Positions 1-64,000 of a DNA stretch of 64,000 bases are shown here, in pieces. The position numbers and the translations under genes were made by a program. The notes below the pieces were generated by a model. That model worked only from the letters and a program-made list of their open reading frames with translations, did no database searches and had not been told where the DNA came from. Source of the stretch: Actinomadura graeca (GTDB lineage: Bacteria > Actinomycetota > Actinomycetes > Streptosporangiales > Streptosporangiaceae); NCBI RefSeq assembly GCF_019175365.1, contig NZ_CP059572.1:1178001-1242000 (forward strand). Reading direction: 5' to 3'. How positions within the stretch are numbered: the first letter of the stretch is position 1; the number at the start of each line of letters is the position of its first letter.

Positions 1-3000
1 GCGGGCCAACCGCGATCGGGGTGCCGAGGTGGGCCAGCGGCTGGTTCGGCAGGCTCAGGAACCGGGCCGTCTGGTGCAGCCCGGCCCAGACGACCTTGAC
101 GCGGCGGTCGGTCGCGGACATCAGGTCGCGCAGCGCGGTGACGCTCTCGAACCGTCCCTGGTCGGCGTCCTGGTTGAGGAAACGGTCCGCCTCGTCCAGG
201 AGGATCAGCAGCTGGCGGTGCGGATCGGCCGCCGTCCACTCGCGGACCGCCTCGATGACCTGGCCGCGGCGCATCAGCCCCGGGCGGACCACCCCGGCCT
301 TCGCCAGCCGGTCGGCGAGCCTCGGCCACAGCGAGTTCGACGGGACCTTCCCCACCGTCTGGATGTTCTCCAGGATGACGGTGCGGTGCGGGTCGGTGTC
401 GCGGATGCCGCGCTCGGCCTTGCGCAGCAGCGCCGACTTGCCGAGCTGCCGCCCCCCGTAGACGAACGAGGAGCCGTTGCGGTCGGTGACCTCGCGGACC
501 TGGGCGTCGCGTCCGTAGAACATCTCGTCGGGGACGTCGCCGGCGGGCGTGTACGGGTTGGTGGCGGTGAACGGCGCCATCACCGCGACGGTCGCGGTCC
601 AGTTCTCGGGATGGCACGCCAGGTAGCCGATCGCGGCGTCGTCGAGGACGCCGGCGACGGGCGCCGGGCGGCCCCGGGCGGCCAGGGCGAGCTGCGCGCG
701 GTCGTCGGCGGACAGGACGCCGAAGTAGCACACGAGCACGGTCTGGCTCTCGGGCTGCCCCTTGAGGAGCTCGACGAGCTGCCGCGGCGCCGGGCGCCGC
801 CAGACCAGCAGGAGCCGCAGCCTGTCCCCCGACGGGCTCATCCGGGTCCCGAACGCGGGGAGCAGCGCCCCGTCCGAGCCGACATGGTGGACGCGGTCGA
901 GGTCGATCCAGAGCCGGTCGGGCGCGGTGTCGGCCGCGCTCTGCTCCCCCTCCAGGCCGATCATCTTGAGTATCGCGGTGATGGACGACCGGAGGTTACC
1001 GGCGCTCTTGTGGCCCTGCCCGCAGGCCCGCCAGTGCCGGAGCCCCTCGCTGGCCACCTGCCTGCTGGCGTTGCGCAGGCCGGGGATGCTGACACCGGCG
1101 CCGGCCAGCACGGTCTCCAGGTCCCGGTCGCCGACGTCACGTCCGACGGCCAGCGCGGACTTCAGCTCCGAGATGTACTCGCTGGTCTCCTGCCTGCGGG
1201 CGCGGCTGCCGGAGCGGCGCGCGAGCCGGGCGAAGACCTCGGGGAAGGCGGGGTAGAACCGGCCGAAGTCGTTCTCGGCGGGTTTGTCGGGAAGCTGGTT
1301 GCCCGCCTTCAGCTGTGCCAGGAACTCCCGGGCGGTGGTCAGGTCGCCGTCGTCGACGTGCTTCCCGATGCGCTCCAGGTCCGCGGGGTCGAGGGCGGGC
1401 GCCTGCTCCGCGAGCCGGGCCCGCTCGCGCCCGATGGCGGTCCGCCGCTGCTCGGCCAGGGTCGCCATCAGGCCGTCCAGCTCGCCGCCGATCCGGTCGA
1501 AGTCGTGCCGGTGCGCGGTCAGCGGGCGGAGCGTCTCCTCGGTGCCGCGGACCTGGTCCTCGGTGAGCAGGCCGTCGCGGAGGGACCGCGCGATCAGGTC
1601 GCGGGCCTCCTCGACGCGCCGGTCGCGCACCTCCCGGGCGGACCGGACGAGGTCGTCCCGCCGTGCCTGGAGCCGGTCCACGGCGCCGGGGTCGGCGGCC
1701 TGGAGGACGGTGAGGACGGCGCCCGTGCCCTCATGGTCCATCCGGGCGGCCCGCGCCTCGAACGCCGCCTCCCAGTCCGGTGCCCCGGCGAGCGCGACGG
1801 CCCCGAGCGCCTCGACGGGCGGCGTGGCCCGCGGCTCCCACGTGCGCGGGTCGAGAGGCACCTCCCCGGCCAGGAGCAGGTCCCGGTTGAGCACATGCGC
1901 GACGCGCGGCTCCTGGTCGGGGAGCGGCGCGCCGTCCACCAGCCCGAACGCGCCGGTGAGCAGGACGCGGGCCGCCTCCACGGCGGCCGGGAGCGGCTGG
2001 TCGGCGTCCGCGGCCAGTTCCTCCAGCGCGCGGTCGACCCGCGCACGCCGGCCGGCGACGGTCTCCCGGAGCTGCCCGAGCGGCACGGCGCGCCAGTCGC
2101 GGGCGCCGTGCCCGCCCTCCCCCGTCTCCTTCACGGCTGCGGCCCACCGCGCCACGGTGTCCAGGGCGGACCCGATCTTGGTCTGGAGCTGGGCCCGCGC
2201 CCCCGCGATGATCTCCTTGCCCTTCTTGCCGCGGCCGATGATCGCGGCGTCGGTGTCGTCGATCAGCTTGTCGATCCCGACGCCGCTTCTGAGCCGGACG
2301 GCCTCGGCGGCGGCCTCGTCCGCCCCGGCCGGATCGTCGCACGCGGCCAGTTCGAGGAGCACCCGGATCCGGCCGCCCTTCTCCACCAGCGTCTTCCACA
2401 CCTCGGTGGCGCGCTGATACTTGATCTTGCGGAAGGGCTCCTCCTCGATCAGCCGGGCCGCCTCCCGGACGACCGCGCGGCGCGCCTCGTCCGAGCCCGC
2501 GGCGCCGCGGATCCAGCTGCCCATCCCCGGGCTCAGGTAGACGCCGCCCCGGGCCGCCTGGGTGAACGCCTCGCCGCACTCCTGAAGGACGCGATGGCCC
2601 GAGACGACGACGTCCAGGCCCTCCACCAGCCGCGTCGACTCGGGCGTCGGGTGGATCAGCCCGGCCCGGATCGCGGCGGCCCACGCGAGCACGCCGCCGG
2701 CCGGATCACCGGCGAGGGACTTGGCGTCCAGGCCGCCCGCCGCCTCGGCGAACTCCGCCGACAGCGGCCCGGCGAACACCGACATCTCCGCCGCCAGCGC
2801 GGCGCACCGGCGGGCGCCCACCTCGGCCGCGGGCCGTCCCGCCGCCTCCCTCAGCCACGCGGCCAGCCCGAACCGCCCGGCCCGCAGGGCGGCGACCTCC
2901 GCCTCCGGCAGCCCGTCCGGCAGGCGCTCCGCCGCGTCGTCCGGCCGCCCGGCGCTCACGGCCTGGTCCGGATCGACGAGGATCACCGGCAAGGACACCG

Positions 3001-4564
3001 CCCTGACGGGCGCCGGCGGGTCGGTGGGCACCTGTGGTTCGGGCGGCTGCCGCGGTTCCACAGGCGCCGGCGGTTCCGGCTCGGCATGGGGCGGCCGCCC
3101 GGCGTCCGGCTCCTCGCGGGCCGGACCGGGACCGTCGCCGGGGACGGCCTGGGCGAGGAACGCGTCGAGTCCGGCGAGTTCCTCCTCGTCGTCGGCCGGC
3201 GTTTCCGGCTCGGCGACGTCTCCGCCCGGCGGACCGGCGTACTCTGGTTCCTCCGGGCTGTCATCCAGGCCGGGAGCCGGGACGGGATCGGAGCCGCCCG
3301 GATCTCCGGCCTCGTCGCCGGGATCGTCGTCCCGGTCCGCCTCGCCCTCGTCAGGGGCGCCGGCGGGTTCCGCGATCGTCACCCGGCTCATCAGCGCGAG
3401 GTCGACGAGCCTCCGGAACCGGCCGGGCAATTCCCTGCGCGCCTTCTCCGCGACCTCAAGCGCACGGGAATCCTCCTCCAGGGCCACGACCTCGATCAGC
3501 TCCGCCAACGCGGCCAGTCCCTCGCCGCCACCGGCGCCCACGAGGTCGCGCATCTCGGCGAGCAGGCCCGCCACGGACTCCGGCCCGTCGACCCGGCGGA
3601 GCAGCCGGATGCGCGATTCCTGCTTCGCGCTGTCCAGGGCCTCTTGCGCCATCTTCGCCAGGGCGGGCAGCTCCGCATCCCCGGATCCCGGGAACACGTC
3701 CTCGGCCTGCTCCCGGGCCCGCTCCAGTTCCCCGATCACGTCGCCGACGAGGGGCAGCTCGCCCTCGCCCGGCCGCTGCCCGGCCCGGAGACAGGCGGCG
3801 ATGCGGTCGGCCGCCTCCGCCCCGTCGGTCAGGCGTCCGTCGAGGCGGCAGAGCCGCGCCGCCAGTTCGTCCAGGGCGGGACGACCGGAGTCCGGTGTCA
3901 CGTGCCCCCTCCTCTCGTCCGGAGCGGGCGGCGTCCGCGCCAGCTCCTGTAAGTGCCGGAGATCGATGGTCTGTTCGGGAAGCCGGGGGTTCTCCTTCTG
4001 GAACACCGCCCAGGCGGCCTCCGCGCCGGGGGCGTGCCCGGCGGGTTCCGCCGCCAGGAGCCCGAGCGCCACGGGGGCGAGCGGCCGGTCGTCCTCGACC
4101 ACGCGGACCAGTGACCAGCGCAGGATCGACTCGGGCGCGTCCCAGCCGAGCGCCTGCCGGAGGAGCGGCGCGCGGCCCAGGGCCTCCGGCGCTGTGGAGG
4201 CGGTGAGCAGCCTCGCGCAGTCGTCCGCGTCGAGAAGGTCGAGATTGCCGAAACCCCAGAAATAAAAAGCGCCGACCATGAGGCGGAGCCGGTCGCGGCG
4301 CCCGGATTCACCGGACTGCAGGGTGCGCAGAAGCAGTTTGAGAGAGTGCGGCGAGATCCTCTTGGAGTCCCCAAGGCGGACCACTCTCAGCATCCTGCGG
4401 GTAAGACCGGGCGGTACCGAGCGCGTGAACTCCCTCATGTCCTCGACGGTGATCGCCGCGACCGTGGCCTCGTCCAGTTCGGCCAGGTCGGGGACCCTGT
4501 CCCGGAGGGAGGCGAACGGCGCCGGTTCGTCGGGTGACCGCTTGCGACGAGGGCCGTGGCCCAT
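1..4564 (-). CDS. Giant multidomain protein with C-terminal P-loop ATPase (3' end beyond the window)
   Basis: The minus-strand frame is open from ATG at 4564 to the window edge, giving 1521 codons with no stop, so the C-terminus is missing. Residues 1-400 look mostly helical. A Pro/acidic linker occupies about residues 400-520, followed by a long helical middle region. The C-terminal part is a P-loop ATPase introduced by FTATNPYTPAG and MFYGRD; its Walker A is GGRQLGKSALL near residue 1370 and its Walker B is QLLILLDEAD near 1455. The layout resembles STAND/Orc1-Cdc6-like AAA+ ATPases. These often act as sensors or switches, but I do not recognise the N-terminal 1300 residues and assign no function. 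The gene is divergent from the mazG-like gene at 4788 across an AT-rich gap. A long opposite-strand frame over the same DNA is a GC-bias shadow. Confidence 0.8.
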   Translation of the reverse strand, partial: MGHGPRRKRSPDEPAPFASLRDRVPDLAELDEATVAAITVEDMREFTRSVPPGLTRRMLRVVRLGDSKRISPHSLKLLLRTLQSGESGRRDRLRLMVGAFYFWGFGNLDLLDADDCARLLTASTAPEALGRAPLLRQALGWDAPESILRWSLVRVVEDDRPLAPVALGLLAAEPAGHAPGAEAAWAVFQKENPRLPEQTIDLRHLQELARTPPAPDERRGHVTPDSGRPALDELAARLCRLDGRLTDGAEAADRIAACLRAGQRPGEGELPLVGDVIGELERAREQAEDVFPGSGDAELPALAKMAQEALDSAKQESRIRLLRRVDGPESVAGLLAEMRDLVGAGGGEGLAALAELIEVVALEEDSRALEVAEKARRELPGRFRRLVDLALMSRVTIAEPAGAPDEGEADRDDDPGDEAGDPGGSDPVPAPGLDDSPEEPEYAGPPGGDVAEPETPADDEEELAGLDAFLAQAVPGDGPGPAREEPDAGRPPHAEPEPPAPVEPRQPPEPQVPTDPPAPVRAVSLPVILVDPDQAVSAGRPDDAAERLPDGLPEAEVAALRAGRFGLAAWLREAAGRPAAEVGARRCAALAAEMSVFAGPLSAEFAEAAGGLDAKSLAGDPAGGVLAWAAAIRAGLIHPTPESTRLVEGLDVVVSGHRVLQECGEAFTQAARGGVYLSPGMGSWIRGAAGSDEARRAVVREAARLIEEEPFRKIKYQRATEVWKTLVEKGGRIRVLLELAACDDPAGADEAAAEAVRLRSGVGIDKLIDDTDAAIIGRGKKGKEIIAGARAQLQTKIGSALDTVARWAAAVKETGEGGHGARDWRAVPLGQLRETVAGRRARVDRALEELAADADQPLPAAVEAARVLLTGAFGLVDGAPLPDQEPRVAHVLNRDLLLAGEVPLDPRTWEPRATPPVEALGAVALAGAPDWEAAFEARAARMDHEGTGAVLTVLQAADPGAVDRLQARRDDLVRSAREVRDRRVEEARDLIARSLRDGLLTEDQVRGTEETLRPLTAHRHDFDRIGGELDGLMATLAEQRRTAIGRERARLAEQAPALDPADLERIGKHVDDGDLTTAREFLAQLKAGNQLPDKPAENDFGRFYPAFPEVFARLARRSGSRARRQETSEYISELKSALAVGRDVGDRDLETVLAGAGVSIPGLRNASRQVASEGLRHWRACGQGHKSAGNLRSSITAILKMIGLEGEQSAADTAPDRLWIDLDRVHHVGSDGALLPAFGTRMSPSGDRLRLLLVWRRPAPRQLVELLKGQPESQTVLVCYFGVLSADDRAQLALAARGRPAPVAGVLDDAAIGYLACHPENWTATVAVMAPFTATNPYTPAGDVPDEMFYGRDAQVREVTDRNGSSFVYGGRQLGKSALLRKAERGIRDTDPHRTVILENIQTVGKVPSNSLWPRLADRLAKAGVVRPGLMRRGQVIEAVREWTAADPHRQLLILLDEADRFLNQDADQGRFESVTALRDLMSATDRRVKVVWAGLHQTARFLSLPNQPLAHLGTPIAVGP

Positions 4565-4787
4565 GGCAACCCCGTTCTTGGACGTCGTCGGCCCACGCTT
4601 GCGCAAAAGGGAGGTGTGGGCAGGATCGTATCGCCATGTATCGCGTTAAATCATCGATATCAGAAAATCGCGTTGATCGAATTCAATTCTGATCTTCAGG
4701 GCCTCGCGGCGGCGAACGCAATCGCCCGCCGCGCGCCTTCCGGCGGCCGGTCCCCGCACGACGCCCCCCGGCGTCTAGCCTGGCGGG
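4565..4787. promoter_or_regulatory. AT-rich divergent promoter region
   Basis: This gap separates two divergent genes. Its stretch at about 4630-4700 is clearly richer in A+T than the surroundings, with ATCGATAT and GAATTCAATT patches. On the plus strand TAGCCT at 4776-4781 matches the actinobacterial -10 pattern TAnnnT. It lies six bases before the ATG at 4788, the spacing expected of a leaderless transcript. I could not fix a promoter for the minus-strand ATPase gene. Confidence 0.45.
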
Positions 4788-5183
4788 ATGCATGACGACG
4801 GGAGGCTCGCCGAGCGGCTGCGGGAGTTCGCGGCGGAGCGGGACTGGGAGCGGTTCCACACGCCGAAGAACCTCGCGATGGCGCTGGCCGGCGAGGCCGG
4901 TGAGCTGCTCGCCGAGTTCCAGTGGCTCACGCCCGAGGAGTCCGCGGCGGTGATGGCGGACGCCGAGGCCGCCGGGCGGATACGGGCCGAGCTCGGCGAC
5001 GTCGTCATCTACCTCACCCGGCTCGCCGACGTCCTCGGCGTCGACCTGGCCGACGCCGCGCACGCGAAGCTGGACGAGAGCGGGCGCCGCTACGACGCCG
5101 AGACCTACCGCGGCTCGGCCCGCAAGGCGCCTCCCCTGAACCCCGGAGAACCGCCGGAGATCGGCTATAGCCTCTCCCGGTAG
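4788..5183 (+). CDS. MazG-like nucleotide pyrophosphohydrolase
   Basis: This 131-residue protein belongs to the all-alpha NTP pyrophosphohydrolase (MazG / dCTPase) superfamily, which hydrolyses (d)NTPs to NMP and pyrophosphate. The metal-binding signature is visible: E36, E39 and E43 in GEAGELLAEF, then E68 and D71 in RAELGDVVIYL. Its length fits the single-domain dCTPase-like branch. It probably starts leaderless at ATG 4788. It is followed after about 100 bases by a nuclease-helicase on the same strand, and the pair could be a nucleotide-depleting or nucleotide-sanitising module beside a nucleic-acid effector. General house-cleaning is the alternative. Confidence 0.85.
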   Translation: MHDDGRLAERLREFAAERDWERFHTPKNLAMALAGEAGELLAEFQWLTPEESAAVMADAEAAGRIRAELGDVVIYLTRLADVLGVDLADAAHAKLDESGRRYDAETYRGSARKAPPLNPGEPPEIGYSLSR

Positions 5184-5249
5184 GAACATGCGGCCCGACG
5201 GGCTTCCGCCTTCCCGCCTGAGCGCGGACCGAGGACACGCCCCCATACC

Positions 5250-5266
5250 GCACGAACATCTCGTGC
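5250..5266. promoter_or_regulatory. Inverted repeat before the nuclease-helicase gene
   Basis: The sequence is GCACGA, five bases, TCGTGC: a perfect 6-bp dyad ending about 18 bases before the TTG start at 5285. It could be an operator or a small mRNA hairpin next to the ribosome site GGGGGAAGG. It is short, so it may be chance in GC-rich DNA. Confidence 0.3.
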
Positions 5267-5284
5267 TGCCTGGGGGAAGGTCCC

Positions 5285-6964
5285 TTGACGGTTTTCCGTC
5301 GTACCGCCGAATCGCTGCTGTCGCCCGCCGAGCGGAGGTTCACGCAGGTCCTCGCCGAACAGATGAAGATGAGGGACGGGATCTCGGTCTCGCCGTCCGA
5401 GGTTCGCTCCTGGGAGCGCAGCCTCCCCGTCCTCGCCCAGGACCTCGTCGAGGCCGGTCTGGGCGAGGTCGAGATGCTCATCGAGTACAGGCTGCCGCTG
5501 ACCAGCAAGCGCGCGGACGTGGTGCTCGCCGGCACCGACCGGCGCACCGGCGGCGACGCGTACGTGGTCGTCGAGCTGAAGCAGTGGAGCCGCGCGGAGG
5601 TGTGGGACGAGGACGAGAGGACGCGCCTGTTCACCCAGTCGACGCGCGGAGAGTTCGTCGACTACCTGCGCGACCGGTTCGCCCCTTCCCCGGGGCGCAC
5701 GGCGGCCGACCACTTCCTGAGCAGCGAGGTGCGTCCCTCCAAGCAGCTGCTCAAGCACGCGGCCAAGGAGATCCGCGACCGCGACCAGTTCGTGCTCCTG
5801 GACGAGCAGCGGCTCGCGTACCAGATCGTCCTGCACGCGGTCGACAAGGCGCGCAGGCAGGACCTGAAGACGGTCGTGGTGATCACCGGTGGGCCCGGCA
5901 GCGGGAAGAGCGTGATCGCGCTGTCCCTCCTCGGCGCCCTGTCAGGCCGGGGCCTGTCCGTCCTGCACGCCACGGGGTCCAAGTCCTTCACCCAGACGAT
6001 GCGCAGGCACGTGGCCAAGGGGTCGACGCGGACGAAGGCGCTGTTCACCTACTTCAACAACTTCATGGAGGCCGACCGCAACGGCCTCGACGTCCTGATC
6101 TGCGACGAGGCGCACCGCATCCGCAAGGTGTCGGCGAACCGGTACACCGCCGCACGGCTGCGCACCGGCCGCCCGCAGGTCGACGAGCTGATCGACGCGG
6201 CACGCGTCCCGGTGTTCCTGCTCGACGGGCAGCAGAACGTCCGGCCCGGGGAGATGGGCACGCTGGAGCAGATCCGCGGGCACGCCGAGTCGAAGGGCCT
6301 GCGGGTCCAGCACGTTTCTCTGGACGAGCAGTTCCGCTGCGGCGGGAGCCGCAAGTACGAGGACTGGGTCCTGATGCTGCTCGGCCTCCACGAGAGCCCC
6401 GCCCGGGAGTGGACGGGGGACGACGGTTTCTCCGTCTCCCTGGCCGAGTCCCCGCGGGAGATGGAGGCGCTGCTGCGTTCCCACCACGACCAGGGACGCG
6501 GCGCCCGGATGACCGCGGGCTTCTGCTGGCGCTGGAGCAGCCCCGCCGCGGGCGCCCCCGGCGGGGAGATGTCGCTCGTCCCGGACGTCAGGATCGGCGA
6601 CTGGGCCCGGCCGTGGAACGTCAAGGGCGACCGGTCGGTCGGGGACGCTCCCCCGAGCGAGCTCTGGGCGACCGCGCCGGGCGGCTTCGGGCAGGTCGGA
6701 TGCGTCTACACCGCGCAGGGCTTCGAGTACGACTGGAACGGCGTCATCCTCAGACGCGACCTCGTCTACAGGAACGGCAGGCTCGTCACGCGGCGGGCGG
6801 AGAGCCACGACCCTGCCCTCAAGCCCTCGACCGTGACGGACGAGGAGGCGGACGCGCTGATCCGCAACACCTACAAGGTGCTGCTCACCCGCGGCATGGT
6901 CGGCACGCTGATCTACTCCGTCGACGCGGAGACCCAGGCATTCCTTTCGCGGTTGGTCCGGTGA
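5285..6964 (+). CDS. DUF2075/Schlafen-type helicase with N-terminal PD-(D/E)XK-like nuclease domain
   Basis: The 559-residue protein starts with TTG, supported by a strong ribosome site (GGGGGAAGG) just upstream. Residues 60-105 carry a restriction-endonuclease-like signature, D78 in RADVVL and E97-x-K99 in VVVELKQW, as in NERD-type nucleases. A helicase-type P-loop domain follows: Walker A GGPGSGKS near 202-209 and Walker B DVLICDEAH near 269-277. A motif reading GQNVRPGEMG/QFRCGGS-like and a C-terminal TAQGFEYDW segment are typical of the DUF2075 family, now grouped with the Schlafen group 3 helicases. Residues near the C-terminus (LLTRGMVGTLIY) match the conserved end of this family. Coupling to the mazG-like gene suggests a joint role, possibly in phage defence or RNA/DNA surveillance; that is inference. 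Confidence 0.85.
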   Translation: MTVFRRTAESLLSPAERRFTQVLAEQMKMRDGISVSPSEVRSWERSLPVLAQDLVEAGLGEVEMLIEYRLPLTSKRADVVLAGTDRRTGGDAYVVVELKQWSRAEVWDEDERTRLFTQSTRGEFVDYLRDRFAPSPGRTAADHFLSSEVRPSKQLLKHAAKEIRDRDQFVLLDEQRLAYQIVLHAVDKARRQDLKTVVVITGGPGSGKSVIALSLLGALSGRGLSVLHATGSKSFTQTMRRHVAKGSTRTKALFTYFNNFMEADRNGLDVLICDEAHRIRKVSANRYTAARLRTGRPQVDELIDAARVPVFLLDGQQNVRPGEMGTLEQIRGHAESKGLRVQHVSLDEQFRCGGSRKYEDWVLMLLGLHESPAREWTGDDGFSVSLAESPREMEALLRSHHDQGRGARMTAGFCWRWSSPAAGAPGGEMSLVPDVRIGDWARPWNVKGDRSVGDAPPSELWATAPGGFGQVGCVYTAQGFEYDWNGVILRRDLVYRNGRLVTRRAESHDPALKPSTVTDEEADALIRNTYKVLLTRGMVGTLIYSVDAETQAFLSRLVR

Positions 6965-6971
6965 ACGGGGA

Positions 6972-8681
6972 TCAGAGGGTCTCGCGGGAGTCGGGGTCTG
7001 TCAGGTCGGCCAGTTCTTCGGTGTAGGAAGCCGTCTCGGGGACGGGGAGGGCGAGGCGTTGCAACGTCGGGCGGAGGTGGACGCCCGGTAGAGGCGTGCC
7101 CCAGGTGGCGTCCCAGATCGCCAGGGCCGCGTCCAGGTCGAGGAGGCGGTCGAGTCCGGCGCCGGTGATCCGCATGAACGGCATCTCCGCGTCCGGTGGA
7201 AGGCCGCAGTAGCGGGCCCACAGGTCACGGCGCAGGGTTCGGACGAAGGTCGAGTCTCCCGTGTCGAGGACGCCGACCGACAGTTCTATGTCGGTGTAGA
7301 GGCTGCGGCGCGTGCAGTTCGCCGAGCCGACAGCGCACCAGCGGTCGTCGACGATCGCCACCGTGCCGTGGACGCCGGTTCGGGGCCAGGTGCAGACGGC
7401 GATGCCGTTCCTGTCGCGCGGTGATGTGCCGGCGAGAAGGTGCTTGTTGATCGCGTTGGAGAAAAGGGCGGACGGCGGGTCGGCGCCGTAGAGGAGGATG
7501 ACCCTTAGGTCGGGTCTCGCCGTTCTGCGCGCGTTGATCCAGTCCATGACCTCCTGGCTCTGGAACGCCTGGTCGGCGATGAAGATGTAGCGCTCGGCGG
7601 ATGAGACGGCCTGCTTCAACGCCACCTTGAATTCGAAGAGGCCGTCCGGGGCGAACGACAGCGCCGGGGTGCGGGAACCGGACAGGTTCGTCACCAGCCA
7701 GCGCTGTAACGCGTCGCCGGGGAGATGGGCCGGGCCGGAGGCGGAGAAGTTCATCTGCGGGACCGTGCGCAGAACCTGCACGAGTGGTCCGGCCCCATCG
7801 GGCACCGGCTCTGGCTTTCGGGCGGGGATCTCTTTGGTGTTCTTTGTCTGCGACGGGATCTCCTTCTCGTTCACGCGGAAGACCTGGGTCGGGCGGGCGC
7901 GTTGCTCGTTCCATAACTGCCGGAAGAAGTCGTGGATCGCGGCGGCGGCCGGGCCTTGGACACGGACGGCCACGTCGTGCCGGCCCCCGGGATCGCCGAC
8001 GGGCGCGGAACGGCTCATGCGGGGGTCGGGCCCGCCGGTGTAGGCGCGCATGGACGCCTCGTCGCCGCACACGACCAGCTTGAGGTGCGCGGTGCCCATC
8101 GGATGGGCGAGCAGGTTGAGCATCACCGCGTCCTTCAGGGCCGGGGCGGTGCGGAGCGCGTCGGCGCTGAGGATCGTGTGCAGGTTCAGCGCCGCGACGC
8201 CCGGGACCTTGTCGGCGACCGGTTTGTACTTCGGCAGGAATGGCGACGTCCAGGCGAGCACGCGGACGTCCACGCCTTTCATGGCCAGCTCGCACAGTTC
8301 GTAGAGCAGCGCCCTCTTGCTTTTCGGCAGGACGAACCGCTCGGCCTCGACCTTCAGCGACCATCGCGTGCCGGATCTCCTGGCGCTCCCACCGGCCGTG
8401 TCGCCGGAGTCCCCGACCTCGACGGTGCCGGTGCGGCCGACCAGTCCGAGCCACCAGGCGGACAGGTAGAAGTAGCGCCCGGTGCCCGTTCCGGCCTTGA
8501 GCGCGGCGATCTCGTCGTCGAGCGCGCCGAAGTAGGCGGCCGCGTCCACCAGGGCCTCGACGCGGTTGCCTCCGGGCCCGTCCGAGAACCGCCGCCGCCC
8601 GCCCTTCGGCGACTCGTCTAATTGTCCTGGTCCGGCGGAGGAATACTTTTGGATCAGCGCGTCAGGCGTCGGCCGGCTCAT
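6972..8681 (-). CDS. Phospholipase D-like domain protein with degenerate HKD motifs
   Basis: This 569-residue protein has the two-repeat organisation of the PLD superfamily (phospholipases, nucleases such as Nuc/BfiI, transferases). The first repeat has H199-x-K201 in AHLKLVVCGDE, but its Asp is one position late. The second has VHGTVAIVDD then GSANCTRRS near 437-460: the His, Asp and GSxN elements are present but the motif Lys is Thr (H-x-T). One active-site half therefore looks impaired, so the protein may be an atypical nuclease or hydrolase, or a binding protein. It is convergent with the nuclease-helicase, leaving only seven bases between the stops. Together with the mazG-like gene and giant ATPase it makes the region look like a defence island. 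Confidence 0.75.
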   Translation of the reverse strand: MSRPTPDALIQKYSSAGPGQLDESPKGGRRRFSDGPGGNRVEALVDAAAYFGALDDEIAALKAGTGTGRYFYLSAWWLGLVGRTGTVEVGDSGDTAGGSARRSGTRWSLKVEAERFVLPKSKRALLYELCELAMKGVDVRVLAWTSPFLPKYKPVADKVPGVAALNLHTILSADALRTAPALKDAVMLNLLAHPMGTAHLKLVVCGDEASMRAYTGGPDPRMSRSAPVGDPGGRHDVAVRVQGPAAAAIHDFFRQLWNEQRARPTQVFRVNEKEIPSQTKNTKEIPARKPEPVPDGAGPLVQVLRTVPQMNFSASGPAHLPGDALQRWLVTNLSGSRTPALSFAPDGLFEFKVALKQAVSSAERYIFIADQAFQSQEVMDWINARRTARPDLRVILLYGADPPSALFSNAINKHLLAGTSPRDRNGIAVCTWPRTGVHGTVAIVDDRWCAVGSANCTRRSLYTDIELSVGVLDTGDSTFVRTLRRDLWARYCGLPPDAEMPFMRITGAGLDRLLDLDAALAIWDATWGTPLPGVHLRPTLQRLALPVPETASYTEELADLTDPDSRETL

Positions 8682-8918
8682 GATCTGGAATGTACGCCGT
8701 CACAGTGCCCTCCGAACGGCCGCTAGCGGACACGTGACCTCACCTCCTTCCGTGTCTTATGTCCTTCAGGAATGGATTCACGGAAATGCATGGCCGAGCG
8801 GATGGGAAAGGCCGCGCGGAAAGACCGGGACGGGCCGTCGGCGGAGAGGGCGAAGCCTGCGGCGCGGGCCCGGCGCCGGGCGGCGGACGGGTTTCCGCGG
8901 GCCTGCGACAATCGGCGC

Positions 8919-11900
8919 ATGTGGTTCGGGGTTCTGGGGGCCGTCGAGGCCCGGGGCGGCGGCGGGGCCGTCGCGGTCGGCGGGCCCCGGGTGCGGGCGC
9001 TGCTCGCCATGCTCGCCCTGGACGCGGGCAGGGTCGTCCCGGCGGAGCGGCTGATCGACGGGCTGTACGGCGAGGAGGCGCCCGCCGGGGCGGCCAACGC
9101 CCTCCAGTCGCAGGTGTCGCGCCTGCGGCGGGGGCTGGGGGACGCGGGGCTCGTCGAGGGGCACCCGGCGGGATACCGGCTGGCCGTGGAGCGGGACACG
9201 GTGGACGCGCACGTCTTCGAACGCCTCGCGCGGGATGGGCGGGAGGCACTCGCCACCGGGGACAACACGGCGGCGGCCCGGCTGCTGGGAGAGGCGCTCG
9301 GGCTCTGGCGGGGGCCGGCCCTCGCCGGTGTCGACGCGCCGTTCGCGGCGGGGCAGGCGGTGCGGCTGGAGGAGCAGCGGGCGACCGCGGTGGAGGACCG
9401 TGCCGAGGCGGAGATCGGCCTCGGGTCGTGCGGGGCGGTCGTCGCGGAGCTGAGGGCGCTGGTGGAGCGGCACCCGCTGCGGGAGCGGGCGCGGGCGCTG
9501 CTCATGCGGGCCCTGTACGGCGACGGGCGGCAGGCGGAGGCGCTCGCGGTGTTCGAGGAGGGGCGGCGGCTGCTCGCGGACGAGCTGGGCGCCGACCCGT
9601 CGCCGGAGATGGCGGACGCGCACCTGGCCATCCTGCGGGGCGAGGCGGCGCCGCGGGCCGGGGCGGCGCGCGGCGCGGCGGCACGTCCCGTCCTGGCCGC
9701 GCCGCCCGCGCAGCTCACGAGCTTCGTGGGGCGCGAGGAGGAGGTGCGGCGGGTCGGGAAGATGCTCGCGGAGGGACGGCTGGTCACCCTGCTCGGGCCG
9801 GGCGGCGCGGGCAAGACGCGGCTGGCGATCGAGGCCGCCGGGCGGGAGGACGGCGAGGTCTGCTTCGTGGACCTCGCGCCGGTGGACCGCGGCGAGGTGG
9901 CCAAGGCGCTGCTCGCCGCGCTCGGCCTGCGCGAGAGCGGGATGCTGCCCGGATCCGGGGAGGCGCCTCGGGGGGCGGAGGAGCGGCTGGTCACGGCGCT
10001 GGCCGGGCGGCGGGTGCTGCTCGTCCTGGACAACTGCGAGCACGTCGTGGCGGCGGCCGCGCGGCTGGCGCACCGGCTGCTGAGCGCGTGCCCGGAGCTG
10101 CGGGTGCTGGCCACGAGCAGGGAGGCGCTCGCCGTCACGGGCGAGGCGCTGCGTCCGCTGCCGCCGCTGGAGGCGCCGCCCGAGGGGACGCCGGCCCGGG
10201 ACATGGCGTGCTACCCGGCGGTGCGGCTGTTTACCGACCGCGCCGCGGCGGTCCGGCCGGGCTTCGAGGTCGACGACGGGAACGCCGCCGCCGTCCTGCG
10301 GATCTGCGGGGCGCTGGACGGGCTGCCGCTGGCGATCGAGCTGGCGGCGGCGCGGCTGCGGTCGCTGCCCGTCACCGAGGTCGCGGCTCGGCTCGGCGAC
10401 CGGTTCAGGCTGCTGTCGCGCGGGAGCCGGGGCGCGGCCCCGCGCCACCGGACGCTGCGGGCCGTCGTCGAGTGGAGCTGGGACCTCCTCGATGCGCAGG
10501 AGCAGACCCTCGCGCGGCGGCTGACGGTGTTCTCCGGCGGGCTCACGCTGGAGGCGGCCTGCGAGGTGTGCGAGGTCGACGACGCCGACGAGCTGCTCGC
10601 CGGGCTGGCCGACAAGTCGCTGGTGCAGGCGGACGGCACCCGGTACCGGATGCTCGACACCGTCCGCGCCTTCTGCGCCGAGCGGCTGGAGGAGGCCGGG
10701 GAGACCGGGCGGTTCCGGCGGGCGCACGCGGCGTACTTCCTCGCCCTCGCCCGCCGCGCGGACCCGCACCTGCGCGGCGCGGGCCAGGTGGCGTGGCTGG
10801 AGGCGCTCGCCGCCGACCACGGCAACCTGCACGCGGCGCTGCGGCGGTCCGTCCGCCCGGACCCGGCGCTGGCGCTGCGGCTCGTCGCGTCCCTGTCGTG
10901 GTACTGGTGGCTGCGGGGGCGGATCGAGGGGACGGAGCTGGCCACCGGGCTGCTGGAGGTCGTCGGCCTGGACCCGCCCGCGGACCTGCACGAGGAGTAC
11001 GTCCTGTGCGTGGCGAACGCGATGGCGGGCGGCGGGCGGCCGGGCCGGTCGCTGGACCGGGCCGAGGAGTTGCTCAACGGGATCGCGGGCACGCTCAGGT
11101 ACCCGGTCACCACTGTGTTCTGGGCGCTGACGGCGGGGCCGGAGCGCACGAACGTCCCGGTCATGTCCCGGCAGATCGGCGACGACCTCTGGTCGCGGTC
11201 GCTGCTGCGGATGAGCGACGGGTTCGTGCGCCAGTTCCGCGGCGACCTGGAGGGCGCCGAGCGGGCGTGCGCCGAGGCCGTCGCCGGGTTCCGGGAGGCC
11301 GGGGACGGCTGGGGCATCGCCAACGCGCTCGACCCGCTCGCGCAGCTCGCCGACTGGCGCGGCGACCGCGCCCGTGCGCTGGCCCTGCTGGACGAGGCGC
11401 TCGCGCTCGTCGAGGGGCTGGGCGCGCTGGAGGACACCGCGGACCTGCTGTACCGGCGCGGCGACGTGCACGTCCACGCCGGGGACCTGGACGCGGCGCA
11501 CGCCGACTACACGCGCGGCGCGGGACTGTCGCGCCGCGCCGGCGCGCCCGACAAGGTCGCGGGCGCCCTCCACGGGCTCGGGCGGGTGGCGCGGCTGCGC
11601 GGCGACCTGCGCGAGGCGCGGCGGCTGCACGAGACGGCGCTGGGGTTCTCGTCCGAGCGGTTCATCGCCTCGGCCGTCCGCGCGCTGGCGCTGGTCGGGC
11701 TCGGCTGGGTCGAGGTCGACGAGGGAGCCGCGGCGCGGGCGCGGGAGCTGTTCCGCGAGGCCCTGGACGTGTCCGCCGACCACCCCGTCTTCATGCACCA
11801 GGCCGGCGCGGCCGTGGGCCTGGCGGGCGCGGACCTCGCGGACGGGGACGGGACGCGGGCCGCGCTGATGCTCGGCGCGGCGCGGGCGCTGCGCGGCGTG

Positions 11901-12038
11901 CACGTCACCGGTGACCCCGACATCGAGCGTGTCGCGGCCGGGGCGCGGGCCCTCGCCGGCGACGCCGCGTACGAGGCGTCCTACGCCCGGGGCGCCGGCG
12001 CGTCCCGCGCCGAGGCCCTCGCCCTCCTGCGCGGCTGA
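8919..12038 (+). CDS. SARP/AfsR-type transcriptional regulator with BTAD, NB-ARC and TPR domains
   Basis: I chose ATG 8919 because the protein then begins MWFGVLGAVEAR, the usual start of this family; an in-frame ATG at 8772 would add an Arg/Lys-rich stretch that looks like leader. It is 1039 residues long. In order: OmpR-like winged helix (about 1-95, with ERLIDGLYGEE), bacterial transcriptional activation domain (about 100-245), NB-ARC P-loop ATPase (Walker A GPGGAGKTR near 293) with RVLLVLDNCEHV and GLPLAIELAAARL, and C-terminal tetratricopeptide-like repeats. Such proteins activate secondary-metabolite or export genes by binding direct repeats with 11-bp spacing. Such repeats occur between this gene and the exporter gene just downstream, its likeliest target. 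No clear ribosome site precedes the ATG. Confidence 0.85.
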   Translation: MWFGVLGAVEARGGGGAVAVGGPRVRALLAMLALDAGRVVPAERLIDGLYGEEAPAGAANALQSQVSRLRRGLGDAGLVEGHPAGYRLAVERDTVDAHVFERLARDGREALATGDNTAAARLLGEALGLWRGPALAGVDAPFAAGQAVRLEEQRATAVEDRAEAEIGLGSCGAVVAELRALVERHPLRERARALLMRALYGDGRQAEALAVFEEGRRLLADELGADPSPEMADAHLAILRGEAAPRAGAARGAAARPVLAAPPAQLTSFVGREEEVRRVGKMLAEGRLVTLLGPGGAGKTRLAIEAAGREDGEVCFVDLAPVDRGEVAKALLAALGLRESGMLPGSGEAPRGAEERLVTALAGRRVLLVLDNCEHVVAAAARLAHRLLSACPELRVLATSREALAVTGEALRPLPPLEAPPEGTPARDMACYPAVRLFTDRAAAVRPGFEVDDGNAAAVLRICGALDGLPLAIELAAARLRSLPVTEVAARLGDRFRLLSRGSRGAAPRHRTLRAVVEWSWDLLDAQEQTLARRLTVFSGGLTLEAACEVCEVDDADELLAGLADKSLVQADGTRYRMLDTVRAFCAERLEEAGETGRFRRAHAAYFLALARRADPHLRGAGQVAWLEALAADHGNLHAALRRSVRPDPALALRLVASLSWYWWLRGRIEGTELATGLLEVVGLDPPADLHEEYVLCVANAMAGGGRPGRSLDRAEELLNGIAGTLRYPVTTVFWALTAGPERTNVPVMSRQIGDDLWSRSLLRMSDGFVRQFRGDLEGAERACAEAVAGFREAGDGWGIANALDPLAQLADWRGDRARALALLDEALALVEGLGALEDTADLLYRRGDVHVHAGDLDAAHADYTRGAGLSRRAGAPDKVAGALHGLGRVARLRGDLREARRLHETALGFSSERFIASAVRALALVGLGWVEVDEGAAARARELFREALDVSADHPVFMHQAGAAVGLAGADLADGDGTRAALMLGAARALRGVHVTGDPDIERVAAGARALAGDAAYEASYARGAGASRAEALALLRG

Positions 12039-12054
12039 CGGCGGCAGGGCCGGG

Positions 12055-12102
12055 CGGTCAGCCGGTCAGCGGCGGTCAGCGGACGGTGCGCGGACGGTCA
12101 GC
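12055..12102 (+). promoter_or_regulatory. CGGTCAGC direct-repeat array, candidate SARP operator
   Basis: CGGTCAGC occurs at 12055, 12063, 12073 and 12095, with a degenerate copy (CGGTGCGC) at 12084. The copies at 12073, 12084 and 12095 are exactly 11 bp apart. SARP regulators are known to bind heptameric direct repeats spaced 11 or 22 bp, close to the -10 element. A weak -10-like GACGCT lies at 12112, nine bases after the last repeat and six before the exporter ATG. Binding by the adjacent SARP is inference. Confidence 0.5.
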
Positions 12103-12123
12103 GCGGGCGCCGACGCTCCGTCC

Positions 12124-13671
12124 ATGTACTCACCGGCTCGCAAGTGGGGCACGTTCGCGATCTGCGGACTGCTCGCCATCGTCCCCAACATCGACCTGAC
12201 CGCGCTGAACCAGGCGATCCCGCACCTCGGCGCGGACCTGCACCCGTCCGCGACGCAGACGCTGTGGATCGCCGACGCCTACGGCTTCGCCCTCGCCGGG
12301 CTGCTGATCACGATGGGCGGCATCGGCGACCGCATCGGGCACAAGCGGCTGCTGCTGACCGGCACCGCCGTGTTCGCCGTCGTGTCGGCCGTGACGGCGT
12401 ACGCGCCCAGCGCGGAACTGCTGATCGCGGCACGGGCGCTGCTGGGCGTCGCGGGCGCGACGCTCATGCCGTCCTGCCTCAGCCTGATCCGCCGGGTGTT
12501 CACCGAGCCCGGGGAGCGGACGACGGCCGTCGGGCTCTTCATGGGCCTCGGCGGGCTCGCGGTGGGCCTCGGGCCCGTCGCCGGGGGCGCGCTGCTCGAC
12601 CACTTCTGGTGGGGATCCGTCTTCATGATCAACGTGCCGGTGATGGCCGTCGCGCTGGTCGCCGGGGCGCTGGTCCTGCCGGGGTCGCGGGTGCCCGGCG
12701 GGCCGGGGCGGATGGACGTGCTCGGCGTGCCGCTGTCGATCGCGGGCGTCCTCGGCCTGGTGTACGCGGTGAAGGAGGCGGCGGCGCACGGCGTGGACGG
12801 GCCCCGGGTCCCGGTGGCCGCCGTCCTCGGCGCGGCGGCGCTCGCCGCGTTCGCGGTGCGCCAGACGCGGGTGGACGAGCCGCTGGTGGACGTCCGGCTG
12901 TTCCGGCTCCCCGCGTTCAGCGGCTCGGTCGGCACCACCATGTTCGCGATGTTCGCCCTGGTCGCCCAGTCACTGATCTTCTCGCTGCTGTTCCAGCTCG
13001 CGCTCGGCTGGTCGCCGCTGCGGGCGGGCCTCGCGGGGCTGCCCGGAGCCGCCGGGGCCATGGTCGGCGGCGCGGCGCTGGCCCCGCCGCTCATCTCCGC
13101 GCTCGGCCGCGCCCGCGTCGTCGCGCTCGGCATGGCCGTCTCCGCCGGGGCCTTCTCCCTGTTCCTGACGGTCGGCCTGGACACCCCGTACCTGGCGATG
13201 GTCCCGATGATGGCGCTGTCGGGCCTCGGGATGGGGCTGGCGATGACCGTCACGTCCGACACCGTGCTCGCGTCCGTCCCGAAGGAGCGCTCGGGCGCCG
13301 CGTCCGCGCTCTCCGAGACGGCGACGGAGCTGGGCGGCGCGCTCGGCATGGCGATCCTCGGCAGCGTCCTCAACGCGGTCTACCGTGGCTCCCTCGACCT
13401 GCCCGCGGGCGTGCCCGGCCCGGCCGCGGCCGCGGCCCGCGACTCCCTCGCCGGTGCGCTGGAGGCCGCGGGCGCCCTGCCCGGCGGCGTCGCCGCCCAG
13501 GTCACCGCCGCCGCACGCGCCGCGTTCATGGACGGCATGCACGCCGCCCTCGCGTGCAGCGCGGTCTGCGCCGTCCTCGTGGCCGGCTTCGCCCTGGTCA
13601 CGCTGCGCTCCGTCCCCAAGGTCATCGAGGACGCCGAGGCCCCGGCACGCACCCCGGAGTGGAAAAAGTGA
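12124..13671 (+). CDS. MFS drug-export protein, DHA2 (14-TM) family
   Basis: This 515-residue integral membrane protein belongs to the EmrB/QacA branch of the major facilitator superfamily: proton-driven antiport of drugs or metabolites across the cytoplasmic membrane. Evidence is the first-helix motif DLTALNQAIPHLG, the loop 2-3 motif GGIGDRIGHKRLLL, motif C-like GLAVGLGPVAGGALLDHFWWGSVF and about 14 hydrophobic segments along its length. The start ATG 12124 gives a normal N-terminus (MYSPARKWGTF); a longer in-frame reading would overlap the regulator gene. It follows the SARP gene by 85 bases that carry direct repeats, so SARP control is likely. Its stop codon sits inside the palindrome at 13665. 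Confidence 0.88.
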   Translation: MYSPARKWGTFAICGLLAIVPNIDLTALNQAIPHLGADLHPSATQTLWIADAYGFALAGLLITMGGIGDRIGHKRLLLTGTAVFAVVSAVTAYAPSAELLIAARALLGVAGATLMPSCLSLIRRVFTEPGERTTAVGLFMGLGGLAVGLGPVAGGALLDHFWWGSVFMINVPVMAVALVAGALVLPGSRVPGGPGRMDVLGVPLSIAGVLGLVYAVKEAAAHGVDGPRVPVAAVLGAAALAAFAVRQTRVDEPLVDVRLFRLPAFSGSVGTTMFAMFALVAQSLIFSLLFQLALGWSPLRAGLAGLPGAAGAMVGGAALAPPLISALGRARVVALGMAVSAGAFSLFLTVGLDTPYLAMVPMMALSGLGMGLAMTVTSDTVLASVPKERSGAASALSETATELGGALGMAILGSVLNAVYRGSLDLPAGVPGPAAAAARDSLAGALEAAGALPGGVAAQVTAAARAAFMDGMHAALACSAVCAVLVAGFALVTLRSVPKVIEDAEAPARTPEWKK

Positions 13672-13695
13672 TATCACTTTGATAGTTTGCTGATA
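13665..13695. promoter_or_regulatory. 16-bp perfect palindrome plus TGATA repeats phased by 11 bp
   Basis: AAAGTGATATCACTTT at 13665-13680 is a perfect palindrome overlapping the exporter stop codon. TGATA occurs at 13669, 13680 and 13691, that is every 11 bp and so on one helix face. The ribosome site GAGGAGG and the SPFH-gene ATG follow directly. Cooperative side-by-side binding to tandem short sites is typical of ribbon-helix-helix repressors. The operon it precedes encodes such a protein, so autoregulation is plausible but inferred. Confidence 0.6.
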
Positions 13696-13710
13696 ACAGA
13701 GGAGGGGTTC

Positions 13711-14625
13711 ATGGACGAGGCGACGACGCGGGTGGAGATGCCCCGGCCGCAGATCTCGGAGCGGGCCGCGCGGGACGCGGGCGGCTGGCCGATGCTGGGG
13801 CTGGCGCTGGGACTGATCCTGCTGGGGGCCGTGGCCGTGCTCGCCGGGATCGCGGCCGGGGGCGCCGGGGCGCTCACGGCGGGGATCGTCGCGGGGGTCC
13901 TGCTCGTCGTGGCCGGGCTGGTCGTCGCGGCGGGGCTCACGCCGGTGGCGCCCGGCGAGGCCCGGGTGCTGCAGGTGCTCGGCCGGTACGCCGGGACGGT
14001 CCGCACCGACGGGCTGCGGTGGGTCAACCCGATCACCGACCGGCGGAAGGTCTCGACCAGGATCCGCAACCACGAGACCGGGATCGCCAAGGTCAACGAC
14101 CTGGACGGCAACCCGATCGAGATCTCGGCGGTGGTCGTGTGGCAGGTCCGCGACACGGCGCGGGCGACGTTCGAGGTCGACGACTTCGTGGAGTTCGTGG
14201 CGTTCCAGACGGAGGCGGCCGTCCGGCACATCGCGGGCAGCTTCCCCTACGACGCGCACGACCGGACCTCGCTGCGCGACAACGCCGACGAGATCACCGG
14301 GCAGCTGTCGGAGGAGCTGCGGCAGCGGGTGGCCTCGGCGGGCGTGGACATCATCGAGTCGCGGATCACGCGCCTGGCGTACGCGCCGGAGATCGCGCAG
14401 TCCATGCTGCGCCGCCAGCAGGCGGGCGCGGTGGTCGCGGCCCGTCAGCGGATCGTGGAGGGGGCGGTCGGCATGGTGCGGCTCGCGCTGGAGCGGCTGG
14501 ACGAGGAGAACGTGGTGGAGCTGGACGAGGAGCGCAAGGCGGCGATGGTCAGCAACCTGCTGGTCGTGCTGTGCGCCGACCGCGACGCCCAGCCGGTGGT
14601 GAACGCGGGCACGCTCTACCAGTGA
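13711..14625 (+). CDS. SPFH (stomatin/prohibitin-like) membrane protein
   Basis: The protein has 304 residues from ATG 13711, which follows GAGGAGGGG. Two hydrophobic segments (about residues 25-50 and 55-75) anchor it. The SPFH/Band 7 domain follows: [21 protein letters not shown], then [17 protein letters not shown] and later [26 protein letters not shown] split over the coiled-coil region. Such proteins form large ring assemblies in membrane microdomains. It starts a three-gene operon: its TGA overlaps the GTG of the ribbon-helix-helix gene by four bases. The upstream palindrome and phased repeats are probably its operator. The exact role of bacterial SPFH proteins of this subgroup is not established. 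Confidence 0.88.
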
Positions 14626-14840
14626 CCTCCGAGCGCAAGAAGATCCTGCTGCGGCTCGACCCGGCGGTGCACGACGCGCTCGCCAGGTGGGCCGGGGACG
14701 AGTTGCGCAGCACCAACGCACAGATCGAGTTCCTGCTGCGGCAGGCTTTGGCCGACGCCGGGCGGATGCCCGGGTCGGCGAAGCGGATGCGCCGCCCGGG
14801 GCGGCCGTCCAGAGCGGAAGGCGACGGGAGCGAAGAATGA
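14622..14840 (+). CDS. Small Arc-type ribbon-helix-helix protein
   Basis: This is a 72-residue protein starting at GTG 14622 inside the SPFH stop (GTGA overlap), and its own TGA overlaps the next ATG (ATGA). Residues 4-45 read as a ribbon-helix-helix: KKILLRLDPAVHDAL forms the strand and helix A, and STNAQIEFLLRQAL forms helix B, with the Arc-like NAQIE core. The tail is basic and Pro/Arg-rich (RMRRPGRPSR). RHH dimers bind short palindromes or tandem TGATA-like sites through the beta strand. Here the likely target is the operator upstream of its own operon. An antitoxin-like role is the alternative, although no toxin-sized partner is adjacent. Confidence 0.8.
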   Translation: MTSERKKILLRLDPAVHDALARWAGDELRSTNAQIEFLLRQALADAGRMPGSAKRMRRPGRPSRAEGDGSEE

Positions 14841-15460
14841 TCGAGACCCCGGATTCGTTGCCGGCGCGGATGTTCCTGCTGGCCTATGACCTGCGCAAGC
14901 AGAAGATGACCATGCACGGGTCGCAGCTCGGGTACGTGCTGCGGGCCGCCGCGCTGACCGAGCTGTACCTGGACGGGCGGCTCGGCGGGGACGACCGCCG
15001 CCCGGCGCCGGGCACGCCGGGCGACGACCCGTACGGGATGCTCGCCCAGATCTCGGGGTCGCGGCCCCGCACGTGGCGGTACTGGATCCGCAAGGACAGC
15101 CGCCCGTTCGTGGCGACCGTCCGCGAGGAGCTGAGGCGGGGCGGCTGGATCCGGGTGACCCGGTACCGCGCGTTCGGGCTGTTCCCGCGCGAGCGGGTGA
15201 CGGTGAAGGACCCGCGGGTGGTCAAGGCGCTGTGGGGCGGGGCGTCGTCGGCTCTGCGCGGGCGCCCGGTGGCGCACGTGAACAGCTACGACGCGGCGGC
15301 GGTGGCCCTGGCCGCGGCCGGGGAGATGAGGTCGGTGCTGCCGGGCCGTGACCGGCGGCGGCACCGGCGCCGCATCGCCGAGCTGACGGCCCGCTCGGGC
15401 CCGGCCGCGCCCGCCGTCCGCAAGCTGATCTCGGCCGAGCGCGCCGCCGCCGCGGGCTGA
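14837..15460 (+). CDS. GPP34 (GOLPH3-like) family phosphoprotein
   Basis: The protein is 207 residues long and translationally coupled to the RHH gene by an ATGA overlap. The N-terminal half has the GPP34 signature: LPARMFLLAYDLRKQKM, then GYVLRAAALTELYLDGRL, followed by a helical domain with VREELRRGGWIRVTRYRAFGLFP broken over two helices. In eukaryotes GOLPH3/Vps74 binds phosphatidylinositol-4-phosphate on Golgi membranes. Actinobacterial homologues are common but uncharacterised. Linkage to an SPFH protein suggests a shared membrane-associated function. The C-terminus is Arg-rich and could contact acidic phospholipids. Confidence 0.8.
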   Translation: MIETPDSLPARMFLLAYDLRKQKMTMHGSQLGYVLRAAALTELYLDGRLGGDDRRPAPGTPGDDPYGMLAQISGSRPRTWRYWIRKDSRPFVATVREELRRGGWIRVTRYRAFGLFPRERVTVKDPRVVKALWGGASSALRGRPVAHVNSYDAAAVALAAAGEMRSVLPGRDRRRHRRRIAELTARSGPAAPAVRKLISAERAAAAG

Positions 15461-15624
15461 CCCGGCGCGGCCCCGCCGGACGGCCGGGCGCAGCGCCGCG
15501 CGGACGGCCGGACGCGGCACGCCGGAGGGCCGGGCAAGGGCGGAGGGCTACAACGTTCGGCGGGCGGATCTTGTAACGGGGCGGCACCGCGACGGGGGGC
15601 GCGCGGGCCATAGCCTCGTCGGAC
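15461..15624. promoter_or_regulatory. Intergenic region with leaderless-type promoter for the acyltransferase gene
   Basis: The stretch is GC-rich and mostly featureless. TAGCCT at 15611-15616 fits the TAnnnT -10 pattern and lies eight bases before the ATG at 15625, with no ribosome site between them. This is compatible with leaderless transcription. I see no convincing -35 element. Confidence 0.35.
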
Positions 15625-16311
15625 ATGGACCCCGAACGCCTGATCTATCCCCTGCTCAAGCACGTCCTGCTCGGTCCCGCGATGCGCGTGGTGTTCCTGC
15701 CGAGGGTGAGCGGGCTGCGGCACGTCCCGCGGACGGGCCCGGTGATCCTCGCGGCGAACCATCTGGCGTTCCTCGACTCGTTCGTGCTGCCGCTCATGGT
15801 GCCGCGGCGGGTCCGCTTCCTCGGCAAGCACGAGTACTTCACCGGCCCCGGCACGCCGGGCCGGGCGATGGCGGCGTTCTTCCGCGGCGTCGGCGCCATC
15901 GCGGTCGACCGGTCGGGCGGCCGGGCCGCGCTCGACGCGCTCGACGCGCTCGACACCTCCGCGCGGGTGCTGGAGGGCGGCGGGGTGTTCGCGATCCACC
16001 CGGAGGGCACCCGCTCCCCCGACGGGCGGCTCTACCGCGGCCGCACGGGCGTGGCGCGGCTGGCGATGCGGACCGGCGCACCCGTGCTGCCGGTGGCGAT
16101 CGAGGGCACCGACCGGGTGCAGCCGCGCGGCCGGGCCGTCCCGAGGCCGGGGCGGATCGGGGTGCGGATCGGCCCGCCGCTGGACTTCGCCGGACGGGAC
16201 GCGGGGACCCCGCGCGGCCGCGCCGCCCGCGAGGTCACCGACGAGATCATGCGGGCGATCCGGGAGCTGTCGGGCCAGGAGTACGTGGACGACTACGCGC
16301 CCCGGCCATGA
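15625..16311 (+). CDS. PlsC-type lysophospholipid acyltransferase
   Basis: This 228-residue protein is a 1-acyl-sn-glycerol-3-phosphate acyltransferase-like enzyme that moves an acyl chain to a lysophospholipid at the inner membrane face. The catalytic HX4D motif is NHLAFLD (H46, D51). Motif II-like FLGKHEYF and the motif III block HPEGTRSPDGRLYRGRTG near residue 125 are present, followed by VLPVAIEGTDRV. The length matches the short actinobacterial PlsC proteins. It stands alone with its own likely promoter. Substrate specificity cannot be read from the sequence. Confidence 0.88.
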   Translation: MDPERLIYPLLKHVLLGPAMRVVFLPRVSGLRHVPRTGPVILAANHLAFLDSFVLPLMVPRRVRFLGKHEYFTGPGTPGRAMAAFFRGVGAIAVDRSGGRAALDALDALDTSARVLEGGGVFAIHPEGTRSPDGRLYRGRTGVARLAMRTGAPVLPVAIEGTDRVQPRGRAVPRPGRIGVRIGPPLDFAGRDAGTPRGRAAREVTDEIMRAIRELSGQEYVDDYAPRP

Positions 16312-16368
16312 TTCGAGCGCGGCCCCGAGGGCACCAGTAGGGGACGGACCGACGAACACGGAGACGAT

Positions 16369-16818
16369 GTGGAGATCAGTCTTGACCTGCTGCTGCCCCG
16401 TGACGCGGCGAGCGTCCCCGCGTCCCGCAAGATCCTGGACGCGGCCCTGCAGGCGCTCGGCGTGGAGGACCAGATCTGCGACGACATCGAGCTGATGCTC
16501 ACCGAGGCGTGCTCGAACGTGATCCGGCACGCCGAGAACGGCTCGGGCTACACGGTGCGCGCCACCATCCAGGACCTGCGCTGCGTGATCAAGGTGATCG
16601 ACTCGGGGCCCGGTTTCGAGCCGGACGAGATCCCGGTGCCCGGCCCGTCCGCCGAGCGGGGCCGCGGCCTGATGATCATGCGGATGCTGGCCGACGACGT
16701 CCGCTTCGCCTCCGTCCCCGACGACGGCGCGCTGGTCGCGCTGGAGAAGCGGCTGCGCTACGGCGAGGACAGCATCGGCGGGCGCCTCGCCGACGTCCGC
16801 GGCGCGGACGGGCGCTAG
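16369..16818 (+). CDS. RsbW/anti-sigma-like histidine-kinase-fold ATP-binding protein
   Basis: The 149-residue protein starts at GTG 16369 (MEISLDLLLPRDAASV), with GGAG about seven bases upstream. It is a single HATPase_c domain: the N box is ELMLTEACSNVIRHA (about 44-58), the G1 box DSGPGFEPDE (about 84-93) and the G2 box RGRGLMIMRML (about 101-111). This pattern matches the RsbW/SpoIIAB group, Ser/Thr kinases that sequester sigma factors or phosphorylate anti-anti-sigma proteins. No sigma factor or antagonist gene lies nearby, so the partner is unknown. The downstream ankyrin gene begins 10 bases after the stop and is probably co-transcribed. Confidence 0.87.
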   Translation: MEISLDLLLPRDAASVPASRKILDAALQALGVEDQICDDIELMLTEACSNVIRHAENGSGYTVRATIQDLRCVIKVIDSGPGFEPDEIPVPGPSAERGRGLMIMRMLADDVRFASVPDDGALVALEKRLRYGEDSIGGRLADVRGADGR

Positions 16819-16828
16819 CGGCGCGCCG

Positions 16829-17275
16829 ATGAACGGCCCGCCGGCGAACGGCCCGCACGCGCACGAGCCGCACGCGCACGAGCCGGACCGGGATCTGGAG
16901 GACTTCGCGTCCCGGCTGTTCGCGCTGGCCCGCGCGGGCGAGACCGCCCGGATCGTCGACTACGTCGAGGCCGGGGTGCCGGTGAACCTCGCCAACGACA
17001 AGGGCGACACGCTGCTCATGCTGGCCGCCTACCACGGCCACGCCGGGACCGTCCGGGCGCTCACGGAGCGCGGCGCTGACCCCGATCGGGCGAACGACCG
17101 GGGTCAGCGCCCGCTCGCGGGCGCGGTGTTCAAGAAGGAGCCGGAGGTGGTGCGGGCCCTGCTGGACGCGGGCGCCGACCCGCACGCGGGCTCCCCGTCC
17201 GCCGCCGACACGGCCCGCATGTTCGGCCATACCGAGTTCCTGGCCTGGTTCGGGGAGCCGCGCGGGCCCCGCTGA
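16829..17275 (+). CDS. Small ankyrin-repeat protein
   Basis: This protein has 148 residues with about three ankyrin repeats: GETARIVDYVEAGVPVN, GDTLLMLAAYHGHAGTVRAL, and EPEVVRALLDAGADPHAGS in the C-terminal half. Ankyrin repeats mediate protein-protein contact, and no catalytic motif is seen. The N-terminus has two copies of HAHEP (PHAHEPHAHEP). The gene follows the anti-sigma-like kinase gene by 10 bases, so the two may work together. A perfect 12-bp inverted repeat lies within it at 17073-17110. Confidence 0.82.
   Translation: MNGPPANGPHAHEPHAHEPDRDLEDFASRLFALARAGETARIVDYVEAGVPVNLANDKGDTLLMLAAYHGHAGTVRALTERGADPDRANDRGQRPLAGAVFKKEPEVVRALLDAGADPHAGSPSAADTARMFGHTEFLAWFGEPRGPR
17073..17110. 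repeat. 12-bp perfect inverted repeat inside the ankyrin gene
   Basis: GCGCTGACCCCG (17073-17084) and CGGGGTCAGCGC (17099-17110) are exact reverse complements separated by 14 bases. They lie entirely in coding sequence for the second and third ankyrin repeats. The repeat would form a strong mRNA hairpin; codon bias and repeat structure of the protein may partly explain it. Confidence 0.5.
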
Positions 17276-17293
17276 ACCGCCCGGCCGGGACGG

Positions 17294-18733
17294 CTACCCG
17301 CGCTTGACCCGCATGACCAGCAGGGTCGTCAGGAAGGCGGCGGCGGCGAACACGGCGGCGGCCCCGAAGGCCGCGCCCATCCCGCCCAGCGGGTCGGCGG
17401 CGCCCGCGGCCGCCGCGTCGTGCACCGTGACCTGGACGGCGGAGCCGAGCGAGGCGCCCGACCACAGCGTCGCCTGCGCGACACCGGAGGCGGCCCCGGA
17501 GTGCTCGGGGCCGACGCTGCCGAGGATCGTGACGTTCAGCGGCAGTATCGTCATTCCGGCGCCCGCGCCGATGAGCAGGAACGGGCCGAGCACCCCGGTG
17601 AGGTAGCCGTCCCCGGCGGAGATCTGCGACAGCCAGAGCAGGCCCGCCGCCGACAGCAGTGTCCCGGCGCCGACCAGCGGGCGGGCACCGGTCCGGGGCA
17701 GCACCCGCGGCAGCACGCGGACGGTCGCGAACTGGAGCCCGACGAGCGGCAGGAACGCCGCGCCGGCCCGCAGCGGCCCGTAGCCGAGGTTCTGCTGGAG
17801 GTACTGCGTCAGGAAGAAGAACGCCCCGAACATCCCCGCGACCAGCAGCAGCAGGACGGCGTAGGACGCGGCCCTGTCGCGACCGGTGAGCAGCCACAGC
17901 GGCATGATCGGCTGCCGGACGCGCGCCTGGAGGAGCACGAACAGGCCGAGCAGGACGGCCGCGGCGGCGAACGCGGCGAGGGCCGGCCCGTCGTCCCAGC
18001 CGTCGGACCCCGCGCGGATCAGCCCGTACACCAGCGCGGTCATCCCGGACGTGGAGGCCAGCGCGCCCCCGACGTCGAACCGGCCGGGGCGCCGCCCGGT
18101 CTCGGCGAGGACGCGCGGCGCGAGCACCGCCAGGGCCACGCCGACCGGGACGTTGACGAAGAAGACCCACCGCCACGACCCCGCCTCGGTGAGCACGCCG
18201 CCGGCCAGCATGCCGATCGCGCCGCCGGCGCCGCTCACGGCGGAGAAGACGCTGAGCGCGCGGACGCGGGCGGCGCCCTGGAAGTTCGTGGCGATCAGGG
18301 CCATCGCGCTCGGCGCGGCGACGGCGGCCGCGGCGCCCTGGACGGCTCGGGCGGTGAGCAGGAACCAGCCGCTGGTGGCGAACCCGCCGAGCAGGGACGC
18401 GGCGGTGAACCCGGCGACCCCGGCGGCGAACGTCCGGCGGCGGCCGAACACGTCCCCGGCGCGGCCGCCGAGCAGCAGCAGGCCGCCGAACGCGAGCATG
18501 TAGGCGTTCTGGATCCAGGCGAGCCCGCCCGTCGACAGCCCGAGCCCGTCGCGGACCTGCGGAAGCGCGATCGTCACGACGGACGTGTCGAGCACGATCA
18601 TGGCCTGGCAGCCCACGATGACCGCCAGCATGACGCCGGACCGCCGGAAGAGGCGATGATGGAGAGGCGGAGCGACGGCGCCGGGAGGGGCGAACTCCCC
18701 GTGCGCCGCCGTCCGCTCGTTGGATGCGGTCAC
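17294..18733 (-). CDS. MFS drug-export protein, DHA2 family
   Basis: The 479-residue membrane protein is of the EmrB/QacA type. It shows MIVLDTSVVTIALPQVRDGL in helix 1, GGRAGDVFGRRRTF in loop 2-3 and GAGGAIGMLAGGVLTEAGSWRW (motif C) split across helix 5. About 14 hydrophobic stretches follow. It is divergent from a TetR-type regulator gene at 18884, with an inverted repeat between them, so local repression with release by a drug or metabolite is likely. Its 3' end lies 18 bases from the convergent ankyrin gene. Confidence 0.88.
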   Translation of the reverse strand: MTASNERTAAHGEFAPPGAVAPPLHHRLFRRSGVMLAVIVGCQAMIVLDTSVVTIALPQVRDGLGLSTGGLAWIQNAYMLAFGGLLLLGGRAGDVFGRRRTFAAGVAGFTAASLLGGFATSGWFLLTARAVQGAAAAVAAPSAMALIATNFQGAARVRALSVFSAVSGAGGAIGMLAGGVLTEAGSWRWVFFVNVPVGVALAVLAPRVLAETGRRPGRFDVGGALASTSGMTALVYGLIRAGSDGWDDGPALAAFAAAAVLLGLFVLLQARVRQPIMPLWLLTGRDRAASYAVLLLLVAGMFGAFFFLTQYLQQNLGYGPLRAGAAFLPLVGLQFATVRVLPRVLPRTGARPLVGAGTLLSAAGLLWLSQISAGDGYLTGVLGPFLLIGAGAGMTILPLNVTILGSVGPEHSGAASGVAQATLWSGASLGSAVQVTVHDAAAAGAADPLGGMGAAFGAAAVFAAAAFLTTLLVMRVKRG

Positions 18734-18813
18734 GAGGGACCCTCCGGGGGACGGGATTTAAGGAACGGCGAAGTACACTATGTGGGGAACGTATCACCGA
18801 TTCCCGCGAAAGA

Positions 18814-18827
18814 GAACGCTACCGTTC
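18814..18827. promoter_or_regulatory. Candidate TetR operator
   Basis: GAACG, four bases, CGTTC lies in the gap between the divergent exporter and TetR genes, about 57 bases before the regulator start. TetR-family repressors typically bind such dyads between divergent genes. The arms are only 5 bp, so confidence is moderate. Confidence 0.45.
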
Positions 18828-18883
18828 ACTATCTTCGCGAGGTCGGACATCCCGGCGCCGGCGCCGGATCGGGAGAGGACGTG

Positions 18884-19462
18884 GTGAGCACGGGCACCCG
18901 CCGCCGCGGCGGCGATCTGGAGGCGGCGATCTACGAGGCCGTGTTCGAGCAGCTCAAGGCCGTCGGCTACCGCAAGCTGACCATGGAGGGCATCGCGGCC
19001 GAGGCCCGCACCGGCAAGGCCGCGCTCTACCGGCGCTGGCCGTCCAAGGACGAGCTCGTCACCGACGCGCTCAAGCACGTCCTGCCCGAGCCGCCGCCGT
19101 CACCCTCGACGGGGAGGGTGCGCGAGGACGTGCTGCTGCTCCTCACCTGCCTGCGGGACACGCTGGTCGCCTGCCGCGGCGCCGCGCTCAAGGTGCTGAA
19201 GGAGGACAGCGGCGAGGGCAAGGGCGTCATGAACGAGGTCATCCGGACGCGCATCTCCCAGCCGGTCCTGGACCGGCTGTACGAGTCGCTCGTGGAGGGC
19301 GCCGCGCGCGGCGAGGTGCGTCCGGACGCGGCCACCCGGCAGATCGCCAGGGTCGGCCCGGCCATGATCGTCTACCAGAACCTCACCGAGGGCCTCAACC
19401 TCGGCGACGAGGAACTGGCCTCGCTGGTGGACGACGTGCTGATCCCGCTCCTGCGCCCCTGA
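18884..19462 (+). CDS. TetR/AcrR-family transcriptional regulator
   Basis: The protein is 192 residues from GTG 18884; a second GTG three bases earlier is possible, but the GGGAGAGG ribosome site is better spaced for 18884. The N-terminal helix-turn-helix reads YRKLTMEGIAAEARTGKAALYRRWPSKDELV over two helices near residues 25-58. The C-terminal part has the TetR_C_11-like ligand domain with LKVLKEDSGEGKG and TRQIARVGPAMIVYQ. It probably represses the divergent MFS exporter gene in response to an exported compound. Confidence 0.9.
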   Translation: MSTGTRRRGGDLEAAIYEAVFEQLKAVGYRKLTMEGIAAEARTGKAALYRRWPSKDELVTDALKHVLPEPPPSPSTGRVREDVLLLLTCLRDTLVACRGAALKVLKEDSGEGKGVMNEVIRTRISQPVLDRLYESLVEGAARGEVRPDAATRQIARVGPAMIVYQNLTEGLNLGDEELASLVDDVLIPLLRP

Positions 19463-19510
19463 CGGAGGACGGGGGCGGGAGCGGAGACGGGCACGGAGGC
19501 GGGGGCGGGC

Positions 19511-20560
19511 TCAGAGCGTCAGGCCGTCGGGGCTCGGGACCCCGTCGAGCGTCACCCGGCGGCGCGGGTACGGGACCTCGATGCCCTCCTCGCGGAACGC
19601 CCGGTGCAGGCGCTTGACGAACTCGTGCCTGATCCGGAACTGGTCGCCGAACTCGCCGGTGCGCAGGATGACGGTGAAGTCCACGGTCGACTCGCCGAAC
19701 GTGTGGAACCGCACGAGGACCTCCGCGTCCTTCACGCCGCCCTGCACGTCCGCCATGACCCCCTCGCCGACCTCGACCGCGAGCCTCTCCACCCGTTCCA
19801 GGTCCGCCTCGTAGGGCGCCTTCGCCTGGAGCAGCAGCGACATGTCCTGCGCGGGCCGGTGGAAGTTGGTGAGGATCGTGTCGGAGAACCGGGCGTTCGG
19901 GATGACCTCGATGTTGTCCGACAGCGTCCGGATGGAGGTGTTGCGCCAGTTGATGTCGACGACATACCCCTCCTGCCCGCTGCTCAGCTTGATGTAGTCG
20001 CCGGGCTCGATGGTCTTGGACGCCAGCACGTGTACGCCCGCGAACAGGTTCGCGAGGGTGTCCTGGAGCGCCAGCGCGACCGCGAGGCCGCCGACGCCCA
20101 GGGCGCCGAGCAGCGGCGTGATCGAGACCCCGAGGCTCTGCAGCATCACCAGCAGGCCGACGCCGATCACGATCACCCGGGTGATGTTGGCGAAGATCGT
20201 CACGTTGGCGGCGACGCCCTGCCGGGCCAGCGCGATCGAGGTGACCGAGCCCGCGATCAGCCGCGCCAGCGCCAGCGACACCACGAGGATCGTCGCGGCG
20301 GTGAGCACCTTGGCGGTCACGTCCAGCGTGCCGCGCGGCAGTTCCAGCACCTTGGCGGAGATCCAGGCGCCGCCGAGCACCGCGACCGGCACCGCCAGGT
20401 CGCGGACGAGGCGCGCGGCCAGGTCGTCCCACGCCCACCGCGTGTCACCGGCCCGGCGGAACAGCCGGCCGGTCAGCAGCCGCAGCACGACCGCCACCGC
20501 CAGCGCGGCGGCCATGACGATCGCGGCGACGATGACCCGCTGCCAGTTCAGGTCATCCAT
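19511..20560 (-). CDS. Small-conductance mechanosensitive ion channel (MscS family)
   Basis: This 349-residue protein has an N-terminal transmembrane anchor and further hydrophobic segments, then the pore-lining TM3 and beta domain of MscS: PLLGALGVGGLAVALALQD, then FAGVHVLASKTIEPGDYI and the family motif GYVVDINWRNTSIRTL and NIEVIPNARFSDTIL. The C-terminal part is the alpha/beta cytosolic domain. It opens under membrane tension to release solutes on osmotic downshock. The gene is monocistronic, convergent with the TetR gene and divergent from the CocE-type hydrolase. Confidence 0.9.
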   Translation of the reverse strand: MDDLNWQRVIVAAIVMAAALAVAVVLRLLTGRLFRRAGDTRWAWDDLAARLVRDLAVPVAVLGGAWISAKVLELPRGTLDVTAKVLTAATILVVSLALARLIAGSVTSIALARQGVAANVTIFANITRVIVIGVGLLVMLQSLGVSITPLLGALGVGGLAVALALQDTLANLFAGVHVLASKTIEPGDYIKLSSGQEGYVVDINWRNTSIRTLSDNIEVIPNARFSDTILTNFHRPAQDMSLLLQAKAPYEADLERVERLAVEVGEGVMADVQGGVKDAEVLVRFHTFGESTVDFTVILRTGEFGDQFRIRHEFVKRLHRAFREEGIEVPYPRRRVTLDGVPSPDGLTL

Positions 20561-20653
20561 GGCACCGTTCCCACTCCCCTGCGAGACATCTGTTTTGCGA
20601 CATCGGTCCGGATTCGCCCCCTGATCGTAGTGAAGGACCGGAGCGGGTGGGAC

Positions 20654-20686
20654 GCGTCCCGGGCGCAGGGCACCCGCCCGGGACGC
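20654..20686. promoter_or_regulatory. 12-bp perfect hairpin before the CocE-type hydrolase gene
   Basis: GCGTCCCGGGCG and CGCCCGGGACGC are exact complements separated by nine bases. The structure ends five bases before the first possible GTG start (20691). No T tract follows. It could act as an operator, or as an mRNA structure affecting start choice. Confidence 0.4.
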
Positions 20687-20690
20687 GGAA

Positions 20691-22388
20691 GTGGCGGTTA
20701 CGATCGATCAAGTGGTAGGCGAGGGGATGATGCGCCGGCTGGGGGTCACGGCGCTGGGACTGCGGAACGGCCCCCACCGGGTCACGGTCGAGAAGGATCT
20801 GGAGGTCCCGGCCGCGGACGGCGTGACGCTGCTCGCCGACCGCTACGCCCCGGCGGACGTGGAGCGGGCCCCGACGGTGCTCGTCCGCTCCCCCTACGGC
20901 CGCCGCGGGCCGTTCGGGCTGATGTGCGGGCAGGCGTTCGCGTCACAGGGGTTCCAGGCCGTGGTGCAGAGCGTGCGCGGCGGCTTCGGGTCCGGCGGCG
21001 TGTTCGAGGCGCTGGACGAGCGCGAGGACGGCCTCGCCACCATCGCCTGGCTCAAGGACCAGCCCTGGTTCGGCGGCACGTTCGCCATGCACGGCCCGAG
21101 CTACCTCGGCTACGTGCAGTGGGCCGTCGCCGCCGAGGCGGGACCGGAGCTGAAGGCGCTGTCGATGCAGGTCACGGCGTCCACCTTCCGGGACGCCGTC
21201 AACGTCGGCGGGGCGTTCGCACTGGAGTCGGCGCTCATCTGGGTGGACCTGACCGCCCGGATGAAGCACTCGCTGTCGGGCATCACGACCGGCATCATGT
21301 CGCCGCGCCGCGCCCGGCGGGCCGCGCTGTCGGGACGCCCGCTCGCCGAGCTCGACCGGCTCGCGACGGGCGCGCAGCAGCGGTTCTTCCAGGAGCTGCT
21401 CGTCAACGGCCCCGACACGCCGTTCTGGGACAAGCGCGACTTCAGCCCCACCGTCGCGCAGGTGCGGGCGCCGGTGAACATGACCGGCGGCTGGTACGAC
21501 ATCTTCCTGCCCTGGCAGCTGAAGGACTACGCGGCGCTGCGGGCCGCCGGGCACCGCCCCCACCTGACGATCGGCCCGTGGTTCCACGCCGACCAGCGGA
21601 TGATGCGCGGGTCGGTCGGCGAGGCGGTGGGCTGGTTCCGGGCCCACCTGCTGGACGACCCTTCCGGGCTGCGGGACCAGCCCGTCCGGCTGTTCGTGAC
21701 CGGCGCGGGCGAGTGGCGCGAGTTCCCCGACTGGCCCGTCCCGGGGATGCGGGAGCAGCGCTGGCACCTCCAGCCGGGCGGGGCCCTCGCACCGCACGCG
21801 CCGCCCGCCGCCGACCCCGCCGCCAACCCTCCCGACACCTACCGCTACGACCCGGAGCACCCGACGCCGTTCCTCGGCGGGCCCACGCTGCTGGGCGACA
21901 GCCGCCCGTCCACCGACCAGGCCCGCCTGGAGCGCCGCCGGGACGTGCTGACCTACACCTCCGCCGTCCTGGACGAGGACCTGGAGATCATCGGCCCCGT
22001 CACCGCCGACCTGCGCGTCCGCTCCGACCGCGAGCACACCGACTTCGTCGTCCGGCTCTGCGACGTCACACCCGAGGGCGAGTCCCTCAACCTCTGCGAG
22101 GGGATGCGCCGCCTCGTCCCCGGGACACCGGAGGCGGACGGCGACGGCGTCCGCCGCGTCGCCGTGGAGCTGTGGCCCGCCGGCCACCGCTTCCGGCGCG
22201 GCCACCGCGTCCGCGTGCAGGTCGCGAGCGGCGCCTACCCGCGGGTCGCCCGCAACCCCGGCACCGGCGAGCCCATCGGCACCGCCACCGCCATGCTGAC
22301 CGCCGACCAGGAGGTCTTCCACTCCCCCGCCCGCCCCTCCGCGATCATCCTCCCGGTCGTCGACGCCGGGGACGGCGGCCGCTCATGA
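20691..22388 (+). CDS. CocE/NonD family alpha/beta hydrolase
   Basis: The longest reading starts at GTG 20691 (565 residues). ATG 20730 has the better ribosome site (GAGGGG four bases upstream) and avoids the preceding hairpin, so the start is uncertain. The family covers cocaine esterase and X-Pro dipeptidyl-peptidases, which hydrolyse esters or amides with a Ser-Asp-His triad. The nucleophile elbow is HGPSYLGY near residue 136, the oxyanion region is RSPYGRRGPFG, the Asp is likely in GGWYDIFLPW and the His is in GPWFHAD. The C-terminal galactose-binding beta domain (XPP C-terminal) ends with PARPSAIILPVV. The substrate is unknown. Confidence 0.87.
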   Translation: MAVTIDQVVGEGMMRRLGVTALGLRNGPHRVTVEKDLEVPAADGVTLLADRYAPADVERAPTVLVRSPYGRRGPFGLMCGQAFASQGFQAVVQSVRGGFGSGGVFEALDEREDGLATIAWLKDQPWFGGTFAMHGPSYLGYVQWAVAAEAGPELKALSMQVTASTFRDAVNVGGAFALESALIWVDLTARMKHSLSGITTGIMSPRRARRAALSGRPLAELDRLATGAQQRFFQELLVNGPDTPFWDKRDFSPTVAQVRAPVNMTGGWYDIFLPWQLKDYAALRAAGHRPHLTIGPWFHADQRMMRGSVGEAVGWFRAHLLDDPSGLRDQPVRLFVTGAGEWREFPDWPVPGMREQRWHLQPGGALAPHAPPAADPAANPPDTYRYDPEHPTPFLGGPTLLGDSRPSTDQARLERRRDVLTYTSAVLDEDLEIIGPVTADLRVRSDREHTDFVVRLCDVTPEGESLNLCEGMRRLVPGTPEADGDGVRRVAVELWPAGHRFRRGHRVRVQVASGAYPRVARNPGTGEPIGTATAMLTADQEVFHSPARPSAIILPVVDAGDGGRS

Positions 22389-22410
22389 CAGGGCCGGGCC
22401 CCCGGCCCTG
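22389..22410. terminator. Hairpin after the CocE-type gene
   Basis: CAGGGCCGGG, two bases, CCCGGCCCTG follows the stop codon at once. The nearly closed 10-bp arms suggest a factor-assisted actinobacterial terminator without a T tract. It may serve the convergent small secreted-protein gene as well. Confidence 0.5.
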
Positions 22411-22461
22411 AGGGGGCGGGGGCCCGGCGACTCCGTCACAGGTGAAACAACGCGAGACCGG

Positions 22462-22809
22462 CTAGTCGGGGTGGGTGAAGTAGACCGAGGCCACCTTGAT
22501 GGTGTTCTTCAAGTTGTCGGCCGTTTTACCCGCTGGGATTTCCGCCGCCGGCGTCCCGCTGCAGTCAACGGTGGTGTAGAGCTCGGCGTCGAGCGTCGTG
22601 GACCCGTTGGTGCCCGAGAGGGTGTCGAACGGCGTCGACAGCTTCACGCAGTCTTCCCTCGCGGTGATCGTATGGGGCCTTCCCCCTTGGTTTATCTCCG
22701 AGTGGAGGGCCAGCTTCTCGACCGGCGCGGCGTCGGCGGTGCCGGCACCGGCGATCACCCCGAGTGCCAGCAGGGCCGGTGCCAGGACGGTGACGGCGGT
22801 CCTCTTCAT
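22462..22809 (-). CDS. Small secreted protein of unknown function
   Basis: I chose ATG 22809 because AAGGAG lies 8-9 bases upstream and the resulting 115-residue protein begins with a textbook signal peptide (MKRTAVTVLAPALLAL, cleavage likely after TADA). The mature part is about 85 residues. Two cysteines (in REDCVKL and TVDCSGT) could form one disulfide, and much of it alternates as short beta strands. I do not recognise the family. A longer open reading fusing this to the upstream gene frame is an artefact. Confidence 0.72.
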   Translation of the reverse strand: MKRTAVTVLAPALLALGVIAGAGTADAAPVEKLALHSEINQGGRPHTITAREDCVKLSTPFDTLSGTNGSTTLDAELYTTVDCSGTPAAEIPAGKTADNLKNTIKVASVYFTHPD

Positions 22810-22842
22810 ATTCGAGACTCCTTCGTGTGCGGAGAGTGTCCA

Positions 22843-22866
22843 GTGCGTGACTATTAGTGCACGCAC
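22843..22866. promoter_or_regulatory. Inverted repeat upstream of the small secreted-protein gene
   Basis: GTGCGTG, ten bases, CACGCAC forms a 7-bp dyad 34-57 bases before the ATG at 22809. This is the expected promoter position, and the dyad covers a TAATAG stretch on the minus strand. It is a plausible operator. Confidence 0.4.
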
Positions 22867-23054
22867 CACTACCGTCCGACATAGTCGGTGGAGTTGCATG
22901 ATGCTTGCCGGACGGGCGACCGGGCCCCACCGTCCGGGCGACCCGTCCACCACTCTTCCATCACGGTAAGTAGTCGCGCGATCGCCCTTCGGCGTAGCGT
23001 CCTCGTCTGTCGAATGCAGGCAGAGGAGGGTTCCCTGTCGTTCAGCAGGTCCGA

Positions 23055-23696
23055 CTAGCCGCTCGCCCCGGTGGGCGCCGGTGTGAGCAGGGGGAGGACC
23101 GTGCCCGGATGCCAGGCGCCGGTGGCGCCTGGACGCGCGCACAGGTAGGACGCGGCGCGCTGGGCCGTCCAGCCGTGGGCCTCGCGCAGCCCGTTGCCGA
23201 GCATCGTCAGGTAGGGGGCCGTCGGCGCGTTCAGCTCCGCGGGGCCGTGCGGGGCTGGGGCGGTGAAGGTGAGCATGGGGTGCCCGCCCCGCTCGCCGAC
23301 CTTCAGGACCGTCTCGTAGCGGCCGGGGCCGAGGCGCTGGCGCCCCGTCCGGACGACCTCGGACAGGTCGTGGTCGGTGCCGGGGGCGCGGCGCATCTCC
23401 TGGGAGATCACGTCGCTGAACTGGCGGCGCGACAGCAGGTAGGCGCGGGCCGCGGCGCGTCCGGGCAGGTCCGGGTCGTAGAAGGCCATGCCGCCGCCCC
23501 AGACCAGGGACGTCAGCGCGAAGTAGATGCCGCCGGGCATCGTGACCGGCGCCTCCGCGCGGGCCCGGCGCGGGTCGCGGCAGCCCGGGTAGTGCCGGGC
23601 GCCGCCGCTCGGGCGGCCACCGGCCAGATAGCAGCCGAACCTCTCGCGGTAGAGGTTCGAGCCGTAGGCCACGTACCAGAGCGGTTCGTCGTCCAT
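23055..23696 (-). CDS. Gamma-glutamylcyclotransferase-fold (AIG2/GGCT-like) protein
   Basis: The 213-residue protein opens with DEPLWYVAYGSNL, the hallmark YGSN substrate-binding loop of the GGCT/AIG2 fold. The next features are GGIYFALTSLVWGGGMAFYDP and a later RRQFSDVISQEM block. GGCT enzymes release 5-oxoproline from gamma-glutamyl peptides, but this subgroup is not biochemically defined. It is often labelled as something else in databases, so treat the reaction as unproven. The gene is transcribed away from the glycosyltransferase gene at 23865. Confidence 0.75.
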   Translation of the reverse strand: MDDEPLWYVAYGSNLYRERFGCYLAGGRPSGGARHYPGCRDPRRARAEAPVTMPGGIYFALTSLVWGGGMAFYDPDLPGRAAARAYLLSRRQFSDVISQEMRRAPGTDHDLSEVVRTGRQRLGPGRYETVLKVGERGGHPMLTFTAPAPHGPAELNAPTAPYLTMLGNGLREAHGWTAQRAASYLCARPGATGAWHPGTVLPLLTPAPTGASG

Positions 23697-23768
23697 CTCT
23701 TCCAGTATCCCCGCCGGTCACCCTCCGTGCGAAGGGCAGCGGCGAGGAAACAATCCGATTCGCGAGGT

Positions 23769-23797
23769 TTGACGGACTGCGCGCCCGGAAATAGTCT
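23769..23797 (+). promoter_or_regulatory. Promoter for the glycosyltransferase gene
   Basis: TTGACG (23769-23774), 17 bases, TAGTCT (23792-23797) is a good housekeeping-type promoter. It lies about 68 bases before the start codon at 23865, which is preceded by the ribosome site GGAGG. Confidence 0.6.
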
Positions 23798-23864
23798 CAC
23801 CCGAGCAGGTGTCTACGACGCAGATACCTCCAGGCTTCCCCTGTGTTGTCCCGGAGGATCTGTC

Positions 23865-25133
23865 ATGAACCGCCCGCTGAGCATTGCCCTCGTGTCCGCC
23901 TCCGACCTCGACGGCGAGCACGCGCACTCCGTCCACGTCCGGGATCTCGCCCGCTCGCTGGCGAGGCCGCACCACGGTGACGGGACCGGCAACCACGTCA
24001 CCCTGTACACGCGCCGCCAGGACGAGGACGCCCGCGCCCGGGTCCGCCTCGGCCCCGGTGCCGCCCTCGTGCACCTCGACGCCGGGCCCGCGCGGCCCCT
24101 CACCGACGACGAGCACCTCGACCACGCCCGCGACTTCGCCGACGCGCTGCGCCGCCGCTGGTCCGGGGCGGGCCGTCCCGACGTCGTCCACGCGCACGGC
24201 TGGGTCGCCGGCCTCGCCGCCTGCGCCGTCGCCCGCGAGCTCGGCATCCCCTTCTTCCAGAGCTACCACGGTGTCGCCGCCACCGAGCGCCGCGCCGGAC
24301 GCGGCGTCCACCCGCACCGCGACCGGCTGGAGAAGGCCATCGGACGCGGCGCCCACACCGTCCTCGCCGGCAACACCGAGGAGGCCGGCACCGTCGTGCG
24401 GATGGGCGTCCCCCGGCCCGCGGTCAAGGTGATCCCCTACGGTGTGGACCCCGACCAGTTCGCGCAGGCCGGCCCCGCGATGCCGTCCGGCGACCGGGAC
24501 CGCCTGGTGATGGTCTGCCGCGACCTGGAGGCCGGCGACGTCGAGACCGCCCTGCGCGCCCTCGTGCACGTCCCCGACGCCGAGCTGACGGTCGCCGGCG
24601 GGCCCGAGCGCGAGGACCTGGAGAACGACCCGGTCGTGCACCGGCTGCGGCTGCTCGCCAAGGAGCTGCACGTCGCCGACCGCGTCATCTTCCTCGGCCG
24701 GCTGCCCCGCAAGGCACTGCCCAAGCTCCTGCGTACCGCCCGGCTGGCGCTGTGCCTGGCGCCCGTCCAGCCGTCCCCGGCGGTGCCGCTGGAGGCCATG
24801 GCCTGCGGCGTCCCCGTCGTGGTGACCCCGGCGGGCGGCAACGCCGACGAGGTCCTCGACAAGATCACCGGCCTGCACGTCCCGGCGGGACGGCCGACCG
24901 TGATCGGCCGGGCGATCCGCACCCTGCTGGCGGAGGAGACCACCCTGCACGGGTACTCGATCGCCGCCGCGGACCGGGCCCGCTCCCGCTACTCCTGGGA
25001 CCGGATCGCGGGCGAGACCCTGCGCGCCTACGCCAGGGCGCTCCCCGAGCCCGAGCCGGTGCCCGTCCCGGGACCGCGGGAGACCGACGAGGCGGAGCGC
25101 GAGGCCGACCTGATCCCCGCAATGGCCGGCTGA
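23865..25133 (+). CDS. GT4-type glycosyltransferase
   Basis: This 422-residue protein has the GT-B fold of family 4 (MshA/sucrose-phosphate-synthase-like). The N-terminal domain carries IALVSASDLDGEHAHSVHVRDL and VVHAHGWVAGLAA. The C-terminal donor domain has KVIPYGVDPDQF, RVIFLGRLPRKALP and the nucleotide-sugar block PLEAMACGVPVVVTPAGGNA. GT4 enzymes are retaining and use NDP- or GDP-sugars at the cytoplasmic membrane face. The acceptor is unknown, and no mycothiol or cell-wall genes lie alongside. The gene is monocistronic, with its own promoter and a strong terminator. Confidence 0.87.
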   Translation: MNRPLSIALVSASDLDGEHAHSVHVRDLARSLARPHHGDGTGNHVTLYTRRQDEDARARVRLGPGAALVHLDAGPARPLTDDEHLDHARDFADALRRRWSGAGRPDVVHAHGWVAGLAACAVARELGIPFFQSYHGVAATERRAGRGVHPHRDRLEKAIGRGAHTVLAGNTEEAGTVVRMGVPRPAVKVIPYGVDPDQFAQAGPAMPSGDRDRLVMVCRDLEAGDVETALRALVHVPDAELTVAGGPEREDLENDPVVHRLRLLAKELHVADRVIFLGRLPRKALPKLLRTARLALCLAPVQPSPAVPLEAMACGVPVVVTPAGGNADEVLDKITGLHVPAGRPTVIGRAIRTLLAEETTLHGYSIAAADRARSRYSWDRIAGETLRAYARALPEPEPVPVPGPRETDEAEREADLIPAMAG

Positions 25134-25149
25134 CGCGCTACGCCCCCCA

Positions 25150-25185
25150 CGGGGCCCCGGACCCCTCCCCGGGTCCGGGGCCCCG
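25150..25185. terminator. Strong hairpin terminator after the glycosyltransferase gene
   Basis: The 15-base arms 25150-25164 and 25171-25185 are perfectly complementary with a six-base loop. The structure lies 17 bases after the stop codon. It lacks a T tract, as is usual in actinobacteria. Confidence 0.65.
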
Positions 25186-25244
25186 GCACGTCCGCCCCGT
25201 CCTGCGCGCGGCTTGCCCCGCGGGCGGTGTTCGCCCCGGTGGGA

Positions 25245-25294
25245 TACTGTGCGGCATGGCCGAATACGCGACGTCCGGGGGCGCCGGGTGCTGA
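25245..25294 (+). promoter_or_regulatory. Leaderless mini-ORF overlapping the LuxR-type regulator start
   Basis: TACTGT (25245-25250) fits a -10 element five bases before ATG 25256. That ATG opens a 12-codon frame, MAEYATSGGAGC, ending with TGA at 25292-25294. This runs past the regulator GTG at 25288, so the two could be translationally coupled. The mini-ORF is too short to be certain. Confidence 0.35.
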
Positions 25295-28242
25295 TCGGGA
25301 GGGCCGCGCAGCTCGATGAGCTGACCTCCGCGCTCGACCGGGCCGCCGCGGGCAGCGCCGGCGTCGTGCTCGTCAGCGGGGACGCCGGGGTCGGCAAGAC
25401 CCATCTGGTCACCGCGCTCACCCGCGCGGCCCGCGACCGCGGCTGCGCCGTCCTCGTGGGGCAGTGCGCCGAGCTGGGCGAGAGCATGCCCTACCTGCCG
25501 CTGGCCGACGCCCTGTGGACCGCCGCCCGCGCCGCGTCGCCCGAGGCGGCGGCGGTCCGCGCCGCGCTGGACTCCAGGCCCGTGCTCGGGCGGCTGCTGC
25601 CCGACGGCGACGGAGCGCCCGGCACCGCGTCCGACCTCGGGCAGCAGCGGCTGTTCGGCGCGGTGCTCGGCCTGCTCGGCGAGCTCGGGCGGGAGCGGCC
25701 CGTCCTGCTGGTGCTGGAGGACCTGCACTGGGCCGACCGCTCCACCCGCCACCTGCTGACCTTCCTCAGCCGCGTCCTGCAGCGGGAACGCGTCTGCCTG
25801 ATCGGCACCTACCGCACCGACGACCTGCACCGGCGGCATCCGCTGCGTCCCGTCGTGGCCGAGCTGCTGCGGCTGCCGAACGTCACCGCCGTCGAGGTCG
25901 TGCCGTTCGGGCCCGGCGAGACCGCCGAGTACCTCGCCGCGCTGGCGGACGGCGCGGCGCCGGTGACCGCCGAGGTCGTCGAGCGCGTCCACCACCGCTC
26001 GGAGGGCAACGCGTTCTACGCCGCCGAGCTGTACTCGGCCGAGAGCACCGGGGAGCAACTGCCCGCGGGGCTCGCCGACCTGCTGCTGTCCCGGGTGGAG
26101 CGGCTGTCGGAGGACGCGCAGCGCGTCGTGCGGGCCGCCGCGGTCGCCGGGCGGCGCGTCGACGACGAGCTGGTCCGCCGCGTGTCCGGGCTGGACGAGG
26201 CGGCGGCCGGGGAGGCGCTGCGGGAGGTCGTCTCGCACCAGGTCCTCGTCCCCGCGGGCGCCGGCTACACCTTCCGGCACGCGCTGCTGCGCGAGGCCGT
26301 CTACGCCGACCTGCTGCCGGGCGAGCGGACCCGGCTGCACGCCGACTTCGCCCGGCTGCTCGCCGGCGGGCCGGACGGGACGCCCGACCGGCGGCGCGGG
26401 TCGGCGGCCGAGCTGGCCGCCCACAGCCTCGCCGCGCACGACCTGCCCGCCGCGTTCGCCGCGTCCGTCCGCGCGGGCCGCGAGGCCGAGCGGCTCGGCG
26501 CGCCCGCGGAGGCGTTCGAGCACTTCGACCGGGCGCTGGAGCTGTGGGACGCCGTCCCCGGCCCCGAGGCCGTCGCGGGGACGGACCGGATGGAGCTCTC
26601 GCTGTCCACCGTCCGCGCGTCGGGCCGCGCCGGCGACATCCGCCGGGCGGTCTCGCGGCTGCGTCGGCTGCTCGACCTGGCCGACCCCGCCGACCTGCGG
26701 CTCGGGTCGCGGCTCCGCGAGCACCTGGCGTCCTACCTCTCCGACCTCGACGAGGACGACGAGGCGCTGGCGGTGGCCCGCGCGTCCGTGGAGATGCTGC
26801 CGCCCGGCCCGCCGGACGAGGTGCGCGCCGGCGCCCTCGCCACCTACGCCCGGCAGCTGCTGTACAAGGACCCCGGCAAGCTGCTGCCGGGGCTGGCCGA
26901 GGACGCCGTCGTCGAGGCGCGCGCCGCCGGCGCCGGGGACGCCGAGGCCAGCCTGCTGGTCACCCTCGGCCTGTACCGGGAGTCGCGGGAGACCGACCAC
27001 GCGGTCGCCGACGTGTTCGCCCGCGCCCGCGACCTCGCCGCCGAGGACGACAACCAGCCGGTCGCCCTGCGCGCCGCGTTCCACTACGCCCGGACGAAGT
27101 TCGACCGGGGCGACCTCGCCGGCGCGACCCTCGCCGCCGACGAGGGCGTCAGGCACGCCCTGGACAACGGCCTCGAATGGAGCACGTTCGGGACGGTCCT
27201 GCGCAGCCTCCAGTACCTGATCCGCTACACGACCGGGGACTGGGACGAGGCGGCGCGGCTGGCCGACGGGTTCGGGATCCGGGTCGTCCGCCCGCCGGAG
27301 GCGCGGGTCTCCGCGTACGCGCTGTTCCTGGAGGTCGCCCGCGGCGAGCCGACCGTCGACGAGCGGCTGCGCTGGATCGCGCCGCTGTGGCGCGAGGACG
27401 GCTTCCTCACCTACGTCGCCCGCGGCCTCGCCGCCGAGCAGGCGCTGTGGCGGGGCGACGCCGCCGCCGCGCTCGACCACGTCGGGGCCGTGCTGAACGT
27501 GCTGTACCCGAACGAGACGGGCATCATACGGATCGCCGCGACGGGACTGTGGGCGCACGCCGACCTCGCCGCCCGCGCCCGCGCCGCCGGGGACGGGGAC
27601 GCCGTCCGCGCCGCCGCGAAGGCCGGCGACGACCTGCTCGCCCGAGCGCGGCTCGCCGCCACCACCACCTGGGGCGGCCATCCGCGGGCCTGGCTGGGGC
27701 TGGAGGGGCACGCCTGGCTCGCCCGCGCCGAGGCCGAGCGCCGCAGGCTGGCCGGCGAGCACGACCCCGGCGCGTGGCGGAGGTCGGCCGAGATGTTCAC
27801 CTACGGCGGGGACGGGTTCGTGTACGAGGTCGCCCGCTCGCGCCACCGGCTGGCCGAGGCGCTCATCGAGACCGGCGACCGGGAGGAGGCCGCGGCGCAG
27901 TGGCGGGCCGCCGCCGGGATCGCCGAACGGCTCGGCGCCGCGCCGCTGCTGGCCGCGCTCCGCGATCTCGGCGCCCGCGCGCGGCTGGACACGGGACGGC
28001 CCGCCGCCGGTCCCCGGGGCGGCCCGGAGCCCGGCGCCCCCGCGGGGCCGTTCGCGGCGCTGACCGTCCGCGAGCGGGAGGTGCTCGCGCTCGTCGCGGA
28101 GGGACGCAACAACCGGGAGATCGCGGCGGCGCTGTTCATCTCCCCGAAGACCGCGAGCGTGCACGTCTCGAACATCCTCGCCAAGCTGAACGTCTCCAGC
28201 CGCACCCAGGCCGCCGCAGCCGCGCACCGCGAGGGACTTTAG
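25288..28242 (+). CDS. Large ATP-binding LuxR-family (LAL/MalT-like) transcriptional regulator
   Basis: From GTG 25288 the protein has 984 residues and begins VLIGRAAQLDELTSAL, the normal family start. The N-terminal AAA domain has Walker A GDAGVGKTH (31-39) and Walker B-like VLLVLEDLHWADRST. A long helical TPR-like middle region follows. The C-terminal 60 residues are a LuxR helix-turn-helix: LTVREREVLALVAEGRNN, then NREIAAALFISPKTASVHV. LAL regulators couple ATP and ligand sensing to activation, often of secondary metabolism or sugar use. The lanthipeptide cluster starts 270 bases downstream on the same strand, but a regulatory link is only a possibility. Confidence 0.85.
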   Translation: MLIGRAAQLDELTSALDRAAAGSAGVVLVSGDAGVGKTHLVTALTRAARDRGCAVLVGQCAELGESMPYLPLADALWTAARAASPEAAAVRAALDSRPVLGRLLPDGDGAPGTASDLGQQRLFGAVLGLLGELGRERPVLLVLEDLHWADRSTRHLLTFLSRVLQRERVCLIGTYRTDDLHRRHPLRPVVAELLRLPNVTAVEVVPFGPGETAEYLAALADGAAPVTAEVVERVHHRSEGNAFYAAELYSAESTGEQLPAGLADLLLSRVERLSEDAQRVVRAAAVAGRRVDDELVRRVSGLDEAAAGEALREVVSHQVLVPAGAGYTFRHALLREAVYADLLPGERTRLHADFARLLAGGPDGTPDRRRGSAAELAAHSLAAHDLPAAFAASVRAGREAERLGAPAEAFEHFDRALELWDAVPGPEAVAGTDRMELSLSTVRASGRAGDIRRAVSRLRRLLDLADPADLRLGSRLREHLASYLSDLDEDDEALAVARASVEMLPPGPPDEVRAGALATYARQLLYKDPGKLLPGLAEDAVVEARAAGAGDAEASLLVTLGLYRESRETDHAVADVFARARDLAAEDDNQPVALRAAFHYARTKFDRGDLAGATLAADEGVRHALDNGLEWSTFGTVLRSLQYLIRYTTGDWDEAARLADGFGIRVVRPPEARVSAYALFLEVARGEPTVDERLRWIAPLWREDGFLTYVARGLAAEQALWRGDAAAALDHVGAVLNVLYPNETGIIRIAATGLWAHADLAARARAAGDGDAVRAAAKAGDDLLARARLAATTTWGGHPRAWLGLEGHAWLARAEAERRRLAGEHDPGAWRRSAEMFTYGGDGFVYEVARSRHRLAEALIETGDREEAAAQWRAAAGIAERLGAAPLLAALRDLGARARLDTGRPAAGPRGGPEPGAPAGPFAALTVREREVLALVAEGRNNREIAAALFISPKTASVHVSNILAKLNVSSRTQAAAAAHREGL

Positions 28243-28509
28243 AGAACCGCCCTTGCCCCGCGGCGGGCGCGCGGCCGCGCGTCGACTGCCTGCCCCTCTG
28301 CGAGGGCCAGGGCTGATCGCGCTGCTCAACGCCGCCCCGGCCACGGCCCCCGGGAAGCCTCCCCACCGGCCCGGTGACGAACGCTCACGGCCGCCGGTAG
28401 ATCTTCACGGTGGAGTCGTTATGTCAGCTACTGGTCCCCTTTCGCTGTGGCTGCCATTCTTTTCTTGTGAGCGCCGGACAACGGCGCCGGGCCGGAAGGG
28501 AATGGCGTC
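28243..28509. promoter_or_regulatory. Gap upstream of the lanthipeptide synthetase gene
   Basis: The region contains a GC palindrome (CGCGCGGCCGCGCG near 28268-28281) that could help end transcription of the regulator gene. A relatively AT-rich stretch at 28415-28470 probably holds the lanthipeptide operon promoter and binding sites for the RamR-like regulator. I could not identify a -35/-10 pair with confidence. Confidence 0.35.
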
Positions 28510-31068
28510 GTGGACAAGAGGTATGAGCTTTACTGCCTCGCGGACAAGTTCTTTTACGACACCCCTCCGACCACCCGTGAGACCGAGTTCGACATCGCGG
28601 ACCGGCCACTTCCAGAAGGCTGGGAAAGGGTGCGCGGGGACGAGTGGACGGTCTACGTCCCGCCGGTGCAGAACGCGCCGCTGCAGGGTTGGAAGGTCCA
28701 CGTCACCGGTTGCGCGGAAAGCGCCGACAAGGCCCTCGCACACTCTTTCGACTACTGCGTCGAGCACGGGATCGAGTTCAAGCACCTGCGCGGCCCGGGG
28801 ACGCTGCGGATGCGGAACGCCAAGTACGCCCCGCGCGGGGCGAGCGGCAAGCTCGTCACCATCTACCCCCGGGACGAGCGGGAGCTGGAGTCGGTGCTGG
28901 AGGTGCTCGGCGAGCGCCTGTCCGGCCTGCCAGGGCCCTACATCCTCAGCGATCTGCGCATTGGTGAGGGCCCCCTCCACGTCCGCTACGGCGGCTTCGC
29001 CGAGCGGCGCTGCCTGGACGAGCGCGGCGAGCTCGTCGCGGCGCTGGAGAACGGCTCCGGCGAACTGGTCCCGGACCGCCGCAATCCGGTCTTCTCCGTT
29101 CCCGAATGGGTGACGCTGCCACGATGTCTCGAACCCCATTTGGCAGCGCGGGGCAGCACCACCACGACCGACCTGCCCTACCGGATCGAGAAGGCGCTGC
29201 ATTTCTCCAACGGCGGCGGTGTGTACCAGGGAGTGGACACCAGGACCGGTGAGAAGGTCGTCCTCAAAGAGGCGCGCCCCTATGCGGGACTGGCGGCCGA
29301 CGGCGCCGACGCGGTCGAGCGCCTGAACCGCGAGCGCGACATCCTGACCCGGCTCGACGGCGTCGAGGGGATTCCCGCGGTCCGCGATTCCTTCACCCTG
29401 GGCGAGCACCATTTCCTGGTCCAGGAGTTCATCGAGGGGCGGACGCTCAACACGTTCTTCGCCGAAAGGCATCCGATGCTCGACCCCGAGCCGGAGCCCG
29501 GCAAGGTCACCGCGTACACGGCGTGGGCGCTGCGCGTCCACGAGGGCGTCGAGCGGGTCGTCGACGCGATCAACGAACGCGGCGTGGCCTTCAACGACCT
29601 GCACATGTTCAACATCATGGTGCGCCCGGACGACACGGTCGCCCTCATCGACTTCGAGGTCGCCGCGCCCGCCTCCGACGGCGGGCGGCAGACCCTCGCC
29701 AACCCCGCCTTCCTGGCCCCGCCCGACCGGCGCGGCACCGAGGTCGACCGGTACAGCCTCGCCTGCCTGCGGCTGGCGCTGTTCGTCCCGATGACCACGC
29801 TGTTCGTGATGGACCGGGGGAAGGCGCGCCAGCTGGCCGATCTGATCGCCGAGTACTTCCCGGTGCCGCGCCCGTTCCTGGACGAGGCCGTCGAGGAGAT
29901 CACCCGCGGGGTCCCCGAGGCTCCCGCGCCCGTGTTCGAACCGGACGCGGATGGATGGGACCGCGCCCGCGGCGCCCTCGCCGGCGCCGTCCTGGCGAGC
30001 GCCACCCCGCAGCGTCGCGACCGGCTGTTCCCGGGCGACGTGGAGCAGTTCGCCGGGGCGGCACTCGGGCTGGCCTACGGCGCCGCGGGCGTCCTGTACG
30101 CGCTGGACGCGACCGGAGCCGGACGGCATCCGGTGCACGAGGAATGGCTGGCCGACCGGGCCGCCGACCCTCCGCGCGGCACGGGCCTCGGCCTGTACGA
30201 CGGCCTGCAGGGCGCCGCCTACACCCTCGCCCGGCTCGGTCATCTCGACGCCGCGCTCGACGCGGTCGCGCACTGCCTGAACGAGCGGTGGGAACGGCTC
30301 GGCGACGACCTGCACGGCGGGCTGCCGGGGTACGCCCTGGTTCTCGGCCACCTTGCGGACCTGACCGGTGAACGGTCGCTGGAGGACGCCGCCCGGAGGG
30401 CCGTCCAGATCACGGCGGACCGGGCTCCCGACGGCCCGAGCCCGCGACCCGGGCTCCTGTACGGCGGGGCGGGGGCGGCGCTGATGTTCGTCCGCCGGTA
30501 TGAGAAGACGGGCGATCCCGCGCTGCTCGACCTCGCCGCCGCGGCACTGCGCCGCGACCTGGCGGCCTGTGTCAAGGACGACAACGGCGCACTGCACGTC
30601 GATCAGGGACACCGCGTCCTGCCCTACCTGGGCCGCGGCAGCGTCGGAGTCGGGCTGGTCGTGGACGAGTACCTGAGGCACCGCCCGGACGACGCGGAGT
30701 TCCAGGACGTCCGCTCCTCGGTCAGGCTCGCCGCGATGTCGCGCTACTACGCCCAGCCCGGCCTGTTCAACGGCCGCGCGGGGATGCTGCTCTACCTGGC
30801 CGGGCAGGACCGGGACGATCCCCGCGTCGCCCGCCACATCCGCGACCTCGCCTGGCACGCGCTGCCGTACGCGGACGGGCTCGCGGTACCCGGCGAGCAC
30901 ATGTACCGGCTTTCGATGGACCTCGCGACGGGCACGGCCGGCGTGCTGCTGGCCATCGGCGCGGCGTGCCACGACGCCCCGGTGGGGCTGCCGTTCTTCG
31001 GGACGGCCCAAGTACACCCCGTGGAGACCTCCACGGCGGCCACCTCTATCCAGCCCGAAAGGAGGTGA
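28510..31068 (+). CDS. Class III lanthipeptide synthetase (LanKC; RamC/AmfT-like)
   Basis: This 852-residue cytosolic enzyme installs dehydroamino acids and (methyl)lanthionine or labionin rings in the SapB-type precursor. It starts at GTG 28510. Residues 1-200 form the phospho-Ser/Thr lyase domain (DKRYELYCLADKFFYD at the start). The kinase domain has VVLKEARPY (about 250), the catalytic FNDLHMFNIMV (about 363) and ALIDFEV (about 380). Residues 500-852 are LanC-like, but the zinc ligands of LanC, LanM and LanL are missing: FNGRAG stands where CHG is expected and no WCYG is seen. That defines class III rather than class IV. The stop overlaps the ribosome site of the precursor gene. The kinase accepts NTPs, but which one cannot be read here. 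Confidence 0.93.
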   Translation: MDKRYELYCLADKFFYDTPPTTRETEFDIADRPLPEGWERVRGDEWTVYVPPVQNAPLQGWKVHVTGCAESADKALAHSFDYCVEHGIEFKHLRGPGTLRMRNAKYAPRGASGKLVTIYPRDERELESVLEVLGERLSGLPGPYILSDLRIGEGPLHVRYGGFAERRCLDERGELVAALENGSGELVPDRRNPVFSVPEWVTLPRCLEPHLAARGSTTTTDLPYRIEKALHFSNGGGVYQGVDTRTGEKVVLKEARPYAGLAADGADAVERLNRERDILTRLDGVEGIPAVRDSFTLGEHHFLVQEFIEGRTLNTFFAERHPMLDPEPEPGKVTAYTAWALRVHEGVERVVDAINERGVAFNDLHMFNIMVRPDDTVALIDFEVAAPASDGGRQTLANPAFLAPPDRRGTEVDRYSLACLRLALFVPMTTLFVMDRGKARQLADLIAEYFPVPRPFLDEAVEEITRGVPEAPAPVFEPDADGWDRARGALAGAVLASATPQRRDRLFPGDVEQFAGAALGLAYGAAGVLYALDATGAGRHPVHEEWLADRAADPPRGTGLGLYDGLQGAAYTLARLGHLDAALDAVAHCLNERWERLGDDLHGGLPGYALVLGHLADLTGERSLEDAARRAVQITADRAPDGPSPRPGLLYGGAGAALMFVRRYEKTGDPALLDLAAAALRRDLAACVKDDNGALHVDQGHRVLPYLGRGSVGVGLVVDEYLRHRPDDAEFQDVRSSVRLAAMSRYYAQPGLFNGRAGMLLYLAGQDRDDPRVARHIRDLAWHALPYADGLAVPGEHMYRLSMDLATGTAGVLLAIGAACHDAPVGLPFFGTAQVHPVETSTAATSIQPERR

Positions 31069-31074
31069 AGACAA

Positions 31075-31185
31075 ATGGCGCTTCTGGACCTTCAGGGAAT
31101 GGTGAGCGAGAACGGCGGCGGCGGCGGTAACAGCAGCCTCAGCCTGCTCTGCCACAGCTCGCACAGCATCACCATCTGCCTGTAA
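31075..31185 (+). CDS. SapB/AmfS-type class III lanthipeptide precursor
   Basis: The gene encodes 36 residues from ATG 31075, preceded by an excellent ribosome site (AAAGGAGGTGA at 31059-31069) that overlaps the synthetase stop. The leader begins MALLDLQGM, matching the conserved LLDLQ helix recognised by class III synthetases. A Gly-rich hinge (GGGGG) separates it from the core SSLSLLCHSSHSITICL. The core contains Ser-x2-Ser-x2-Cys and Ser-x2-Ser-x3-Cys, the two ring motifs of SapB and AmfS, which are morphogenetic surfactants that aid aerial hyphae formation. It is too short for routine gene finding. Relation to SapB is from recalled family knowledge. Confidence 0.93.
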   Translation: MALLDLQGMVSENGGGGGNSSLSLLCHSSHSITICL

Positions 31186-31192
31186 TGGCACG

Positions 31193-31235
31193 TGACGGCC
31201 ATGGTCTGCCCCTCCGGGGGCGACCATGGCCGTCA
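31193..31235 (+). terminator. Long hairpin between precursor and transporter genes (attenuator)
   Basis: TGACGGCCATGGTC (31193-31206) and GACCATGGCCGTCA (31222-31235) are exact complements. After a one-base bulge the stem continues as GCCCC/GGGGC with a TCCG loop. The hairpin begins eight bases after the precursor stop and ends six bases before GGAGAG of the transporter gene. It probably gives partial termination or mRNA protection, so the peptide gene is expressed above the exporter genes. Confidence 0.75.
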
Positions 31236-31250
31236 TCGCAGGAGAGACCC

Positions 31251-32978
31251 ATGACGCTTCCGACGTCCGCCGGCGCCGACCGGCTGCTGCTCGGCGCGGC
31301 CCGCCGCAGCGGCGGCTGGACCGGGCTGGTCGCGGCTGCCGCCCTCGCGGACGCGGCCGCCGCCGTGCTGCTGCCCCTCGCCCTGGCCCGCATGATCGAC
31401 GCCGTCCCGCCGGGCGGCCCCTCCGCCGCCGCGGCCCTGTGGCCGTGCGCGGCGCTCGTCGTCGTGGCCGCCGCGGCCGAGGTGCTCTCGGAACTGGCCA
31501 CCGGCTGCGGCGCGGCGCGCGCGACGGCGTGGCTGCGGCACGCGCTCGTCCGGCACGTCCTCGCCGCCGGGCCCGCGCTGCGCATCCCGCCCGGCGACGT
31601 GGCGGGACGCACGGTCGGCGGCGCCGCCGAGGCGGGCACCGCCCCCTCCGCCGCGCCGGAGGCCGCCGTCGCGCTGGTGCCCCCGCTCGGCGCCCTCGCG
31701 GTGCTGTCGTTCATCGACTGGCGGCTCGCGGCGGCCATCGCCGTCGCGCTCCCGGCCATCGTGCTGCTGCTGCGCGTGTTCGTCCGCGACATCACCGCGT
31801 CCGCGCACCGCTACCTGACCGTGCAGGGGACGATCGCGGGACGGCTCGCCGAGGCGCTCGCCGGCGCCCGCACGATCGCCGCCGCGGGCACCGCGGACCG
31901 CGAGGCGGACCGCGTCCTCGCGCCCCTGCCCGGCCTGCGCGCCGAGGGGCACGCGATGTGGCGCGTGCAGGGCGCCGTCGCCGCGCGCGGGCTGCTGACG
32001 CTGCTGCTCCTCCAGGTCGCGGCGGTCGGCGCGGCGGGCGCGGAGCTGATGGCGGGCCGCATCACCGCGGGCGAGCTGGTCGCGACCGTCCAGTACGCGG
32101 GGCTCGCCGCCGGGTTCGGGCCCGTCCTCACGCATGTCCTCCGGCTCGGCCGGGCGCGCGCCGGGGCCCGCCGCGCCGCCGAGGTGCTCGCGCGGCCCGC
32201 GCCCTCCCACGGCGACGCCGGCGCGCCGCCGGGCACCGGGCGCCTGGACTTCCGGGCGGTGTCGGCCGGCGGGGTGCTGCGCGGGCTGGACCTCACCGTC
32301 CCCGGCGGCCTCGCCGTGGCGGTGGTGGGCCGCTCGGGCTCGGGCAAGTCCCTGCTCGCCGCGCTCGCCGGGCGGCTCGCCGACCCCGACGAGGGCGAGG
32401 TGCTGCTGGACGGGACGCCGCTCCCCCGGCTGTCCCGGGACGCGCTGCGCCGCCAGATCGGCTACGCGTTCGCCCGCCCCTTCCTGTTCGGCGACACCGT
32501 CGGCGACGCGATCGCGTTCGGCCCGTGCCGCCCGCCGGAGTCGTGGCTGCGGGAGTCGGCGCGCACGGCCCGCGCCGACGACTTCGTCCGCCGCCTCCCG
32601 CGCGGTTACGCGACGCCCCTCGCGGACGCGCCGATGTCGGGCGGCGAGCTCCAGCGGATGGGCCTCGCGCGCGCCTTCGCGCACGCGGGCCGCGTCCTCG
32701 TCCTGGACGACGCGACGTCCAGCCTCGACACCGTCACCGAGCTCCAGATCACCGACGCCGTCCTCGACCGGTTCGGCGACCGGACCCGGCTGATCATCGC
32801 CCACCGCGCGGGCACGGCCGCCCGCGCCGACCTCGTGGTCTGGCTCGACGAGGGCCGTGTCCGCGGGCGCGGCTCCCACCGGGACCTGTGGCGCGACCCC
32901 GGCTACCGCGCGGTCTTCGCCGCGGCGGCGGACGACGTCCCGGGCGGCGGCCCCGGCGCGGGCGGGGAGGGCGCGTGA
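31251..32978 (+). CDS. ABC exporter half (permease-ATPase), RamA/AmfA-like
   Basis: The 575-residue protein starts at ATG 31251 after GGAGAG. The N-terminal 320 residues are an ABC type 1 six-helix membrane domain. The nucleotide-binding domain has Walker A GRSGSGKS (about 359), Q-loop near YAFARPF, signature MSGGELQRMGLARAF (about 461), Walker B VLVLDDATSSLD (about 483) and switch His in IIAHR. It lies between the precursor gene and a second exporter half, so the two probably form a heterodimer that exports the lanthipeptide. Its stop overlaps the next start (GTGA). Confidence 0.9.
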   Translation: MTLPTSAGADRLLLGAARRSGGWTGLVAAAALADAAAAVLLPLALARMIDAVPPGGPSAAAALWPCAALVVVAAAAEVLSELATGCGAARATAWLRHALVRHVLAAGPALRIPPGDVAGRTVGGAAEAGTAPSAAPEAAVALVPPLGALAVLSFIDWRLAAAIAVALPAIVLLLRVFVRDITASAHRYLTVQGTIAGRLAEALAGARTIAAAGTADREADRVLAPLPGLRAEGHAMWRVQGAVAARGLLTLLLLQVAAVGAAGAELMAGRITAGELVATVQYAGLAAGFGPVLTHVLRLGRARAGARRAAEVLARPAPSHGDAGAPPGTGRLDFRAVSAGGVLRGLDLTVPGGLAVAVVGRSGSGKSLLAALAGRLADPDEGEVLLDGTPLPRLSRDALRRQIGYAFARPFLFGDTVGDAIAFGPCRPPESWLRESARTARADDFVRRLPRGYATPLADAPMSGGELQRMGLARAFAHAGRVLVLDDATSSLDTVTELQITDAVLDRFGDRTRLIIAHRAGTAARADLVVWLDEGRVRGRGSHRDLWRDPGYRAVFAAAADDVPGGGPGAGGEGA

Positions 32979-34906
32979 CCTCCCGGCGGGACGCGGCGCG
33001 GCTGCTGTGGGGCACCGTCTCCCACGCGGTGCGGGCGCATCCGCGGGCGGCGTGCGCGGTCGTCGGATGGTCGCTTCTGGAGGCCGTCCCCACCGCGGTC
33101 TTCGGGCGCGCCGTCGCGGAGGCGACCGACGCCTTCGCGGGCGGGCGCGGAACGGACGCGGCGCTCTGGCTGGGCGCACTCGCCCTCGCGGCACTCGCGG
33201 GGGCCTATGGGAGCCGCCGCCTTTACTCCGCGCTCGCCGCGCTCGTGGAGCCGTTCCGCGACGACCTCGTCCGCGCGGTCACGCGTGGCGCGCTGTACCG
33301 GTCGCTGCGCGGGAGGCCCGACCGGGGGGCCGTCGCGCGGCTCACGCACCAGGTCGAGATCGTCCGCGACACCTTCGGCGGGATCCTCGTCGTCGCGCGG
33401 GGGTTCGTGTTCGCGGCCGGGGCCGCGCTCGCGGGGCTGCTGACGCTGATGCCCGAGGTCGTCCTGCTGGTGGTGCCGCCGCTCCTGGCGGGCCTGCTGC
33501 TGTTCGGCGCGGCGTTCGGCGCGGCGGCCGCCCGGCAGCGGGACCTGGTCGTCGGCGAGGAGGAGATCGCGGAGCGGACCACCGCGCTGGCCGAGGGGCT
33601 GCGCGACGTCGTCGCGTGCGGCGGCGAGGAGACGGTCCGCGCCGGCCTCGCCGCCGCGGTCGACGCGCAGGAGGCGGCGGGCCGCGCCGTCGCGCGGTTC
33701 GCGGCGCTGCGGGCGTTCGCGCTGGCGGTGAGCGGCTGGCTGCCGCTGCTGGCGCTGCTCGCCGCGGCGCCGTGGCTGGCCCGCCGCGGCGCGACCCCCG
33801 GAATGATCGTCGGGGCGCTCGCCTACGTCCTGCACGGGCTCCAGCCCGCGCTGCGGACGCTGGTCCAGGGCATGGGCGGCAGCGGCCTGCGGCTGGCGGT
33901 CACCCTCGGCCGCATCCTGGAGACCAGCGCCCCGGACGAGGACGGCCCGGACGAGGACGGCCCGGACGAGGCGCACGGCGCCCGCGGCGCTGTGAACGGC
34001 GCGTCCGGCGGGATGCCGGGACCCGCCGCGCGCGGGGACCGGGACGCACCGGCGGTCGAGCTGCGGGGGGTGTCGTTCGCCTATGGGACGGGGGCGCGTC
34101 CCGTGATCGCCGATCTGGACCTGACGATCCCGCGCGGCGACCACCTCGCCGTGGTGGGGCCGAGCGGCATCGGGAAGTCGACGCTGGCCGGGCTGATCGC
34201 GGGCCTGCTGCTACCGACGGCCGGAGAAGTGCTGGTGGGCGGGCGCCCGGCGGGCGACCCGTCCGGGCGGGTGCTCATCCCGCAGGAGGCGTACGTGTTC
34301 ACCGGCACCGTCCACGAGAACCTGACCTACCTGGCACCCGGCGCGGACGACGCGGAGGTGGTCCGCGCCGCGGACGCGCTCGGGCTGTCCCGGCTCGTGC
34401 GGGACCTCGGCGGGTACGGCGCGACCGTGGACCCGGCGGCGCTGACCGAGGGGCAGCGGCAGCTCATCGCGCTGTGCCGCGCCTACCTGGCGCCCGCCCC
34501 GCTGGTCGTCCTGGACGAGGCCGCCTACCGGCTGGACGCGGCGGCCGAGGCACGCGCCGAGGAGGCGTTCGCACGCCGCCCCGGCACGCTCGTCGTCATC
34601 GCGCACCGCGTCAGCTCGGCCGTGCGCGCGCGCCGCGTCCTGGTCCTGGACGGGACGCGCGCGCACGTCGGCCGGCACCCCGGCCTGGCCGCCGTGTCGC
34701 CGCTCTACCGCGACCTCATCGGCCGCTGGGAGGAGGCACCGGAACGGTCCCGGCGGTCAGAGCCACCCGGCCTCCTCGGCGATCCGGATGGCGTGCACCC
34801 GGTTCCGGGCACCGACCTTCCGGTTGATGCGCGACAGATGGTTGCGGACCGTGCCGATCGTGAGGAAGAGGTCAGAAGCGATCTGGGCCGCGGAGGCGCC
34901 CCGTGA
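32975..34906 (+). CDS. ABC exporter half, RamB/AmfB-like
   Basis: The 643-residue protein starts at GTG 32975, overlapping the previous stop. The type 1 membrane domain fills residues 1-310, then comes an acidic spacer with DEDGPDEDGPDE. The ATPase domain has Walker A GPSGIGKST (about 394) and Walker B LVVLDEAAYRLD (about 510), but the signature is LTEGQRQL instead of LSGGQ, so one composite ATP site of the heterodimer is likely degenerate. The last 50 residues read into the convergent regulator gene, overlapping it by 150 bases. A family-length protein would end near DLIGRWEE, so the tail is unusual. Confidence 0.85.
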   Translation: MTSRRDAARLLWGTVSHAVRAHPRAACAVVGWSLLEAVPTAVFGRAVAEATDAFAGGRGTDAALWLGALALAALAGAYGSRRLYSALAALVEPFRDDLVRAVTRGALYRSLRGRPDRGAVARLTHQVEIVRDTFGGILVVARGFVFAAGAALAGLLTLMPEVVLLVVPPLLAGLLLFGAAFGAAAARQRDLVVGEEEIAERTTALAEGLRDVVACGGEETVRAGLAAAVDAQEAAGRAVARFAALRAFALAVSGWLPLLALLAAAPWLARRGATPGMIVGALAYVLHGLQPALRTLVQGMGGSGLRLAVTLGRILETSAPDEDGPDEDGPDEAHGARGAVNGASGGMPGPAARGDRDAPAVELRGVSFAYGTGARPVIADLDLTIPRGDHLAVVGPSGIGKSTLAGLIAGLLLPTAGEVLVGGRPAGDPSGRVLIPQEAYVFTGTVHENLTYLAPGADDAEVVRAADALGLSRLVRDLGGYGATVDPAALTEGQRQLIALCRAYLAPAPLVVLDEAAYRLDAAAEARAEEAFARRPGTLVVIAHRVSSAVRARRVLVLDGTRAHVGRHPGLAAVSPLYRDLIGRWEEAPERSRRSEPPGLLGDPDGVHPVPGTDLPVDARQMVADRADREEEVRSDLGRGGAP

Positions 34907-35362
34907 GGCCAGCTCCAGGACCTCGCTCTCACGCTCGGTCAGCGGGCTGGCCGCCGACCCGAGCTCGCTGAAGGCCAGCTCGGCGTCCACCACCCGCTGC
35001 CCGGCCGCCACGCGCCGGATCGACTCGACCAGCGCGCCGGGCGAGGTGTCCTTCAGCACGAGCCCCGCCGCCCGGGACGCGACCGCCCGGCGCAGGTCCC
35101 CCGACCGCTGGCGGCCGGCCATGAGCACCGTGCGGCACTCCGGGACCTCCTCGCGCAGCCTCCGGGACGCCGAGAAACCGTCCAGAACGGGAAGTGCCAC
35201 ATCTATCAGCGCCACATCCGGCCTCCGGAAGAGTGCCGTTCGCAAGAGACTTTCCCCGGATTCGATTTCGGCTACGACATCCAGGTCTTTCACACCGCCG
35301 AAAAAGGCGACGAGTCCGCCACGCAGAAGCGGTGCCTCCTCGGCGAGGAGTATCCGAATCAT
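34757..35362 (-). CDS. NarL/FixJ-type response regulator, RamR-like
   Basis: I chose ATG 35362 (MIRILLAEEAPLLRG), with GGGAGA about 8 bases upstream; this gives 201 residues. The receiver domain has acidic residues E8/E9, phospho-acceptor D54 in DVALIDVALP and K104 in LVLKDTSPG. The LuxR-type helix-turn-helix is SPLTERESEVLELASRGAS then AAQIASDLFLTIGTVRNHLS. No histidine kinase gene lies nearby, as with the orphan regulator RamR that activates ramCSAB in Streptomyces. Here the gene is convergent with and overlaps the exporter gene, rather than lying on the same strand. Function by position and resemblance. Confidence 0.87.
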   Translation of the reverse strand: MIRILLAEEAPLLRGGLVAFFGGVKDLDVVAEIESGESLLRTALFRRPDVALIDVALPVLDGFSASRRLREEVPECRTVLMAGRQRSGDLRRAVASRAAGLVLKDTSPGALVESIRRVAAGQRVVDAELAFSELGSAASPLTERESEVLELASRGASAAQIASDLFLTIGTVRNHLSRINRKVGARNRVHAIRIAEEAGWL

Positions 35363-35642
35363 GTTCCGTCTCCCAAGGCCCGCCACCCATGTGGCCCGAG
35401 AAGCACTTACCCAACGTTTGTCAAGCGATAGGTCCTGGGGCGGCGACCGGGAGAGCGCCCCCGGGACGCGAAGCACACGACTGCGATCATGCATGGAGGG
35501 ACCTTGGAGGGCAGGAGTCATGAGCGAGACTTACCGAATGCAGCCAACAGTAATCGCCGAGTCAACATAAAGACGGAATAGAATATTAACAATTACTCTA
35601 GGTGAGGATATCGTACGAATCCGCGGTCGGCGATCGACCAGT
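35363..35642. promoter_or_regulatory. Gap upstream of the response-regulator gene
   Basis: The stretch at 35560-35620 is markedly AT-rich for this genome (AATAGAATATTAACAATTAC). It is likely the promoter region of the regulator gene, or the untranslated end of the cyclodeaminase-like gene. I see no coding frame and no confident promoter pair. Confidence 0.3.
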
Positions 35643-36596
35643 TCAGGCCATGAAATCGAACTCCCGTCCGACGCCGGCGGCGCGCGCCGCGGTGTAGGCC
35701 GTCCAACTCAGCGCAAGGTCCTGCCAGGGCAGCCCGACCGGTGCGTACACGGTCACCTCGCCGCCCTTGACGCGTCCCGGCACCTGGCCGCGCAGCAGAT
35801 CGCGCAGCGTCCCCGCGGCGTGCTTCACATCGAGGCCCGCGCTCGCGAGCACCCCCATCTCGACCGCGAGGGCCACGTCGTCGACCACGACGCGGGCGCC
35901 CTCCAGGAGGTCGGCGCCGAGCTCGGCCTTGCCCGGCTCGTCCGCGCCGAGGGAGGTGATGTGGGCGCCGCGCGGCACGTCCGCCGCGTGCAGGAGGGGC
36001 CGCCGCGCCCAGGTCGCCAGGACCGCGATCCCGGCGTGGCGGACGGCGTCCCGGGGGGCCGGCGCCACCGGGGCGTCGAGCCCGAGGCGGGCGCCGTGGC
36101 GCGCGGCGAAGCCCGCGGCGCGGCGGGCGTCCAGATCGCAGACCGTGAGGCCGCGCACCGGCCGCAGGAGCGCGAGCCCCCGCATGACGAGCTCCGCCTG
36201 CGCCCCCGCGCCGATCACCGCGACGGTGTCCGCGTCGGGACGTGCCAGGGCGTGGGTGCCGAGCGCGGCGGCGAGCCCGGTGCGCCACGCGGTCACGGTC
36301 GCCGAATCGAGCAGGGCGAGGGTCTCGCCGGTGTGCAGGTCGTGCAGGCAGACGACGCCCCGCAGCGCCGGGCGGCCGCCGGGGAACTTGGCGTTCACCT
36401 TCACCGTGTACGCGGGCGTTCCCCCGACCAGCCCGGGGAGCAGCGCCGTCGCCGATCCCTGGCCGGGCAGCGCGGTCACCACCCGGCGCGGCTGGATCTC
36501 CCCCTCCTCCGCGGTGAAGCCGCGCCGCAGCGCGTCCAGGCACGCGGCGGGGTCGAGCACCGACTCCAGATCAGATCTGGTCAAAAGGAGCGTCAC
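35643..36596 (-). CDS. Ornithine cyclodeaminase / mu-crystallin family protein
   Basis: The start is GTG 36596 (VTLLLTRSDLESVL), with GGGAGA eight bases upstream, giving 317 residues; a longer frame exists but adds a Met/Trp-rich non-family leader. The Rossmann NAD(P) motif is DTVAVIGAGAQAE and the substrate-side motif is YTVKVNAKFPGG with K and N/K residues. A family Asp lies in VVVDDVALAVEMG. Family members deaminate ornithine to proline, reduce ketimines or make 2,3-diaminopropionate precursors. The context does not decide among these. Confidence 0.85.
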   Translation of the reverse strand: MTLLLTRSDLESVLDPAACLDALRRGFTAEEGEIQPRRVVTALPGQGSATALLPGLVGGTPAYTVKVNAKFPGGRPALRGVVCLHDLHTGETLALLDSATVTAWRTGLAAALGTHALARPDADTVAVIGAGAQAELVMRGLALLRPVRGLTVCDLDARRAAGFAARHGARLGLDAPVAPAPRDAVRHAGIAVLATWARRPLLHAADVPRGAHITSLGADEPGKAELGADLLEGARVVVDDVALAVEMGVLASAGLDVKHAAGTLRDLLRGQVPGRVKGGEVTVYAPVGLPWQDLALSWTAYTAARAAGVGREFDFMA

Positions 36597-37036
36597 CAGA
36601 TCATTCTCCCAGCCGCGGCCGGCCCTATGCCGTGGCCATGCCATCCATGCCATCCCCCATGCCGTTCCCATGCCGTCCTCGGCCGCCTCGCGCCGACGCA
36701 CCCGACGGCCTGAAGCCTCTGACCCCGCGGGAAGGCGACCCTGTCCGGCGTACCGCTTGTGGCCCCGGAATCACCACCTAACCCCCGCGATTTACTGCGG
36801 AAACGGCGCGTCCGGGACACTCTGGCGGCCCCGCATTTTCGAACGTTCCACAGGTCGGGTCCGGCCTGAAGAGGCCATCCTGCCCACGGGGTATGGACAA
36901 ACCCGCACCCATAGTGCCAATCCGCTAGTGAGCAGTTAGGCACTTTCTAGTCTTCCGCCCACCTTTGGGTTCTTCCATCATGTGCGTGACCTCCGGCGCG
37001 CCAACTCGGGTGCGCCCAATCCCCCCTGGAGGCTCA
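36597..37036. promoter_or_regulatory. Divergent intergenic region (440 bases)
   Basis: This gap lies between the cyclodeaminase-like gene and the secreted protease gene. I found no credible gene in it. AGTGCC at 36913-36918 and GGCACT at 36939-36944 form a 6-bp dyad about 95 bases before the protease start. The surrounding 36890-36960 stretch is less GC-rich and probably contains the protease promoter. Confidence 0.3.
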
Positions 37037-38125
37037 GTGAAGATCCGTCACGCCCGCATCAGCGGCGCCGCCGTCACGCTGACGGCGACGGGGCTCATGG
37101 CGACCGCCCTGGTCGCCGCCCCGGCCGCCCATGCGACCCATGACGCGCCCTCCGCCCCCGCCGCCCCCGTCGCCGACCAGTCCGCCCAATCGAGGACGGC
37201 GGCGAAGCTGGAGAGGCGGCTCGGCTCCCGCACCGCCGGGTCGTACATCGACCAGGCCACCCAGAAGCTCGTCGTCACCGTGACAGACGCGGGCGCCGCG
37301 CGGGCGGTGCGCGCGGCGGGCGCCGAGCCGAAGACCGTCACGCGCAGCGGCAAGGACCTCAAGAAGGTCATGTCCGCCCTCAAGCGCGAGGCGACCGTCC
37401 CGGGCACCGCCTGGGCCGTCGACCCGGCCTCCAACACGGTGCTGCTGTCGGTGGACAGCACGGTCACCGGAGCGAACCTGCGCAAGGTGCGCGCCGCGGC
37501 GGCCAAGCAGGGCTCCGCTGTCCGCACCGAGAACATCGCCGGGCGGTTCCGCACGTTCACGCTGGGCGGCGAGGCCATCTACACGGGCAGCTCGCGCTGC
37601 TCGCTCGGCTTCAACGTGAAGAAGGGCGGCGAGTACTACTTCCTGACGGCCGGGCACTGCACCAACGCCGGGGCGCAGTGGTACTCCGACCGGGGCAAGA
37701 GCCAGCTGCTCGGCACCAAGACCGGGAGCAGCTTCCCGGGCAACGACTACGGCATCGTCAAGTACGCGTCCGCCCCAGCGGACACCCAGGGCGCGGTCAG
37801 CCTCTACGGCGGCACCCAGGACATCACGAGCATCGGCAGCGCGACGGTCGGGCAGAGCGTCAAGCGCAGCGGCAGCACCACCCAGGTGCACAGCGGCCAG
37901 GTCACCGCGCTCAACCAGACCGTGAACTACCAGGAGGGCAGCGTCAGCGGCCTGATCAAGACGACCGTCTGCGCCGAGCCGGGCGACAGCGGCGGCTCGC
38001 TGTTCGCCGGGGCCGTCGCGCTCGGCCTGACCTCGGGCGGCAGCGGCAACTGCTCGGGCGGCGGGACGACGTTCTTCCAGCCGGTCACCGAGGCCGCGCA
38101 GGTCTACGGCGTCGAGATCTACTGA
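37037..38125 (+). CDS. Secreted S1-family (streptogrisin/alpha-lytic-like) serine protease precursor
   Basis: The 362-residue preproprotein starts at GTG 37037, ten bases after TGGAGG begins. A signal peptide ends near AAHATH (about residue 35). A propeptide of about 150 residues resembles the alpha-lytic protease pro-domain and acts as a folding chaperone in that family. The mature chymotrypsin-fold part shows His in LTAGHCT (about 207), Asp in GNDYGIVKY (about 236) and Ser in PGDSGGSLF (about 316). Cysteines at [12 protein letters not shown] and around the active site can form the family disulfides. It is an extracellular peptidase; specificity is unknown. Confidence 0.92.
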
Positions 38126-38142
38126 CCGGGCCCCGGCCCCTC

Positions 38143-38187
38143 ACGGCCCCCGCTCCCGCCGGTCCGCCCGGCGGGACCGGGGGCCGT
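38143..38187. terminator. Bidirectional terminator hairpin
   Basis: The outer arms (38143-38152 and 38178-38187) and inner arms (38154-38162 and 38168-38176) are each perfectly complementary, separated by a single C-C mismatch. The loop is five bases. The structure lies between the convergent protease and thioesterase genes and could end transcription in both directions. Confidence 0.65.
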
Positions 38188-38221
38188 CCCGTCCCGGACC
38201 CGGCGCGGGCCGCCGGGAGGC

Positions 38222-38947
38222 TCAGACCTCCAGGGCGAGGCGGATCTCGCCGGCCACCTCGCGCCGCCGGCCGTTCAGGTAGAAGTGATCGCCCTCCAGG
38301 ACCTTCAGGGCGAAGGGGCCGTCGGTGAGGTCGGCCCACTTCTTGGCCTGGGCCTCGGTCACGTGCGGGTCGGCGTCGCCGATGATCGTCGTGATGGGCA
38401 CGGCCAGCCGCGTGCCCGGCCGGTGGACGTAGTCCTCGACCAGCGCGAAGTCGTTGCGGACGTACGGCAGCACCAGCTCGCGCAGCTCCGGGTCCCGGAG
38501 GGCCTCGGCGTCGGAGCCGCCGAGCCGCACCATCTCGGCGACCAGGGCGTCGTCGTCCTCGCCGGCGACCCGGTCGTCGCCGCGGTCGTGCGGTGGCCGG
38601 GCCCCGGAGGCGAACAGGTGCACCGGCGCGGCGCCCTGCTCCTGGAGGAGCCGTGCCACCTCGTAGGACAGGACGGCGCCCATGCTGTGCCCGAACAGCG
38701 CGGCGGGACGGTCCAGCAGCGGGGCCATCGCCCCGGCGATGAGGCCGGCGAGCCGGAGGGCGTCTCGGACCAGCGGCTCCCCCAGCCGGTCGGCGCGCCC
38801 GGGGTACTGGACGGCGTGCACCTCGACCTCCGGGCCGATCTCCCCCGCCCAGGACCGGTAGGCCACCGCGGACCCGCCCGCGTGCGGCAGGCAGAACAGC
38901 CGCGTCGGCGCCCAGGGGCGTGCCTCGGCGCAGCGGAACCAGCTCAC
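38222..38947 (-). CDS. Type II thioesterase (alpha/beta hydrolase)
   Basis: This 241-residue protein begins with the family pattern FCLPHAGGSAVAYRSWA and VQYPGRADR. The nucleophile is S88 in LFGHSMGAV, the Asp lies in IIGDADPHV (about 193) and the His is H221 in LEGDHFYLNG. Type II thioesterases remove stalled or wrong acyl groups from PKS/NRPS carrier proteins. No PKS or NRPS genes are in the window, so it may serve a distant cluster or be a remnant of one. Confidence 0.9.
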   Translation of the reverse strand: MSWFRCAEARPWAPTRLFCLPHAGGSAVAYRSWAGEIGPEVEVHAVQYPGRADRLGEPLVRDALRLAGLIAGAMAPLLDRPAALFGHSMGAVLSYEVARLLQEQGAAPVHLFASGARPPHDRGDDRVAGEDDDALVAEMVRLGGSDAEALRDPELRELVLPYVRNDFALVEDYVHRPGTRLAVPITTIIGDADPHVTEAQAKKWADLTDGPFALKVLEGDHFYLNGRRREVAGEIRLALEV

Positions 38948-39060
38948 GTGATCAACTCCTCCGGGACGCGCCGGGGGGCGCGGTCGTCTCCGCCGCCAGC
39001 CTAGACGCGCGGCCGCCCTGGGCCGGGACTAGGGGACGGCGCAGTGGGCAGGCTGCGGGC

Positions 39061-39303
39061 ATGGATGAGAGAAGGGGCAGGCGAGGGGACGTCCAGGAGC
39101 TGTCCGACTTCGAGCTGACGGTGTACGAGACGGTGGCGGAGATCGACAAGGGGGGCGGCGCGGCGGACTTCGACACGGTGAGCCGGCTGGTCGGCGGGCC
39201 GGAGGAGGACCTGTGGGCCGCCCTGGGGCACCTCGTGTCGGTCGACCATCTCCACTCGACGCCGAAGGGGTACGTGCTGGGCCCGCACGACTGGGCTCCG
39301 TAA
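39061..39303 (+). CDS. Small protein with winged-helix-like pattern
   Basis: The 80-residue protein starts at ATG 39061. Helices around ELSDFELTVYETVAEIDKG, then ADFDTVSRLVGGPEEDLWAAL and a hairpin LVSVDHLHSTPKGYVLG, look like a small winged helix such as in DNA-binding or BldC/MarR-like folds. That reading is by pattern only. It ends 31 bases before the ADP-ribosylglycohydrolase gene and is on the same strand, so the two may be co-transcribed. I do not recognise the family. Confidence 0.6.
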   Translation: MDERRGRRGDVQELSDFELTVYETVAEIDKGGGAADFDTVSRLVGGPEEDLWAALGHLVSVDHLHSTPKGYVLGPHDWAP

Positions 39304-39334
39304 GGCCGGGTGGATTACTGGAGAATGCGGGCCC

Positions 39335-40360
39335 ATGACCGTGAATCGACGGGCCGGCGGGACCATGTTCGGGCTGGCGTACGGGGACGCGCTCGGCGCG
39401 CCGACCGAGTTCCTCACCATGGAGCAGATCCGCACGCGTTTCGGTGACGACGGGCCCGCCCGGCTCGACGGTGATCCCGCCCTGGTCACCGACGACACGC
39501 AGATGGCGATCGCGGTCGCGCTGGCCCTGCTCGACGCGCTGGAGGACCCGCCGTTCACGGCCGCGCTGGTGGAGCCGATGTGGCGGCGGCGGTTCGTCGA
39601 CTGGCTCGGCAGCCCCGACAACGACCGGGCGCCCGGGCAGACCTGCATGCGGGCCTGCCGGGGCCTGGCGGCCGGGAAGCCGTGGGCGGAGGCGACGGAG
39701 CCGGATTCCAAGGGCTGCGGCGCGAACATGCGGGTGGCACCGGTCGGGCTGGCCCCCGGCCTTTCGGACGCGACGCGCGCCGCCGCCGCGCAGCTCCAGG
39801 CGGCGATGACGCACGGGCACCCCACCGGCCTCGCGGCGAGCGAGCTGACGGCGTTCGCCGTCCGGTGGCTCGCGGACGGGATGGCGCCCGCCGCCCTGCC
39901 CGCGGCGCTCCGCGGGCGCTGCCACGACCAGCGCGCCGTCTACCACGGGGAGTGGCTGGGCGACCTGTGGCGCCGTCCCGGGGTGGAGGGCCCGGCGGCG
40001 TTCATCTCCCGGGGGTGGGACGAGTGCCTGGCCGCGCTCGACCGCCTCGACGCGGCGCTGGCCCGCCCGGACCGCGCCTGCGACCCCTGCGAGGCGACCG
40101 GGGCCGGCTGGGTCGCCGAGGAGGCCCTGGCCACCGGCCTGCTGTGCTTCCTGCTCTTCCCGGACGAGCCGGTGCGGGCGATCCGGCGCGGTGCGGCCAG
40201 CTCGGGCGACTCCGACTCCATCGCCTGCCTGGCCGGGGCCTTCGCGGGCGCGCACCTCGGCCTGGACGCCTGGCCGCGCGAGTGGGCGGCGCGCATCGAG
40301 TACGCCTCCGACCTGGCCCGGATCGGCGCGGCCTGGGACCGACCGCTTGACGGCACATAG
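39335..40360 (+). CDS. ADP-ribosylglycohydrolase family protein
   Basis: The 341-residue enzyme belongs to the DraG/ARH family, which removes ADP-ribose from proteins or small molecules. The metal-binding motifs are present: GLAYGDALGAPTEF near 12-26, VTDDTQMAIA near 50, and SSGDSDSIACLAGAFAGAHLG near the C-terminus with the paired Asp residues. Substrate is unknown; possible targets are ADP-ribosylated proteins or ADP-ribosyl compounds. Its TAG stop is the first base triplet of the tandem dyad operator at 40358. Confidence 0.9.
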   Translation: MTVNRRAGGTMFGLAYGDALGAPTEFLTMEQIRTRFGDDGPARLDGDPALVTDDTQMAIAVALALLDALEDPPFTAALVEPMWRRRFVDWLGSPDNDRAPGQTCMRACRGLAAGKPWAEATEPDSKGCGANMRVAPVGLAPGLSDATRAAAAQLQAAMTHGHPTGLAASELTAFAVRWLADGMAPAALPAALRGRCHDQRAVYHGEWLGDLWRRPGVEGPAAFISRGWDECLAALDRLDAALARPDRACDPCEATGAGWVAEEALATGLLCFLLFPDEPVRAIRRGAASSGDSDSIACLAGAFAGAHLGLDAWPREWAARIEYASDLARIGAAWDRPLDGT

Positions 40361-40392
40361 CTCTGTGGCTAATCTGATTAGCCATAGAGCTA
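40358..40392. promoter_or_regulatory. Tandem dyad operator before the alpha/beta hydrolase gene
   Basis: Two TAGC-N6-GCTA dyads (40358-40371 and 40379-40392) lie 21 bp centre to centre, that is two helical turns. Together they form an almost perfect 17-bp-arm inverted repeat with one mismatch. It overlaps the previous stop codon and ends 22 bases before the hydrolase ATG. Two cooperating TetR- or MarR-type dimers would fit. No regulator gene is adjacent. Confidence 0.6.
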
Positions 40393-40413
40393 CATGACTG
40401 CGAGGAGCGGACG

Positions 40414-41211
40414 ATGACCCGGTACCTGGACCTACCCGGCGGGCGGCTCGCCTACGACGACGAGGGCGAGGGGCCGCTCATCGTGTGCCTGCCGTCCATG
40501 CTCGACCTGCGCTCGCAGTACCGCTTCCTCACCCCGCTGCTGGTCAGGGCCGGTCACCGGGTCGTGACGGTCGACCAGCGCGGGATGGGCGACACGAGCG
40601 CCGACTGGGACGAGTACGGCGGCATCCCGCTCGCCCGCGACCTCATGGCGCTGCTGCGGCACCTGGACGCCGGGCCCGCGCTCGTCCACGGCTGCTCCAA
40701 CGGCGCGGCGGCGGCGGTCTACGCCGCTGCGGAGGCGCCGGAGCTGATCAGCGGGCTCGTGTTGTCCGCGCCGTTCGTCCGGGACGGCGAGGCCGGCCTC
40801 GCGCAGCGGCTCACGCAGGCCGTCATGCGCGTTTCCGCGCTGGCCCGCCCGCTGTACATGGCGTACTACCCGAAGTGGGAGCCCCGTCCCCCGGCCGACT
40901 TCGCCGAGCACAAGGCGCGTCTCGACGCGAGTTTCCGGCGGCCCGGCCGCGCCCGCGTCATCGGCGCCTACATGAGCATGTCGCACGCCGAGGCCGAGGC
41001 CCGCCTGGACCGCGTCACCGCGCCCGCGCTGGTGATCATGGGCACCGCCGACATCGACTGGCCCGACCCCGTCGCCGAGGCCGAGTGGGTCGCCGGGCGG
41101 CTGGACGCCGAGGTCGTCCTCCTGGAGGGCGCCGGCCACCACCCGCACGTGGAGTTCCCCGAGCGGGTCGCCGAGGCGGTCACCGCCTTCCACCGCGCCG
41201 TCGCCTCCTGA
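40414..41211 (+). CDS. Alpha/beta-fold hydrolase
   Basis: The 265-residue protein starts at ATG 40414, about five bases after GAGGAG. The fold signatures are YDDEGEGPLIVCLPSM, VTVDQRGMGDTSADW, the nucleophile HGCSNGAAAAV (Ser in GCSNG), Asp in IMGTADIDWPDP and His in EGAGHHPHVEFPE. It resembles haloperoxidase/epoxide-hydrolase-like esterases, but the substrate cannot be inferred. The upstream tandem dyad suggests inducible expression. Confidence 0.88.
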   Translation: MTRYLDLPGGRLAYDDEGEGPLIVCLPSMLDLRSQYRFLTPLLVRAGHRVVTVDQRGMGDTSADWDEYGGIPLARDLMALLRHLDAGPALVHGCSNGAAAAVYAAAEAPELISGLVLSAPFVRDGEAGLAQRLTQAVMRVSALARPLYMAYYPKWEPRPPADFAEHKARLDASFRRPGRARVIGAYMSMSHAEAEARLDRVTAPALVIMGTADIDWPDPVAEAEWVAGRLDAEVVLLEGAGHHPHVEFPERVAEAVTAFHRAVAS

Positions 41212-41247
41212 CGCGCCCGCGGCCCGCGCCAGGGCCGGGGGAACGGG

Positions 41248-41688
41248 TCAGGAGGACGTGCCGGGAGGCGTGGTGGCCGTCCAGCCGGTCACGGCGTCGA
41301 TCGTGATGGTGATCACCGGGCCGCCGGGCGGGCGGTCGCGGTACTGGGGGTAGCGGCCCGCCAGCAGGCGGACGGGCCCGGCCGTCCGGGACGGGTCCCC
41401 GGACACGTGCGCGTGGCCGTCCACGCGGACCCACCACAGGCGGTCCCAGTCGTCCTCGTAGTGGTCGGCGAGCAGCGCGACCCGCGGGTTGGCCCGGACG
41501 TTGGCGAGGCGCCGCAGGTCCCGGCCGCTCTTCGGCTTGTGGTCGACCGCGGTGTAGACCGTCCCGCGGTGGACGGCGAACGTCACCGGGACGAGATGCG
41601 GGCGCCCCGTCTCGTCGGCCGTCGCCAGCCGCGCGACGGGGACCGCCGTCAGGAGCCGGAGCGCGTCGTCCGGCGAGAGCCTGGGCAC
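41248..41688 (-). CDS. PPOX-class (flavin/F420-dependent) oxidoreductase, TIGR03668-like
   Basis: The protein is 146 residues from GTG 41688 (VPRLSPDDALRLL), chosen because GCAGGG is well spaced upstream and the sequence then begins like the family; GTG codons up to 41724 are alternatives. The split-beta-barrel pattern is visible: VARLATADETGRPHLVPVTF, then VYTAVDHKPKSGRDLRRLAN and VALLADHYEDDWDRLWWVRV. The family binds FMN or deazaflavin F420 and reduces various small molecules. The physiological substrate is unknown. Confidence 0.85.
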   Translation of the reverse strand: MPRLSPDDALRLLTAVPVARLATADETGRPHLVPVTFAVHRGTVYTAVDHKPKSGRDLRRLANVRANPRVALLADHYEDDWDRLWWVRVDGHAHVSGDPSRTAGPVRLLAGRYPQYRDRPPGGPVITITIDAVTGWTATTPPGTSS

Positions 41689-41768
41689 ACCGAGCACCCT
41701 GCCACGCCGCCGCCTCCCGCGCACCCACCCCGCACGGGCGGGAGGGTTCCCTCCAGGAGACCGCTTGG

Positions 41769-42425
41769 TCAGTCCGCGGGACCGGACGGGCCGTACTCCG
41801 GCGGCCTGACGCCCCGCTCCGCCGCCTCCGCCAGCTCCCCGGCGGTCAGGACGCGGGGCTCACCGATCATCCTGGCCCGCACGTACACGCCGCACAGCCA
41901 CTCCAGCAGCCGCGCGTTCTCGAACGCCTCGCCCAGGTCACGGCCGATCGCCACACCGCCGTGGTTGGCCAGGAGCGCGGCGCGCCTCCCGCCCTCCATG
42001 GCCGCGCGCACGTTCTCCGCCAGCTCGGGCGTCCCGTACGTGGCGTACGGGGCGACCCTCACCACCCCGCCCAGCAGCAGCGTGTTGTAGTGGACCGGCG
42101 GCAGCTCCGTCATCGTCGTCGCCACGACGGTGCCGTAGGTCGAGTGCGTGTGCACGACCGCCGACGCGGCGGTCGCCCCGTACAGCGCGAGATGCATGGG
42201 CGTCTCCGACGACGGCGCCCGGCCGCCCTCCACCGGCCGTCCCCGCACGTCCAGGACGGGGCAGTCCGCGGGCTCCATCCGGTCGAGCATCATCCCGCCC
42301 GGCGTGACCGCGACCAGGTCGCCCGCGCGCACACTGGCGTTGCCGGACGACCCGGTCACCAGACCGGTCTCCGCGAGCCTCCGGCCCACGCCGCACAGCG
42401 CGGCCCGCTCGTCACCCAGCAGCAT
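41769..42425 (-). CDS. Class II aldolase/adducin family protein
   Basis: ATG 42425 follows GGGAGGGG; the protein has 218 residues. The metal-binding His residues are in VVHTHSTYG (HxH) and in LLANHGGVAIG, and the start region has the LVTGSSGNASVRAG phosphate-binding motif. Relatives include L-fuculose-1-phosphate aldolase and ribulose-5-phosphate 4-epimerase. The substrate cannot be assigned. It follows the ACT-domain gene by 68 bases on the same strand. Confidence 0.9.
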   Translation of the reverse strand: MLLGDERAALCGVGRRLAETGLVTGSSGNASVRAGDLVAVTPGGMMLDRMEPADCPVLDVRGRPVEGGRAPSSETPMHLALYGATAASAVVHTHSTYGTVVATTMTELPPVHYNTLLLGGVVRVAPYATYGTPELAENVRAAMEGGRRAALLANHGGVAIGRDLGEAFENARLLEWLCGVYVRARMIGEPRVLTAGELAEAAERGVRPPEYGPSGPAD

Positions 42426-42493
42426 CGCGAACCCCTCCCGCCGGATCTCCCCCAGGCGTACGCCACCGGCCCGGCGATCACAAGGGGCCGGCG

Positions 42494-43129
42494 TCAGGGC
42501 GTGCGGAGCAGTCCCGCGGACAGCACCGCCGCCGCCGCGCCCGCGAGCTGCTCCAGCCGCAGCACCTCGGTCTGGTGGAACGGCGGCGCGCCCGCGCGGG
42601 ACACCACCAGCGCGCCGTTCCCCGGCATCGGGCAGATCGCGTACTCCGCGCCGTCCGGCGCGGTGAACGCCCGCGGCCGCAGCGGCTCCAGGGCGGGCGG
42701 CTCCGCGCCCTCCAGCCCGCCGACGCTGGCGTGCACGAGCACCGCCGTGCCGTCGGGGCCGGTCTCCGCCAGCCCGGCCCAGTCGGCGCTGAGGATGGCC
42801 GGGACGGCGTCGGCGAGGATCTCGGCGCCGCGCTCCGGCACCGCCGCGACCTGCCCGATCACGGCCGCGTCCGGGAACACGCCGTGCGGCTCGGCCGTCG
42901 GCCACACGCCGACGACGTCCACGCCGGGCACCGAGCCCAGCCCGCCGCGCAGCCGCCCGGCGTCGGCGCCCGCGGGCCAGGACACGGTGAAGTCGTCCAG
43001 CGCCCGGCCGTTGGCACGTTCCAGCACAGCCATCTGCACCACGTCGGCGCCGGCGGCGCCGAGCGTGCGCGCCACCTGCCCCAGCGAGCCGGGACGGTCC
43101 GGCAGGCGGACGCGAATCCGCAGCAACAT
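42494..43129 (-). CDS. ACT-domain-containing protein
   Basis: I chose ATG 43129 because GGAGGTG precedes it directly; a GTG at 43135 would lie within that ribosome site. The protein has 211 residues. Residues 1-75 form an ACT domain (RIRVRLPDRPGSLGQVARTL), which typically binds amino acids. The rest resembles a GAF-like or regulatory domain with ICPMPGNGALVVSR. No enzyme domain is attached, so it may sense an amino acid. The gene is transcribed away from grpE. Confidence 0.7.
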   Translation of the reverse strand: MLLRIRVRLPDRPGSLGQVARTLGAAGADVVQMAVLERANGRALDDFTVSWPAGADAGRLRGGLGSVPGVDVVGVWPTAEPHGVFPDAAVIGQVAAVPERGAEILADAVPAILSADWAGLAETGPDGTAVLVHASVGGLEGAEPPALEPLRPRAFTAPDGAEYAICPMPGNGALVVSRAGAPPFHQTEVLRLEQLAGAAAAVLSAGLLRTP

Positions 43130-43309
43130 CGCCACCTCCAGTGTCGGAATCCCCCTCAGAATGCGCGAGAGGCGTTTCCTTGGTGTTACCCACGCGTGTC
43201 GCCAACGGGAACCCGGTGCTGGATCGGCGGGCAGGGGTCAAACTAGAGTCCACTGAAGGTCAACCACACGCCTATCGCCGCAGCCGCCTCACCATTAAGG
43301 TAACCGCAC
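43130..43309. promoter_or_regulatory. Divergent region before the chaperone-GTPase operon
   Basis: This 180-base gap must hold the promoter of the six-gene operon starting at 43310. I looked for heat-shock operators: neither the HspR-type CTTGAGT-N7-ACTCAAG nor a CIRCE element is present. AAGG lies nine bases before the GTG start. No clear -35/-10 pair was found. Confidence 0.3.
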
Positions 43310-44053
43310 GTGTCGACGGACCGGGATCGCCCAGTCAACGACGGCTCTGGAGCCGAGCCGGAACCCGCCGGGGAGGGCACCGGCGATGACGGCGACGCCG
43401 CCTTCCGGGCGGAGGTCAGGCGGGCCCTCGCCGGGATGTCCGCCCGGCTCGACCGCGAGCACGAGCGCGCGGCGCACCGGGAGGCCGTCATCGACCGGCT
43501 GCACGAGGAGAACCAGCGGCTGCGCAGGGGGGAGCTCCAGGCGATGCTGGAGCCCGTGCGCGCCGCGCTGTACCGGCTCCACGACCAGGCGCGCCGCGAG
43601 TCGGGCAGGCTCGCCGCGCCGGACGGCGGCGACACGCCGGACCCCGCGCAGACCGCGCTGCTGCTGGCCGCGGTGGCCGACGACGTCGCCGACGCCCTCG
43701 CCCGGCTCGGCGTGGAGCGGTTCACCGTCGAGCCCGGCGCCCTCTACGACGCGTCCCGGCACCGGCCGGTCGCGGTCACCGCCGTCGCCGAGCCCGCCCG
43801 CGACGGCACCGTGGTCACCGTCCAGTCGGACGGCTTCGAGCAGGGCGGCAAGGTGCTGCGCAAGGCGGCGGTGTGCGTCGGAAGGCTCGACACGGCGGGG
43901 CCCGGCGCGGCGCCCCGCGGCACCGGACCCGACAGGACGGAGCTCGACCAGACCGGCCTCGGCGACACGGGGCCCGACAAGGCCCGGTCAAGTCGCCACC
44001 GCGCGGCAGGGCGCGGAGAGACGATGAACACCGGACTCGGCACCGATAGGTGA
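43310..44053 (+). CDS. grpE: GrpE-type nucleotide exchange factor
   Basis: The 247-residue protein starts at GTG 43310. A coiled-coil (about 45-85: EHERAAHREAVIDRLHEEN) precedes the beta-wing region (VTAVAEPARDGTVVTVQSDGFEQGG, then KVLRKAAVCVG), the GrpE layout. A Gly/Asp-rich tail of about 50 residues after the domain is unusual. GrpE releases ADP from Hsp70. The hsp70 gene follows seven bases later and lacks a dnaJ companion, so this is a dedicated copy serving the operon rather than the main dnaK operon. Confidence 0.82.
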   Translation: MSTDRDRPVNDGSGAEPEPAGEGTGDDGDAAFRAEVRRALAGMSARLDREHERAAHREAVIDRLHEENQRLRRGELQAMLEPVRAALYRLHDQARRESGRLAAPDGGDTPDPAQTALLLAAVADDVADALARLGVERFTVEPGALYDASRHRPVAVTAVAEPARDGTVVTVQSDGFEQGGKVLRKAAVCVGRLDTAGPGAAPRGTGPDRTELDQTGLGDTGPDKARSSRHRAAGRGETMNTGLGTDR

Positions 44054-44060
44054 GAGGGAC

Positions 44061-45644
44061 ATGGCTGTCTACGGGATCGACCTCGGAACCACGTACTCGT
44101 GCATCGCCTCCATCGACGAGGTGGGGCGGCCAGCGGTGCTGCGCAACCTGGAGGGGACCGACACCACGCCGTCGGTGGTGTACTTCGAGAGCGGCGACAA
44201 CGTCGTCGTCGGCGCGACCGCGAAGGACACCGCGGTCCTGGAGCCCGACAATGTCGTCAGCCTGATCAAACGCGACATGGGCCGGGACGTGACGCGTCCC
44301 ATCCACGGCATCGACTTCGCACCGGAGGAGCTGTCGGCGTTCATCCTGCTGAAGCTCGCGACGGACGCGCGCACCACGACGGGCGAGGAGACCCGCGACG
44401 TCGTCGTCACCGTCCCGGCCTACTTCGGCGCCGCCGAGCGCGACGCGACCCGCAAGGCGGGCCGGATCGCGGGCCTGAACGTCATCGACATCGTGTCCGA
44501 GCCGATCGCCGCCGCGATCACCTACGGGGTCCTCAACCCCGAGTCGGACCGGACGATCCTGGTGTACGACCTCGGCGGCGGGACGTTCGACACGACCGTC
44601 ATCGCGCTGCGCGGCGGCCACATCGAGGTGGTGTGCACCGACGGCGACCACGAGCTCGGCGGCGCCGACTGGGACGCGCGGCTCGTCGAGCACCTCGCCG
44701 AGCGGTTCCGCGCCGAGCACCCCGACGCGGGCGACCCGCTCGACGACAAGCAGACCGAGCAGCAGCTGCGCCGCGACGCCGAGGACGCCAAGAAGGCCCT
44801 CACCACCCGGACGGCGCACACCGTCCGGGTCATGCACGGCGGGCGGGTCGCCGTGGTGGAGGTGACGCGGGAGAAGCTGGAGGAGCTGACCAAGGACCTC
44901 CTCGACCGCACCGTCGAGATCACCGGGCGGACCCTCGCGACGGCCGCCGACAAGGGCGTCGACGACTACGACGACCTCGTCCTGGTGGGCGGGTCCACGA
45001 AGATGCCGGTGGTCGCGGCGCGGCTGGAGACCGAGCTGGGCCTCGCGCCGCGGCTGCAGGACCCCGACCTCGCCGTCGCGAAGGGCGCCGCCCTGTACGC
45101 CTTCGAGGAGACCTACCGGCGGCTCGTCCGCGAGGGGGCCGCCGAGCGCGCCGAGGAGATGGCGAACCGCGCGGGCCTGTCCGCCGAGCAGCAGAAGCAG
45201 ATCGCCGGGCGGCAGATCAAGACCGTCGCCTCGCACGCGTTCGGCATCGTCGTCGTCGACCGCGACAGCGGCGCCGAGCACGTCGCGCACCTCGTCCACG
45301 CCAACGACGCGCTGCCCGCCGCCAAGACCGAGGACTTCTTCACCGTCTACGACGACCAGACCTCCGCCGACATCCGGGTGATGGAGCAGGCGGGGAGCGT
45401 CGAGTCCGCCGAGCTGATCGACAACACCGAGATCGCGACCGGCGAGATCCGCGTCCCGCCGGGCAAGAAGGCGGGCTGGCCGATCGGGGTGACGTTCGCG
45501 CTGGACTCCTCCGGCCTGCTCAACGTCACGGCGGTGGAGAAGGAGACCGGCGAGCGCCTGGAGCTGAAGGTGGACGTCGGCGGCATGTCCGAGGAGGAGG
45601 TCGAGCGCTCCCGCAAGGCACTCTCCCGGGTGCAGGTGAGCTAG
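44061..45644 (+). CDS. Hsp70-family protein without lid domain
   Basis: This 527-residue chaperone has the complete actin-type ATPase domain: GIDLGTTYSCIA (phosphate 1), VVTVPAYFGAAERDATRKAG, VYDLGGGTFDTT (phosphate 2) and LVLVGGSTKMPVV (adenosine). A short beta-sandwich domain follows at 390-510. DnaK of about 610-640 residues has a C-terminal helical lid, which is missing here; the protein ends at KALSRVQVS. It may hold a dedicated client in the operon rather than fold general proteins. Gap to grpE is 7 bases and to the next gene 10. Confidence 0.92.
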   Translation: MAVYGIDLGTTYSCIASIDEVGRPAVLRNLEGTDTTPSVVYFESGDNVVVGATAKDTAVLEPDNVVSLIKRDMGRDVTRPIHGIDFAPEELSAFILLKLATDARTTTGEETRDVVVTVPAYFGAAERDATRKAGRIAGLNVIDIVSEPIAAAITYGVLNPESDRTILVYDLGGGTFDTTVIALRGGHIEVVCTDGDHELGGADWDARLVEHLAERFRAEHPDAGDPLDDKQTEQQLRRDAEDAKKALTTRTAHTVRVMHGGRVAVVEVTREKLEELTKDLLDRTVEITGRTLATAADKGVDDYDDLVLVGGSTKMPVVAARLETELGLAPRLQDPDLAVAKGAALYAFEETYRRLVREGAAERAEEMANRAGLSAEQQKQIAGRQIKTVASHAFGIVVVDRDSGAEHVAHLVHANDALPAAKTEDFFTVYDDQTSADIRVMEQAGSVESAELIDNTEIATGEIRVPPGKKAGWPIGVTFALDSSGLLNVTAVEKETGERLELKVDVGGMSEEEVERSRKALSRVQVS

Positions 45645-45654
45645 GGGCCCCGCC

Positions 45655-48309
45655 GTGCCGTTCGACGACGACTACCGGCGGGAGGTGCTGGAGCCCGCCC
45701 GGGCGGCCGGCGACCAGCCCCCCGAGGACCTGCGGCTCCGGTACGCGCTGCCCGACCCCCTGGAGGCCGCGGCGGTCGCCGCGCGCGTCAAGGAGGTCCG
45801 GCAGTGCTGGCGGCGGGCCCGCGGGCAGCTGAAGTACCGCAAGCTCATCGACCGGCTGGAGGCCGAGCACCGCGGGCTGGCGCCGCTGTTCGACGCCGCC
45901 GGGCGCGGCGACCTGCGGCCGCTCACCGGCCGCCTGCGCGGCGGCGCCGAGCGCACCGAGCGGCGGCGCGCCGACACGCGCGCGCGCCTCGCCGACGCCG
46001 CCGGGACGCTGCGGATGGTGACGCCCGCCGAGATCGAGGCCATCGCCCGCACCGGCGGCGTGACCCGCGCCGACCTGGAGGCCGTCGCGGCCGCCGAGGG
46101 CATCGAGGTCCGCGAGCCGGACGCGCTGCCGTCCGCCGCCCCCTACCCCGCGTACCGGAAGGTGCGCGAGTCCCTGGACGTCCTCGGCAAAAGGCACCTG
46201 GCCGACTTCCTGTTCGGCGTGCGGCTCGCGGGTCCCATCAAGGTCCTGGACGGGTTCGCGGCGCCCCCCGGCCTCCGGCTGGACGCCGCGGCGGTCGCGG
46301 CGGCGGGCGCCGAGTGGGCGCGCCGCAGCCGCGACACCAGCACCACCCACGCCGGCACCGTCCTGGCGGCGCTGCGGGCCGGGCACGACGACCCGGACGC
46401 GCTGCCGGGCCTCGTGCTGTTCGACATCGCCGACCGGCTCCGGGAGCGGCGGCGGCAGCGCGCCTCCGAGCACGCCCTGCTCCGGCACGCCGCCGAGGAC
46501 CTGCGCGTCGAGCAGGGCGACGCGCGGCGGCTGGTGTTCGCCGTCGTCCGCGAGACGGAACCGGCGGGCGGCGGCGGCCTCGCCGGGCGGCTGCGCGCCC
46601 TCCTGGACGCGGGCGAGGTGTACGCGGCCGCCGAGCTCGCCGACGCGGCGGAGGTCCCCCGCCCCGGGCCCGGCGCCGCCGACCGCGCCCCGGCCGGGGA
46701 CCCGCCGGAGGAGGAGGTCCTCGCCGCCGAGGCCCGGCACCGCCTCGACACGGCGCTGCGGCTGCGCGAGTCGGCCGTCGCCGAACCCGACCCGGACCGC
46801 GCGTGGGTCCTGCTCGCCGACGCGCTGCGCCTCGTCCGCGACCTGCCCGGTGCCGCCGAGCACCAGCGCCGCCTCCCGCCCCGGCCGGTGCCGCCCCCGC
46901 GCGCGGACGTCGATCCCGCGGACGGGTCGGTCCGGCTGTCCTGGGAGGCGTCGCCGTCGACGGTCGGCGAGGTCGCGTGCCATGTGGTGCGGCGGCGGGA
47001 CCGGGCGCCGCGTGACGCGCGCGACGGGGACCCCGTCACCGGCGTGCGGGACCCCAGCCCGCCGGTGAACGTGCCGCTGTACTACGGCGTGATCGCGGTC
47101 CGGGGCGAGGCCGCCGCCGCCCCGTCGGTGGTGGGCCCGCTGATCGTGCGGCCGGAGCCCGCCGACGTCGAGCTGCTGCCCGGCGACGGGCGGGTGACGG
47201 GCCGGTGGAGGTGCCCGGCCGGGGCCGCGCGCGTCGTGGTGGCCCGGGAGGGCACGATCGTCCCGTCCGGCCGGGACGGGTTCCAGGAGCGGGTCCCGAA
47301 CGGCCGCACCCACCACTACCGGATCGGCGCGGTGTACCTCGACGACTCGGGGAACGAGGTCGTGACGCCGGGGGTGCGGGCGTCGGTCACGCCGAGCGCC
47401 CCCCCGCGCCCGGTGTACGAGCTGGCCGCCGAGCCCGACCCGTCCGACCCGGGGCTGCTGCGGGTGCGGTTCGAGCGGCCCGCGCACGGGACGGTCGAGC
47501 TGGTGCTGTCGGCCGGGCCGCCGCCGTGGCCGCGCAGCGCGCTCGTGCCGGTGGAGGAGGTCCGGGCCGTGACGCGGAGGCTGGCGTGCCTGCCGGCCGG
47601 CGGCGGTCTCGACGTGCGGCCGGGCGCGGGCGGCTGGCTGCTCGCGGTGACGGTGGCCGAGGGCGTCGCCGCGATCGGCGCCTGCCACCGGCACGTGAAC
47701 CTGCCGCCGCCGCGGCGGCTGGTCACCGAGCGGCGCGGCGGCCACGTGCACGTCGGGTTCGACTGGCCGCCGGACGTCACGGAGGTCGACCTCGTCTACC
47801 ACGTCGGCGGCGACCCCGAGCGCTCCGCCGAGGACGGGCCGCCGCCCCGGGAGGCCGTGACGCGCGCCGCCTACGACACCGGTGGCGGGATCAGGGTGCC
47901 CGCCCCCGAGGACGAGCCGGTGCTGGTGTCGGTCGCGGCCGCCGGGACCGTGGGCGGCGTCCGGGTCACGGGCCCGGAGGTCACCGCCGTGGTCGCCGCC
48001 CGCGCGGTCGTCCGCTACGACGTGCTGCGGTCGGGCCCGCCGTGGCGCAGGTCGCTGACGATCCGGCTCAGCTCGTCCCGCCCGCTGCGGGTGGCGCGGC
48101 TGTCGCTGGTGCTGCGCGCCGGGCGCGTGATGCCGCACCGCGCGGCCGACGGCGAGACGCTCGCCGCGTGGGAGCAGGTCCCCGTCCCCGGCGAGCTGTC
48201 GCTGTCCGCCCCGCGCGCGGCCGGACCCTACTGGCTGCGCTGCTTCGCCGACGACGACGTCGTCGAGCTCAGCGATCCCCCCGTCCGCCGGCTCCAGGTC
48301 GCCCGATGA
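45655..48309 (+). CDS. Large helical and fibronectin-III-like multidomain protein of the chaperone-GTPase operon
   Basis: The 884-residue protein starts at GTG 45655. Residues 1-400 are mostly helical and Arg/Ala/Glu-rich, possibly coiled, with the motif EIEAIARTGGVTRADLEAVA. From about residue 415 onward several beta-sandwich repeats appear (SVRLSWEASPS, VTGRWRCPAGAARVVV, LLRVRFERPAHG, VHVGFDWPPDV), resembling fibronectin type III folds. It has no signal peptide or membrane segment, so it is probably cytoplasmic and could be an Hsp70 client or scaffold. I know no precise family. ATGA overlaps the next gene. Confidence 0.75.
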   Translation: MPFDDDYRREVLEPARAAGDQPPEDLRLRYALPDPLEAAAVAARVKEVRQCWRRARGQLKYRKLIDRLEAEHRGLAPLFDAAGRGDLRPLTGRLRGGAERTERRRADTRARLADAAGTLRMVTPAEIEAIARTGGVTRADLEAVAAAEGIEVREPDALPSAAPYPAYRKVRESLDVLGKRHLADFLFGVRLAGPIKVLDGFAAPPGLRLDAAAVAAAGAEWARRSRDTSTTHAGTVLAALRAGHDDPDALPGLVLFDIADRLRERRRQRASEHALLRHAAEDLRVEQGDARRLVFAVVRETEPAGGGGLAGRLRALLDAGEVYAAAELADAAEVPRPGPGAADRAPAGDPPEEEVLAAEARHRLDTALRLRESAVAEPDPDRAWVLLADALRLVRDLPGAAEHQRRLPPRPVPPPRADVDPADGSVRLSWEASPSTVGEVACHVVRRRDRAPRDARDGDPVTGVRDPSPPVNVPLYYGVIAVRGEAAAAPSVVGPLIVRPEPADVELLPGDGRVTGRWRCPAGAARVVVAREGTIVPSGRDGFQERVPNGRTHHYRIGAVYLDDSGNEVVTPGVRASVTPSAPPRPVYELAAEPDPSDPGLLRVRFERPAHGTVELVLSAGPPPWPRSALVPVEEVRAVTRRLACLPAGGGLDVRPGAGGWLLAVTVAEGVAAIGACHRHVNLPPPRRLVTERRGGHVHVGFDWPPDVTEVDLVYHVGGDPERSAEDGPPPREAVTRAAYDTGGGIRVPAPEDEPVLVSVAAAGTVGGVRVTGPEVTAVVAARAVVRYDVLRSGPPWRRSLTIRLSSSRPLRVARLSLVLRAGRVMPHRAADGETLAAWEQVPVPGELSLSAPRAAGPYWLRCFADDDVVELSDPPVRRLQVAR

Positions 48310-49553
48310 CGAGGCCGCTCGCCCGCGTGGGGCTCCCCGGCGCATCGTCCAGGAACGGTGTCACCTGCCCGTACTGCTTCGCGTCCGCGGCACCGCAGCG
48401 CATCCCGTTCCGGTGCCGCGGGCAGGCCGGCGGGACGCTCGGGTGCGCGCCCGTCCTGGACGAGCGGCTCGCCGCCTACACCGGCTCGACGGCCGGGGCG
48501 TCGCTGCCGCCGGTGTTCGCCGCGGCCGGGCGCAAGGGGCGCGCCGACTGCCCCGCGTGCGGGCGCCCGACGGGCAACCGGGTCTGCCCGGAGTGCCACA
48601 ACCCGCTCCCCTCCGCGTACTGCGACTCCCCCGGCCGGATCGTCGCGCTCGTCGGCGCGAAGAACGCGGGGAAGAGCACCTACATCGCCGTCCTGCTGCA
48701 CGAGCTGATGAACCGGGTCGGCACCGAGCTGGACGCCTCGCTCGTGGCCTGCGACGACCGGACGATCGAGCGGTACAAGCGCGACTTCGCCCGCCCGCTG
48801 CTGGAGGAGCGGCGGCTGCTGCCGACGACGGCCAGCGCCGCGACGGGCCCCCGCGAGCCGCTCGTCTACCTCCTCACCAGGACCCGCCGGGGCCGTTTCG
48901 CCCGCGCCCGCAACGACTCCCTGGCCCTCGTCCTGTTCGACACCGCGGGCGAGGACCTGCGCAGCCGCGAGGTCACCGACCTGCACCTGCGCTACCTGGA
49001 GGCCGCCGACGCGATCATCTTCCTCGTCGACCCGCTGGAGCTGCCCGGCGCCCGCGGCGAGCTGTCGCGGGGAGGCGAGGTGTCGCGGGGCGGCGATCCC
49101 CCGTCCCCCGACCCCGACAGCGAGCCGCTCAACGTCATCGCCCGGGTCACCGAGGCGCTCCGGCAGCGGCACGGCACCCGGCCGGGCGACCCGCTGCCCG
49201 TCCCGGTCGCGGTCGCGCTGACGAAGATCGACGTGCTGCGGCCGTCGCTGCTGCGGCAGTCGGCGCTGCACCGGACACGGTCCGGCACGGGCGTCCTGGA
49301 CCTGGACGACAGGGACGCTGTGGACGCGCAGGTCCGCGCGCTGCTGCACGACTGGCGGTCCGGGCAGCTCGACACCTACCTCGGGCAGCAGTACGCCGAC
49401 CACGCCCTGTTCGGGCTGTCGGCGCTCGGCGGCGTCCCCGAGGCCGGGCGGGTCGGCGCGGGCGGCGTCCGCCCCCACCGCGCGGAGGACCCGCTGCTGT
49501 GGCTGCTGTACCGGTTCGGGTTGCTCGACGGCGTGCGCCCCGGGGGGACGTGA
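48306..49553 (+). CDS. Zinc-ribbon TRAFAC-like GTPase (double-GTPase type)
   Basis: The protein has 415 residues from ATG 48306, overlapping the previous stop. Two zinc ribbons are at the N-terminus: CPYC near 20 with C-x-G-rich partner, then CPACGRPTGNRVCPEC near 79-95. The P-loop GTPase has Walker A LVGAKNAGKST (about 115-125), a G3-like LFDTAGED (about 210) and G4 LTKID (about 305). In published comparative work such GTPases pair with GAP1-like proteins in NTP-dependent conflict systems. It is followed by GAP1 with a GTGA overlap. Confidence 0.87.
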   Translation: MTRPLARVGLPGASSRNGVTCPYCFASAAPQRIPFRCRGQAGGTLGCAPVLDERLAAYTGSTAGASLPPVFAAAGRKGRADCPACGRPTGNRVCPECHNPLPSAYCDSPGRIVALVGAKNAGKSTYIAVLLHELMNRVGTELDASLVACDDRTIERYKRDFARPLLEERRLLPTTASAATGPREPLVYLLTRTRRGRFARARNDSLALVLFDTAGEDLRSREVTDLHLRYLEAADAIIFLVDPLELPGARGELSRGGEVSRGGDPPSPDPDSEPLNVIARVTEALRQRHGTRPGDPLPVPVAVALTKIDVLRPSLLRQSALHRTRSGTGVLDLDDRDAVDAQVRALLHDWRSGQLDTYLGQQYADHALFGLSALGGVPEAGRVGAGGVRPHRAEDPLLWLLYRFGLLDGVRPGGT

Positions 49554-51568
49554 CGGTGGCCTGGCAGCTGCACTACACCTCCGCCCGGCGCGGCCCCACC
49601 GGCCGGGCGGGCTTCCAGTTCGTCGCGGAGACGCCCGGCCTGCCCGACGGCGTGCGGGCGGGCGTGACGCCGTACCTGTCGTACCGGCCGCCGCCGGACG
49701 CGCCGCTGTCCCCCGACGACGCCGAGCTGGACCTGTTCCCCGTCTCGCTGCTCTACGACCGGGTGGACGGCAGGCCGCTGCTCCTGCGCTGCCGCTACCT
49801 CGGCCGGGACTACTCCGGCCGGTACGGCAACTTCTTCGCCCACGCGGTCGTCGCCGAGCCCGCCGAGCTGGAGGGACTGCGCCCCGCCGAGCTGTGGCAC
49901 GCCCCGCTGTGGACGGGCGAGCCCGCGACCGGCCCCGACCTGGAGGAGCTGGACGAGCTGACGCCCGGCGCCGTCCTGGACCCCGAGGCCCTCGCCACCT
50001 GGCTCGCCGCCGGGCCGGGGCCGGCGCCCCGGGCCGCCGGGGAGCGGCCCGAGGACCCCTACGCCACCCTCGCGCGGCTGGTGGACGCCGTCGCGGCCGT
50101 GCTCCGCCGGGGGCACGGGCGGGTCGTCCTCATCGCCGGGGACGTCGAGCTGATCGCCCGCTGGATCGCGGTCGTGTCCTACTCGCTGCCGGTCGCGGCG
50201 GCGGCCGGGCTGTCGTTCGTCACCTACACCGCCGACCCGGACGGCGCCGCGCAGCGCCTCGTCGGCACCACGCCGGACGTGTGGGCCGCCGTGCGCCACC
50301 ACACGTCCCACGCCGCCGCCATCGACCTGCGGGGAGGCGGGACGGCGGCCGGGCCCTCCCGGTTCGCCCGCACGGTCGCCGACTGCTGGCGCGACGCGGA
50401 CTTCGCCGGCCTCGACGCCCTCGCCGAGCTGGCCCACCTGGACGCCGGCACGCCGGACGGGGCGGCGGCGCTGCTCGCGCTGTGCCGCGGCGACGCGTCG
50501 GTGACGCCGGGCGAGGAGGAGACGGCGGCGCGGCTGCTGGCCCGGCTCGGCGACGCCGGGCCGGGCGGGCCGCTGCTGGACGGCCTGGTCTCCGGCCTCG
50601 CCGGGTCCGGGCGGCGCGACCTCACCGCCGCCACCTGCGACCTGCTGTCCGAGCACCCCGGGCGGCTGCGCGCCGCGCCCTCGGTCGCGGTCGCGGTGCT
50701 GGCGTCGGTGGGACGGCGGCGCCGCGACCGGCGCGTCGCCGTCACCGGGGAGCTGCTGCGGCTCGGCGACGGCGACGGCCCCGCGGGCGGCCCGGCGCGG
50801 GACACGGCGCCGGGCAGGGACCTCGACGCGGCGCTGGAGCAGGTGTGGACGTCGCCGCCGTCCGCGTCCGAGTGCGTCGCGCTGCTGGACGCGCACCCCG
50901 AGGCGATGGCGGGGCGCCCGGTGCTGGCGGTGCTGCCGTCCCGCACGTTCGCGCGGCTGGCCGACGCCCGCCCGGGCAAGACCGGCGCCGGTGCCGTCCC
51001 GCCGGACGCGGGCCTGACGGACGCGGCGGCGCTGCGGCTCGCCGCGCGGGTCAGGGCCGTCGCGCCGGACGGTCCCGCGGGGTGCGACGCGACGGTCGTC
51101 CAGGCGCACGCCGACGCCGTCACCGCCGACGGCCCGCGGCAGGCCGCGCGGGCGCTGGAGGACCTGGCGGGCGCGTCCGGCGCGAACCCCCGGCTGGTGG
51201 ACGCGGCGTTCACCGGCGCGGCGCGGCGGCTGTGCCGGCGCCCGCCGCCGTTCCGCGCCGCGCTGCTCGCCGCCGCGTCCACCGCCGTCCGCGCGAGGCT
51301 CGGCGGGCGGTGGACCGCGGAGCTGCCCGGACGCGCCCGCGCCGGCCGCGCGCCCCTGCGCGGCGCGGAGGTCGAGCAGCGCAACCAGCTCGTCGAGGTC
51401 GTGCTGAGGCTGCGCAAGCGCGGCGTCACCGAGCCCGCGCTGGAGACGTGGGCGCGGGCGGCCGCCGCCCGGTGGCTCGCCGCCCGCCAGCTCGACTCCC
51501 ACTTCGCGGGCGAGCCGCAGCTCCAGGCGGCGCTGAAGGACCTCCTCGCCGAGGCCAGGGGGAGGTGA
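49550..51568 (+). CDS. GTPase-associated protein 1 (GAP1)-like protein
   Basis: This 672-residue protein starts at GTG 49550, overlapping the previous stop. The N-terminus, AWQLHYTSARRGPTGRAGFQ, then PYLSYRPPPDAP and GRYGNFFAHAVV, matches the GAP1 N-terminal domain family. The middle part with LSFVTYTADPD and AAIDLRGGG and the helical C-terminal half correspond to GAP1 middle and C-terminal parts. Biochemical function is unknown. Its position between two GTPase genes suggests that it binds or regulates one of them. Confidence 0.85.
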   Translation: MTVAWQLHYTSARRGPTGRAGFQFVAETPGLPDGVRAGVTPYLSYRPPPDAPLSPDDAELDLFPVSLLYDRVDGRPLLLRCRYLGRDYSGRYGNFFAHAVVAEPAELEGLRPAELWHAPLWTGEPATGPDLEELDELTPGAVLDPEALATWLAAGPGPAPRAAGERPEDPYATLARLVDAVAAVLRRGHGRVVLIAGDVELIARWIAVVSYSLPVAAAAGLSFVTYTADPDGAAQRLVGTTPDVWAAVRHHTSHAAAIDLRGGGTAAGPSRFARTVADCWRDADFAGLDALAELAHLDAGTPDGAAALLALCRGDASVTPGEEETAARLLARLGDAGPGGPLLDGLVSGLAGSGRRDLTAATCDLLSEHPGRLRAAPSVAVAVLASVGRRRRDRRVAVTGELLRLGDGDGPAGGPARDTAPGRDLDAALEQVWTSPPSASECVALLDAHPEAMAGRPVLAVLPSRTFARLADARPGKTGAGAVPPDAGLTDAAALRLAARVRAVAPDGPAGCDATVVQAHADAVTADGPRQAARALEDLAGASGANPRLVDAAFTGAARRLCRRPPPFRAALLAAASTAVRARLGGRWTAELPGRARAGRAPLRGAEVEQRNQLVEVVLRLRKRGVTEPALETWARAAAARWLAARQLDSHFAGEPQLQAALKDLLAEARGR

Positions 51569-51571
51569 GGG

Positions 51572-53311
51572 ATGCATCCGATCATCGTCCTCGTGCTGAT
51601 CGCGGTGTGGCTCGGCGCCATGTGGCTCGGGTTCATGGTCGTGTTCCCGGTGTTGTTCCCCGCGACGCTGATCGTCGCCGGGGCCGCCGCGCTCGGCCTG
51701 TACTACCTGCACGCGTGCCGGACGCTCGCGCCGTCGACGCTGGAGGGCCCCTCTCCGGTCGCCTCCCCCCGGGTCGCCTACCGGCACTACCTCCTGACGC
51801 AGGTGTGGCGCGACTGGTGGGCGATCACGCGGACGGTCGTCCCGCAGGTGTGGAAGACCGCCTCGGGGATCGTGGTGAGGCTGACCCGGACGCTGCTGCT
51901 CGGCGGGCTGTGGGGGTTCTTCGCGTTCCCGATCTGGGCGGCCCTGTGCGCGGGCATCGCCACCGCGGCCGTCCCCGCCGGTGTGTTCGTGCTGGCGCTG
52001 ACCGTCCTGTACGGGCTGGTGGCGGCGATCGGGCTCGCGGGATGGCTGGCGTGCGTGCTGGTCCTGGCGGCCGTCGAGCGGGTGTTCATGGCGTACGGGC
52101 GGATCCTGCAGACCTGCCCGCATCCGTTCTGTTACGAGCGGATCGGGCTGCCGGTGTACGAGTGCCCGGGGTGCGGCGCGCGGCACCGGCGCCTGACCCC
52201 GGGCGCGGGCGGGGCGTTCCGCCACGTGTGCCGCTGCGGGGCGCGCCTGCCCACGACCGTCCCGCTGGGGCGCTTCCGGCTCGCCGCCCACTGCCCGCAC
52301 TGCGACGGGCGGCTGCCGGAGCGGATCGGGCGGGTCCGCGTCGAGCCGCTGCCGTTCGTCGGAGGCCCGGCGGCGGGCAAGACCACGTTCATGGTGCTCG
52401 GGATACGTGCGCTGCACGCGCGCGCGCAGTCCCTCCACGGGCGGCTGACGTTTGTGGAGCAACGGCACGCGCAGGCGTACGCGGGCGCCATCCGCGAGTT
52501 CCAGCGCGGCGGGAGCCCCGCGAAGACCGGCCCGGAACTGCCGCTCGCGACCATGGTGGACGTGGACCTTCCCGGACGCGCGCGGCGGATCCTCTACCTG
52601 TTCGATCCGGCAGGTGAGCATTACACGGGCGCCACAGAAGTCGAGTCGCTGCGCTATCTCGACCACGGTGAGGCGCTGCTGTTCGTCGTGGACCCGTTCG
52701 CGCTCCCCCAGGTCCGCCGGGCCCTCACCGAGGACGAGCGGCGGCTCGTGGACGGCTCGGCGGCGTCCTCGGAGGAGGACCCCGCCGACACCCTCCAGCG
52801 GGTGCTGAACGAGCTGCGCTCGCGTCCCGACCAGGGGCGGCAGAAGCGCGTCGCCGTCATCGTCACCAAGACCGACCTGCTGGCCCGCACCGACATCGGC
52901 CGCCGTCTCGAACACGACCCCGACCTGCGGGAATGGCTCGCGCAGGTCGGGCTCGGCAACACCGTCCGGACCCTGGACCAGGTCGCCGGGCAGGTCCGCT
53001 ACTTCGGCTCCGGCCTGGCCACCGAGCCCGCCGGCGTCGCCGACCTGCTCGGCTGGGTGTCGGGCCTCGCCGCCCCGCCCGCGGACGGCGGCGCGGACGC
53101 CGCGTCCGGAGACGGCCAGGCCGATGACGGCCAGGAGGTGCCCGGGACCGCGCCGCTGCGCGCCCCCTGGCCCGTGCGCGGACGCGGCTCGGGGCGGGTC
53201 CCCGCCGGTTACCAGGTGGGACGCTGGTCCGTCCTCGCCGGGCTGTCGGTCCTGACCATCGCCACGGTGACCGGGGCGGTCGTCGCCGCGGCGGAGCGCT
53301 TCCCTTACTGA
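51572..53311 (+). CDS. Membrane-anchored zinc-ribbon GTPase (double-GTPase type)
   Basis: The protein has 579 residues from ATG 51572, three bases after the GAP1 stop. The N-terminal region has two hydrophobic segments (5-45) and further ones at 105-165. Zinc-ribbon cysteines follow: CPHPFC, YECPGCGARH and CRCGARL with CPHCDGR. The GTPase domain has Walker A FVGGPAAGKTTF near 265, LFDPAGEHY near 345 and G4 VTKTDLL near 430. A final helix (VLAGLSVLTIATVTGAVV) anchors the C-terminus. It is likely the membrane arm of the two-GTPase system. Confidence 0.87.
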   Translation: MHPIIVLVLIAVWLGAMWLGFMVVFPVLFPATLIVAGAAALGLYYLHACRTLAPSTLEGPSPVASPRVAYRHYLLTQVWRDWWAITRTVVPQVWKTASGIVVRLTRTLLLGGLWGFFAFPIWAALCAGIATAAVPAGVFVLALTVLYGLVAAIGLAGWLACVLVLAAVERVFMAYGRILQTCPHPFCYERIGLPVYECPGCGARHRRLTPGAGGAFRHVCRCGARLPTTVPLGRFRLAAHCPHCDGRLPERIGRVRVEPLPFVGGPAAGKTTFMVLGIRALHARAQSLHGRLTFVEQRHAQAYAGAIREFQRGGSPAKTGPELPLATMVDVDLPGRARRILYLFDPAGEHYTGATEVESLRYLDHGEALLFVVDPFALPQVRRALTEDERRLVDGSAASSEEDPADTLQRVLNELRSRPDQGRQKRVAVIVTKTDLLARTDIGRRLEHDPDLREWLAQVGLGNTVRTLDQVAGQVRYFGSGLATEPAGVADLLGWVSGLAAPPADGGADAASGDGQADDGQEVPGTAPLRAPWPVRGRGSGRVPAGYQVGRWSVLAGLSVLTIATVTGAVVAAAERFPY

Positions 53312-53482
53312 CGGCCCCGCGTGGGTAATCCACGTACGGATCGTGATGTGACGGACAACACTCCCTGACGAGGCAGATAACGTACCGTCATCGCGTTAGG
53401 GCTCTCGGAGCCACCCGGGCTCCGCGTCCCGCCCCCGCCTGCGCCAGACGACCCCGGCCGCCGACCCCCCACGGAGACCCCC
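53312..53482. other. Gap after the chaperone-GTPase operon
   Basis: A short dyad CGTGG-GTAAT-CCACG lies at 53330-53344, about 20 bases after the last stop. It is too weak to call a terminator with confidence. The promoter of the exporter gene at 53483 is not evident. Confidence 0.3.
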
Positions 53483-54736
53483 ATGTCCCAGACGGCCACC
53501 CCGTCCCAGGCCCGGGCCGCCGAACCCGACCGGCGGCTCGTGCTGCTGCTCATCCTGGGCGCCCTGACCGCCGTCGCCCCCCTGTCGATCGACATGTACC
53601 TCCCGGCGCTGCCGGAGCTCGCCTCGGACCTGTCGACCGGCGCGATGCAGACGCAGCTCACCCTGACCGCCTGCGTCGTCGGCCTCGCCGTCGGCCAGCT
53701 CGTCGCGGGCCCGCTCAGCGACGCGCTCGGCCGCCGCCGCCCCCTGCTGATCGGGGTCGCCGCGTACGCCGTCACGTCGCTGCTGTGCGTCGCCGCGCCG
53801 AACGTGGAGACCTTCACCGCGCTGCGGCTCGTCCAGGGCGCGACCGGCGCCGCCGGGATCGTCATCGGCCGCGCCATCGTCCAGGACCTCTACGACGGCG
53901 TGGCCGCGGCGAAGTTCTTCTCGCTGCTCATGCTGGTGAACGGACTGGCGCCCGTCCTCGCGCCCGTCCTCGGCGGGCAGCTGCTGCGGCTGATGCCGTG
54001 GCCGGGCGTCTTCGCCGTCCTGGCCGGGATGGGGGTCGCGCTGTTCCTCGGCGCCCTGCTCGGCCTGCCCGAGACCCTGCCACCGGGCCGCCGCCAGACC
54101 GGCGGCGCCCGCGCCACGCTGGCGACCTTCCGCGAGCTGTCCCGCGACCGCGCCTTCACCGGCTACGGCCTGGCGGGCGCGCTGACGTTCGGCGCGCTGT
54201 TCACCTACATCTCCGGCTCCCCGTTCGTCCTCCAGGACATCCACCACCTGTCACCGCAGGGGTTCAGCCTCGTCTTCGGTGTCAACTCGCTCGGCATCGT
54301 GGCCGTCGGCCAGATCAGCGGCATGCTCGCCGGGCGCGTCCGCCTGGAACGGCTCCTGTGGTCCGGCCTGACGATCATCGCGGCCGGCGGCGTGGCGCTG
54401 CCGGTGATCGTCCTCACCGGGGCCGGTCTCGCCGGCCTCCTGCCCGCGCTGTTCCTGGTCAGCGCCGGCCAGGGGCTGATCATCCCGAACGCGACGGCCC
54501 TGGCCCTGGCCGACCGGCCCCCGCGCGTCGCCGGAAGCGCCTCCGCCCTGCTCGGCCTGACCCAGTTCGCCATCGGCGGCGCCGTCGCCCCTCTGGCGGG
54601 CGTGGGCGGCCCCGGCACCGCCATGCCCATGTCCCTGACCATCGCCGCCCTCTCCCTGGCGGCCGCCGCCATCACCCTCACCGCCCGCCCCGCCCCCCTC
54701 CACAAAACCCCCACCCCGACCCACCAAGACACCTAA
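53483..54736 (+). CDS. Bcr/CflA-family MFS drug exporter
   Basis: The 417-residue membrane protein has 12 hydrophobic segments. Family features are LSIDMYLPALPELASDL in helix 1, GPLSDALGRRRPLL in loop 2-3 and MLVNGLAPVLAPVLGGQLL in helix 5. Bcr/CflA proteins export bicyclomycin, chloramphenicol-like or other small molecules by proton antiport. No regulator gene is adjacent. The 3' end is C-rich (54700-54730) without an obvious hairpin. Confidence 0.9.
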   Translation: MSQTATPSQARAAEPDRRLVLLLILGALTAVAPLSIDMYLPALPELASDLSTGAMQTQLTLTACVVGLAVGQLVAGPLSDALGRRRPLLIGVAAYAVTSLLCVAAPNVETFTALRLVQGATGAAGIVIGRAIVQDLYDGVAAAKFFSLLMLVNGLAPVLAPVLGGQLLRLMPWPGVFAVLAGMGVALFLGALLGLPETLPPGRRQTGGARATLATFRELSRDRAFTGYGLAGALTFGALFTYISGSPFVLQDIHHLSPQGFSLVFGVNSLGIVAVGQISGMLAGRVRLERLLWSGLTIIAAGGVALPVIVLTGAGLAGLLPALFLVSAGQGLIIPNATALALADRPPRVAGSASALLGLTQFAIGGAVAPLAGVGGPGTAMPMSLTIAALSLAAAAITLTARPAPLHKTPTPTHQDT

Positions 54737-54797
54737 AACCCACCACGGTCAGTAACGCCTCAATCGCCGAACGTCCTCCCTCTCGACTCCTTCGAAG

Positions 54798-54813
54798 ATA
54801 ACGTCTATGTTAT
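54798..54813. promoter_or_regulatory. Dyad overlapping the toxin start codon
   Basis: ATAAC, six bases, GTTAT runs into the toxin ATG at 54812. Toxin-antitoxin operons are often repressed by the antitoxin at such a site. No ribosome site is visible before the ATG, so the toxin transcript may be leaderless; TAACGT at 54799 fits a -10 pattern. Confidence 0.5.
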
Positions 54814-55162
54814 GAGCTGGGGTGTCATAGAACTCGAACCCGAGGTGGAAGCATGGATCCGTTCACTCGACCGGGACTCGATGGGAACGGTGGTCTTCTA
54901 TGTCGATTTACTTGCCGAGCACGGGGTTCTCCTCGGCGAGCCGTATACGCGGCAGCTGGACGGCAAGCTGCGGGAGCTGCGTTTCCACCTCGATCGCGAC
55001 GCCGTGCGGATCACCTACTGGATCGCCCCGGGTAGGCGCATCATCCTGTTGACCGTTTTCAGGAAGCAGCGCGACCGCGAGCGTGGCGAGGTGGTCCGGG
55101 CGCAACGGGCCATGAAGCGCTGCGCCGCGGAGGGGCACACTCTCGACGAGGAGGAGTCGTGA
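54812..55162 (+). CDS. RelE/HigB-superfamily toxin (type II TA)
   Basis: This is a 116-residue protein with the HigB-like pattern GEPYTRQLDGKLRELRF, then RITYWIAPGRRIILLTVFRK, and a basic C-terminus (QRDRERGEVVRAQRAMKR). Such toxins cleave mRNA on the ribosome. The antitoxin gene overlaps its stop by 4 bases and follows it, the HigBA (toxin-first) order. The operator overlaps the start. Activity is inferred from the family. Confidence 0.9.
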   Translation: MSWGVIELEPEVEAWIRSLDRDSMGTVVFYVDLLAEHGVLLGEPYTRQLDGKLRELRFHLDRDAVRITYWIAPGRRIILLTVFRKQRDRERGEVVRAQRAMKRCAAEGHTLDEEES

Positions 55163-55458
55163 GCGAAAGGAAGAGCTGGGCGGAAACGCGCGCCGAGCTC
55201 ATGGACCATCCCGGTGCAGGTGCAGGGTACGAAGCAGCGCGCATCCGGTACGAGCTCGGAAAGGCCGTGCGCGAGCGCCGGGAGGAGCTCGGTCTCACCC
55301 AGGCCGCTCTCGCCAAGCGGACCGGTCTTCAGCAACCGGCGGTGGCCAGATTCGAAGCAGGCGGGACCATGCCCTCGATCCCCACGCTGGAACGCTACGC
55401 CTTGGCCCTGGGCATGCAGCTGCACGTCGAACTCCTGCCCATGCCCGAGGCGTCCTGA
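55159..55458 (+). CDS. XRE-family antitoxin (HigA-like)
   Basis: The 99-residue protein starts at GTG 55159 within the toxin stop. The Cro/C1 helix-turn-helix is near residues 35-80: REELGLTQAALAKRTGLQQ, then PAVARFEAGGTMPSIPTL. The N-terminal segment likely binds the toxin. It probably represses the pair from the dyad at 54798. Confidence 0.9.
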   Translation: MSERKSWAETRAELMDHPGAGAGYEAARIRYELGKAVRERREELGLTQAALAKRTGLQQPAVARFEAGGTMPSIPTLERYALALGMQLHVELLPMPEAS

Positions 55459-55563
55459 CGTCCGATCCGTCCAAGCGCGAGGTCCCTTTCGTCGACCGCG
55501 CGGACGAGCGTCCACCCCGTCCTGTGGTGCGGCGCAGGTCGCGGCCGCGCGTCATGCAGACGG

Positions 55564-56079
55564 TCAGGGCTGTGTGGTCGTCCAGTGGGTTTCGCAGGCG
55601 TCCAGCCAGCGCAGGTCGGCCTGGAGGCGCAGGATCGAGCCCTGGAGCAGCAGGGCGGCGCCCGAGCCGTCCGGCTCGGCGAGGGCGGCGCGCTGCGCCG
55701 CGGCGAGCAGGCGCAGGAGTTCGTGGCGCTGGGCGCCGACGATCGCGACGGGGTCGCCGAGGCCGGACGTGGCGGCGGCCGCCAGCTTCAGGTGGAACCC
55801 CGTGGGCGCCGCACGGTCCCAGTCCAGCTCGCCCAGCCACGCGGTGACGCGGTCGCGGCCCGCCAGGGTCAGTTCGTAAACCTTGCGGTCGGGACGGTCG
55901 ATCTGACCCACCACGCGGGCGTGGGCCAGGCCAGCCTTCTCCAGGCGCCGCAGTGTCACGTACACCTGCCCGCCGTTCAGGCCCTCCCCGACGGGGCCGA
56001 GTGTGTCGCGCAGGCGCGCGCGCAGTTCGTAGCCGTGGGACGGCTTCTTGGCCAGCAACGCGAGCACGACGTCCTGCAT
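55564..56079 (-). CDS. PadR-family transcriptional regulator
   Basis: This 171-residue protein has an N-terminal winged helix (LALLAKKPSHGYELRARLRD, then LNGGQVYVTLRRLEKAGL) and a C-terminal helical dimerisation domain (Vir-like PadR C-terminus). PadR proteins are repressors that dissociate on small-molecule binding. The palindrome at 56103 lies in its own upstream region and in that of the divergent protease gene, so both may be controlled. Confidence 0.9.
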   Translation of the reverse strand: MQDVVLALLAKKPSHGYELRARLRDTLGPVGEGLNGGQVYVTLRRLEKAGLAHARVVGQIDRPDRKVYELTLAGRDRVTAWLGELDWDRAAPTGFHLKLAAAATSGLGDPVAIVGAQRHELLRLLAAAQRAALAEPDGSGAALLLQGSILRLQADLRWLDACETHWTTTQP

Positions 56080-56102
56080 GGCGACCCCCTAGCGGTCTGC
56101 CA

Positions 56103-56119
56103 TGGATAACGGTTATCCA
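56103..56119. promoter_or_regulatory. Palindromic PadR operator candidate
   Basis: TGGATAAC-G-GTTATCCA is a perfect 8-bp-arm palindrome with a single central base. It lies 24 bases upstream of the PadR start and about 70 bases before the divergent protease GTG. Regulation by the adjacent PadR protein is inferred from position. Confidence 0.65.
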
Positions 56120-56190
56120 GTGCCGACGTCAAGGACTATTCACCGGAGATCGGGAATCATTGGAGGAAGTATCACAAGGGAGGCACGCTG

Positions 56191-57255
56191 GTGAGCGAGA
56201 TCCCGGAGCGGCGCCGCGCCCGCGCCGCCGTCCTGGTCGTCCTGGCCGCGCTGACGGCCCTCCTCGCCCCGGCCTGCCGTCCCGTCGAAGAGACCGCCGA
56301 GACGCCGGTCGCCGCGACGCCCACCCGGCACGCCACGCCCAGCGGCCGCCGCCCCGGCGTCGTCAACATCGACACCGAGCAGGGCCTGAACAGCGCCACC
56401 GCCGCCGGGACGGGCATCGTCCTGGACCCGTCGGGGTTCGTGCTGACCAACAACCACGTCATCCAGGGCGCCACCGTGATCAAGGGCACCGACACCGACA
56501 ACAGGCGCGGCTACCCGGCGCAGGTCGTCGGGTACGACAGGGCCGGTGACATCGCGGTGATCCGGCTGACCGGCGCGGCCGGGCTCCAGCCCGCCGCGTT
56601 CGGCGACGCCTCCACCGTCCGCGTCGGGGACCCGGTCACCGCCGTGGGCAACGCGGGCGGCAAGGGCGGCACGCCCACCGTCGTCACCGGCCGCGTCACC
56701 GCGCTCGGGCAGGCCGTCACCGCGCGTGACGAGAGCGACGGCACGTCCGAGCGGCTCACCGGCCTGATCGAGACCAGCGCCCCGATCAGGCCGGGCGACT
56801 CCGGCGGCCCCCTCCTGGACACCCGCGGACGCGTCATCGGCATCAACACCGCGGCGTCCGGCGGGACGGAGCTCAAGCGCAAGGGCGCGCACCGCGGCTA
56901 CGCGATCCCCTCGGGCCGCGCGCTGGAGATCGCCCGGCGGATCCAGCGCGGCGAGGCGTCCCGGACCGTCCACATCGGCCCGACGGCCCTGCTCGGCGTC
57001 AAGGTCCGCGGCGCCGGGCCCACCGCGGGCGCGCTGGTCGCCGAGGTCGTCCCCGGCACCCCCGCCGACGCCGGCGGCGTCCCCGTCGGCGCCGTCATCG
57101 TCTCCCTGGGGGGCAGCCCCGTCGACTCCCCCGGCACGCTCACCGACCTGATGCTCGCCCACCATCCCGGCGACACCGTCCGCATCGAGTGGACGACGCC
57201 CGAGGGCGCCCGCCAGTCCACGGACCTGCACCTCACCGGCGGCCCGCCGCAGTAG
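56191..57255 (+). CDS. HtrA/DegP-like S1C serine protease with PDZ domain
   Basis: The 354-residue protein starts at GTG 56191. An N-terminal signal or anchor segment (VLVVLAALTALLAPAC) is followed by a cysteine, but the lipobox is weak, so lipoprotein status is uncertain. The protease domain has H89 in LTNNHVIQG, D120 in AGDIAVIRL and S204 in RPGDSGGPLL. The PDZ domain spans about 265-350 (LGVKVRGAG to DTVRIEWTTP). It is an extracytoplasmic quality-control type protease, and the divergent PadR gene may control it. Confidence 0.9.
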   Translation: MSEIPERRRARAAVLVVLAALTALLAPACRPVEETAETPVAATPTRHATPSGRRPGVVNIDTEQGLNSATAAGTGIVLDPSGFVLTNNHVIQGATVIKGTDTDNRRGYPAQVVGYDRAGDIAVIRLTGAAGLQPAAFGDASTVRVGDPVTAVGNAGGKGGTPTVVTGRVTALGQAVTARDESDGTSERLTGLIETSAPIRPGDSGGPLLDTRGRVIGINTAASGGTELKRKGAHRGYAIPSGRALEIARRIQRGEASRTVHIGPTALLGVKVRGAGPTAGALVAEVVPGTPADAGGVPVGAVIVSLGGSPVDSPGTLTDLMLAHHPGDTVRIEWTTPEGARQSTDLHLTGGPPQ

Positions 57256-57364
57256 CGCCGCGCGGCGGCCCGGCATCCGCCCAGCGGAACCCCGGCCAGT
57301 GCCGGGAACGCCAGGTCGTGGCACAGTGGGGGGACTTCGACCCCCGAGCGCGAGGATGTGGACG

Positions 57365-59647
57365 ATGAGCCGGAAGGCGCCCGCCGACGACTTCGACCCG
57401 GCCGACGACACCGCCGGGGTCGGGGTGTCGAAGCCGAAGGCGTGGGCCGCGGGCGTGCCCGGCGTCACGGCGGCGCTGCGCCAGTCCTACGGCCAGATGG
57501 GGGTGCGCCGCACCGCGCTGACGCTGCTGCGCGTCAACCAGAAGCAGGGCTTCGACTGCCCCGGCTGCGCCTGGCCGGAGGACGACCACCGGCACCTCGC
57601 CGAGTTCTGCGAGAACGGCGCGAAGGCCGTCGCCGAGGAGGCCACCACCCGGCGCGTCACCCGGGAGTTCTTCGCCCGGCACAGCGTCGCCGACCTGGCC
57701 GTGCGGTCCGACCACTGGCTCGGGCAGCAGGGCCGGCTGACCGAGCCGATGATCCTGCGGGCCGGGTCCGGGCACTACGAGCCGGTGTCGTGGGACGAGG
57801 CGTTCGGGCTCCTCGCGTCCGAGCTGAACGCCCTGGACTCCCCCGACGAGGCGGTCTTCTACACCTCGGGGCGGACGAGCAACGAGGCGGCGTTCGCCTA
57901 CCAGCTGTTCGCGCGCGCGTTCGGCACCAACAACCTGCCCGACTGCAGCAACATGTGCCACGAGTCGTCCGGGTCGGCGCTGGTCGAGACGATCGGCATC
58001 GGCAAGGGCTCGGTGCTGCTGGAGGACCTGTACCAGGCGGACCTGATCTTCGTCGTCGGCCAGAATCCCGGCACCAACCATCCCCGGATGCTGTCGGCGC
58101 TGGAACGCGCCAAGCGGGCGGGCGCCCGGATCGTCGCGGTGAACCCCCTGCCCGAGGCGGGCCTGATGCGGTTCAAGAACCCGCAGCGCGCCTCCGGCGT
58201 CACCGGGCGCGGCACCGGCCTCGCCGACCGGTTCCTGCAGATCCGGCTGAACGGCGACCTGGCCCTGTTCCAGGCGCTCAACCGGCTGCTCCTGGAGTCG
58301 GACGCGCCGGACGCCCTCGACCGCGGGTTCCTCGACGCCCACGCGCACGGGTTCGAGGCGTTCCGCGACCACGTCCTCGGCCTGGACTGGGACACGGTGC
58401 TGGAGGCGACCGGCCTGGGCCGGGACGAGATCACCGCCACGTTCGGCGACGTCCTGGCCGCGAGGCGGATCGTGGTGTGCTGGGCGATGGGCCTGACCCA
58501 GCACCGCAACTCCGTCCCGACGATCCGCGAGGTCGTCAACTTCCTGCTGCTGCGCGGCAACATCGGCCGTCCCGGCGCGGGCGTCTGCCCGGTGCGCGGC
58601 CACTCCAACGTGCAGGGCGACCGCACGATGGGGATCTACGAGAAGCCCGCGCCCGCGTTCCTGGACGCCCTCGCCAGGGAGTTCTCCTTCGAGCCGCCCC
58701 GCGAGCACGGCCTCGACACGGTGGAGGCCATCCGCGCCATGCGGGACGGCAGGGCCCGGGTGTTCCTCGGGATGGGCGGCAACTTCGTCCGCGCGACGCC
58801 CGACTCGGCCGTCACCGAGGCGGCGCTGCGCCGCTGCCGGCTGACCGCGCAGGTCTCCACCAAGCTCAACCGCTCGCACACGGTCACCGGCGCGCAGGCC
58901 CTCATCCTGCCGACGCTCGGCCGCACCGAGCGGGACGTGCAGGAGAGCGGCCCCCAGCTGGTGTCCGTCGAGGACTCGATGGGGATGGTGCACGGCTCCC
59001 GCGGGCGGCTCGCCCCGGCGGCGGGCCACCTCCTGTCGGAGGTCGCGATCGTCTGCCGCCTCGCCCGGGCCACCCTGGCGGGCGGGGAGTTCGGCTGGGA
59101 GGCGATGGAGCGCGACTACGACGTCATCCGCGACCGCATCTCCCGCGTCGTCCCGGGATTCGCCGACTACAACGTGCGCGTCCGCCGGCCCGGCGGGTTC
59201 ACCCTCCCCCACGCGCCCCGCGACGAGCGCCGCTTCCCCACCGCGACCGGCAAGGCCAACCTGACGGTCAACGCGCTGGAGGTGCTGCGGGTGCCCGAGG
59301 GGCGGCTGCTGCTCCAGACCGTCCGCAGCCACGACCAGTACAACACCACCATCTACGGGCTGGACGACCGCTACCGCGGCATCAGGGCCGGGCGCCGCGT
59401 GATCTTCGTGAACCCCCTGGACCTCGCCGCCCTCGGCGTCGCCGACGGCGCCGTCGTCGACCTCGTCTCGGAGTGGGAGGACGGGGTCGAGCGCCGCGCG
59501 CCGTCCTTCCGCGTGGTCTCCTATCCCACCGCGCGCGGCTGCGCGGCGGCGTACTTCCCCGAGACCAACGTCCTGGTCCCCCTCGACAGCACCGCGGACG
59601 TCAGCAACACCCCCACGTCCAAGTCGATCGTCATCCGGCTGGAATGA
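57365..59647 (+). CDS. FdhF/YdeP-type molybdopterin oxidoreductase
   Basis: The 760-residue enzyme starts at ATG 57365 (GAGG nine bases upstream); an in-frame ATG at 57356 has no ribosome site. Cysteines in FDCPGCAWP (C65, C68) and FCENG (C82) are an unusual 4Fe-4S-like set typical of the YdeP family. Molybdopterin-domain motifs include YTSGRTSNEAAF, PDCSNMCHESS, VVGQNPGTNHPRML and the C-terminal LQTVRSHDQYNTTIYG. It is formate dehydrogenase-like, but the YdeP subgroup is not proven to use formate. No fdhD or cofactor genes are in the window. Confidence 0.9.
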   Translation: MSRKAPADDFDPADDTAGVGVSKPKAWAAGVPGVTAALRQSYGQMGVRRTALTLLRVNQKQGFDCPGCAWPEDDHRHLAEFCENGAKAVAEEATTRRVTREFFARHSVADLAVRSDHWLGQQGRLTEPMILRAGSGHYEPVSWDEAFGLLASELNALDSPDEAVFYTSGRTSNEAAFAYQLFARAFGTNNLPDCSNMCHESSGSALVETIGIGKGSVLLEDLYQADLIFVVGQNPGTNHPRMLSALERAKRAGARIVAVNPLPEAGLMRFKNPQRASGVTGRGTGLADRFLQIRLNGDLALFQALNRLLLESDAPDALDRGFLDAHAHGFEAFRDHVLGLDWDTVLEATGLGRDEITATFGDVLAARRIVVCWAMGLTQHRNSVPTIREVVNFLLLRGNIGRPGAGVCPVRGHSNVQGDRTMGIYEKPAPAFLDALAREFSFEPPREHGLDTVEAIRAMRDGRARVFLGMGGNFVRATPDSAVTEAALRRCRLTAQVSTKLNRSHTVTGAQALILPTLGRTERDVQESGPQLVSVEDSMGMVHGSRGRLAPAAGHLLSEVAIVCRLARATLAGGEFGWEAMERDYDVIRDRISRVVPGFADYNVRVRRPGGFTLPHAPRDERRFPTATGKANLTVNALEVLRVPEGRLLLQTVRSHDQYNTTIYGLDDRYRGIRAGRRVIFVNPLDLAALGVADGAVVDLVSEWEDGVERRAPSFRVVSYPTARGCAAAYFPETNVLVPLDSTADVSNTPTSKSIVIRLE

Positions 59648-59688
59648 GCCGGCGCCCCGTCCCCTGCCCCCGGGCCCGCCCGCCGGTC

Positions 59689-59694
59689 TAGGCT
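59689..59694 (+). promoter_or_regulatory. Leaderless -10 element of the DUF1707 gene
   Basis: TAGGCT is six bases before the ATG at 59701, with no ribosome site between. This TAnnnT-N6-ATG arrangement is typical of leaderless actinobacterial transcripts. Confidence 0.5.
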
Positions 59695-59700
59695 CGGCGC

Positions 59701-60384
59701 ATGACGAACCTGCCTGAGCCCGCCGGTCCGTCCGGGAGGCCGGAGATGCGGGCCTCCGACGCCGACCGGGAGCGGATCGCCCACGTGCTGCGGGAGGCGG
59801 CGGGCGAGGGGCGGCTGACCCTGGAGGAGCTCGACGAGCGGCTGGACGCGGTGTACGCGGCCCGGACCTACGCGGAGCTGGAGCCGATCACCCGCGACCT
59901 GCCCGATCCGGGGGCGGCGGCCTCGCCTGCGCGCCCGCCGGGGACGGACTTCCGGCCGGTCGACGGCGCCCCGTCCTGGCGGGGCGGCATCGGGATCATG
60001 AGCGGGTTCCGGCGCGGCGGGGTGTGGAACGTCCCCCGCCGGTTCACGGCGTTCACGTTCTGGGGCGGCGGGAAGATCGACCTGCGTGAGGCGCGGTTCG
60101 CCGAGGGCGGGACGACGATCCACGCGCTGGCCGTCATGGGCGGTGTCGAGGTGATCGTGCCGGACGACCTCACCGTGCACGTCAAGGGCATCGGGATCAT
60201 GGGCGGGTTCGACCAGCGGGCGAGCGGCCCGGGCGCCCCCGGTTCCCCCAAGGTCGTGGTGCGCGGGTTCGCGTTCTGGGGCGGGGTCAACGTCAGGCGC
60301 CGGGCGCGCAAGCAGGACAAGCGGCTGCGCAAGGAGGCGCGGCGCCGCGAGGCCGCCGAGATCGAGGGCACCGACCCGCCCTGA
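59701..60384 (+). CDS. DUF1707 (SHOCT-like) protein with LiaF-like C-terminal domain
   Basis: The protein has 227 residues. The DUF1707 domain is near residues 15-65: MRASDADRERIAHVLREAA, then GRLTLEELDERLDAVYAARTYAEL. A beta-rich part with repeated GGIGIMSGF/GIGIMGGF and FTFWGGGKID/FAFWGGVNV segments follows and resembles the LiaF-like/DUF2154 cell-wall stress domain. No membrane segment is present. The tail is basic. Role in envelope stress is inferred only from family resemblance. Confidence 0.87.
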   Translation: MTNLPEPAGPSGRPEMRASDADRERIAHVLREAAGEGRLTLEELDERLDAVYAARTYAELEPITRDLPDPGAAASPARPPGTDFRPVDGAPSWRGGIGIMSGFRRGGVWNVPRRFTAFTFWGGGKIDLREARFAEGGTTIHALAVMGGVEVIVPDDLTVHVKGIGIMGGFDQRASGPGAPGSPKVVVRGFAFWGGVNVRRRARKQDKRLRKEARRREAAEIEGTDPP

Positions 60385-60423
60385 ACGGACGCGGCGCCCG
60401 GGGACCGTGACCGTGGAGCACGC

Positions 60424-61827
60424 CTAGGCGGACGGGGGCCGGGCGTCCCGCCAGGGCCGGGCCTGCTCGTAGGCCGCGCACGCGGCCATGACCAGGGCGT
60501 CGGCGTGGCGGGCGCCGATCACCTGGAGCCCGGCGGGCAGCCCCTCGGAGGTGAGGCCGCACGGCAGGCTCGCGGCGGGCTGCTGCGTCATGTTGAACGG
60601 GTAGGTGAACGGGGTCCAGCCCGTCCACCGGCGGGACGGGGCGCCCGCGGGGGCCTCCCGGCCGGCCTCGAACGCGGCGATCGGCACCGTCGGGGTGAGC
60701 AGCAGGTCGTAGCGCTCGTGGAACCGGCCCATGATCCGGCCGAGGTCCATCCGGCGGGCGGTGGCGCCGAGGTAGTCCCCGGCCGTGTACGCGGCGCCCC
60801 GGTCGCAGATCTCGCGCAGCCCCGGGTCGAGCCGCGTGCGGGCCTGCGCCGGCAGGTTCTCGACGACCTTGGCGGCGCCGGCGAACCACAGCACCTCGAA
60901 GTCCCCGACCGGGTCGGCGAAGCCCGGGTCGGCCTGCTCGACCTTGGCGCCGAGCTCGGTGAAGACCTCGGCCGCGGCGGCGACGAGCGCGGCCACGTCC
61001 GGGTCGACGGAGGCGTAGCCGAGGTCGGGGCTGAAGGCGATGCGCGCCCCGCGCAGGGCACCGCCGTCAGGCCCGCCCGAGAACGGGGCGGTGGGCGGGG
61101 GCAGCGACGACCAGTCCCTGCCGTCCGCTCCGCAGATCGCGTCGAGCAGCAGCGCCGCGTCCCCCACGCTGCGGGTCATGGGCCCGATGTGGGCGAGCGT
61201 GCCGAAGGGGCTGGCCGGGTAGTGCGGGACGCGGCCGTAGGTCGGCTTGAGGGTGAACGTGCCGGTGAACGCGGCGGGGATGCGGACCGAGCCGCCGCCG
61301 TCGGTGCCGAGCGCGAGCGGCGCCATGCCCGCGGCGACCGCCGCTGCCGCGCCGCCGCTGGACCCGCCGGGCGTGCGGGCGGGGTCCCAGGGGTTGCGGG
61401 TGATCCCGGTGAGCGGCGAGTCGGTGACGCCCTTCCAGGCGTACTCGGGGGTGGTGGTCTTGCCGACCAGCACCGCGCCCTGCTCGCGGAGCCGCGCCAC
61501 GGACGGCGCGTCCTCCTCCCAGGGGCCGGACGGGTCGATGGACCTCGAACCGCGCAGCGTGGGCCAGCCGCGGGTGAGCAGCACGTCCTTGATCGAGACG
61601 GGCACGCCGTCGAGGGCGCCGAGGGTCGCGCCGCGCCGCCACCGGTCGGCCGAGGCGCGCGCGGCGGCCATCGCCGAGTCGCCCGCGACCAGGCAGAACG
61701 CGTTGAGCGCCGGGTCCTCGCGCCCGATCCGCGCGAGGACGGCCTCGGTCGCCTCGACCGGCGACAGCGTCCCGGCCCGGTAGCCCTCCAGCAGCTCCGC
61801 CGCGGTCATCTCCGCCGGATCGGTCAT
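60424..61827 (-). CDS. Amidase-signature family hydrolase
   Basis: This 467-residue enzyme starts at ATG 61827, overlapping the stop of the dehydrogenase gene by 4 bases (ATGA). The Ser-cisSer-Lys triad is clear: K80 in VPVSIKDVLL, cis-Ser in TPGGSSGGAAAA (about 156-157) and nucleophile S179 in GTDGGGSVRIPA. It hydrolyses an amide, perhaps of a dicarboxylic or cyclic-imide-derived acid given the neighbours. The sequence does not decide the substrate. Confidence 0.92.
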   Translation of the reverse strand: MTDPAEMTAAELLEGYRAGTLSPVEATEAVLARIGREDPALNAFCLVAGDSAMAAARASADRWRRGATLGALDGVPVSIKDVLLTRGWPTLRGSRSIDPSGPWEEDAPSVARLREQGAVLVGKTTTPEYAWKGVTDSPLTGITRNPWDPARTPGGSSGGAAAAVAAGMAPLALGTDGGGSVRIPAAFTGTFTLKPTYGRVPHYPASPFGTLAHIGPMTRSVGDAALLLDAICGADGRDWSSLPPPTAPFSGGPDGGALRGARIAFSPDLGYASVDPDVAALVAAAAEVFTELGAKVEQADPGFADPVGDFEVLWFAGAAKVVENLPAQARTRLDPGLREICDRGAAYTAGDYLGATARRMDLGRIMGRFHERYDLLLTPTVPIAAFEAGREAPAGAPSRRWTGWTPFTYPFNMTQQPAASLPCGLTSEGLPAGLQVIGARHADALVMAACAAYEQARPWRDARPPSA

Positions 61828-62828
61828 CCCCGCCCCCTGTTCGAGCCGACGTAGCCCAGGTCCTTGTCGACGACGTTGCGCAGCGGGCGGCCCTCGGTCC
61901 AGCGCCGGAGGTTCTCGGCGAACACCCGGACGAGGTCCTCCCGCCAGCCGGTCGCGTCGCCCGACATGTGCGGGGACACGATCACGTTCGGCATGCCCCA
62001 CAGCGGGGAGGCGGGCGGGAGCGGCTCGTCCCGGAAGACGTCGAGGGCGGCGCCCGCGATCCGCCCGGCGCGCAGGGCCGCGATCAGGTCGTCCTCGACG
62101 ACGAGCTGCCCGCGGCCGACGTTGACCAGGCGGGCGGTGGGCTTCATCCGGGCGAGCGCGGCGGCGTCGATCATGTCGCGGGTGCGCTCGGTGAGCGGGG
62201 CGGCGAGGACCACGTAGTCGGCCTCGGCCAGCGCCGCGTCCAGCCGCTCCATGGGGTGGACGGTGCCGAGGTCGGGGTCGGCGGCGCGGCCGGTGCGCCC
62301 CGCCCCGGAAACGGCGAGGCCCGCCGCGGTGAGCCGGCGGCCGATGGCGCGGCCGATCGGGCCGGTGCCGACGACCAGCGCGCGGGCACCGGTGATCCGC
62401 TCGGTCTCGCGGTGCCGCCACCGGCGGGCGTCCTGGAGCCGGAGGGTGGCGGGCAGGTCCTTGGCGAAGGCCAGCACCAGGCCGAGGACGTACTCGGCGA
62501 TCGGCTCGTCGAACACGCCCCGCGAGTTGGTGACGACGGTGTCGGCCTCGACCAGCGCGGGGAACAGCAGCCGGTCGACGCCCGCGCTCGCGATGTGCAC
62601 CCAGCGCGGCCCGCCGGACGCCGGCCAGGCCGCGGGGAGCGCGCCGGACCAGAAGTCCCACATGAACAGGACGTCGGCGCCGGGCAGCGCGGCGGCCAGG
62701 TCCGGCTCGCGCACGTAGCGCACCGGCGTCCCCGCCGCCTCCACGGCGGCCATGCCGGGCGGTTCGTCGTCCCTGATCAGGACCACCACGGAGGGCGGCC
62801 TCCCGGCCGCGGGCGGCACCTGGTCCAT
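61824..62828 (-). CDS. D-isomer-specific 2-hydroxyacid dehydrogenase
   Basis: The 334-residue NAD(P)-dependent enzyme interconverts 2-oxo acids and D-2-hydroxy acids. The Rossmann motif is ALVVGTGPIGRAIGRRL. The catalytic set Arg (LVNVGRGQLV), Glu (DVFRDEPLP) and His (VSPHMSGDA) is present. It is first in an operon with the amidase gene and is transcribed from the overlapping divergent promoter at 62881-62914. Confidence 0.9.
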   Translation of the reverse strand: MDQVPPAAGRPPSVVVLIRDDEPPGMAAVEAAGTPVRYVREPDLAAALPGADVLFMWDFWSGALPAAWPASGGPRWVHIASAGVDRLLFPALVEADTVVTNSRGVFDEPIAEYVLGLVLAFAKDLPATLRLQDARRWRHRETERITGARALVVGTGPIGRAIGRRLTAAGLAVSGAGRTGRAADPDLGTVHPMERLDAALAEADYVVLAAPLTERTRDMIDAAALARMKPTARLVNVGRGQLVVEDDLIAALRAGRIAGAALDVFRDEPLPPASPLWGMPNVIVSPHMSGDATGWREDLVRVFAENLRRWTEGRPLRNVVDKDLGYVGSNRGRG

Positions 62829-62880
62829 CGGCGTCCCTTCCGAAGTGCGCGAATTGACAAGAAGGCAACTCGCGTAGGCA

Positions 62881-62919
62881 TTGACACGCTAGGAAGCGTT
62901 CGTAGGATTGTCAACAATC
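62881..62919. promoter_or_regulatory. Overlapping divergent promoters with a dyad
   Basis: On the plus strand TTGACA (62881-62886), 16 bases, TAGGAT (62903-62908). On the minus strand TTGACA (62914-62909), 17 bases, TAGCGT (62891-62886). The -10 of each lies in the -35 region of the other. The dyad GATTG-TCAA-CAATC (62906-62919) covers the minus -35 and plus -10. One repressor here could control both operons. Confidence 0.7.
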
Positions 62920-63096
62920 AACGCGGCTCGATGAGCACCGGCCGTGCCGCGGTGACCACGCTGCAAGACCGTGCTGCAAGACCGTCGCAACCGCTGTCCA
63001 GGGCCAGGACGGATCCCAGAGCGCTCTAACGGAAGAGTCCAGAGTCCTTTCGGGTGGCGACGCTCTCGCACACCCCTGTCCGCGGGGAGGTCCGGC
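62920..63096. other. Untranslated leader upstream of the DUF3830 gene
   Basis: This stretch extends from the divergent promoter to the DUF3830 start, giving a leader of about 185 bases. ACCGTGCTGCAAG-like repeats (GCAAGACCGT, twice) occur at 62960-62990. I see no coding frame or known riboswitch. The ribosome site GGGGAGG at 63084-63090 is strong. Confidence 0.4.
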
Positions 63097-63591
63097 ATGT
63101 CGAAGCTCATGACCATCTCACTCGAGCGGCGCGGCGTCTCGTGCGTCGCCGAACTGCTGGAGAAGGACGCGCCGCGCACCTGTGAGGCGGTGTGGCGCGC
63201 CCTGCCCCTGGAAGGCGACGCCTACCACGCCAAGTACGCCCGCAACGAGGTGTACACCATGGTGGAGCGGTTCGCCGACGAGGAGGTCGGGCTGGAGAAC
63301 CCGACCGTCACGCCGATCCCCGGCGACGTCGTGTACTTCTCCTTCCCCGGCGGGATGCTCGACCGGGCGTTCAAGGAGGAGAAGGGCATCCACGGGCTGC
63401 CCGGCGTCATCGACCTGGCGATCTTCTACGGCCGCAACAACCTGCTGCTGAACGGCGACGTCGGCTGGGTGCCCGGGAACGTGTACGCCACGATCGTGGA
63501 GGGCCTGGACCGCATGGCCGAGGCGTGCAACGACGTGTGGCGCTCGGGCGCCGTCGGGGAACGCCTGGTCTACCGCCGCGCCGGGTCCTGA
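63097..63591 (+). CDS. DUF3830-family cyclophilin-like protein
   Basis: The 164-residue protein starts at ATG 63097 after GGGGAGG. Family features are CVAELLEKDAPRTCEAVWRAL, HAKYARNEVYTMVE and GDVVYFSFPGGML near the middle. The fold is cyclophilin-like. DUF3830 genes regularly accompany Asp/Glu racemase-like and amidase genes in catabolic clusters, as here, but the reaction is unknown. The next gene starts 15 bases downstream. Confidence 0.85.
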   Translation: MSKLMTISLERRGVSCVAELLEKDAPRTCEAVWRALPLEGDAYHAKYARNEVYTMVERFADEEVGLENPTVTPIPGDVVYFSFPGGMLDRAFKEEKGIHGLPGVIDLAIFYGRNNLLLNGDVGWVPGNVYATIVEGLDRMAEACNDVWRSGAVGERLVYRRAGS

Positions 63592-63605
63592 GCGGCGGCC
63601 CCCCG

Positions 63606-64000
63606 ATGACCTTCGACCCCACGCTGGTCGTCGGCCCCGAGCTGCTCGCCCAGCACGGCGTCGGCGTCGTCGCCCCGTTCGACTTCGCCCTGGACCGCGA
63701 GCTGTGGCGGTGGACGCCCGATGACGTGTCGCTGTTCATGACCCGGCTGCCGTACGTGCCGGTGCCGGTGACGGTGGAGATGGCCAACGCGCTGTCGGAC
63801 CACTCCATCGTCCGGCAGGCGACCCGGGACGTCCTCGCGCCCGAGCCGCTGGCCGTGGCGTACGCGTGCGCGTCGGGCAGCTTCATCCGCGGCGCGACGG
63901 GCGAGCGGGAGCTGCACCAGACGATGCGGTCGGCGGGCGCCCCGGCGGTGGCGACCACGTCGGGCGCGCTCGTGGAGTCGCTGGGGCTGCTGGGCGCGTC
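63606..64000 (+). CDS. Asp/Glu racemase / maleate cis-trans isomerase-like protein (5' part only)
   Basis: Only the first 131 codons are in the window; the frame stays open to the right edge. The start is ATG 63606 (MTFDPTLVVGPELLAQ). The first active-site cysteine lies in AYACASGSFIRG (about residue 84), matching maleate isomerase and arylmalonate decarboxylase relatives. Also typical are VEMANALSDHSIV and PAVATTSGALVESL. Together with DUF3830, the amidase and the 2-hydroxyacid dehydrogenase it suggests catabolism of a dicarboxylic acid or its amide. Confidence 0.85.
   Translation, partial: MTFDPTLVVGPELLAQHGVGVVAPFDFALDRELWRWTPDDVSLFMTRLPYVPVPVTVEMANALSDHSIVRQATRDVLAPEPLAVAYACASGSFIRGATGERELHQTMRSAGAPAVATTSGALVESLGLLGA

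Follow-up and report, generated by a model that had tools for sequence, protein, structure and literature searches.

A six-gene unit on the + strand of the Actinomadura graeca genome, at positions 43310-53311 of the 64,000-nucleotide stretch of DNA analysed here (the window), is a member of the HSP70/GrpE theme of GAP1-N2 double-GTPase systems, as that theme is set out in the available text of PMC7159879. The kind itself is already known; new and testable are the prediction of a longin-DENN-like architecture for GAP1, an Hsp70 proposed to work independently of J-proteins and a near-core inheritance within the genus. The open reading frames of the window give, in order, genes for a GrpE-like nucleotide exchange factor (43310..44053, +; 247 aa from a GTG start; Pfam GrpE, 3.8e-8) that is present in 72 complete loci, a 527-aa Hsp70 without a lid and without a VLLLD-type linker (44061..45644, +; Pfam HSP70, 5e-104), an 884-aa FN3-like protein (45655..48309, +), a soluble double-zinc-ribbon DO-GTPase of 415 aa (48306..49553, +; Pfam DO-GTPase2, 2.2e-10), the 672-aa GAP1 (49550..51568, +; Pfam GAP1-N2, 5.4e-43, and GAP1-M, 3.7e-21, both above the cut-off) and a membrane DO-GTPase with zinc ribbons (51572..53311, +; 579 aa; Pfam DO-GTPase2, 3.7e-22). 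The first-pass annotation had described these as one unit with gaps of at most 10 bases and 4-bp overlaps, and a re-reading of every gene and junction bears this out, the spacing along the six genes being 7 bp, 10 bp, a 4-bp overlap, a second 4-bp overlap and 3 bp. A simple scan found no promoter and no terminator, with 0 and 0.5 expected by chance; from the spacing and conservation we infer that the six genes are probably carried on one transcript.

As described by comparative genomics, GAP1-N2 systems bring together GAP1-N2 proteins, DO-GTPases and FNIII proteins, and HSP70 and GrpE are present in ~14% of the GAP1-N2 neighbourhoods (Kaur et al. 2020, PMC7159879, available text). The combination of two GTPases with GAP1, which had been taken to be known from comparative genomics, is this published class; that the dedicated chaperone pair is unusual is also right, but the pair had already been reported, at the frequency just given. 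The GTPases of the class are paralogous, with zinc ribbons and a conserved Walker B Glu, one has four N-terminal and one C-terminal transmembrane (TM) segments, and the FNIII protein is typically fused to DnaJ or TPR, as far as the same text states (PMC7159879). The A. graeca operon likewise has GAP1-N2 with GAP1-M, two zinc-ribbon DO-GTPases with the Walker B Glu, the FNIII-repeat protein that is a feature of the theme, one GTPase hydrophobic at both ends, as in the four-plus-one TM form, HSP70 and GrpE in the neighbourhood and an actinobacterial host. It differs in that its FN3 protein has no recognised DnaJ or TPR, no linked variable effector is recognised and the unit is near-core in its genus; the losses of linker, lid and J-contact in its Hsp70 go unmentioned in the available text of PMC7159879.

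The soluble GTPase has the P-loop GAKNAGKS, G3 DTAGE and G4 TKID, and the membrane GTPase the P-loop GGPAAGKT, G3 DPAGE and G4 TKTD. All three motifs are conserved in the 72 loci, as are sets of Cys residues typical of zinc ribbons in both proteins, and the G3 Glu is present everywhere (DTAGE in 72/72 and DP[AS]GE in 72/72); this Glu presumably corresponds, in both GTPases, to Gln61 of Ras. The hydrophobic segments of the membrane GTPase (residues 1-46, 107-179 and 552-575) would fit four N-terminal and one C-terminal TM helices, as judged by hydrophobicity.

GAP1-N2 was found in 49/150 genomes, from 20/68 genera, in a family search and in 4/296 genomes, that of the window included, in a phylum search, and the other five proteins were sought around all GAP1-N2 matches with profiles grown from the window's proteins. 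The full six-gene order is present in 44 of the 63 GAP1 loci, window included, one of the 63 repeating a GAP1 contained in another (L096, L097). Of the 19 loci without the full order, several come from contigs that are short or truncated (L043, L049, L055, L063, L073, L081 and L095 among them), and the window-grown profiles recognised no complete chaperone half in L090, L096, L097, L098 and L099. When loci were found via the FN3 protein, the six-gene order was seen in 71 of the 80 named loci retained (the best 80 of 118 relatives); this named set overlaps the GAP1 set, and the nearest named relatives, among those best 80, are Actinomadura species. GAP1 adjoins its GTPases in nearly all loci. 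The six proteins travel together, as their pairwise distances correlate at 0.88-0.98 in the 72 complete loci (71 named plus the window). A search for a conserved six-gene order had been proposed with the first-pass annotation; the order recurs and, with the correlated distances, strongly supports the view that Hsp70/GrpE, the two GTPases and GAP1 are one conserved unit. Some genomes have two GAP1-N2 systems, with a window-like and a more distant subtype coexisting (L045/L059, L047/L083 and L104/L049), and in two loci of the distant subtype (L083 and L094) a second Hsp70 gene is located a few kilobases from the unit. Corynebacterium glutamicum, a control genome, has a GAP1-N2 match above the cut-off.

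Within the genus, GAP1-N2 is present in 62 of 65 genomes. The three genomes without a match are all in 570-800 contigs; in two of them the FN3 protein is matched in part (residues 2-412 and 1-88), probably because contig ends interrupt it, so that the unit is likely to be present in 64 of the 65. An ACT-like ORF adjoins the unit upstream in 46/81 loci, namely the window, 41 of the 51 named Actinomadura loci, two Thermomonospora, one Actinocorallia and one unclassified locus, and a downstream MFS gene is common to the window and 30 Actinomadura loci; these counts retain loci with short flanks, more than 1.5 kb being available upstream in 74/80 and downstream in 72/80. Thirteen loci of other genera have a different upstream neighbour in common. 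A midpoint-rooted tree of four concatenated operon proteins largely follows genera, with Sphaerisporangium (7), Herbidospora (5), Acrocarpospora (3), Nonomuraea (2) and Thermomonospora (2) each grouping together. Actinomadura does not form a single clade: its 47 rows are spread over a clade of 54 that also takes in Thermomonospora, Actinocorallia, Actinoallomurus and one unclassified row, in part because L162, labelled Actinomadura, groups with Actinoallomurus. L162 is a contig labelled Actinomadura sp. DC4, and this grouping is perhaps a naming matter. By these sequence comparisons, the unit is mostly inherited vertically within the genus and is near-core there, much as a core function would be, and between genera it is either present or absent. 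The same genome also has a GTPase-free sister module (L100), made up of GrpE, Hsp70, an Hsp70-vWA fusion and a protein of 1009 aa that resembles the FN3 protein and has a weak zinc-ribbon match. Full-length relatives of the 1009-aa protein are present in only 2/65 genus genomes, its own included; a third genome gave a partial match, located next to the GAP1 of that genome.

The ACT-like ORF (42494-43129, -; ACT, 4.7e-6, just under the cut-off) is divergent and directly upstream of the unit, with an Aldolase_II gene behind it at ~41769-42467 on the minus strand. The intergenic region between this ORF and the GrpE-like gene (43130..43309, +) was subjected to an operator scan and to an alignment of 34 upstream regions, in which the ribosome-binding and start region of the GrpE-like gene is conserved. 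Consensus scans found no HAIR and no CIRCE element in 42900-43400, the CIRCE scan being one without a positive control, and the sequences used were those that we take to be the HAIR and CIRCE consensus. In the HAIR control, a site with 2 mismatches was found in a 20-kb stretch around one dnaK of the genome (L108) and none in 4.8 kb around another Hsp70 (L001). The scans agree with the earlier remark that no heat-shock operator was seen, the HAIR control being positive at L108 only, and membership in a heat-shock regulon was rejected on the empty HAIR and CIRCE scans.

The operon Hsp70s of the 72 loci are 527-530 aa long, stop shortly beyond the beta substrate-binding domain (SBD-beta) and so have no helical lid, as had been noted for the window protein. 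The VLLLD-type linker, present in both DnaKs of the genome that were compared (L001 and L108), is found in 0/72, and in an alignment with these two DnaKs an insert of ~40 residues replaces the interdomain linker (45099..45230, +, borders approximate). Asp143 (codon 44487..44489, +, checked in the sequence) aligns with DnaK Arg167, a J-domain contact; at this position Asp is present in 72/72 operon Hsp70s and Arg in both compared DnaKs, and in the sister module the residue is Glu in one Hsp70 and Arg in the Hsp70 that is fused to vWA. In an unnamed set of 51 Hsp70s, which overlaps the named set, the linker is found in 0, and the position is Asp in 37 and Gly in 1, with 13 outside the search expression. 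DnaK Arg167 pairs with Asp393 of the linker and is the residue that the J-domain contacts through the Asp of its HPD, and changing Arg167 or its partners raises basal activity somewhat and renders J-protein stimulation ineffective, according to the available text of PMC7289447 and PMC8215388. The loss of this contact matches the absence of dnaJ from the operon, which the gene content confirms. The nucleotide-binding domain is present with its ATPase motifs kept, SBD-beta aligns with that of DnaK and Pfam recognises GrpE over residues 122-191 only, the C-terminal domain alone. In these three respects the operon is like DnaK-DnaJ-GrpE; it is unlike that system in having no DnaJ, no lid and no VLLLD linker, in the Asp at the Arg167 position and in the HAIR element not being found.

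The 884-residue protein has no Pfam match above the cut-off. In its predicted structure residues 1-405 are helical and the C-terminal half, residues 408-884, is a row of about five FN3 domains. Residues 1-408 have no Pfam match, with neither DnaJ nor TPR, and the fold search barely covered the helical part (1-405). By eye, the N terminus of the 1009-aa sister protein resembled an HPD-less J-domain; Pfam finds no DnaJ there or in residues 1-408 of the window's protein, and a J-domain in the FN3 protein was rejected.

The predicted structure of GAP1, the central protein, suggests a resemblance to GTPase regulators of animal and fungal cells. In an AlphaFold2 model (pLDDT 92.4, pTM 0.83), residues 1-334 (49550..50551, +) form a predicted longin and DENN-like domain pair, and Arg91 (codon 49820..49822, +, checked) lies in the longin-like domain, in the loop that joins strands 4 and 5 as bordered in the model; of 42 diverse GAP1 proteins, 40 have Arg here. 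The window GAP1 is without a segment of the helical region after residue ~339 (125 alignment columns) that most alignment rows have, and four other rows are as short as the window's, or shorter. Like the longin-DENN regulators (DENND1, FLCN-FNIP2 and C9orf72-SMCR8), GAP1 has a predicted order of longin-like, DENN-like and helical parts and a conserved Arg in a longin loop, and by gene context it acts with GTPases. Unlike them, it is bacterial, without detectable sequence similarity, with a long C-terminal helical repeat and a putative activity, and its partners belong to the TRAFAC DO-GTPases rather than to Rab, Arf or Rag. GAP1 may also be set beside MglB, a single roadblock domain, and its GTPase MglA, which is not known to be a DO-GTPase. 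That pair too combines a bacterial GTPase with an adjoining gene for a longin/roadblock-related regulator (PMC3521125, available text), and GAP1 differs from it in having a DENN-like domain and a helical repeat. According to the available text of PMC3521125, a survey of 2012, DENN and d-DENN had so far been known only together, in the DENN module, and many homologs of that module go back to the ancestral eukaryote. The main text of PMC7159879 uses none of the words longin, DENN, roadblock, TagF and GEF. In the open-access literature we found no experimental study of the GAP1-N2 class and no note of a longin-DENN fold. The 2012 survey and the study of Kaur et al. reportedly have authors in common.

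We see about an even chance that the six proteins make up a two-GTPase switch anchored in the membrane, together with a longin-DENN-like regulator and a J-independent Hsp70 assembly module. The soluble DO-GTPase and the membrane DO-GTPase, with several N-terminal helices and one C-terminal helix, would act as a pair, bound by GAP1 through its longin-like and DENN-like domains, as DENN, FLCN-FNIP and C9orf72-SMCR8 bind eukaryotic GTPases. Arg91 is a candidate catalytic finger, in which case GAP1 would activate GTP hydrolysis; if Arg91 has no such role, GAP1 would be an exchange factor. The Hsp70, which retains its ATPase and its peptide-binding beta domain, has the operon GrpE as its putative exchange factor; with the lid, the allosteric linker and the arginine for J-domain contact all lost, it would presumably cycle without a J-protein. 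The FN3 protein would be its standing partner, and this chaperone module may set the assembly state of the GTPase complex. The interactions and activities proposed here are read from gene content, order, conservation and motif changes and from predicted folds.

If GAP1 is a bacterial longin-DENN regulator, the operon would be a Rag/FLCN-FNIP- or Rab/DENN-type two-GTPase module in actinomycetes, joined there to an Hsp70 evolved to do without J-proteins, and we put this at somewhat below even. A DENN assignment by sequence is unsupported, GAP1 matching neither the DENN nor the uDENN profile and a PDB profile search being also negative; Foldseek places HEAT/ARM-type repeats first and the DENN rmsd is above 5 A. 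These results are consistent with a DENN likeness that is only a common alpha/beta arrangement, GAP1 then being a scaffold of helical repeats whose N-terminal part is unrelated to DENN and which does not regulate the nucleotide state. That reading is rather doubtful: the DENN matches span both domains in order (1-334) in several entries, at 9.8 and 9.6 as against at most 6.2 for the other rows, and GAP1 is beside its GTPases in nearly all loci.

The first-pass annotation had proposed a conflict or signalling system. Signalling fits; a conflict role is not supported for this genus. In an anti-phage or conflict system, the FN3 protein would sense an invader, the GTPases and Hsp70 would set a threshold and the membrane component would be the effector. 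A conflict role was proposed for the class, with an association with a multicellular habit, in the published comparative analysis (PMC7159879, available text), the median distances of the FN3 protein and GAP1 are 2.2x and 2.6x that of Hsp70, and the unit is patchy at the family (49/150) and phylum (4/296) scales, so that some probability must be left to such a role. It is patchy only at these scales, however, and the sporadic presence among close relatives that is a hallmark of defence is not seen in the genus, where 62/65 genomes have the unit as against 2/65 for a full-length sister FN3-like protein, the upstream neighbour is the same in 41/51 named Actinomadura loci and the trees largely follow genera. 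The FN3 protein is not hypervariable (46% mean column identity, 53 sequences), and Pfam recognises no effector domain in the six proteins, the neighbours scanned being four reading frames in the window; an effector of an unfamiliar kind may be present. A known defence system found little support, PADLOC matching the unit only at E 0.01 or weaker, and plasmid or phage carriage was rejected, as a search of 72,556 plasmid and 50,697 phage records gave no GAP1 match; a conflict system is, on this evidence, unlikely. Zinc ribbons on a membrane GTPase, an Hsp70 with intact ATPase motifs and a DnaK-like SBD-beta, a retained GrpE and core-like inheritance could also suit a specialised chaperone or targeting machine for membrane or cell-envelope proteins, in which Hsp70 and the FN3 protein would hold clients and the GTPases direct them to the membrane, by analogy with SRP. 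The loss of lid, linker and J-domain contact in 72/72 loci compared argues against a general client-folding cycle, and Pfam recognises no signal-peptide-binding domain, which makes such a machine quite improbable.

The favoured reading, in which two GTPases at the membrane would form a switch with a dedicated regulator and Hsp70, concerns a class that is known, in the literature searched, from comparative genomics alone, and Corynebacterium glutamicum is a tractable species in which that class might be studied. If GAP1 is longin-DENN-like, the mechanism would be directly testable with purified proteins, and GAP1 would be a bacterial counterpart of a regulator type traced to a eukaryotic ancestor in the available text of PMC3521125. 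The operon Hsp70 would be a natural case in which GrpE is kept and the known J-domain contact and linker are lost, and the near-core distribution in Actinomadura calls for a role in physiology, in addition to conflict or in its place.
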